A stretch of 24,161 nt of DNA. It comes from a virus. The notes under the pieces were generated by a model that did no database searches, was not told the origin of the DNA, and saw only the letters and a program-made list of their open reading frames with translations. This document shows, one piece after another, positions 1 through 24,161 of the stretch (positions within the stretch are counted from its first letter, which is position 1; each line of letters opens with the position of its first letter). Position numbers and translations under genes: made by a program. The DNA is taken from the IMG/VR virus record IMGVR_UViG_3300020595_002074, positions 1 to 24,161 of that record. One strand, given 5' to 3'.

Positions 1-1
1 T

Positions 2-178
2 GAGATACCATATGAAACACCAACTAATCAATTCGGAAAGACTTCTACAAAGTACGAGCAAGAGGTCGCGTACGGCAAATTTTCAGGTTATGTTAACCAT
101 TACCACGTCAGTAAGAGAAAGATAGATTGTGCTGGACTAGATATTAAAACACTATTGGATGAGATCACCGAAGAGTGA
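2..178 (+). CDS. C-terminal end of an unknown protein (5' truncated)
   Basis: An open frame enters from the left edge of the window and stops at the TGA at 176-178, giving 58 visible residues. The tail is polar and ends in an acidic stretch (DEITEE). I see no known motif. The direction and the tight junction with the next gene fit the co-directional phage gene run. The frame could be incidental, because only the end is visible, but the composition looks like real protein and no other frame competes here. Confidence 0.6.
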   Translation, partial: EIPYETPTNQFGKTSTKYEQEVAYGKFSGYVNHYHVSKRKIDCAGLDIKTLLDEITEE

Positions 179-330
179 TGACTTCTTCAAGGCACTATAT
201 ATTGTGTGGGGCTTCTTTTACTGTTCTTGCTGAACTGTATTTCTGGTACAGAACTGCAAAATATAATTTACGTTTCGGAACAAAAGCCGATCGAAACATT
301 CGTGATCGGCAAACCAACCAGGAAAGCTGA
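178..330 (+). CDS. Possible 50-aa membrane mini-protein overlapping the metalloprotease gene
   Basis: An ATG overlaps the upstream stop as TGATG and opens a 50-codon frame ending at the TGA at 328-330. Residues 7-24 are hydrophobic and aromatic, which would suit one membrane segment, followed by a basic tail. The last 125 bases overlap the start of the metalloprotease gene in another frame. There is no well-placed ribosome binding site; GAAGAG lies too close to the ATG. It may be a real overlapping gene, a leader whose translation feeds the GTG start at 206, or chance. I consider chance more likely. Confidence 0.2.
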   Translation: MTSSRHYILCGASFTVLAELYFWYRTAKYNLRFGTKADRNIRDRQTNQES

Positions 331-763
331 GTGGGAAACTGTTCCAAAAGTCAGGGTATGTGCGAGTACTAAGTTGATAATGTCGCGGGTTGATAACGCG
401 GTTAAATACTGGGAGCGACTGGGTTATGAATTTAAATATACATATAAAGACTTTATAATAGATTGTATGAATCCCAGATACGGTGAGATCATAATAACGT
501 TGCCAGAAGGAGGTTTTTCTGCACACCATATGGCTTCAACAAGACTTTACACGAGCAATAGAACTGGTAAGATCGTAATGGCCAAAATTTTTATATTACC
601 AAAAAACGGCAGGAAAGAAAGAGTGCTGGAGCACGAAATAGGACATGCGTTAGGTTGGAATCACTACGGACAGAAATTACATATAATGCATCCGAATTGG
701 CAAGATGGCGGGTTTGATTCGAAAGGCCTTAAAAGAACAGACTTGACAGACAACAAAAAATAA
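206..763 (+). CDS. Secreted or lipoprotein metzincin-like zinc metalloprotease
   Basis: This 185-aa protein carries the extended zinc-binding motif HExxHxxGxxH: H143, E144, H147, G150 and H153. A Met-turn candidate follows at M161 (IMHP). This is the signature of metzincins (matrixin/M10-like clan), where three histidines hold zinc and the glutamate activates water. The N terminus is a short leucine-rich hydrophobic stretch ending in LLNC at C11, which resembles a lipobox, so export or lipid attachment is plausible. Asn before the Cys is unusual. The GTG at 206 is the only reasonable start after the stop at 179-181, but its ribosome binding site is weak. Possible roles are virion or cell-surface proteolysis during infection. 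The enzyme class is well supported; the location and substrate are guesses. Confidence 0.8.
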   Translation: MGLLLLFLLNCISGTELQNIIYVSEQKPIETFVIGKPTRKAEWETVPKVRVCASTKLIMSRVDNAVKYWERLGYEFKYTYKDFIIDCMNPRYGEIIITLPEGGFSAHHMASTRLYTSNRTGKIVMAKIFILPKNGRKERVLEHEIGHALGWNHYGQKLHIMHPNWQDGGFDSKGLKRTDLTDNKK

Positions 764-771
764 GTCATAAT
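743..771 (+). promoter_or_regulatory. Candidate sigma70 promoter before the gene at 787
   Basis: TTGACA (743-748) is followed after exactly 17 bases by CATAAT (766-771). It overlaps the end of the metalloprotease gene. The predicted start, near 778, would leave only about nine leader bases, beginning at the GAGG ribosome binding site, which weakens the case. Confidence 0.45.
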
Positions 772-786
772 ATATACGAGGTTCAA

Positions 787-1677
787 ATGAGTTTTGAATA
801 CGAGAACATTGTTGTAGGTAGCTCACTATCTGCGTTAATTTTTGCATATGTTAATGAGTATCCGGTATTCTTTACTGATGTGAACGTGCCTTTCCGATTT
901 GATTTTTTATCCCCTAGCCACACCCCAATTGGCGTGCCTTGCGAAGCAAAAACATTACTGTCATTTGATGATGAAATGAAAGTTGGAACACGAAAGCAAG
1001 TTTTGTGGGATCGATTGTATTTTCTTCTATCTTTAAAGGGGCTTACACCTCTTTCAAATTTGTGCAAAACAATCAGATGTAACGATAATTCTATAATTTG
1101 TTTAAATGAATATTCAAAGATACTTGAAGCTTCATTTGTTGACTGCCATTACTTTGGCGATTCCAATGCTGCAGGCTTCGTGCGTAAAAACAAGCTTGAC
1201 GAACATAGTTATGTGTGTTATGATTATATAGCATTCAATAGTGGAGGCAAACATGAGATCGACTTTATACACACAGATGATGATTTTATCAGCGAGGTAT
1301 GGTTTTATAGTTCCGACCGTATTGATGGAAATACTCCTGTTAGAGATGCTTGTGCGGTATCAAAGCTAACTGAGTCGCAACTAGTAGATTTTGATTACTC
1401 AGAAACGATGGCTCGATTCAAGGTACTCAAGATTATGAAAGACAACGGAATGAGAGGAAAATTAAGTGGATACACAAAAAAAGGTACGGCTAGGCACTAT
1501 GATTTTAGAACAACTAGCATCAGACGCGAAATACACCGCTGCCCAAATGGGCTCAGAGCAGAGGGTCATAATATCAAAGTTAAAACCGACAGCGAAGAAA
1601 GTATGCTCAGGCTTTTATCGAATGTTCAAAGTCCATCCGATAGATTTTTAGAGTTGCTAAATGTCTCTTCATCTTAG
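787..1677 (+). CDS. Unknown protein with Rossmann-like N terminus
   Basis: This 296-aa protein opens with a strand-turn-helix-strand pattern: IVVG ending at G11, SSLSA, a helix, then VFFTD ending at D31. That resembles the dinucleotide-binding fold of FAD- or NAD-dependent enzymes. The glycine motif is degenerate, with G-S-S-L-S-A in place of GxGxxG. The rest is not recognised; the C-terminal third is basic and could contact nucleic acid or phosphate-rich ligands. A GAGG ribosome binding site sits 5 bases before the ATG. It overlaps the next gene by 17 bases, so the two are probably translated together. The fold is a weak inference from one segment, and no reaction can be named. Confidence 0.75.
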   Translation: MSFEYENIVVGSSLSALIFAYVNEYPVFFTDVNVPFRFDFLSPSHTPIGVPCEAKTLLSFDDEMKVGTRKQVLWDRLYFLLSLKGLTPLSNLCKTIRCNDNSIICLNEYSKILEASFVDCHYFGDSNAAGFVRKNKLDEHSYVCYDYIAFNSGGKHEIDFIHTDDDFISEVWFYSSDRIDGNTPVRDACAVSKLTESQLVDFDYSETMARFKVLKIMKDNGMRGKLSGYTKKGTARHYDFRTTSIRREIHRCPNGLRAEGHNIKVKTDSEESMLRLLSNVQSPSDRFLELLNVSSS

Positions 1678-2545
1678 CGGTATAATACCTGTTGCCAATT
1701 ATGACACGGAACTAAGTGTATCTTTTCCTGAGCTACTTATGCCTGTCTGTGACGGCTTTAATTTGATTCAGAAATCAGTGCATGAATGCGCTTTGGCTGG
1801 TTGTAATACTATATGGATTATAGCTAACGACGACCTTGCGCCGGTGATAAGAAAGACCGTTGGTGACTGGGTTTATGACCCAGTTTATTATAAAAGAGAC
1901 TTAGAATCTAAATTTTACTCACAATTAAGGAAAGAGATACCTATTTATTACGTCGGAATCAAACCTAAAGATCAAAACAGGAGAGATAGTTACGGGTGGT
2001 CGATTATAGAAGGTATTCACGCCGCCTATATGACCTCCCTCAAAATTTCCAAATGGCTAACCCCGGAAAAATATTACATTTCCTTTCCGTTTGGACTTTT
2101 TGATATCTACTTTATAAGACAACATAGAAAATTGATTCGAGACAAAAGCAAGAATTTATTTTTTACATATAATGGACAGAGTGTGGTAAACAACCAATAT
2201 CTGCCATTCACCATGACAGGAGAAGATTTTAAACAATGCCGAAGAGCGATAAACAAAAAGACAACAAGGGAATATTTACCCCCTTTACCAAACCAGCAGT
2301 ATCCATCCCAGAAGCTCCCGCTCCACGAGAGATGGTCCGCTCGTCACTTTACTTTAAGTGACATATATGAGCCACTAGACTCTCAAGAAAGAACAACAAT
2401 CGAACTAGAGTGGTATTTTGACACGTCCAATTGGAATGGCTATGCAGAATATATTTCTTCAGAATATGTGCTAAATAAGCCCCTAGACGAGTTGACAAGG
2501 CCCCGACAGCATGTTACAATACCATATACCAATTCGGAGGGTTAA
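1661..2545 (+). CDS. Nucleotidyltransferase-like (GT-A fold) protein
   Basis: This 294-aa protein begins with GIIPVA, followed by a PELLMPVCDG segment near residues 24-33 and a helix rich in Ala and Cys leading to IWIIANDD. That order matches the start of sugar-nucleotide pyrophosphorylases, which transfer NMP onto sugar phosphates. The signature GxGTRL loop is missing; NYDTEL stands in its place. It may therefore be a divergent transferase or an inactive relative. The C-terminal third is not recognised. A phosphomannomutase and a mannose-6-phosphate isomerase-type cupin are encoded near 20.5-21.7 kb, which makes a sugar-nucleotide role attractive but unproven. The start lies inside the preceding gene. 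Confidence 0.7.
   Translation: MSLHLSGIIPVANYDTELSVSFPELLMPVCDGFNLIQKSVHECALAGCNTIWIIANDDLAPVIRKTVGDWVYDPVYYKRDLESKFYSQLRKEIPIYYVGIKPKDQNRRDSYGWSIIEGIHAAYMTSLKISKWLTPEKYYISFPFGLFDIYFIRQHRKLIRDKSKNLFFTYNGQSVVNNQYLPFTMTGEDFKQCRRAINKKTTREYLPPLPNQQYPSQKLPLHERWSARHFTLSDIYEPLDSQERTTIELEWYFDTSNWNGYAEYISSEYVLNKPLDELTRPRQHVTIPYTNSEG
2492..2520 (+). promoter_or_regulatory. Candidate sigma70 promoter for the DNA polymerase gene
   Basis: TTGACA (2492-2497), a 17-base spacer and TACAAT (2515-2520) lie inside the end of the upstream gene. A start near 2527 would give a leader of about 19 bases containing the GGAGG site before the polymerase ATG at 2546. The match is 11 of 12 hexamer bases. Confidence 0.6.
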
Positions 2546-5500
2546 ATGAATCGTATTGATTCTAAAATTAAGTTTGTTGGTCTGCACGCACATTCTGTGG
2601 CAGGCTCTATTTTTGATGCCATTGGGTATCCACAAGATCATATGGACTTTGCATATGAAAACGGGTGTGACGCGCTAGCGCTGACTGATCACGGCAATAT
2701 GAACGGGCTAGCTTATCAAGTACTGCACGCCAAGAAGATGCAGGAAGCGGGTAAAGAATTCAAGCCTATCTTCGGGTGTGAAGCTTACTTCACGCCATCC
2801 ATCGAAGAATGGCACGAAGCCTATAGTCAAGCGATGGCTGATAAGAAGAAGGCGCGCGCAATCAAGAAGGATGCCCAATCGGGCGCCACTGTTGAAGATG
2901 AGGGTGACAGCAAAAAGATTCAAGGTATTCTGAAGCGCCGGCGACACCTTGTATTGCTAGCCCAGAACCAAACTGGCCTGAACAACCTATTTAAGTTGGT
3001 ATCAGAGTCGTACCAGCCGGAGAATTTCTATCGCTACCCACGCATTGACTACGCGCTACTCAAGAAGTACAACGAGGGCATTATTGCTTCTTCTGCTTGT
3101 CTTGGTGGGGTGTATGCCGGTAACTACTGGGAGAACCGAGAGGATGGCGACGAGGCCGTTCTGGAGGCAATGCGGGAGTCCACACGTCGTATGGTCGACA
3201 TTTTTGGTGATCGCTGGTATGCCGAGATCCAGTGGAATAATATTAAAGAGCAACATGAGCTGAATCAGTATGTGATTCAAGTTGCAGAAGAGTTTGGCGT
3301 TGGACTGGTCACGACAGCCGATAGCCACTACCCCAACCCTGACGCTTGGAAAGACCGTGAACTTTACAAGCGCCTTGGTTGGCTTGGTAAGGGTACGCCT
3401 TCTTGGGCCGAAGGAGAGTCGGAGCTTCCTGATGGCGTTGAGGAAATTGGGTACGAGTTGTATCCAAAGAATGGTGACCAGATCTGGAAAAGCTACAAGG
3501 AATACTCTGAATCCACGGGGTTTGAGTATGACGACAGTGTAGTTTTGAAAAGTATTGAGGAATCTTACAGGATCGCCTTCGAGCGCATCGAGAAGTTCCT
3601 GCCTGACAATACAGTCCGCCTCCCCGAATTTGTAGTTCCCGCAGGATTTACAGCAACTCAGGCACTGGTAAACTTTGCTCTAGAGGGCCTCAAGGACAAG
3701 GGGCTGCACACCAACAAGGAATACACCGATCGTTTGCGTCTTGAACTAAACGTCATTGATGACCGAGGGTTCTCCAAGTATTTCCTTACAATGAAATCAA
3801 TTGTTGATGTAGCAACAGATATGATGCTCACAGGCCCGGGCCGCGGCTCCGCTGCTGGTTCATTGGTAGCGTATGCGTTAAACATTACCCAGGTTGATCC
3901 AATTAAGCATGGACTACTGTTCTCGCGATTCCTACGTTCCGATGCGACAGACTACCCAGATATCGATTACGATGTATCCGATTCAATGTCTCTCAAAGAA
4001 AAGCTTGTTGAGATGTGGGGAGCAGACTGTGTGGCACCAATCTCAAACTGGAATACGCTACAACTCAAGTCTTTGATCAAAGATATCTCTAAGCTGTATA
4101 ATGTCCCATTTACCGAAGTAAACACGGTTACGTCCATTATGATTCGCGAAGCTACGCCGCTAGCGAAACAGAAGCACGGTATTAAGGCGGGTGTCTATAG
4201 CCCCACGTGGCAAGAAGTTATGGAGTTCTCTCCGACGCTGAGGCAATACCTAGCGAAACATCCAGCGGTTAAGACTCACGTTGAAGGTCTTGTCGGTCAG
4301 GTCCGCTCTTGTTCTCGGCATGCCGGCGGTGTGGTTATCGCAGAGGACTTAGATCAAAGTATGCCTTTGATTAACTCTGGCGGAGTGCGACAAGCGCCGT
4401 GGGCTGAGGGGCAGAACGTCCGACATCTTGAGCCGATGGGTTTCATTAAGTTCGATTTGCTTGGTTTGTCTACTCTTAAGATGATGGAAGGTGCGATCTA
4501 CCACATCCTGAAGCGCCACCATGGTGTCGAAGAACCTACCTTCGCCCAGATTCGAGACTACTACGAGAAGAAGCTCCACCCCGACATTCTTGACCTGAAT
4601 GACCAAGAGGTGTACAAGAACGTCTTCCATCCCGGTAAGTGGGCTGGCGTTTTTCAGTTCACGGAACACGGAGCACAACAGTTCTGTACCAAGGTAAAGC
4701 CAAACAACATCATTGATTTGTCAGCTATTACCTCTATTTTCCGGCCCGGGCCCTTGTCCGCTGGTGTTGATGCCGATTACGTGGAAGCCAAGGAGAGCCC
4801 ACATTACATCAAGTATCTTTCCGAAGAAGCAAGAGAGATTACCGAAGAGACTTTCGGGTTCCTAATCTTCCAAGAACAGATTGCGCTACTGGCTCACAAG
4901 CTTGGCGGTCTGACTCTCGATGAAGGTAACATGCTTCGCAAGGTGTTGACCAAGAAGGGTACCGGCAAGAACAGTGTCAAAGGTAAGCTGCACGACAAGT
5001 TCATCAAAGGCTGTGTTGCCAAGAAGATCAATAGGGATGAAGCTCAATCACTTTGGGACAAGTTCGAATTCTTCTCCGGTTACGGTTTCAATAAGTCCCA
5101 CGCAGTATCATACTCGATTATTTCGTATCAGTGTGCTTGGCTGTGGAATTACTACCCAGCAGAGTGGATGGCAGCATTCTTGGACAAAGAACCAGAGACT
5201 CGCAAAGAGAAAGCAATCAACATCGCAAAGAAATTTGGCTTTGATATCGCACCGCTCGACATCAACAAGTCTGGCACAGTGTGGGAGATTAGCGAAGATG
5301 GCAAAACTATGATTCAGCCGCTCACTTCGATCAAGGGTCTGGGAATGTCGGCGATTGAACAAATCTTAGACAACCGGCCATTCATGAACGCAGAGGATCT
5401 GCTATTCCGTGAAGATGTATCGTACTCTAAGTTGAATAAGAAAGCGTTGGATGCTCTCTGCCGCGGCGGGGCTCTGGACAACATTGTGGATGATCGCTTC

Positions 5501-5977
5501 AGTGGCCGCAAACACTTCTGGTCAGCCTGCGTGGTTGAGAGGCCAAAGAACCTCAAGAAGTTTGGAGATAACATCGAGTTGTTCAGACCAGAAGGTGACT
5601 TTAGCGAAGAAGAGATCATCCAGTTCAAAACTGATCTTACCGGTGTGTTCCCAATCAACTTGGTGATTAGCACAGAGACAGTCGAGAAACTTCAAGAGAA
5701 ATACATTCCGCCAATCTCAGAGTTTGATGAGGGGTTGCAAGTATGCTGGTTCATACCCCGCAAGATTACTCCCAAGAAAACCAAGAACGGCAAGGATTAC
5801 TGGATCGTAGAGGTGATTGATTCCAACAACGAGTCCACTCGCATTCGATGTTGGGGAGTCAAACCACACAGGGACACCATCCATCTTAATCGGCCATATA
5901 TGGCTCGTCTCAAATATGATGAGAACTGGGGCTTCTCGACCTACGCTGTCGGCAAAACATTCAAACTATTAGGATAA
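2546..5977 (+). CDS. dnaE: DNA polymerase III alpha subunit, DnaE type
   Basis: This 1143-aa family C replicative polymerase has close to the usual length for bacterial DnaE. The N-terminal PHP domain keeps a complete set of likely metal ligands: H14, H16, D24, H49, E79, H134, C185, D259 and H261. The polymerase core shows the GPGRGSAAGS block, the PDxD catalytic pair D472 and D474, and the third aspartate D637 in a KFDLLGL context. The conserved SGYGFNKSHA block follows, with a helix-hairpin-helix and an OB-like C-terminal region. I see no intein or frameshift. A GGAGG ribosome binding site precedes the ATG. It copies phage DNA; the intact PHP domain suggests its own proofreading, as known for some bacterial DnaE1 enzymes. 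Confidence 0.97.
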   Translation: MNRIDSKIKFVGLHAHSVAGSIFDAIGYPQDHMDFAYENGCDALALTDHGNMNGLAYQVLHAKKMQEAGKEFKPIFGCEAYFTPSIEEWHEAYSQAMADKKKARAIKKDAQSGATVEDEGDSKKIQGILKRRRHLVLLAQNQTGLNNLFKLVSESYQPENFYRYPRIDYALLKKYNEGIIASSACLGGVYAGNYWENREDGDEAVLEAMRESTRRMVDIFGDRWYAEIQWNNIKEQHELNQYVIQVAEEFGVGLVTTADSHYPNPDAWKDRELYKRLGWLGKGTPSWAEGESELPDGVEEIGYELYPKNGDQIWKSYKEYSESTGFEYDDSVVLKSIEESYRIAFERIEKFLPDNTVRLPEFVVPAGFTATQALVNFALEGLKDKGLHTNKEYTDRLRLELNVIDDRGFSKYFLTMKSIVDVATDMMLTGPGRGSAAGSLVAYALNITQVDPIKHGLLFSRFLRSDATDYPDIDYDVSDSMSLKEKLVEMWGADCVAPISNWNTLQLKSLIKDISKLYNVPFTEVNTVTSIMIREATPLAKQKHGIKAGVYSPTWQEVMEFSPTLRQYLAKHPAVKTHVEGLVGQVRSCSRHAGGVVIAEDLDQSMPLINSGGVRQAPWAEGQNVRHLEPMGFIKFDLLGLSTLKMMEGAIYHILKRHHGVEEPTFAQIRDYYEKKLHPDILDLNDQEVYKNVFHPGKWAGVFQFTEHGAQQFCTKVKPNNIIDLSAITSIFRPGPLSAGVDADYVEAKESPHYIKYLSEEAREITEETFGFLIFQEQIALLAHKLGGLTLDEGNMLRKVLTKKGTGKNSVKGKLHDKFIKGCVAKKINRDEAQSLWDKFEFFSGYGFNKSHAVSYSIISYQCAWLWNYYPAEWMAAFLDKEPETRKEKAINIAKKFGFDIAPLDINKSGTVWEISEDGKTMIQPLTSIKGLGMSAIEQILDNRPFMNAEDLLFREDVSYSKLNKKALDALCRGGALDNIVDDRFSGRKHFWSACVVERPKNLKKFGDNIELFRPEGDFSEEEIIQFKTDLTGVFPINLVISTETVEKLQEKYIPPISEFDEGLQVCWFIPRKITPKKTKNGKDYWIVEVIDSNNESTRIRCWGVKPHRDTIHLNRPYMARLKYDENWGFSTYAVGKTFKLLG

Positions 5978-5979
5978 AC

Positions 5980-6585
5980 ATGAACGTAATTAAGAAATTT
6001 AGTCCGCTCTTAAAGGAGCCAAAACTTATCGATGACTTGCCTATTGTTATTAGGGTAAACAAGTTCGACGAAGCATCAGCCAAGACGTTTTCAGTCTTGA
6101 TGCGCAAAGCGCAGAACACGGGCCAGCCCGTTGTTCCAATTATAATTGACAGCTATGGTGGTCAGGTGTACAGTTTGATGTCAATGATTTCAGATGTTCA
6201 ACACTCAAAGATACCGGTGGCGACTATTGTGCAGGGTAAAGCCATGTCTTGTGGTGCTATTTTGTTTAGCTTTGGTGCCCCCGGCAAAAGGTATATGGAT
6301 CAGAACGCGACGGTTATGATTCATGACGTCAGTTCAATGGACCGCGGCAAAGTAGAAGAGATCAAAGCGTCCGCTGAAGAAACTGAGCGACTCAATAAAA
6401 AGATCTATCATATGATGGCAGAGAACTGCGGACAGCACGAAGATTACTTCTTAGAAATTGTTCACGAGAAGGGTCACGCCGATTGGTTTTTGGACGCAAA
6501 AGAGTGCAAGAAGCACAAATTAGCGAATCATTTACGTGTGCCAGACCTTAAAATAGAAGCTACGGTTAAGATCGACTTTAAGTAA
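5980..6585 (+). CDS. ClpP-like serine protease 1
   Basis: This 201-aa protein has the ClpP/crotonase fold pattern. S90 sits in GKAMSCGA, H115 in VMIHDV, and D168 in ADWFLDA, exactly where the ClpP catalytic aspartate falls relative to the FLxA block, so the triad looks complete. The IIIDSYGG segment near residues 54-61 matches the ClpP oxyanion and substrate strand. It starts two bases after the polymerase stop and is probably cotranscribed. In phages such proteins may serve as prohead proteases or replace host ClpP function; the sequence does not tell which. No ClpX or ClpA partner is encoded in the window. Confidence 0.9.
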   Translation: MNVIKKFSPLLKEPKLIDDLPIVIRVNKFDEASAKTFSVLMRKAQNTGQPVVPIIIDSYGGQVYSLMSMISDVQHSKIPVATIVQGKAMSCGAILFSFGAPGKRYMDQNATVMIHDVSSMDRGKVEEIKASAEETERLNKKIYHMMAENCGQHEDYFLEIVHEKGHADWFLDAKECKKHKLANHLRVPDLKIEATVKIDFK

Positions 6586-6597
6586 AACTACTTAAGG
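6576..6597 (+). promoter_or_regulatory. Hairpin covering a stop codon and the next ribosome binding site
   Basis: A nine-pair stem (including one G-U pair) with loop AAAC spans the TAA of the ClpP-like gene and the AAGG sequence before the ATG at 6601. There is no T tract, so it is not a terminator. It could hide the ribosome binding site until the upstream ribosome opens the stem. Confidence 0.45.
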
Positions 6598-6600
6598 TAT

Positions 6601-7305
6601 ATGATCAAGACCAAGAAAATCAAATACCGGCGCCTTATGAATGAGTTGGAGTATCTCTATGAAGAGATGGACTTGCTTGACGACATTGTAAAAGGCGCCG
6701 CTGGTGAGTTTGAAGTATACTATCGAGAGTTCTGTGCCAGGAATGAAATAGACATTAACAAACTGAACGAAGACAACAAAGAAAGAATTGCCGGCCTTTA
6801 TGGTGTTGAACCAGAAGAGGTAAAAGAAACCCCAGTCAGCGAATATACTGGTTCGGCAGCAATTGTCAAGGTAGATACTCCGGAAGATGAGCCGCTCTTT
6901 GATGAGACGCAAGAAGAGCTGGGCACGTTCAAGGAGCTTCATGAATATTTCCACAAGATGTTTAAGAAGATAGCTATGCAATTGCACCCAGACAAGATAG
7001 AAAACTTTACTGCTAATGATGAATACAAGAAACAAATGTCTTGGGACTTCTCTAGGGCTAAGAGCGCACTGGACAACAAGAAGTACTTTAAACTAATCCA
7101 AATAGCCAAAAAGCATAATATACATGTCACTGAGCACTTCTCGCTACAAATCAGATGGTTTAAAAAAGAAAGAGATGTTATTCTCGGATCTCTCCAGGAA
7201 GTCAAAACAACGTACAACTATAAGTTCGCCGAGTGTGAAACCGACGAACAAAAGGATGATGTCGTCAGAAAATTTATTTGGCATCTTTTTAGAGTTCAGG
7301 CTTGA
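6601..7305 (+). CDS. J-domain-like protein
   Basis: This 234-aa protein carries the J-domain signature HPD at residues 129-131, within a helix of the form FKKIAMQLHPDK. J proteins stimulate the ATPase of DnaK-type Hsp70 and deliver clients to it. The rest is helical and charged: residues 1-65 look like coiled coil, and the helix after HPD (about 145-170) fits J-domain helix III. The N-terminal extension puts the J domain in the middle, unlike DnaJ. It follows the ClpP-like gene, probably in one transcript, and a hairpin over its ribosome binding site may control it. It could recruit host DnaK for replication or assembly. Confidence 0.8.
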   Translation: MIKTKKIKYRRLMNELEYLYEEMDLLDDIVKGAAGEFEVYYREFCARNEIDINKLNEDNKERIAGLYGVEPEEVKETPVSEYTGSAAIVKVDTPEDEPLFDETQEELGTFKELHEYFHKMFKKIAMQLHPDKIENFTANDEYKKQMSWDFSRAKSALDNKKYFKLIQIAKKHNIHVTEHFSLQIRWFKKERDVILGSLQEVKTTYNYKFAECETDEQKDDVVRKFIWHLFRVQA

Positions 7306-7330
7306 CTCCATAGCCTCACAGTGTTATACT
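7302..7330 (+). promoter_or_regulatory. Sigma70-type promoter for the 7358-13533 gene run
   Basis: TTGACT (7302-7307), a 17-base spacer and TATACT (7325-7330) overlap the stop codon of the J-domain gene. The expected start near 7337 precedes a very strong AAGGAGG ribosome binding site at 7346-7352. It sits in the only gap of more than 50 bases between 1 and 13.5 kb, which supports a real function. Confidence 0.75.
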
Positions 7331-7357
7331 TTATGTATAGTCACCAAGGAGGCAACA

Positions 7358-7612
7358 ATGGCTAATACACACGACGAGAAGAAACAATATGTTAAGGAGT
7401 ACATCCGCTCACTAGCAGCAATTGAAGAGTGCATCGAACCCTATCAGGAACAAAAGCGCGAGCTGCGCACTGAGTTCCGAGAGAATGGATGGCTCAATAC
7501 AGACGAGATCCGAGCAGCAGTAAAGGCATACCGCCTTCACACTGGCACCGTCAACATCGACGATATTTTGGATAACCTTACAATCATTTCTGGGGACACC
7601 AATGATAGTTGA
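7358..7612 (+). CDS. Small coiled-coil protein, possibly GapR-like
   Basis: This 84-aa protein starts at the ATG after the consensus AAGGAGG site; a longer frame reaching back into the previous gene is unlikely. Residues 6-45 form a charged helix rich in Glu, Lys and Gln. A short ENGW turn and a DEIRAAVKAYR helix follow. That order resembles DUF2312/GapR proteins, which are small coiled-coil proteins that bind overtwisted DNA, but the match is from memory and loose. It is the first gene of a long operon and overlaps the dUTPase gene by 11 bases. Confidence 0.85.
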   Translation: MANTHDEKKQYVKEYIRSLAAIEECIEPYQEQKRELRTEFRENGWLNTDEIRAAVKAYRLHTGTVNIDDILDNLTIISGDTNDS

Positions 7613-8063
7613 GTTTGCACGAACACGCTCAAACGCATTCGACCCACAGCGTGCCAATCCATCGGACGCTGGGTTGGATGTCTTTTACTCACCGGAGCAG
7701 GGCAAGCAAGCAATTGCTGTCGAGCCCGGTGACAGCAAGGTTATTCCGACCGGTCTAAGGTTTGGAGTACCGCACGGCTACATGCTAGAGGTGAAGAACC
7801 GTAGCTCAGTAGCAGCGAAGCGCTCTCTTATCGTTGGCGCCTGCGTCGTAGATTCGGGATACGATGGCGAGATTTTTGTCAACCTTCATAACATTGGCAA
7901 GGAAACTCAGTATGTTCGTGGCGGCGACAAGATTGCACAACTTGTAATGATTCCAGTTGTAAACTTTAGGGCAACCCAAAGCACCAGCGGCGACTTGTAT
8001 CGTAGTCCGATCACGATTAGCGATAGGGGCGACGGGGCCCTGGGGAGCACTGATGCGTCCTGA
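7602..8063 (+). CDS. dut: dUTP diphosphatase (trimeric dUTPase)
   Basis: This 153-aa enzyme, of normal family length, cuts dUTP to dUMP and pyrophosphate, keeping uracil out of DNA and feeding dTMP synthesis. All five motifs are visible: AGLDVF (23-28), KNRSSVA with R67 and S68, VDSGYDGEI with catalytic D84 and Y87, GDKIAQLV (108-115), and RGDGALGST (142-150). Motif 5 usually has Phe stacking on the base; here it is Leu, a conservative but notable change. A GGGGA site precedes the ATG. It overlaps both neighbours by 11 bases, so translation is probably coupled. Confidence 0.95.
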   Translation: MIVEFARTRSNAFDPQRANPSDAGLDVFYSPEQGKQAIAVEPGDSKVIPTGLRFGVPHGYMLEVKNRSSVAAKRSLIVGACVVDSGYDGEIFVNLHNIGKETQYVRGGDKIAQLVMIPVVNFRATQSTSGDLYRSPITISDRGDGALGSTDAS

Positions 8064-8547
8064 ACAAGAATACCGTAAGTTATACGAGCGAATGGCAGAA
8101 ATCTGCGAAGAGCAAGGATGGGGAGACCCGTTTAGCTATGCTCGAAGCAAGGAGATTTATGCTGCAACGGTACTGGGACACCAAGTAGCCACTACTTTTT
8201 CTGGTGCAGACGCATTCAATCAGGCCAACGAACCTGTGGAGTACAAGTCTACGATTGCGAAAAACCCTAAAGGCGCATACACCGGTATTTCCGTACAGCC
8301 AAACTGGGAAGAACAAAAGAGATATTTGTTTGAAGAAAAGCTTGCAAAATACCCTGAACACTATTATAATAGATTTAATGCAGGGCGCCTTGCAGAGTCA
8401 TGGGTGATGAGTGGGCAAAACGTCTATAACATCCTGACGCCAAAGCTAGAAGCAAAATACCCAGACGTCCTTACCAAGAAGGACCCACGTCTTAGCGCGA
8501 ATATATCTTGGACAGAAATTAAAAAATACGGCAAACAAGTAATTTAA
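8053..8547 (+). CDS. Putative PD-(D/E)XK-type nuclease
   Basis: This 164-aa protein contains GADAF followed by EPVEYKS near residues 51-67, an acidic-residue and E-x-K arrangement typical of restriction-type nucleases. A charged helical C-terminal half follows. The small size, the single motif set and the position just before a DUF262-HNH gene and two DNA methyltransferases suggest a restriction-like role. No named family is recognised with certainty, so the assignment rests on one motif plus context. A GGGGAG ribosome binding site lies inside the dUTPase gene, which it overlaps by 11 bases. Confidence 0.6.
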   Translation: MRPEQEYRKLYERMAEICEEQGWGDPFSYARSKEIYAATVLGHQVATTFSGADAFNQANEPVEYKSTIAKNPKGAYTGISVQPNWEEQKRYLFEEKLAKYPEHYYNRFNAGRLAESWVMSGQNVYNILTPKLEAKYPDVLTKKDPRLSANISWTEIKKYGKQVI

Positions 8548-8558
8548 AAGGAGAACAG

Positions 8559-9968
8559 ATGCCATTAATGATCGACAAACACGACGCGAACGAACAAAAG
8601 AAGTCTTTACACTTTGTTAAGCAGATATATCTAGAGACTAAGCTGGATGGCAATTTCCAGAGATATGGAGGCTTTAACACTGGCTCAGGCTGGAATCTAA
8701 AAAACGGTCTTTCGTTTTTAGAAAACTTAGTAATGGGTGCGACATACAACTGCATTATCATTATTGATGTTAGAGAAGCGCTACGCTATGCCCAAGAGAA
8801 GGACTGTGAAAACTCAATTGAATATTATCAAAATGTTCTCGACGAGGGTTATAAATATGTCAGCGTAGACGGTAACAATACAGCAAGTTTTGTAACAGCT
8901 TTTCTGGACTCTCGCGACGGTGTTGGGATTAAAATTAATGGCGCGAAGAAAAGAAAGTTGTTCAATAAGTTAAGCGAAGAGGACCAAGTTAACATTCAAT
9001 ATACTGAGAAAATTAATGTGGTGACGCTTCGGAAAATCTTAATTGGTGAGGCTTGCGATTTGTTTAGGAACGTCAATCAACAAACAAAGCTTAATCACCA
9101 AGAACACCGTCAAGCGCGCTGGAGTGAGCTTTCTAAGTTTGTCCGTGATATAGCCAATGGTGACAACCGCAAGATTTTTCTAAATTTTGTCTACAACAAA
9201 GAAACTGATCTTGACACACGCTCACATGAAGAGATGGTTGCTATGTTTGCTTTGAAAATCCATAAGAATTATGCCACACGGCTACAGTGCGCAGATCTGA
9301 ATTCGTTTTATGAAGATAATGATTCACTGAAATTAGCGACGGAAACCAATATAAGTAACACACTACAAGAAGTGCGGAAGATGGCAGAACAAACAAATGA
9401 AGGCGCTCCTATCCAAAGAAAACTAACAAAAGGAACCCTTCACAACTTGTTTGATTTTGTTCTTATGGTCACCGAAGAGAAAGGGTTCTCAATTAAGAAA
9501 TCAGCCGACTTATTTAGCTGGTTCTTGGAGGCGGATGCGATGTTTAGAGCTGAGGCGGGTAAGATTACCGAAGACAACCAGAAGGATGAATCATACAGCT
9601 ACTGGACGAAATTCTGTTCAAAGAATTACCACTTTTATCAGAGAAATCTTGCTATGTTTGAAGCTATGTTCTTGAGAGACATTGAGAGCTTAGTATCAAA
9701 GGGCATTGTCAAGCCAAAAAGAAGCGCCGGCGATACTTTTACCTGGGAACAGAAACTTGAACTTTTTGTAAAGCAAGAAGCAATGTTGCGAACTGGGGAC
9801 AAGATGAATATCCTTGATTTGTATCTCGGAAAGTACGAGGCAGATCACATGGTCTCTATTAACGATGGAGGTGAAACAACCATTGAGAATGGGGAGCTTA
9901 TGACGATGATTGAAAACCGACAGAAGGGAGCCAACTCCAACGAGCCACATTTTGAGCACCAGCTATGA
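8559..9968 (+). CDS. DUF262-HNH nuclease (GmrSD-like)
   Basis: This 469-aa protein has two recognisable ends. Near the N terminus, FQR (33-35) and VDGNNTA (103-109) sit where DUF262/GmrS proteins carry their QR and DGQQR nucleotide-binding motifs. The C terminus is an HNH nuclease: D429-H430, a GG turn at 437-438, N444 and N453. GmrSD-type proteins are NTP-dependent enzymes that cut DNA, often modified DNA. The middle is helical and unassigned. An AAAGGAG site precedes the ATG. It lies between a PD-(D/E)XK-like nuclease and a methyltransferase, overlapping the latter by an ATGA. A target such as host or competing-phage DNA is plausible but unproven. Confidence 0.8.
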   Translation: MPLMIDKHDANEQKKSLHFVKQIYLETKLDGNFQRYGGFNTGSGWNLKNGLSFLENLVMGATYNCIIIIDVREALRYAQEKDCENSIEYYQNVLDEGYKYVSVDGNNTASFVTAFLDSRDGVGIKINGAKKRKLFNKLSEEDQVNIQYTEKINVVTLRKILIGEACDLFRNVNQQTKLNHQEHRQARWSELSKFVRDIANGDNRKIFLNFVYNKETDLDTRSHEEMVAMFALKIHKNYATRLQCADLNSFYEDNDSLKLATETNISNTLQEVRKMAEQTNEGAPIQRKLTKGTLHNLFDFVLMVTEEKGFSIKKSADLFSWFLEADAMFRAEAGKITEDNQKDESYSYWTKFCSKNYHFYQRNLAMFEAMFLRDIESLVSKGIVKPKRSAGDTFTWEQKLELFVKQEAMLRTGDKMNILDLYLGKYEADHMVSINDGGETTIENGELMTMIENRQKGANSNEPHFEHQL

Positions 9969-10837
9969 TGATAGAACTCAAGCACCAAGAAGGTCTGCAG
10001 TTCTTGTCGGACATCTCCGACAACTCTGTAGATCTCATCTTGACGGATCCGCCTTATATCACTTCGCGTGATTCAGGTATGGACAAGTGGGTCGATCATA
10101 TTGCCAAGCAGGACACATCTGGCTCTGTTAATGTAATGACTCAACAGGATTGGGATCAATATAAGACTGAAGAGCAGTGGAATCAGTGGTTTGAAAACTC
10201 AAACGTTGATGTATTAAAGCGCCCGAATGCTTTGAAGAAGATGAAAGCAGACTTTCTTAAGTATGGGAGCATCTATGGTAAAAAGTATGCTGTCAAAACA
10301 AACTACGGTGATTGGGATTCGCAGTTCACGATGGAGCAACTTGAGCTTTTCACTAAGCACTTCTATCGTATTCTTCGACCCGGTGGCACTTGCATTGTAT
10401 TCTTTGACTTGTGGAAGATCACTAATCTTAAAGACATGCTTGAGACTGAGAAATTCAAACAGATCAGGCTCATCGAATGGCTTAAGACCAACCCACAACC
10501 AATCAACAGTAAAGTGAACTACCTTACAAACTGTAGAGAGATTGCATTGTTGGGCATTAAGAAGTCCAAGCCAACGTTCAACAGCAAATACGACAAGGGT
10601 GTTTACGAATACCCGCTACAGGGTGGCAAGTCTAGATTCCATCCGACACAAAAAAGCCTACCGCTATTCGAGGACTTGATTAAGAAGCACTCAAATGAGG
10701 GAGACTTAGTGCTGGACTGCTTTGCGGGATCAGCAACGACAGCAATCGCTGCAAAAAACACAAATCGTAACTTTATTGGTTGCGAGATGGATGAAACATA
10801 TTATATTAAATCTATGGAGAGGATTAAAAATGGATAA
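9965..10837 (+). CDS. DNA methyltransferase, beta class (N6-adenine or N4-cytosine)
   Basis: This 290-aa enzyme has the catalytic motif DPPY at residues 28-31 and the SAM-binding motif DCFAGSATT at 251-259, preceded by HPTQKS. Catalytic motif first and SAM motif last define the beta class of amino-methyltransferases, which add methyl groups to exocyclic amines in a short DNA site. Residues 35-120 form a long target-recognition insert. The site cannot be read from sequence. The gene begins with ATGATG over the stop of the DUF262-HNH gene, so either Met may be the start. It probably protects phage DNA from host nucleases or from the two nucleases encoded just before it. Confidence 0.92.
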   Translation: MMIELKHQEGLQFLSDISDNSVDLILTDPPYITSRDSGMDKWVDHIAKQDTSGSVNVMTQQDWDQYKTEEQWNQWFENSNVDVLKRPNALKKMKADFLKYGSIYGKKYAVKTNYGDWDSQFTMEQLELFTKHFYRILRPGGTCIVFFDLWKITNLKDMLETEKFKQIRLIEWLKTNPQPINSKVNYLTNCREIALLGIKKSKPTFNSKYDKGVYEYPLQGGKSRFHPTQKSLPLFEDLIKKHSNEGDLVLDCFAGSATTAIAAKNTNRNFIGCEMDETYYIKSMERIKNG

Positions 10838-11303
10838 ACAAACACAAGTAGTAATGTTCTCGTCGAAGACGGGACAATGGGCAACACCACAGGACTTCTA
10901 CAACAAACTTAACTGGCGCTTTGGCCCGTTTGATTTGGATCCCTGTGCAGACGCCGACAATGCAAAATGCACGAAGTTCTTTACCGAAGCTGATGATGGG
11001 CTTTCGCATAGCTGGGAGGGGCACACAAGCTTCATTAATCCTCCGTACGGCCGAGGTATCGAAAAGTGGATTAAGAAGGCTTACGAGGCCTCTCGCAACG
11101 ATAACACAAAGGTAGTTATGCTGATCCCGGCTCGAACTGATACAAAGTACTGGCACCAATATGTTATGAGAGCCGACGAAGTACACTTTGTTAAGGGTCG
11201 TCTTAAGTTTGGAGACAGCACAAACTCAGCTCCATTCCCGTCAGCAGTTGTAGTTTTCGACGGCAGCAACCAGAGACAGATCTTTGGGGCTATGAATCGA
11301 TGA
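10830..11303 (+). CDS. Phage-type DNA N6-adenine methyltransferase (Dam family)
   Basis: This 157-aa protein fits the short phage Dam family (PF05869). It shows WATPQDFY near residue 17, FDLDPCAD at 34-41, a conserved NakC-like patch, catalytic NPPY at 70-73, a GIEKWIKKA helix and the GRLKF block near the end. The ATG at 10830, after a GGAGAGGA ribosome binding site, is preferred over an upstream in-frame Met. It overlaps the previous methyltransferase by 8 bases and the next gene by an ATGA. Such enzymes usually methylate adenine in short sites and shield the genome from restriction. Confidence 0.92.
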   Translation: MDKQTQVVMFSSKTGQWATPQDFYNKLNWRFGPFDLDPCADADNAKCTKFFTEADDGLSHSWEGHTSFINPPYGRGIEKWIKKAYEASRNDNTKVVMLIPARTDTKYWHQYVMRADEVHFVKGRLKFGDSTNSAPFPSAVVVFDGSNQRQIFGAMNR

Positions 11304-11545
11304 ACCGGAAGCAGCGAAGAGCCGTTAAAAAGCAAGTTGGAGCAGAAGCTTCAGAAAAGATGGCTAACCAAGTAGCACAGTTTGGCAAGATGCCGGAACT
11401 ATGCGGAATATGTCAAAAAGAGTTTGACAAGAAGAATAAAGAAATGGTAGAATCATGGTCAGTAGTGGTCAAGCAAGATGTAGTAAGATTATTTTGCCCT
11501 GACTGTATGAACACCGCCAAGGAGGTACTAAATGGCAGTAACTAG
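11300..11545 (+). CDS. Small zinc-ribbon protein
   Basis: This 81-aa protein begins with the basic run MNRKQRR seen in many phage proteins of unknown function. It has two CxxC pairs, C35/C38 and C66/C69, which would bind one zinc ion as a ribbon. The role is unknown; such proteins often bind nucleic acid or regulate polymerase. It overlaps the Dam gene by ATGA and the thioredoxin-like gene by 14 bases. Confidence 0.8.
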   Translation: MNRKQRRAVKKQVGAEASEKMANQVAQFGKMPELCGICQKEFDKKNKEMVESWSVVVKQDVVRLFCPDCMNTAKEVLNGSN

Positions 11546-11906
11546 AATTTCGCGCGATGCACTCGATAATGTATTGCGCGGCGACATCAAAGAAAATTCG
11601 ACATTTGTGTTAAAGTTTTACTCTAACAATTGTCACCTTTGTCACAATCTAAGAGAATATTTTGTAGATGTTTCAAATAAGGAAGAGTATGAAGATTTGC
11701 ACTTCTTTGCGTACAACATTGATGACTATCCTGAACTGGAAGAGAAACTAAGATTCAAAGGAGTCCCAACCATCTTTGTAGTGAACACACATATTTCAGA
11801 CAGGCGTCCAAAGCTGCATCTTTTGCCCGAGCCAGACGCCCCAAACGACAAAACTTGGTACCGCGTGAGCGATATTTGTAACTTTTTGAACAGGGTGGCA
11901 TTATGA
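11532..11906 (+). CDS. Thioredoxin-like protein
   Basis: This 124-aa protein has a redox motif C34-H-L-C37 after LKFYSNN and a cis-proline block GVPTIF with P79, both hallmarks of the thioredoxin fold. It probably exchanges disulfides, perhaps recharging a ribonucleotide reductase or serving as a polymerase clamp as in T7. The CHLC active site differs from the usual CGPC, so its redox potential will differ. A strong AAGGAGG site at 11519-11525 drives it. It overlaps the IMPDH-like gene by ATGA. Confidence 0.88.
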   Translation: MAVTRISRDALDNVLRGDIKENSTFVLKFYSNNCHLCHNLREYFVDVSNKEEYEDLHFFAYNIDDYPELEEKLRFKGVPTIFVVNTHISDRRPKLHLLPEPDAPNDKTWYRVSDICNFLNRVAL

Positions 11907-12943
11907 AAAAATCACTATCATACGACGACGTACTCTTGGTTCCACAATACTCGGATATCCGCTCACGCTCTGAAGTGTCAACAGGGGTTGATCTCGGCAA
12001 CGGACTTAAATTAAGGGTTCCAATTCTGGCGTCACCTATGGATACGATTTCGGAAGCTGCCATGGCATTGTCAGTTGGGCTTTATGGCGGTGCCGCAATC
12101 GTTCACCGTTACAACACTATCCAACAACAAGCTGATATTATCACTATGGCCAAGGGCCTTGCATTAGATGAACACAACACAGACATAGTAATCGGAGCTG
12201 CCATCGGAGTTACTGATGACTACATAAACCGCGCGGCTGTTATGAACGCTCTGGGGATTGATTTCTTGTGTGTTGATGTTGCTCACGGGCACCACATTTT
12301 GATGAAGGATGCAATTCATACACTTCGAAGTGCTTTTGGTGACAATTTGCATATTATGGCCGGCAACATAGCTACTTTAGAAGGTATAAACGATCTTGCT
12401 GATTGGGGTGCTGATTCTGTACGCTGCAACATTGGCGGTGGTTCAATTTGTTCAACAAGAATCGAAACCGGTCACGGTGTTGCTGGGTTTCAAACCGTTC
12501 TAGATTGCGCCAAGACAGACCGCGATGTAACAATCATCGCTGATGGCGGTATAAGAAACTCTGGAGATATGGTGAAGGCTCTTGCTGCGGGCGCCGACTG
12601 TATTATGTGCGGGTCAATGTTGTCGGGCACAGACGAAACACCTGGTAATGTTTTTGAAGAGTCCGATGGGACACGCTGGAAGACGTACCGAGGAATGGCT
12701 AGCAAGGAAGCGCAGATTAGTTGGAGAGGAAAGTACTCTTCTCATGAAGGGGTGTCTGCTCGTGTGCCGTATCGAGGCTCTGTGACAAAGATTTTGGAAA
12801 GCTTAGAAAGGGGCCTCCGCTCTGGATTATCCTACAGCGGCGCCCGTAGTATACCCGAACTGCACGCAAGTTCTGAATTTGTGACACAGACAAGTGCCGG
12901 ATTGGGAGAGAGCAAGACACATATTCTCAATAGGGCTTGGTGA
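11903..12943 (+). CDS. IMP dehydrogenase-like enzyme lacking CBS domains
   Basis: This 346-aa TIM-barrel enzyme belongs to the IMPDH/GMP reductase family. The catalytic loop is GGGSICSTR with C183. The phosphate-binding segments IADGGIR (202-208) and CGSMLSGT, the YRGMAS segment and the flap EGVSARVPY are all present. The wording around the catalytic and phosphate sites is closer to IMPDH than to GMP reductase, although the length equals GMP reductase because the regulatory CBS pair is absent. IMPDH turns IMP into XMP with NAD, the step that commits purine to guanine nucleotides. Without CBS domains the enzyme would escape normal purine feedback. GMP reductase activity cannot be excluded. It follows the thioredoxin-like gene by an ATGA overlap. 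Confidence 0.9.
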
Positions 12944-12946
12944 GAT

Positions 12947-13273
12947 ATGACCGAGGAAAACAATTACGGAAAGAACAACAAGAGAATCATCTTTACCGAT
13001 ACAGACCACCGGCATGCTCAACTGTCGCTCAAATTAAAGAACGATGGTATGACACAAGCTAAATTTTTTCGCTCCATAATTTCTGGATATTTGTCTGATG
13101 ATGAAAGGATTAGAAGTTATGTGGTTGAGAACGGTAGCCTGTCGAAAGAGAAGAAACAAAGAAACACAAAAGCCCGCACCGAAGGTAGAACCTTGGCTCA
13201 TAATTTAGGACTGTCAGAAGATCAAGTAGAAGATATTTTTGATTTGATTTCCGAGGAGCATCCAAATTTATGA
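12947..13273 (+). CDS. Small basic unknown protein, possibly DNA-binding
   Basis: This 108-aa protein starts with a polar tail, then KRIIFTDT as a strand, followed by two predicted helices (AQLSLKLKNDG and QAKFFRSIISGYLSDDE). A strand-helix-helix order is what a ribbon-helix-helix DNA-binding protein would show, but no certain signature is visible. The middle is Lys/Arg rich and the end acidic. It lies four bases after the IMPDH-like gene and overlaps the sigma-like gene by ATGA, so a regulatory role is possible. Confidence 0.8.
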   Translation: MTEENNYGKNNKRIIFTDTDHRHAQLSLKLKNDGMTQAKFFRSIISGYLSDDERIRSYVVENGSLSKEKKQRNTKARTEGRTLAHNLGLSEDQVEDIFDLISEEHPNL

Positions 13274-13533
13274 AAGGCGACGGGTTATTACATTGCAGTC
13301 GAGAGTGCATCAAAAAGGAAAAGAGATGCGTTAAAATAGACTGTAAACACTTTATTGACTACAAAGATGAATATAACTGTAGTCTAATATCAATTAGCAG
13401 AAATGGTCGTATGACCTTAAGAGAAGTAGGCGATAGATTGAAGATTTCATTTGCCCGAGTTAAACAGATAGAGTCCGGTGCACTTAAGAAAATCAAAAAC
13501 TCAGAGCTTTTTTCTTTTAAAGATATGGCCTAA
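13270..13533 (+). CDS. Mini sigma-region-4-like regulator with Cys cluster
   Basis: This 87-aa protein ends in a helix-turn-helix, MTLREVGDRL...RVKQIESGALKKIK (about residues 48-76). It matches the form of sigma70 region 4, the part that reads the -35 element. Five cysteines (C9, C13, C20, C25, C37) precede it and could hold a metal. Regions 1-3 of a sigma factor are absent, so it cannot be a full sigma factor; it may act as a co-activator or sigma appropriation factor. It is the last gene before the motif at 13547 and the acidic protein gene, which suggests a switch to another gene class. Confidence 0.8.
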   Translation: MKGDGLLHCSRECIKKEKRCVKIDCKHFIDYKDEYNCSLISISRNGRMTLREVGDRLKISFARVKQIESGALKKIKNSELFSFKDMA

Positions 13534-13546
13534 TGACAAAACCAAC

Positions 13547-13556
13547 ACTATTTATA
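13547..13556 (+). promoter_or_regulatory. Shared motif ACTATTTATA, candidate phage-specific promoter
   Basis: This 10-base motif lies in the intergenic gap 39 bases before the start at 13595. An identical copy lies before the gene at 21696, also after an A/C-rich stretch. No good -35 element accompanies it. A TATACT overlaps its end, so a simple -10 element is an alternative reading. Confidence 0.35.
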
Positions 13557-13594
13557 CTAGAATTTAATTTCATTAATTAAGGAGAGAAATTTAA

Positions 13595-14263
13595 ATGTCA
13601 CGTAAAACTTTACTTACTGAAGCTGAGGTGCGTCAGTTTCTTAAATTAGCAAACATTGGCCCAGTAGGTGATGCCAAGGTCGTAGAGATGTATCAAGCCC
13701 AGCGCGATGATGAAGAGATGGAAGAGGGCGGTATGCGTCCCGGTATGCGCGATGAGCCACCTGGCATGCGCGACGATGAGGATGAAGATCCTCCCGGAAT
13801 GCGTGATATGCGCGAAGAAGACGATGAGATGGATGCCATGGATATGGGCGATGCAGCCGACGATATGGAAGATGCCGCCGACGATATGGAAGACGACGCT
13901 ATGGATATGGATGCTGCTCCTGCCGCCGGCAAGATGGTCGCAGTTGAGGACTTTATGGGCGCCCTTGAGCGTGCACTTGAAGATGTTCTTGGTGACGAAG
14001 TAGACGTCGATATGGACGACGAAGAGGCCGGTGACGATATGGCTGACGACGCTATGGATATGGCCGATGACGCTATGGATATGGGCGGCGACGATGAAGA
14101 GCCTATGATGGAAGCTGACGACGAAGACGAGTCTTTGGATGAAGAGGCGATTGTCAACGAAGTTGCTCGACGCGTAGCTGCTCGACTTCAAGAGAAAAAC
14201 CAAAAAGAAAATATGGTTGAAGAGCTTGCACAAAAGATTTTAAACAAAATTACTTCTAAGTAA
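13595..14263 (+). CDS. Extremely acidic Asp/Met-rich repeat protein, possible internal head or scaffold protein
   Basis: This 222-aa protein has three parts. Residues 1-32 form a helix starting SRKTLLTEAEVRQF. Residues 38-185 are dominated by Asp, Glu, Met and Ala, with repeats such as PGMRD (four near-copies) and ADDMED or DDAMDM units. The last 40 residues form an amphipathic helix. LTE followed by Ala near residue 9 looks like the T4 gp21 prohead cleavage pattern (Leu/Ile-x-Glu). A very acidic, helix-capped protein would suit a scaffold or packaged internal protein, but this is inference. An AAGGAGAG ribosome binding site precedes it, and a terminator follows. Confidence 0.88.
   Translation: MSRKTLLTEAEVRQFLKLANIGPVGDAKVVEMYQAQRDDEEMEEGGMRPGMRDEPPGMRDDEDEDPPGMRDMREEDDEMDAMDMGDAADDMEDAADDMEDDAMDMDAAPAAGKMVAVEDFMGALERALEDVLGDEVDVDMDDEEAGDDMADDAMDMADDAMDMGGDDEEPMMEADDEDESLDEEAIVNEVARRVAARLQEKNQKENMVEELAQKILNKITSK
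13853..13894 (+). repeat. Two 21-base direct repeats inside the acidic protein gene
   Basis: Two adjacent 21-base units (13853-13873 and 13874-13894) differ at two positions and encode AADDMED twice. They keep the reading frame. Confidence 0.85.
14042..14083 (+). repeat. Second pair of 21-base direct repeats in the acidic protein gene
   Basis: Two adjacent 21-base units (14042-14062 and 14063-14083) encode ADDAMDM twice. The unit length matches the pair at 13853, pointing to growth by in-frame duplication. Confidence 0.85.
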
Positions 14264-14292
14264 TTGACAAATCATAGATCTTACATTATAAT
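14264..14292 (+). promoter_or_regulatory. Perfect-consensus sigma70 promoter
   Basis: TTGACA (14264-14269), 17 bases, TATAAT (14287-14292): all 12 consensus bases with ideal spacing, beginning directly after the upstream stop codon. The expected start near 14299 falls inside the left arm of the terminator hairpin at 14295. Confidence 0.88.
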
Positions 14293-14294
14293 TA

Positions 14295-14323
14295 AATAAC
14301 CACTATCAGTGGTTATTTTTTTT
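14295..14323 (+). terminator. Intrinsic terminator after the acidic protein gene
   Basis: A perfect 10-pair stem (14295-14304 with 14308-14317) and a 3-base loop run into eight T residues (14316-14323). It would stop transcripts arriving from the acidic protein gene. Transcripts started by the promoter at 14264 would lack part of the left arm and so should pass. Confidence 0.88.
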
Positions 14324-14332
14324 GGAGAACCC

Positions 14333-14722
14333 ATGGGGCCTTGGTGGCTTTACTTACTTGTGTTCATATTCGGACACTTCACTTGCAGAACATTTTATTT
14401 CTTTAGATCATCGAGAATTAGTTTGTCGCTGATCACGTACTCGCAGATAATTTATTTATCCTGTATGCGCAGGGCTGTCGAGCATTTAAATGCAATTAAG
14501 GCGAACATAGCCGATGACGACAGTGGCACTCACGATGAATTGCAACAAAAGATTGATGAACAGATAGCTATTTTAAAGAATAATTCAATAAATTATCTAA
14601 TTAATATGCACCCTAAATTTTACAGAGAGAGTCTGGTGTTTGATGACTGGGATTCATCAGCTAACTTTCTCGATGAAAAAAAGGAAGAAGCATTTAACTT
14701 TTGGAAACACAACCATGATTGA
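14333..14722 (+). CDS. Membrane-anchored unknown protein
   Basis: This 129-aa protein starts at the ATG preceded by GGAG at 14324-14327. A longer GTG-started reading would begin within the terminator hairpin and is rejected. Residues 3-22 form one hydrophobic aromatic segment, then a basic stretch (RSSR), so the rest is probably cytoplasmic. The remainder is helical and charged. The end overlaps the ClpP-like gene by 8 bases. It is the first gene after the strong promoter, suggesting early, high expression. Function unknown. Confidence 0.82.
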   Translation: MGPWWLYLLVFIFGHFTCRTFYFFRSSRISLSLITYSQIIYLSCMRRAVEHLNAIKANIADDDSGTHDELQQKIDEQIAILKNNSINYLINMHPKFYRESLVFDDWDSSANFLDEKKEEAFNFWKHNHD

Positions 14723-15371
14723 TAAAATAAAAAAGCTGGTCGATTCTTTAGCTAAGGATCAGGACAAGCAGGAAGTCCCCATCACCCTTTCACTGGAAGA
14801 GCAGGAAGAATTAGTAAACCAAATACTTGGTGGACAAAGTAAGGAGCCAGACCTCAGACTTATGGGCCTCTTCAGCGATGTGACTGACGAGAAGGTGGCG
14901 GAATTAGTACACGCCCTGTTATACCTTGATGAGCTTAACAGAGTTAGAAAAGAAGACAAGGCAGTTGAGTTTTACATCTGCACCTATGGTGGATCCGCGG
15001 ATGATATGTTCGCGCTCTACGATGTTATGCGCCAAGTCAGAGAGAACACTGAGGTACATACCGTAGGTATGGGCAAAGTAATGTCGGCTGGTGTGTTATT
15101 GCTGGCTGCTGGCACGAAAGGTAAGCGCAAAATTGGAAAGTATTGTCGAGTGATGATTCATTCCGTTATCGGAGGCAGCCATGGCTCTTTACCGAACCTC
15201 GCCAATGAGATGGAAGCAATGCAGCAGATACAGAAAGACTATATAAACGCATTGTGTGATGAGACTAACATGAGCAAAAAAGACCTGAAGAAACTTCTTG
15301 AGCGTAAGGTTAACGTATACCTGTCGGCAGAAGAAGCGGTCGAGCTAGGAATTGCAGACATAATTATTTAA
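14715..15371 (+). CDS. ClpP-like serine protease 2 with altered triad
   Basis: This 218-aa second ClpP-like protein has S124 in KVMSAGV, H149 in RVMIHSV and the YGGSADD substrate strand near residue 91. Aligning the YLSAEEA block to E. coli ClpP puts N200 where the catalytic aspartate (D171) normally is. Asn may still orient the histidine weakly, or the protein may be a regulatory subunit like ClpR, or a different acidic residue may serve. The start at 14715 is chosen over a longer reading because the extra residues only shadow the previous gene. It sits directly before the 545-aa candidate virion gene, where a prohead protease might be expected. Confidence 0.88.
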   Translation: MIDKIKKLVDSLAKDQDKQEVPITLSLEEQEELVNQILGGQSKEPDLRLMGLFSDVTDEKVAELVHALLYLDELNRVRKEDKAVEFYICTYGGSADDMFALYDVMRQVRENTEVHTVGMGKVMSAGVLLLAAGTKGKRKIGKYCRVMIHSVIGGSHGSLPNLANEMEAMQQIQKDYINALCDETNMSKKDLKKLLERKVNVYLSAEEAVELGIADIII

Positions 15372-15382
15372 GGAGTATACAG

Positions 15383-17020
15383 GTGTCAGATTATATTAAA
15401 GATATGTTTATTGAAGTGAGGGAGAAAGACGAAACGATCTCGCCGCTCACGGAACTAGAACAAATGATAGAGGAAGTCAGTAAGGTGCTCCACGGAGTTA
15501 CAATGCTTAACGAGGATGAAACACTTGAAGAGGGCGAGAGATTCAGTATGTCGATCCCTATCCCCAAACTCAACCCTAACGAGGCGTGGGGGAATCCCGA
15601 CAGCCAATCAAGAAAAGATATCGACAGAATCTTCGCGTCTATTACCAGACAAGGTGGGATCAAAGAAAGAATCCAGCACGTTAACAGTTTTGTTGATCCG
15701 AAGACAGCACAGAGAAAAGGCAAAGGCAAGAGATTTAACGCCATCCTTAATATGATGATGATTATCGAAGCGCTTCAAGCCTGTTTAAACGATTATAGTG
15801 AGTCTTCTGCTGGGTTCGTATTCGAAGGATTCATGGCAGCACTTACTGGAGGCTCCCAACAGGCTGATCGCGTAGGTGGCACGCTACCCATTGAAGACTT
15901 TGTTACAGGGGACAATGAAAATGTGAGCCTCAAACTTTTGAGCCCCAATACTGGTATTCACGGAAGTTTTACTAACCTTGTTGACTATTTGTTTTTACGA
16001 GGTGGTTCCGGCGAGCCTGACATCAAATACTTAATCGGACGCAAAAATTCAGAGGGTGATGACGTATCGCAATTAGCTATCTTTGATTTCGTGATTAGTC
16101 GAGAGAACTTTATGACTATTATGGAATCATCTAAGAAGAACAGATCACTGCTCGGAGATGAAGAAACTAAAAATCGCCTAAAGTTACAAATTCAAAATTT
16201 TAGCGATTCGTCAAAATGGAAAGTAGGAATGCAAGAAATCCTAGAAAATGTTCCCGGATATACCCGCGGTATGTTCAGCAAAAATGTCGATCCCGCGGGC
16301 CAGTTTGAACCAGATGAAGAAAGCGATCTTGCCGATAAGAAAAGAACACAATACTCCAAAGTAAAGGTAAAGGCGTACAAAATGGACGCCGAAAACTCGG
16401 CAGAACAAGCGGCCAAAGCAGGTCAACAACCAAATTTTGAGAAATGGGCTAAAACACATGATTTAAAAGATCTTATGCCGCCTATCCTAGATCCAGAGGA
16501 TCAGGCAGAAGTCGCTAAAGCACAAAAAATACAACAAAGAAACTTTGCTAATTTACAAAAATACTATAACGCAGCTTATACCGCTGCTGCTGAGGAAGCT
16601 CGACAGGTAGCCGAATCACACTTCGGGGCTTTCCATGTAAGAGAGAAGCGTATGATGCAAGAAGAAAGAGCGTTGATGGAGGGCGGCGGTAGAGATGGTG
16701 GTAGTCAGTGGGAGATCACCCAAACACTAATGGACAAACTTAGAAAAGTGGCGAAGTCACAATACTATGGTGAGCTAGATATGTCCGATGAGAATATCAA
16801 AGCATGCGCCGCAATCTATATTGAGAAATTGAAAGACGATATGATGGCTCTTTTGGAGACAACCAAGAGTTTTACTGAGAATGTAGGAAAGTACTTTAGT
16901 GCCGATAGGCGCTCGACGGCGATGAACGCGAATGAAAAAGCGCAAGAGGAAGGAAAGACTGTGGTCAACTTGTTGCAGCAATCAAAAACAAAAGGCGAAG
17001 AAGATTCCGATCTTGAATAA
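15383..17020 (+). CDS. Large unknown protein, possible virion protein or nuclease-fold protein
   Basis: This 545-aa protein starts at a GTG preceded by AAGGAG with ideal spacing. Residues 138-200 hold its most striking segment: GFVFEGF with E148, a GG turn, PIEDF with D162, and SLK ending at K174. The E...D...xK order resembles PD-(D/E)XK nuclease folds, with Ser replacing the second acidic residue. The C-terminal half is Ala/Gln/Lys-rich helix that looks like coiled coil. It follows ClpP-like protease 2 by 11 bases and ends before the GroEL promoter. I do not recognise a named family. A head-associated protein is one possibility. Confidence 0.8.
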   Translation: MSDYIKDMFIEVREKDETISPLTELEQMIEEVSKVLHGVTMLNEDETLEEGERFSMSIPIPKLNPNEAWGNPDSQSRKDIDRIFASITRQGGIKERIQHVNSFVDPKTAQRKGKGKRFNAILNMMMIIEALQACLNDYSESSAGFVFEGFMAALTGGSQQADRVGGTLPIEDFVTGDNENVSLKLLSPNTGIHGSFTNLVDYLFLRGGSGEPDIKYLIGRKNSEGDDVSQLAIFDFVISRENFMTIMESSKKNRSLLGDEETKNRLKLQIQNFSDSSKWKVGMQEILENVPGYTRGMFSKNVDPAGQFEPDEESDLADKKRTQYSKVKVKAYKMDAENSAEQAAKAGQQPNFEKWAKTHDLKDLMPPILDPEDQAEVAKAQKIQQRNFANLQKYYNAAYTAAAEEARQVAESHFGAFHVREKRMMQEERALMEGGGRDGGSQWEITQTLMDKLRKVAKSQYYGELDMSDENIKACAAIYIEKLKDDMMALLETTKSFTENVGKYFSADRRSTAMNANEKAQEEGKTVVNLLQQSKTKGEEDSDLE

Positions 17021-17026
17021 AAACAT

Positions 17027-17055
17027 TTGACATTTCATACAAAATTGATTATAAT
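17027..17055 (+). promoter_or_regulatory. Perfect-consensus sigma70 promoter for the GroEL gene
   Basis: TTGACA (17027-17032), a 17-base spacer and TATAAT (17050-17055) match all 12 consensus bases. Transcription would start near 17062, giving a 15-base leader that contains the GAGG site before the ATG at 17077. Confidence 0.9.
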
Positions 17056-17076
17056 AAACACAACATAGAGGTGTAA

Positions 17077-18660
17077 ATGAGTCGCGAATACGACAACAAT
17101 CAATCGCTACAACAAAAGATAATGAACGGTGTGAATGTCCTTGCTGACAATGTGGCATCCACACTTGGACCCCGCGGCAGAAATGTTCTGTTGCAAGAGA
17201 AAGGAAAGGCGCCTTTCGTAACGAAAGACGGAGTGACCGTAGCACACTTCGTAGCCTTGGAAGATCCAATCGAGAACGCTGCTGTACAAGTAGCTAGGCA
17301 AGCTGCCATTGAAACCAATGAGATTGCCGGCGATGGTACGACCACGTCAACTATTCTTGCGAGAGCAATCCTGCAAGAATCACAAAAGCATATTGCTGCG
17401 GGTGCCGCACCTGTGGAACTACAACGTGGTATCACGAATACAGTTAAAGAGATCTGCACCAAGTTGTCAGCACAATCAACGCCTGTCACTAGCATTGAAG
17501 ATATCAAACACATTGCCACCATCTCAGCCAACAACGATTCGACCATTGGTGATCTAGTAGCTATGGCTATAGACAAGGTTGGCCAAGACGGCTCAATCAC
17601 TATCGAAGAATCTCGTTCGTTGGACACGTCCATTGATATTGAGGAAGGGTTTAAGGTACCGTCTGGTGTCGCTGCCTCCGCCTTTATCACTGATGAAAGA
17701 CGTTCGGTAATGTCTTATGATGAGCCGCTTGTTCTTGTCACCGATCACAAGATTGATGCTGTTGAGCCTGTGCTTCCCATCCTTGAGATGATAGCGAGAG
17801 AAGGCCGACCACTAATTATTGTTGCTGAAGAGGTTGAAGGCCAAGCACTGGCTGCTCTTATCATGAATGCTATGAGGGGTACGCTGAAGGTGGCTGCTAT
17901 TAAGGCTCCTTTCTATGGCAATGAACGCAGAGATACCCTGAGTGATCTTGCAGCTTCGATTGGTGCTACCTTTGTAACAAGAGAATCTGGCATTAAACTA
18001 AACGATGTGCAACTCAAACACTTGGGCTCGGCTAAGAGTGTGGAAGGGAATAAATACACCACAACCTTCGTTGGCGGCAATGCAGACTTTGAAGAGATTG
18101 AAAAAAGAATTGAGTCTCTTAAGAGCGACATCAAAAGCTGCGATGACATGCAAGCGGCAGAGCTTATGCAAGGTAGAATCGTTAGGCTTGTTTCTGGTGT
18201 CGCAGTTATCAAAGTAGGCGGAGCGACACAAGTTGAAATGATTGAGAAAAAGCACAGAGTAGAAGATGCCCTTGAGGCAGTGCGCTCTGCGCAAGATGAG
18301 GGCATTGTTGGGGGAGGTGGAACAGCGCTTCTTAGGGCTTCGCAAGACCTTATCGTCTCGACCACTGATTCACATTCCGATCAAGCCTACGGTGTGTCAA
18401 TTGTTGTGAACGCTTGTAGGGCCCCGATTACTCAGATGGCTTTAAACGCTGGTCTTTCCCCTGATATCATTGTTGATAGAGTGCTGAACTCTGACAGTGG
18501 TAATGGCTGGGATTTTAGAAACGACCGCTTGACAAATATGATGAAGAGTGGTATTATTGATCCTGTGAAGGTAACTAAGACAGCTTTGCAGAACGCTTCC
18601 AGTTGTGCCGGCACTTTGATCACCACCAATTACGGTATTATACAAACGGAGTCAGAATGA
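17077..18660 (+). CDS. groEL: Phage-encoded GroEL-like chaperonin
   Basis: This 527-aa group I chaperonin uses ATP to fold proteins in a ring cavity. The nucleotide site is intact: GPRGRN (31-36), KDGVTVA with D51, GDGTTT at 85-90 with D86, and VEDAL plus the GGGGTAL block near residue 410. Compared with E. coli GroEL (548 aa) it lacks the Gly-Gly-Met tail and ends in ESE. The apical domain is complete in length. No GroES gene is in the window, so it may use the host GroES, another phage cochaperonin or none. It has its own strong promoter and overlaps the next gene by ATGA. Confidence 0.96.
   Translation: MSREYDNNQSLQQKIMNGVNVLADNVASTLGPRGRNVLLQEKGKAPFVTKDGVTVAHFVALEDPIENAAVQVARQAAIETNEIAGDGTTTSTILARAILQESQKHIAAGAAPVELQRGITNTVKEICTKLSAQSTPVTSIEDIKHIATISANNDSTIGDLVAMAIDKVGQDGSITIEESRSLDTSIDIEEGFKVPSGVAASAFITDERRSVMSYDEPLVLVTDHKIDAVEPVLPILEMIAREGRPLIIVAEEVEGQALAALIMNAMRGTLKVAAIKAPFYGNERRDTLSDLAASIGATFVTRESGIKLNDVQLKHLGSAKSVEGNKYTTTFVGGNADFEEIEKRIESLKSDIKSCDDMQAAELMQGRIVRLVSGVAVIKVGGATQVEMIEKKHRVEDALEAVRSAQDEGIVGGGGTALLRASQDLIVSTTDSHSDQAYGVSIVVNACRAPITQMALNAGLSPDIIVDRVLNSDSGNGWDFRNDRLTNMMKSGIIDPVKVTKTALQNASSCAGTLITTNYGIIQTESE
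18529..18557 (+). promoter_or_regulatory. Possible internal promoter in the end of the GroEL gene
   Basis: TTGACA (18529-18534), 17 bases, TATTAT (18552-18557) lie about 100 bases before the small genes from 18657. The sequence also encodes conserved GroEL residues, so chance is a serious alternative. Confidence 0.35.
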
Positions 18661-18863
18661 TGAACCAAGGAGATTTGATTCACATCCCACAAGGTGTTGA
18701 ATTGTGGTGTGAGACAGAAAGAGGAATGAGATTACGGATGACAGAAAGACCCACTGTCGGCGTTTATTTGAGTGGCACCAACGCTGTTTACCAAGTTTAT
18801 GCTAATGGTCACGAATGGAAACTTAAAAGAAGGGACGTGTACCCTCTGGAGAGAGCATGCTAG
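18657..18863 (+). CDS. Small beta-rich unknown protein
   Basis: This 68-aa protein starts at an ATGATG overlapping the GroEL stop; either Met fits the GGAG site at 18648-18651. It opens QGDLIHIPQGV and alternates hydrophobic and polar residues, like a small beta barrel such as an SH3-like fold. It does not show GroES motifs. It overlaps the next gene by 7 bases. Function unknown. Confidence 0.75.
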   Translation: MMNQGDLIHIPQGVELWCETERGMRLRMTERPTVGVYLSGTNAVYQVYANGHEWKLKRRDVYPLERAC

Positions 18864-19150
18864 TAAGATTAACAGAGATATGTCAGAACAATTTGTTGAC
18901 AAGTAAGAAAGATAACTATACATTAAGGGAAGTATTCGTCAATCCGGAGCACGTGGTTATGATAAGAGAGGAGGCTCGTATGCAAAGCTTAAGCGAGCAA
19001 GGCCACCTCCCAGAAGATCTAAGCACCAGCCACCGATTTACCAAGCTTACCATAAACAGGGGACAAACTGGCACAGAGATTGTCGTCGTCGGGGCGCCTG
19101 ATATAATTGAGCGTTCACTAAACCAAAACAAAAAATTAATAAGAGGTTAA
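18857..19150 (+). CDS. Unknown 97-aa protein
   Basis: The protein has strands around residues 22-38 (YTLREVFVNPEHVVMI) and 61-79 (FTKLTINRG, then EIVVVG), and ends in a basic tail. That strand pattern suggests a compact alpha-beta domain. A GGAGAG site lies inside the previous gene. I recognise no family. It is the middle member of three small genes of unknown role between GroEL and the D12-like gene. Confidence 0.78.
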   Translation: MLVRLTEICQNNLLTSKKDNYTLREVFVNPEHVVMIREEARMQSLSEQGHLPEDLSTSHRFTKLTINRGQTGTEIVVVGAPDIIERSLNQNKKLIRG

Positions 19151-19151
19151 A

Positions 19152-19475
19152 ATGTCAAAAAGAGTTAATATACAATATACAATCGATTTGGAACAATTGC
19201 CAAACGAAATAGATAGGATCTATGCCAATGCCAGAGATCTCTTTACCCACCTCTCTCTACCAGAAGAGACCGGTAAAGAGATCCTCACAGCCGATGTGCT
19301 CAAGAAACTAGATGAAACACGCCGGGAGCTAACCAACCTAGACCACATCCTCAACGATGTTACAGGGATTGTAAGCTCTTACGTCGAGTACGAACTTGCT
19401 CTTAGAAAGAGCGAGCAGCAAGCCCCGCCGGAGCCAGATTACAATGCTGAACACGCTTCTGAAATGTCCGAATAG
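19152..19475 (+). CDS. Unknown 107-aa helical protein
   Basis: After a short strand (RVNIQYTIDLE), residues 14-90 are predicted helical with heptad-like Leu and Ile spacing, suitable for coiled coil. The end is Pro/Glu rich. An AAGAGG site precedes the ATG by 6 bases. The last 32 bases overlap the next gene in another frame. No family recognised. Confidence 0.78.
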   Translation: MSKRVNIQYTIDLEQLPNEIDRIYANARDLFTHLSLPEETGKEILTADVLKKLDETRRELTNLDHILNDVTGIVSSYVEYELALRKSEQQAPPEPDYNAEHASEMSE

Positions 19476-20217
19476 GTTTGTATCATCAGCTTTCTTGAAA
19501 AACTTTCTGAAGCCCGATACAAAAATTAAAACTTATGGTTTAAAAGCTGGGCATATAGAAACAGATCTGCACTCTGCCGGGTTTGATATCACCATGACAA
19601 CAAACAGATATTTCGTTTGGGAATTTTGGAACTGTTTGGTACAGAACCCTTGGGGGTTACGAAATGCTATCGAGTATTACCACCGCGAGACCAACGAGGG
19701 GGAGTTGCGATATTTCAGAGACCACTGGTTTACTTTATTCAAAAAGCCCGAAGACCGCGCAGCCTTTTTTTATCTTCTCAACCGATACTCAAAAACTGGC
19801 TCCCTTGAATGCTCTGAGCTAAACAAACACAATTATTCAAAATTCAACATAGTGTCATTAGAAAACTCTATACCTTTGATAAAAGATTTAAAATTGTCTT
19901 TCACGTCTCACGAAAATCTAAAGTTCTCATTCGAAAAGATTGAGGATGACTCGACAATCCTGATACCTGTTGGTAAAGCTAAAAGAGACTATATTCTGAA
20001 GAAAGAAGTTAGAACTCTCGACACCTCAAACTATAATTTTAAAAATATGAAAACATATTTGTCTGAGGGTAAAAACAAAATGGTGTTGATTTTCAAGTAT
20101 GACAAATACATAGATAGACTTTTTGACAATAAAATATACATTAATAAATTTGGAATGAGGACAGAGGATCCAGCCCTTGCTGAAGATCTGATTGTAACTA
20201 ACTTAAACTATGAATAA
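19444..20217 (+). CDS. Degenerate D12-class DNA methyltransferase-like protein
   Basis: This 257-aa protein resembles D12 (DpnM-type) adenine methyltransferases in order: TTNRYFVWEFWN (52-63) where the LND block and helix occur, YYHRET, AAFFYLLNRYSKTGS (106-120) where the YLN segment lies, and SKFN. The catalytic DPPY is not found; DSTILIPVG (169-177) stands near its place, and the SAM-binding FxGxG is also missing. It is therefore probably inactive as a methyltransferase and may bind DNA or play another role. The ATG at 19444 is preferred to an upstream frame extension because GGAG at 19430 fits and the earlier residues shadow the previous gene. It overlaps its neighbours by 32 and 8 bases. 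Confidence 0.6.
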   Translation: MLNTLLKCPNRFVSSAFLKNFLKPDTKIKTYGLKAGHIETDLHSAGFDITMTTNRYFVWEFWNCLVQNPWGLRNAIEYYHRETNEGELRYFRDHWFTLFKKPEDRAAFFYLLNRYSKTGSLECSELNKHNYSKFNIVSLENSIPLIKDLKLSFTSHENLKFSFEKIEDDSTILIPVGKAKRDYILKKEVRTLDTSNYNFKNMKTYLSEGKNKMVLIFKYDKYIDRLFDNKIYINKFGMRTEDPALAEDLIVTNLNYE

Positions 20218-20554
20218 ACTTTTAATTGCATGCACGCTTTTCGCCTTAGGGCAAACCCTCGGCTGGTTTCAGCTTAACGCTCAGTTTGTTTGGGACTGGT
20301 GGAAAGACAAGCCGCTGATGTCAGCTATACTATTTTCTATCCCAACGGGTATATGCTTCTGGTATGGCATCAAGCTGTGTTACGAAGAGTGGGGTGAAGT
20401 ATGGGGCCCAAGATTTTTAATTTTTAGTATGTCGTACTTAACATTCCCGGCACTAACATGGTATTTTCTTAATGAGAGTATGTTCACTGTGAAGACGATG
20501 ATATGTGTACTTCTCTCTTTCGCCATTGTTGGTGTACAATTATTTTGGAGATAA
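20210..20554 (+). CDS. Four-segment membrane protein
   Basis: This 114-aa protein has four hydrophobic segments, about residues 3-20, 35-54, 66-86 and 95-113, with short polar turns. It is rich in Trp and Phe. No transporter or holin signature is clear; a small integral membrane protein of unknown role is the safe call. No strong ribosome binding site is visible, and it overlaps the previous gene by 8 bases, so translation is probably coupled. Confidence 0.82.
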   Translation: MNKLLIACTLFALGQTLGWFQLNAQFVWDWWKDKPLMSAILFSIPTGICFWYGIKLCYEEWGEVWGPRFLIFSMSYLTFPALTWYFLNESMFTVKTMICVLLSFAIVGVQLFWR

Positions 20555-20555
20555 A

Positions 20556-20897
20556 ATGAATAGAAGAATCGTAGAAAAGCCTTGGGGCTTTGAACACATA
20601 TGGGCTGAAACCGAAGACTATGTGGCAAAAATGTTGCATATCGAGCCAAAGCAACGGCTGTCGCTTCAGTACCACGAAAAGAAAGAAGAGACAGTATATG
20701 TTCTGGAGGGCACTTTGCTAAACTGGACAGATGACGACGAAAGCCCCCCACAAAAGTATAACGTCAACCAAGTCCTGCACATTAAGCCAAACCAAGTCCA
20801 CAGGTTTGGTGCCGGCAAAGATATGGTGAGACTGATGGAAGTCTCTACACCCCATCTAGATGATGTGGTCAGATTGGCGGATGACTACGACCGATGA
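20556..20897 (+). CDS. Cupin, mannose-6-phosphate isomerase type
   Basis: This 113-aa single-domain cupin starts with EKPWGFEHIW, typical of the C-terminal cupin of type II phosphomannose isomerases, and continues with LSLQYH (H40), E44/E45, VLEGT and HIKPNQVHRF with H82. These would bind a metal that helps interconvert fructose 6-phosphate and mannose 6-phosphate. The usual second histidine of the first cupin motif is replaced by Lys (K42), so metal binding or activity may differ. The ATG follows TGGAG. It overlaps the phosphomannomutase gene by ATGA, which supports a shared mannose pathway. Confidence 0.85.
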   Translation: MNRRIVEKPWGFEHIWAETEDYVAKMLHIEPKQRLSLQYHEKKEETVYVLEGTLLNWTDDDESPPQKYNVNQVLHIKPNQVHRFGAGKDMVRLMEVSTPHLDDVVRLADDYDR

Positions 20898-21652
20898 GCA
20901 ATATCTATCTATTTGATGTGGACGGAACGCTTACACCTGCTAAGTCCAAGATTGTCCCATCTTTCCGCAAGACTTTCCAGAAATGGATGAAAGACAAAGA
21001 GGTATACATTGTCTCAGGTGGCGCGTTCGTTCGCCTTGTTGATCAGCTTGGATTAGAGACAGTCGAAATGACGGCGGGCATCTTTCCCTGTATGGGTAAC
21101 ATGTTTTATCAGATGCGTGATCAGATAAACGAAAGCGGCTACAGCGAATGGGATATTATGTATGAGAACGAGTTCGTTGGCGCTAAGAATCTTATACGTT
21201 CTTTAAGTTCCTATGTGACAAGATCAGAATTTCCTATCAAGACCGGCACACATTTAGAAAAGCGCCCGGGAATGATGAATTTCTCTATCGTTGGAATAGA
21301 CGCCACACCAGAACAGCGCCAAAAGTTTAAGGAATGGGATGGAGACTTTGGAGAAAGAAAGAGAATCGTAGAGAAACTTAGTAAAAAATATCCTGAGATT
21401 GACTTTGTTATCGGAGGTGCAGTCAGTATCGACATCTTCAACAAGGGCAACGATAAAGCGCAGGTTATACCTAGGTATTTTAAAGATGCGTTGGAACACA
21501 ACCAGATTCACTTTGTAGGCGATCGAATCCCTTTTCCGGGGAATGACCACTCTTTGGCGGCAGCTCTCCGTGAGCACCCAAATGGGGCCGCTTACGAAGT
21601 AGAATCGTGGAAAGATACAGCAGAACTATTAAAGACTAAGGCTTTTGCGTAG
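20894..21652 (+). CDS. Phosphomannomutase, eukaryotic (HAD) type
   Basis: This 252-aa HAD-superfamily enzyme has DVDGTLTPAK with nucleophile D8 and acid/base D10, a VSGGAF motif II, RPGMMNFS in the cap, IGGAVSIDIF and GDRIPFPGNDH as the metal-binding end. This order is that of eukaryotic PMM1/PMM2, which turn mannose 6-phosphate into mannose 1-phosphate, and is unlike the usual bacterial ManB. Length equals that of the eukaryotic enzymes. Its stop precedes the motif at 21668. Together with the upstream cupin gene it suggests GDP-mannose or a related sugar donor; the pyrophosphorylase step is not certain in this window. Confidence 0.93.
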   Translation: MSNIYLFDVDGTLTPAKSKIVPSFRKTFQKWMKDKEVYIVSGGAFVRLVDQLGLETVEMTAGIFPCMGNMFYQMRDQINESGYSEWDIMYENEFVGAKNLIRSLSSYVTRSEFPIKTGTHLEKRPGMMNFSIVGIDATPEQRQKFKEWDGDFGERKRIVEKLSKKYPEIDFVIGGAVSIDIFNKGNDKAQVIPRYFKDALEHNQIHFVGDRIPFPGNDHSLAAALREHPNGAAYEVESWKDTAELLKTKAFA

Positions 21653-21667
21653 ATACTGATAAAAACA

Positions 21668-21677
21668 ACTATTTATA
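21668..21677 (+). promoter_or_regulatory. Second copy of the ACTATTTATA motif
   Basis: Identical to the motif at 13547-13556 and likewise intergenic. Here it lies 19 bases before the ATG at 21696, with GGAG between. It contains TATTTATA, the reverse complement of the T4 late element TATAAATA, so its orientation is uncertain. Confidence 0.35.
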
Positions 21678-21695
21678 GTGTTGGAGTTTGAATAA

Positions 21696-24161
21696 ATGGA
21701 TATTTCTACAGGAAGTTGGTTTGAGTACCTTCGCGAAGAAGTTTTAACAGAGGGCTTGCGAGACATCGGTTTGCCCGAGGTCATCATTGATTTTATTGAG
21801 GAAGGCATGCCGAATGCTCCCGAGAAGTCAAAGATGTACGCAGGCACTAACTGGAAAGAACACAGGCTGGGCAACCCCGGCTACATTGATAGCGTTCAAC
21901 AGAACTGGTTGAACCAGATGGAGCGGATGTTCCCCGACGAGATACAGCTTCCACGCGCAACACACAGCCCGGTAGCTGCACGCACAATCACCCCCTATAC
22001 TATTGATGGAATGGTTCGCGAACCAACAACTCGCGTGCAATACGACGACGAAACCATCGAGCAAAACAAGAAGATCGCATTCGTCGCAGACAATATAAAG
22101 CAAGCGTGGGCAAAGCCCGCCGGCACTTGGCGCAAGACATTTATGAAAGCACTGAAGGCACTGAGCAAAGCAGGTGTGCCTTCCGAGAAGGTTGAGGTTG
22201 TAAAAGAATATATCAATGAGCAGATGCTTGGCGAGTGGAGAACATACTGGGGCAGGTATAACGAGTTGTTCTCTTGGCTCAACGACGAGCCAACGAACTA
22301 TGAAATGATCAAGGGCGATGATATTGACAACGCCTACAATACCGCCATGCAGGACTTGGAGAACCAAGAAGACCCAGAACAGATCCTGCATAAATTTGAA
22401 GACGGCTCGTACTGGTATAACTTACAGGTGTCTAACTGCTCCGTAGAAGGCGAGCGAATGGGACACTGTGGCTCTGACTCTCGCGGTGTGCTAGTCTCGC
22501 TCCGCAAGCGCCAAAGCAAGCGCAAGGCATCCTCGTCCTATGTGACGATGACTTGGGATAGCGATACTCTTTACCAGATCAAAGGACGCTCTAACGATGC
22601 ACCTCCAATGGAAATGTGGGATCACATTGAGTGGTTCATCAGAAATTTTGACATCAGCAGCGTCCAAGAAACAGGTGAACACTCTAACGATGAAGAAGGC
22701 TTCCGAGAGATGAATGAATATCTCCAAAGCCGCAACCGCGATGTGAACTTCACAGGCACAGTTGACGAAGGCGCAATCCAAGAAGCGATAGACGAGGCAG
22801 TACGAGGCTATAACGATAATGCGGAGAACTCAAGCATCTACGGAGAGCTACAAGGACCAGACGATCACGGCGGCGATTACTATTCCGTACAAATGAACGG
22901 TGATGGTAGCTTGGAGATTAACTTGGGGTGGAAGGGATTTGAGCTTAGAAACAATGAGTACACGCCTACGATAATGGCAAATGACACCACGCAGGACGAC
23001 AGATACGAAACGATACCCGAGAACACTTGGGTAGGCACAGCAAGAGACTTTACGAGTGAACTAGATCTAGACGAGATTGGTTATAATCTCCCCGGAGAAA
23101 CCGAGGTTGAGTGGGAAGTTAAAATGCTCACAGGCGCTCAGCCAGAGGGCGAAGACATTGACCCAGACTATCCGGCAACCGCACACCTTATAGTTAGCTT
23201 CCGCTGTTACGAATACGAGAGCGTGGAAGACGAAGATGATGCTGGTCGCGTAGCAGACAACTTTGCCTCAGAAGTACAATCGGGATTTGAAGAGAAGTAC
23301 GACGAGATCAAAGAAGAGATAAGAACCAAACTTGCACAAGAAGGCTACTCTGTCAAGACAGCCTATGATCGTGATCGCGGTGAGATGAGTGAGTATGATT
23401 TAGATCACTGGAACATATATGCAGACAAGTCAGGATTAGAGTTTTGGTTCCGTCCTGAGAGCAGCGCCGACACGCTTGTTGAATACGGCGATATGCCGAT
23501 GATATTGAAGATGTGGGGGCAGCAATTGCTGTCTGGACACATAGATCACTTATACTCTCGCGCATTTGGGACGCGCCGCTCGTCAGCAGCCCGCTACGGA
23601 AACCCCGACCTAGACCGCAATATGGCGAGAACACTGGAGAGATTGTATAAGAAAAACAAGGAAACCAATGCCGCAGGACAAGAGCAATTGCCCTTTGGTG
23701 ATAAGTATGCCGCCAAGCATGTACCGATTGTCTTGGCGAAAGACTCGCGCTTTGTTATCCAAGGCGCCGCAAGTTATAACAACAGAGGCTCTGGAGCAGG
23801 CGCATACCCCGAGATGCCCATTGGCTGGCGCTATACTATCGGTGTAGACAGCAGCGCATCACCAGAAGAAGTGCAGACAGTCAAAGACATCGTAAGATAC
23901 TTTAACGCGAACCCTCAGTTGGTTATGGATGCTGCCAAAGAGACTATTGATATAGCACTTGAAGGCTCCATCTCTCTGGCAGAAGCAACGAAAGCAGATG
24001 TGATGTCAGGAAAAATAGTGTACGCAACCATCAGAAACATTGATTCTATGCTCTCCGCACAAGTGGCTTCGGGTTCTGACGAATGGGCAGAGCGCAAAGT
24101 AATGATGGCTAGATGGATTAATGAGAACTTTGAGCAGATGAATGAGCCAGAGAAGCACGTA
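21696..24161 (+). CDS. Very large protein with PcfJ-like segment (3' end outside window)
   Basis: An open frame of 822 codons runs off the right edge. The start follows GGAG at a slightly long spacing. Residues 6-21 (GSWFEYLREEVLTEGL) resemble T4 capsid-targeting sequences: an F-x-E/Y-L helix followed by an L-x-E cleavage pattern, here LTE before Gly. Residues 247-312 contain N-C-S, GERMGHCGS with H257 and C258, VSLRKR, YVTMTW and YQIKGRSN, a pattern like the MxHC...SLR...QIKGxxN core of PcfJ-like proteins. The rest is hydrophilic, acidic and unrecognised. It may be a head-packaged protein delivered into the host; this is inference. Confidence 0.85.
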   Translation, partial: MDISTGSWFEYLREEVLTEGLRDIGLPEVIIDFIEEGMPNAPEKSKMYAGTNWKEHRLGNPGYIDSVQQNWLNQMERMFPDEIQLPRATHSPVAARTITPYTIDGMVREPTTRVQYDDETIEQNKKIAFVADNIKQAWAKPAGTWRKTFMKALKALSKAGVPSEKVEVVKEYINEQMLGEWRTYWGRYNELFSWLNDEPTNYEMIKGDDIDNAYNTAMQDLENQEDPEQILHKFEDGSYWYNLQVSNCSVEGERMGHCGSDSRGVLVSLRKRQSKRKASSSYVTMTWDSDTLYQIKGRSNDAPPMEMWDHIEWFIRNFDISSVQETGEHSNDEEGFREMNEYLQSRNRDVNFTGTVDEGAIQEAIDEAVRGYNDNAENSSIYGELQGPDDHGGDYYSVQMNGDGSLEINLGWKGFELRNNEYTPTIMANDTTQDDRYETIPENTWVGTARDFTSELDLDEIGYNLPGETEVEWEVKMLTGAQPEGEDIDPDYPATAHLIVSFRCYEYESVEDEDDAGRVADNFASEVQSGFEEKYDEIKEEIRTKLAQEGYSVKTAYDRDRGEMSEYDLDHWNIYADKSGLEFWFRPESSADTLVEYGDMPMILKMWGQQLLSGHIDHLYSRAFGTRRSSAARYGNPDLDRNMARTLERLYKKNKETNAAGQEQLPFGDKYAAKHVPIVLAKDSRFVIQGAASYNNRGSGAGAYPEMPIGWRYTIGVDSSASPEEVQTVKDIVRYFNANPQLVMDAAKETIDIALEGSISLAEATKADVMSGKIVYATIRNIDSMLSAQVASGSDEWAERKVMMARWINENFEQMNEPEKHV

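What the first reader, a model, noticed from the sequence alone, without database searches (positions are those of the whole stretch)
14264..14335. Consensus promoter interlocked with a terminator so that only new transcripts pass
A perfect sigma70 promoter (TTGACA-17-TATAAT) ends at 14292 and its start point (about 14299) falls inside the left arm of a perfect 10-pair terminator (14295-14323). Read-through from the acidic protein gene would form the full hairpin and stop. RNA started at this promoter lacks the first arm bases and should escape. In 60 bases this insulates two gene classes without extra DNA.
Basis: partly seen in the sequence, partly recalled or inferred. Interest (0 to 1): 0.62.

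Follow-up and report, generated by a model that had tools for sequence, protein, structure and literature searches.

The report
Phage promoter containing half a terminator
A large family of marine bacterial viruses keeps a very compact genetic switch in front of one gene: the start signal for new messages overlaps one half of a stop signal, so messages arriving from upstream should be stopped while messages started on the spot should lack that half and carry on.

Summary
TTGACA-17-TATAAT lies at 14264-14292. An 11-pair (not 10) hairpin lies at 14294-14318 and a T run continues to 14323. The upstream stop codon touches the -35 box. The layout is not chance. All 44 viral loci found only by homology to the downstream protein (34-100% identity) carry it. 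Across 94 distinct copies the spacer is 17 bp in 89, while the hairpin arms covary and the loop varies. A scan for the bare -10/hairpin string finds a perfect TTGACA in 65 of 97 viral matches and 0 of 117 bacterial ones. In the commonest form (66/94) the left arm starts 3 bases inside the -10 box, so RNA started there loses most of the hairpin energy (median -14.5 to -1.9 kcal/mol). A second locus in the same phages, before a 5'-3' exonuclease gene, has the left arm wholly inside the -35/-10 spacer. No RNA ends were measured. The logic is known from insertion sequences and from ampC/frd and penA; this is a new, conserved, more tightly overlapped phage variant.

The parts
13595..14263 (+). upstream gene: acidic 222-aa protein; its TAA stop (14261-14263) touches the -35 box
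   Evidence: no Pfam or PHROGs family
14264..14269 (+). -35 box TTGACA
   Evidence: present in 44 of 44 homology-found loci; TTGAC(A/T) in all 94 distinct copies, where the search required it
14270..14286 (+). 17-bp spacer, sequence not conserved, length 17 in 89 of 94 copies
14287..14292 (+). -10 box TATAAT; in most relatives its last three bases are also the outer base pairs of the hairpin
14294..14304 (+). left (5') arm of the terminator hairpin
14299..14299 (+). predicted transcription start (7 nt after the -10 box); inferred, not measured
   Evidence: standard sigma70 spacing; no RNA data
14305..14307 (+). hairpin loop ATC; 3-12 bases in relatives
14308..14318 (+). right (3') arm of the hairpin, present in both kinds of RNA
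14316..14323 (+). T run; predicted RNA 3' end of upstream transcripts
14324..14328 (+). Shine-Dalgarno-like GGAGA
14333..14722 (+). downstream gene: 129-aa protein with a hydrophobic N-terminus; homologues of it follow every copy of the element that could be read
   Evidence: 93 of 93 readable downstream ORFs are homologues

Best explanation
It is a host-type sigma70 promoter fused with an intrinsic terminator, acting as an origin filter. Polymerase coming from the upstream gene transcribes both hairpin arms and stops at the T run. Polymerase starting at this promoter makes RNA lacking all or part of the left arm, so the hairpin is missing or weak and transcription continues into the 129-aa protein gene and the genes behind it. 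Shown: the sequence layout, its conservation at fixed register, covariation of the arms, and the drop in predicted hairpin energy. Inferred: the start point, actual termination, and escape. In the window's own clade escape is probably incomplete by truncation alone and helped by closeness to the promoter.
For: All 44 loci found by downstream-protein homology have the layout. In a set found with a different protein, 38 of 45 have the exact element and 4 more a close form. Of 94 distinct copies, 89 have a 17-bp spacer, 66 have the left arm beginning 3 bases inside the -10 box, and all 93 readable downstream ORFs are homologues. Hairpin energy falls from a median of -14.5 to -1.9 kcal/mol for RNA from +1, with 79 of 94 weaker than -5. 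Arm pairing is 95.4% against 88.8% shuffled and 27-60% for slid partners; changes on both sides number 31 cells against 11.8, including A-U to U-A at the column that is -10 position 5 in the overlapping copies. The bare string TATAATAACC-N-GGTTATTTTT has a perfect TTGACA in 65 of 97 viral matches, 64 at exactly 17 bp, and in 0 of 117 bacterial matches. The second locus, before the exonuclease gene, has the left arm in the promoter spacer in about 15 loci with several different stem sequences; predicted energies of -16 to -26 kcal/mol fall to about 0. Precedent: a strong terminator blocks a promoter 134 bp away but not one 24 bp away (PMC6045580).
Against: In the window RNA from +1 keeps a 6-pair stem (-5.6 kcal/mol). 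L010, L017, L018, L026 and L036/L097 keep a strong hairpin after +1, L105 keeps -9.5 of -14.0, and in L031-L033 the hairpin is present without a good promoter. The core AACCA/TGGTT is nearly invariant, beyond what pairing alone needs, so an added sequence-specific role is possible. No RNA data.
Confidence: 0.74

Rival explanations
1. Pure economy: promoter and terminator are both real but overlap only to save DNA; the loss of the left arm from new RNA is a side effect, and any terminator this close to a promoter would be escaped anyway.
For: The stop codon touches the -35 box and the whole unit spans about 70 bp. -10 bases AAT can double as partners of the U run. A terminator 24 bp from a promoter is escaped even when whole (PMC6045580).
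Against: The register is held over very divergent phages. The second locus reaches the same end by a different geometry, with the arm in the spacer. Other promoters of the same phages have no such hairpin.
Confidence: 0.2
2. Attenuator: the hairpin also stops a share of the locally started RNA near +25, giving tunable or factor-controlled output, like the ampC attenuator that is also the frd terminator.
For: The window form keeps a 6-pair stem and an A-interrupted U run. L017, L018, L026 and L036 keep the full hairpin. Precedent ampC/frd (PMC6045580).
Against: In the commonest form the left arm ends at about +1, and 79 of 94 copies keep a stem weaker than -5 kcal/mol.
Confidence: 0.12
3. DNA operator: the palindrome over the start site binds a regulator, and the T run is incidental.
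For: AACCA/TGGTT is nearly invariant in the alignment. A sigma70 region-4-like phage protein is encoded nearby (13270-13533).
Against: Loop length varies from 3 to 12, changing half-site spacing. Inner and outer pairs covary. The T run follows the right arm. Some relatives replace the palindrome by an unrelated one with the same layout.
Confidence: 0.05
4. mRNA 5' stabiliser: the hairpin protects the 5' end of the local transcript.
For: The window's local RNA could form a 5'-terminal 6-7 pair stem.
Against: In most copies the left arm overlaps the -10 box, so the local RNA cannot form it.
Confidence: 0.04

Closest known systems
Insertion-sequence protection against outside promoters (Tn10/IS10, IS200; cited in PMC2965389)
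   Same: Read-through RNA forms a structure that blocks expression of the element's gene; 5' terminators are known in insertion sequences. From general knowledge, the left arm lies outside the native IS10 transposase transcript.
   Different: Here it sits between core phage genes, not in a mobile element. The block is a terminator overlapping the promoter itself, and the left arm includes -10 bases or lies in the spacer.
E. coli ampC attenuator = frd terminator (PMC6045580 citing Grundstrom and Jaurin)
   Same: One hairpin ends the upstream operon just behind the promoter of the next gene.
   Different: From general knowledge, the ampC hairpin lies wholly inside the ampC transcript and attenuates it; here most copies lose the left arm from the local transcript.
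Burkholderia nlpD1-penA terminator TERM 264 with an adjacent new promoter (PMC6045580)
   Same: A promoter right beside a terminator lets local transcripts pass while upstream transcripts are stopped (shown there with reporters).
   Different: That arose by point mutation and the -10 is adjacent; here it is a conserved, overlapping design in phages, found at two loci.

Membership tests
sigma70-type promoter | TTGACA and TATAAT hexamers 16-18 bp apart, conserved while the spacer sequence drifts | tested here: met
sigma70-type promoter | measured RNA 5' end about 7 nt after the -10 box | not testable with these tools
   no RNA data
intrinsic terminator | G+C-bearing hairpin followed at once by a U run, with pairing kept by covariation | tested here: met
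intrinsic terminator | RNA 3' ends in the U run | not testable with these tools
   no RNA data
classical attenuator | whole hairpin lies downstream of the promoter's own start point | tested here: not met
   left arm begins upstream of the predicted +1 in the window and in all 94 copies; a few other relatives do meet it
insertion-sequence protective hairpin | lies in a mobile element before a transposase gene | tested here: not met
   flanking genes are phage genes: ClpP-like, GroEL, DnaE-like
known structured RNA or riboswitch | match to an Rfam family | tested here: not met
   no family at gathering score in the window

The most novel reading that the evidence does not exclude
A family of large marine phages uses promoters with a terminator arm built in (arm overlapping the -10 box at one gene, arm inside the -35/-10 spacer at another) as a standard one-way filter, so that a gene is expressed only from RNA started on the spot and never from neighbours' read-through.
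Probability: 0.58. Interest if true: 0.66.

Novelty: new variant of a known kind. Interest (0 to 1): 0.56.

Why it matters
If true, a part of 60-70 bp gives promoter and insulator in one, with nothing to be added in trans. It offers a clean test of whether removing the 5' arm is what lets promoter-proximal transcripts escape a terminator. It also warns that promoter and terminator predictors should look for overlapping signals in compact phage genomes, and it marks a regulatory boundary in a widespread group of uncultured phages with no close relative in the annotated phage collection.

Tried and rejected
A looser RNAfold scan with 9/12 promoters had no specificity (41 hits against 34 in shuffles) and was not used. 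The promoter at 7302-7330 folds with its Shine-Dalgarno sequence (-16.7 kcal/mol) and looked like a third case, but over about 55 distinct relatives only the promoter is conserved, not the hairpin; rejected as a conserved filter. Isolate relatives: none for the 545-aa protein or a divergent copy of the downstream protein. A bacterial-genome search with the ClpP-like protein found no relative. Searches for promoter-terminator overlap in phages gave no precedent paper; the library is open-access only, so this is weak evidence of absence.

Full report
Observation. The sequence at 14264-14323 is as described, with one correction: the stem has 11 pairs (14294-14304 / 14308-14318, loop ATC), and the T run is 14316-14323. 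The stop codon of the upstream acidic 222-aa gene is at 14261-14263, touching the -35 box. A GGAGA and an ATG at 14333 follow the T run. Two perfect promoters exist in the window; the other one (17027-17055, before groEL) has no hairpin.

Is it chance? Scanning 12 contigs of relatives plus the window (0.75 Mb) for hairpin-plus-T-run structures that straddle the predicted start of a promoter-like site gave 13 hits, two of them one place. Order-1 Markov shuffles gave 0.2. Per promoter-like site this is 13 of 447 against 0.2 of 199. In 0.88 Mb of bacterial loci the same kind of scan gave 3 of 355, one of them the very match that had brought its locus in.

Conservation at this locus. The downstream 129-aa protein was used as the query, so the hairpin played no part in the choice. 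All 44 loci (34-100% identity) show TTGACA-17-TAnnnT followed by a hairpin with a T run. A separate set was found with the 545-aa protein encoded at 15383-17020; it partly overlaps the first in contigs. There, 38 of 45 loci that include the downstream gene hold the exact element, L047 a copy with a TTTACA -35, and L010, L017 and L018 a perfect promoter with the hairpin placed after the start point. L031-L033, among the more distant, have a hairpin without a good promoter. A scan of IMG/VR for the bare string TATAATAACC-N(4-20)-GGTTATTTTT gave 97 newly fetched matches. In all, 94 distinct copies were collected: spacer 17 bp in 89, left arm starting 3 bases inside the -10 box in 66, and all 93 readable downstream ORFs homologues of the window gene.

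Structure. On 35 distinct copies the 12-pair helix is 95.4% paired, against 88.8% when partners are shuffled and at most 60% when slid. Changes on both sides number 31 cells against 11.8. One covarying pair (A-U to U-A) is position 5 of the -10 box in the overlapping copies, so -10 bases are also RNA pairing partners. Caution: the 94-copy set was chosen for paired arms, and the aligned copies also passed the element finder, so the pairing percentages lean towards the structure; the homology-chosen loci are the unbiased part.

Consequence for RNA. With +1 placed 7 nt after the -10 box, the median predicted energy falls from -14.5 (full hairpin) to -1.9 kcal/mol (locally started RNA), and 79 of 94 are weaker than -5. 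The window's own copy falls only from -10.8 to -5.6, because its clade carries the hairpin a few bases further downstream. Three of the 94 keep -9 or stronger (L026, L097, L105); L010, L017 and L018, outside that set, also keep a strong hairpin.

Second locus. In the 92.5-kb relative G001, the 5'-3' exonuclease gene (PHROG 107) is preceded by TTGACTTTGACCCTCCGGTTGGTTATAATACAATCAATCGGAGGGTTTTTTTATG. The left arm lies wholly in the -35/-10 spacer, the -10 box lies in or near the loop, and the right arm (which here also carries the ribosome-binding site) lies after +1. About fifteen relatives of this gene keep the layout with several different stem sequences (CCCTCCG/CGGAGGG, CCTCCGA/TCGGAGG, CCCTGATC/GATCAGGG). 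Predicted energies of -16 to -26 kcal/mol fall to about 0 to -3 for local RNA. The remaining relatives lack the element. Here the loss of the arm from local RNA follows from geometry. This locus lies outside the window.

Negative controls. The promoter before the 84-aa gene (window 7302-7330) is conserved in about 55 distinct relatives without a conserved hairpin, and the groEL promoter has none. So hairpins are not a general companion of promoters in these phages.

Mechanism. The simplest reading is an origin filter: stop for read-through RNA, pass for locally started RNA. The start point, the termination and the escape are inferred; nothing here measures RNA. The economy rival (overlap only saves space; nearness alone allows escape) cannot be excluded, and a published reporter test shows that a terminator is escaped when the promoter is 24 bp away (PMC6045580). 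The second locus, with a different geometry and the same outcome, favours selection on the filter itself.

Known systems. The logic resembles protection of insertion sequences from outside promoters (Davis et al. 1985 and Beuzon et al. 1999, both cited in PMC2965389), the ampC attenuator that ends frd, and penA TERM 264 (PMC6045580). It is not a member of those: wrong element context, or the left arm missing from the local transcript. No Rfam family matches. No paper on such an overlap in phages was found in the open library.

Context. The window is a viral contig. The downstream genes are a 129-aa protein, a ClpP-like protease, a 545-aa protein and GroEL; upstream are an acidic protein, a sigma70 region-4-like protein, IMP dehydrogenase-like, dUTPase-like and DnaE-like genes (the IMP dehydrogenase and dUTPase names rest on reading the translations). 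In G001 terminase, portal, major head and tail sheath genes lie at 6-31 kb, far from this site at 67 kb. The phrase 'insulates two gene classes' is therefore not established.

Noticed in passing
L166 / G001:C1:47231-47283: Second promoter-terminator overlap before a 5'-3' exonuclease gene, left arm inside the -35/-10 spacer, right arm carrying the ribosome-binding site in some relatives.
   Followed up: yes
window 7302-7357: Promoter TTGACT-17-TATACT whose spacer (GCCTC) can pair with the Shine-Dalgarno GGAGGC, -16.7 kcal/mol; the promoter is conserved, the pairing is not.
   Followed up: yes
window 13270-13533: 87-aa protein with a sigma70 region-4 match (Pfam E 2e-8) and a cysteine-rich N-terminus, encoded just upstream of the acidic gene; a possible phage transcription factor.
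   Followed up: no
window 5980-6585 and 14718-15371: Two different ClpP-like proteases in one phage, the second close to a GroEL gene (17077-18660).
   Followed up: no
G011:C1:31834, 32627, 32860; also G004 and G009: A hairpin of the form TGGCAGACCGGT-N-AAGTCTGCC with a T run occurs three times in G011 and again in G004 and G009.
   Followed up: no
alignment A1, columns 12-16 and 36-40: The hairpin core AACCA/TGGTT is nearly invariant in sequence, more than a terminator needs; a few relatives have replaced it altogether.
   Followed up: partly
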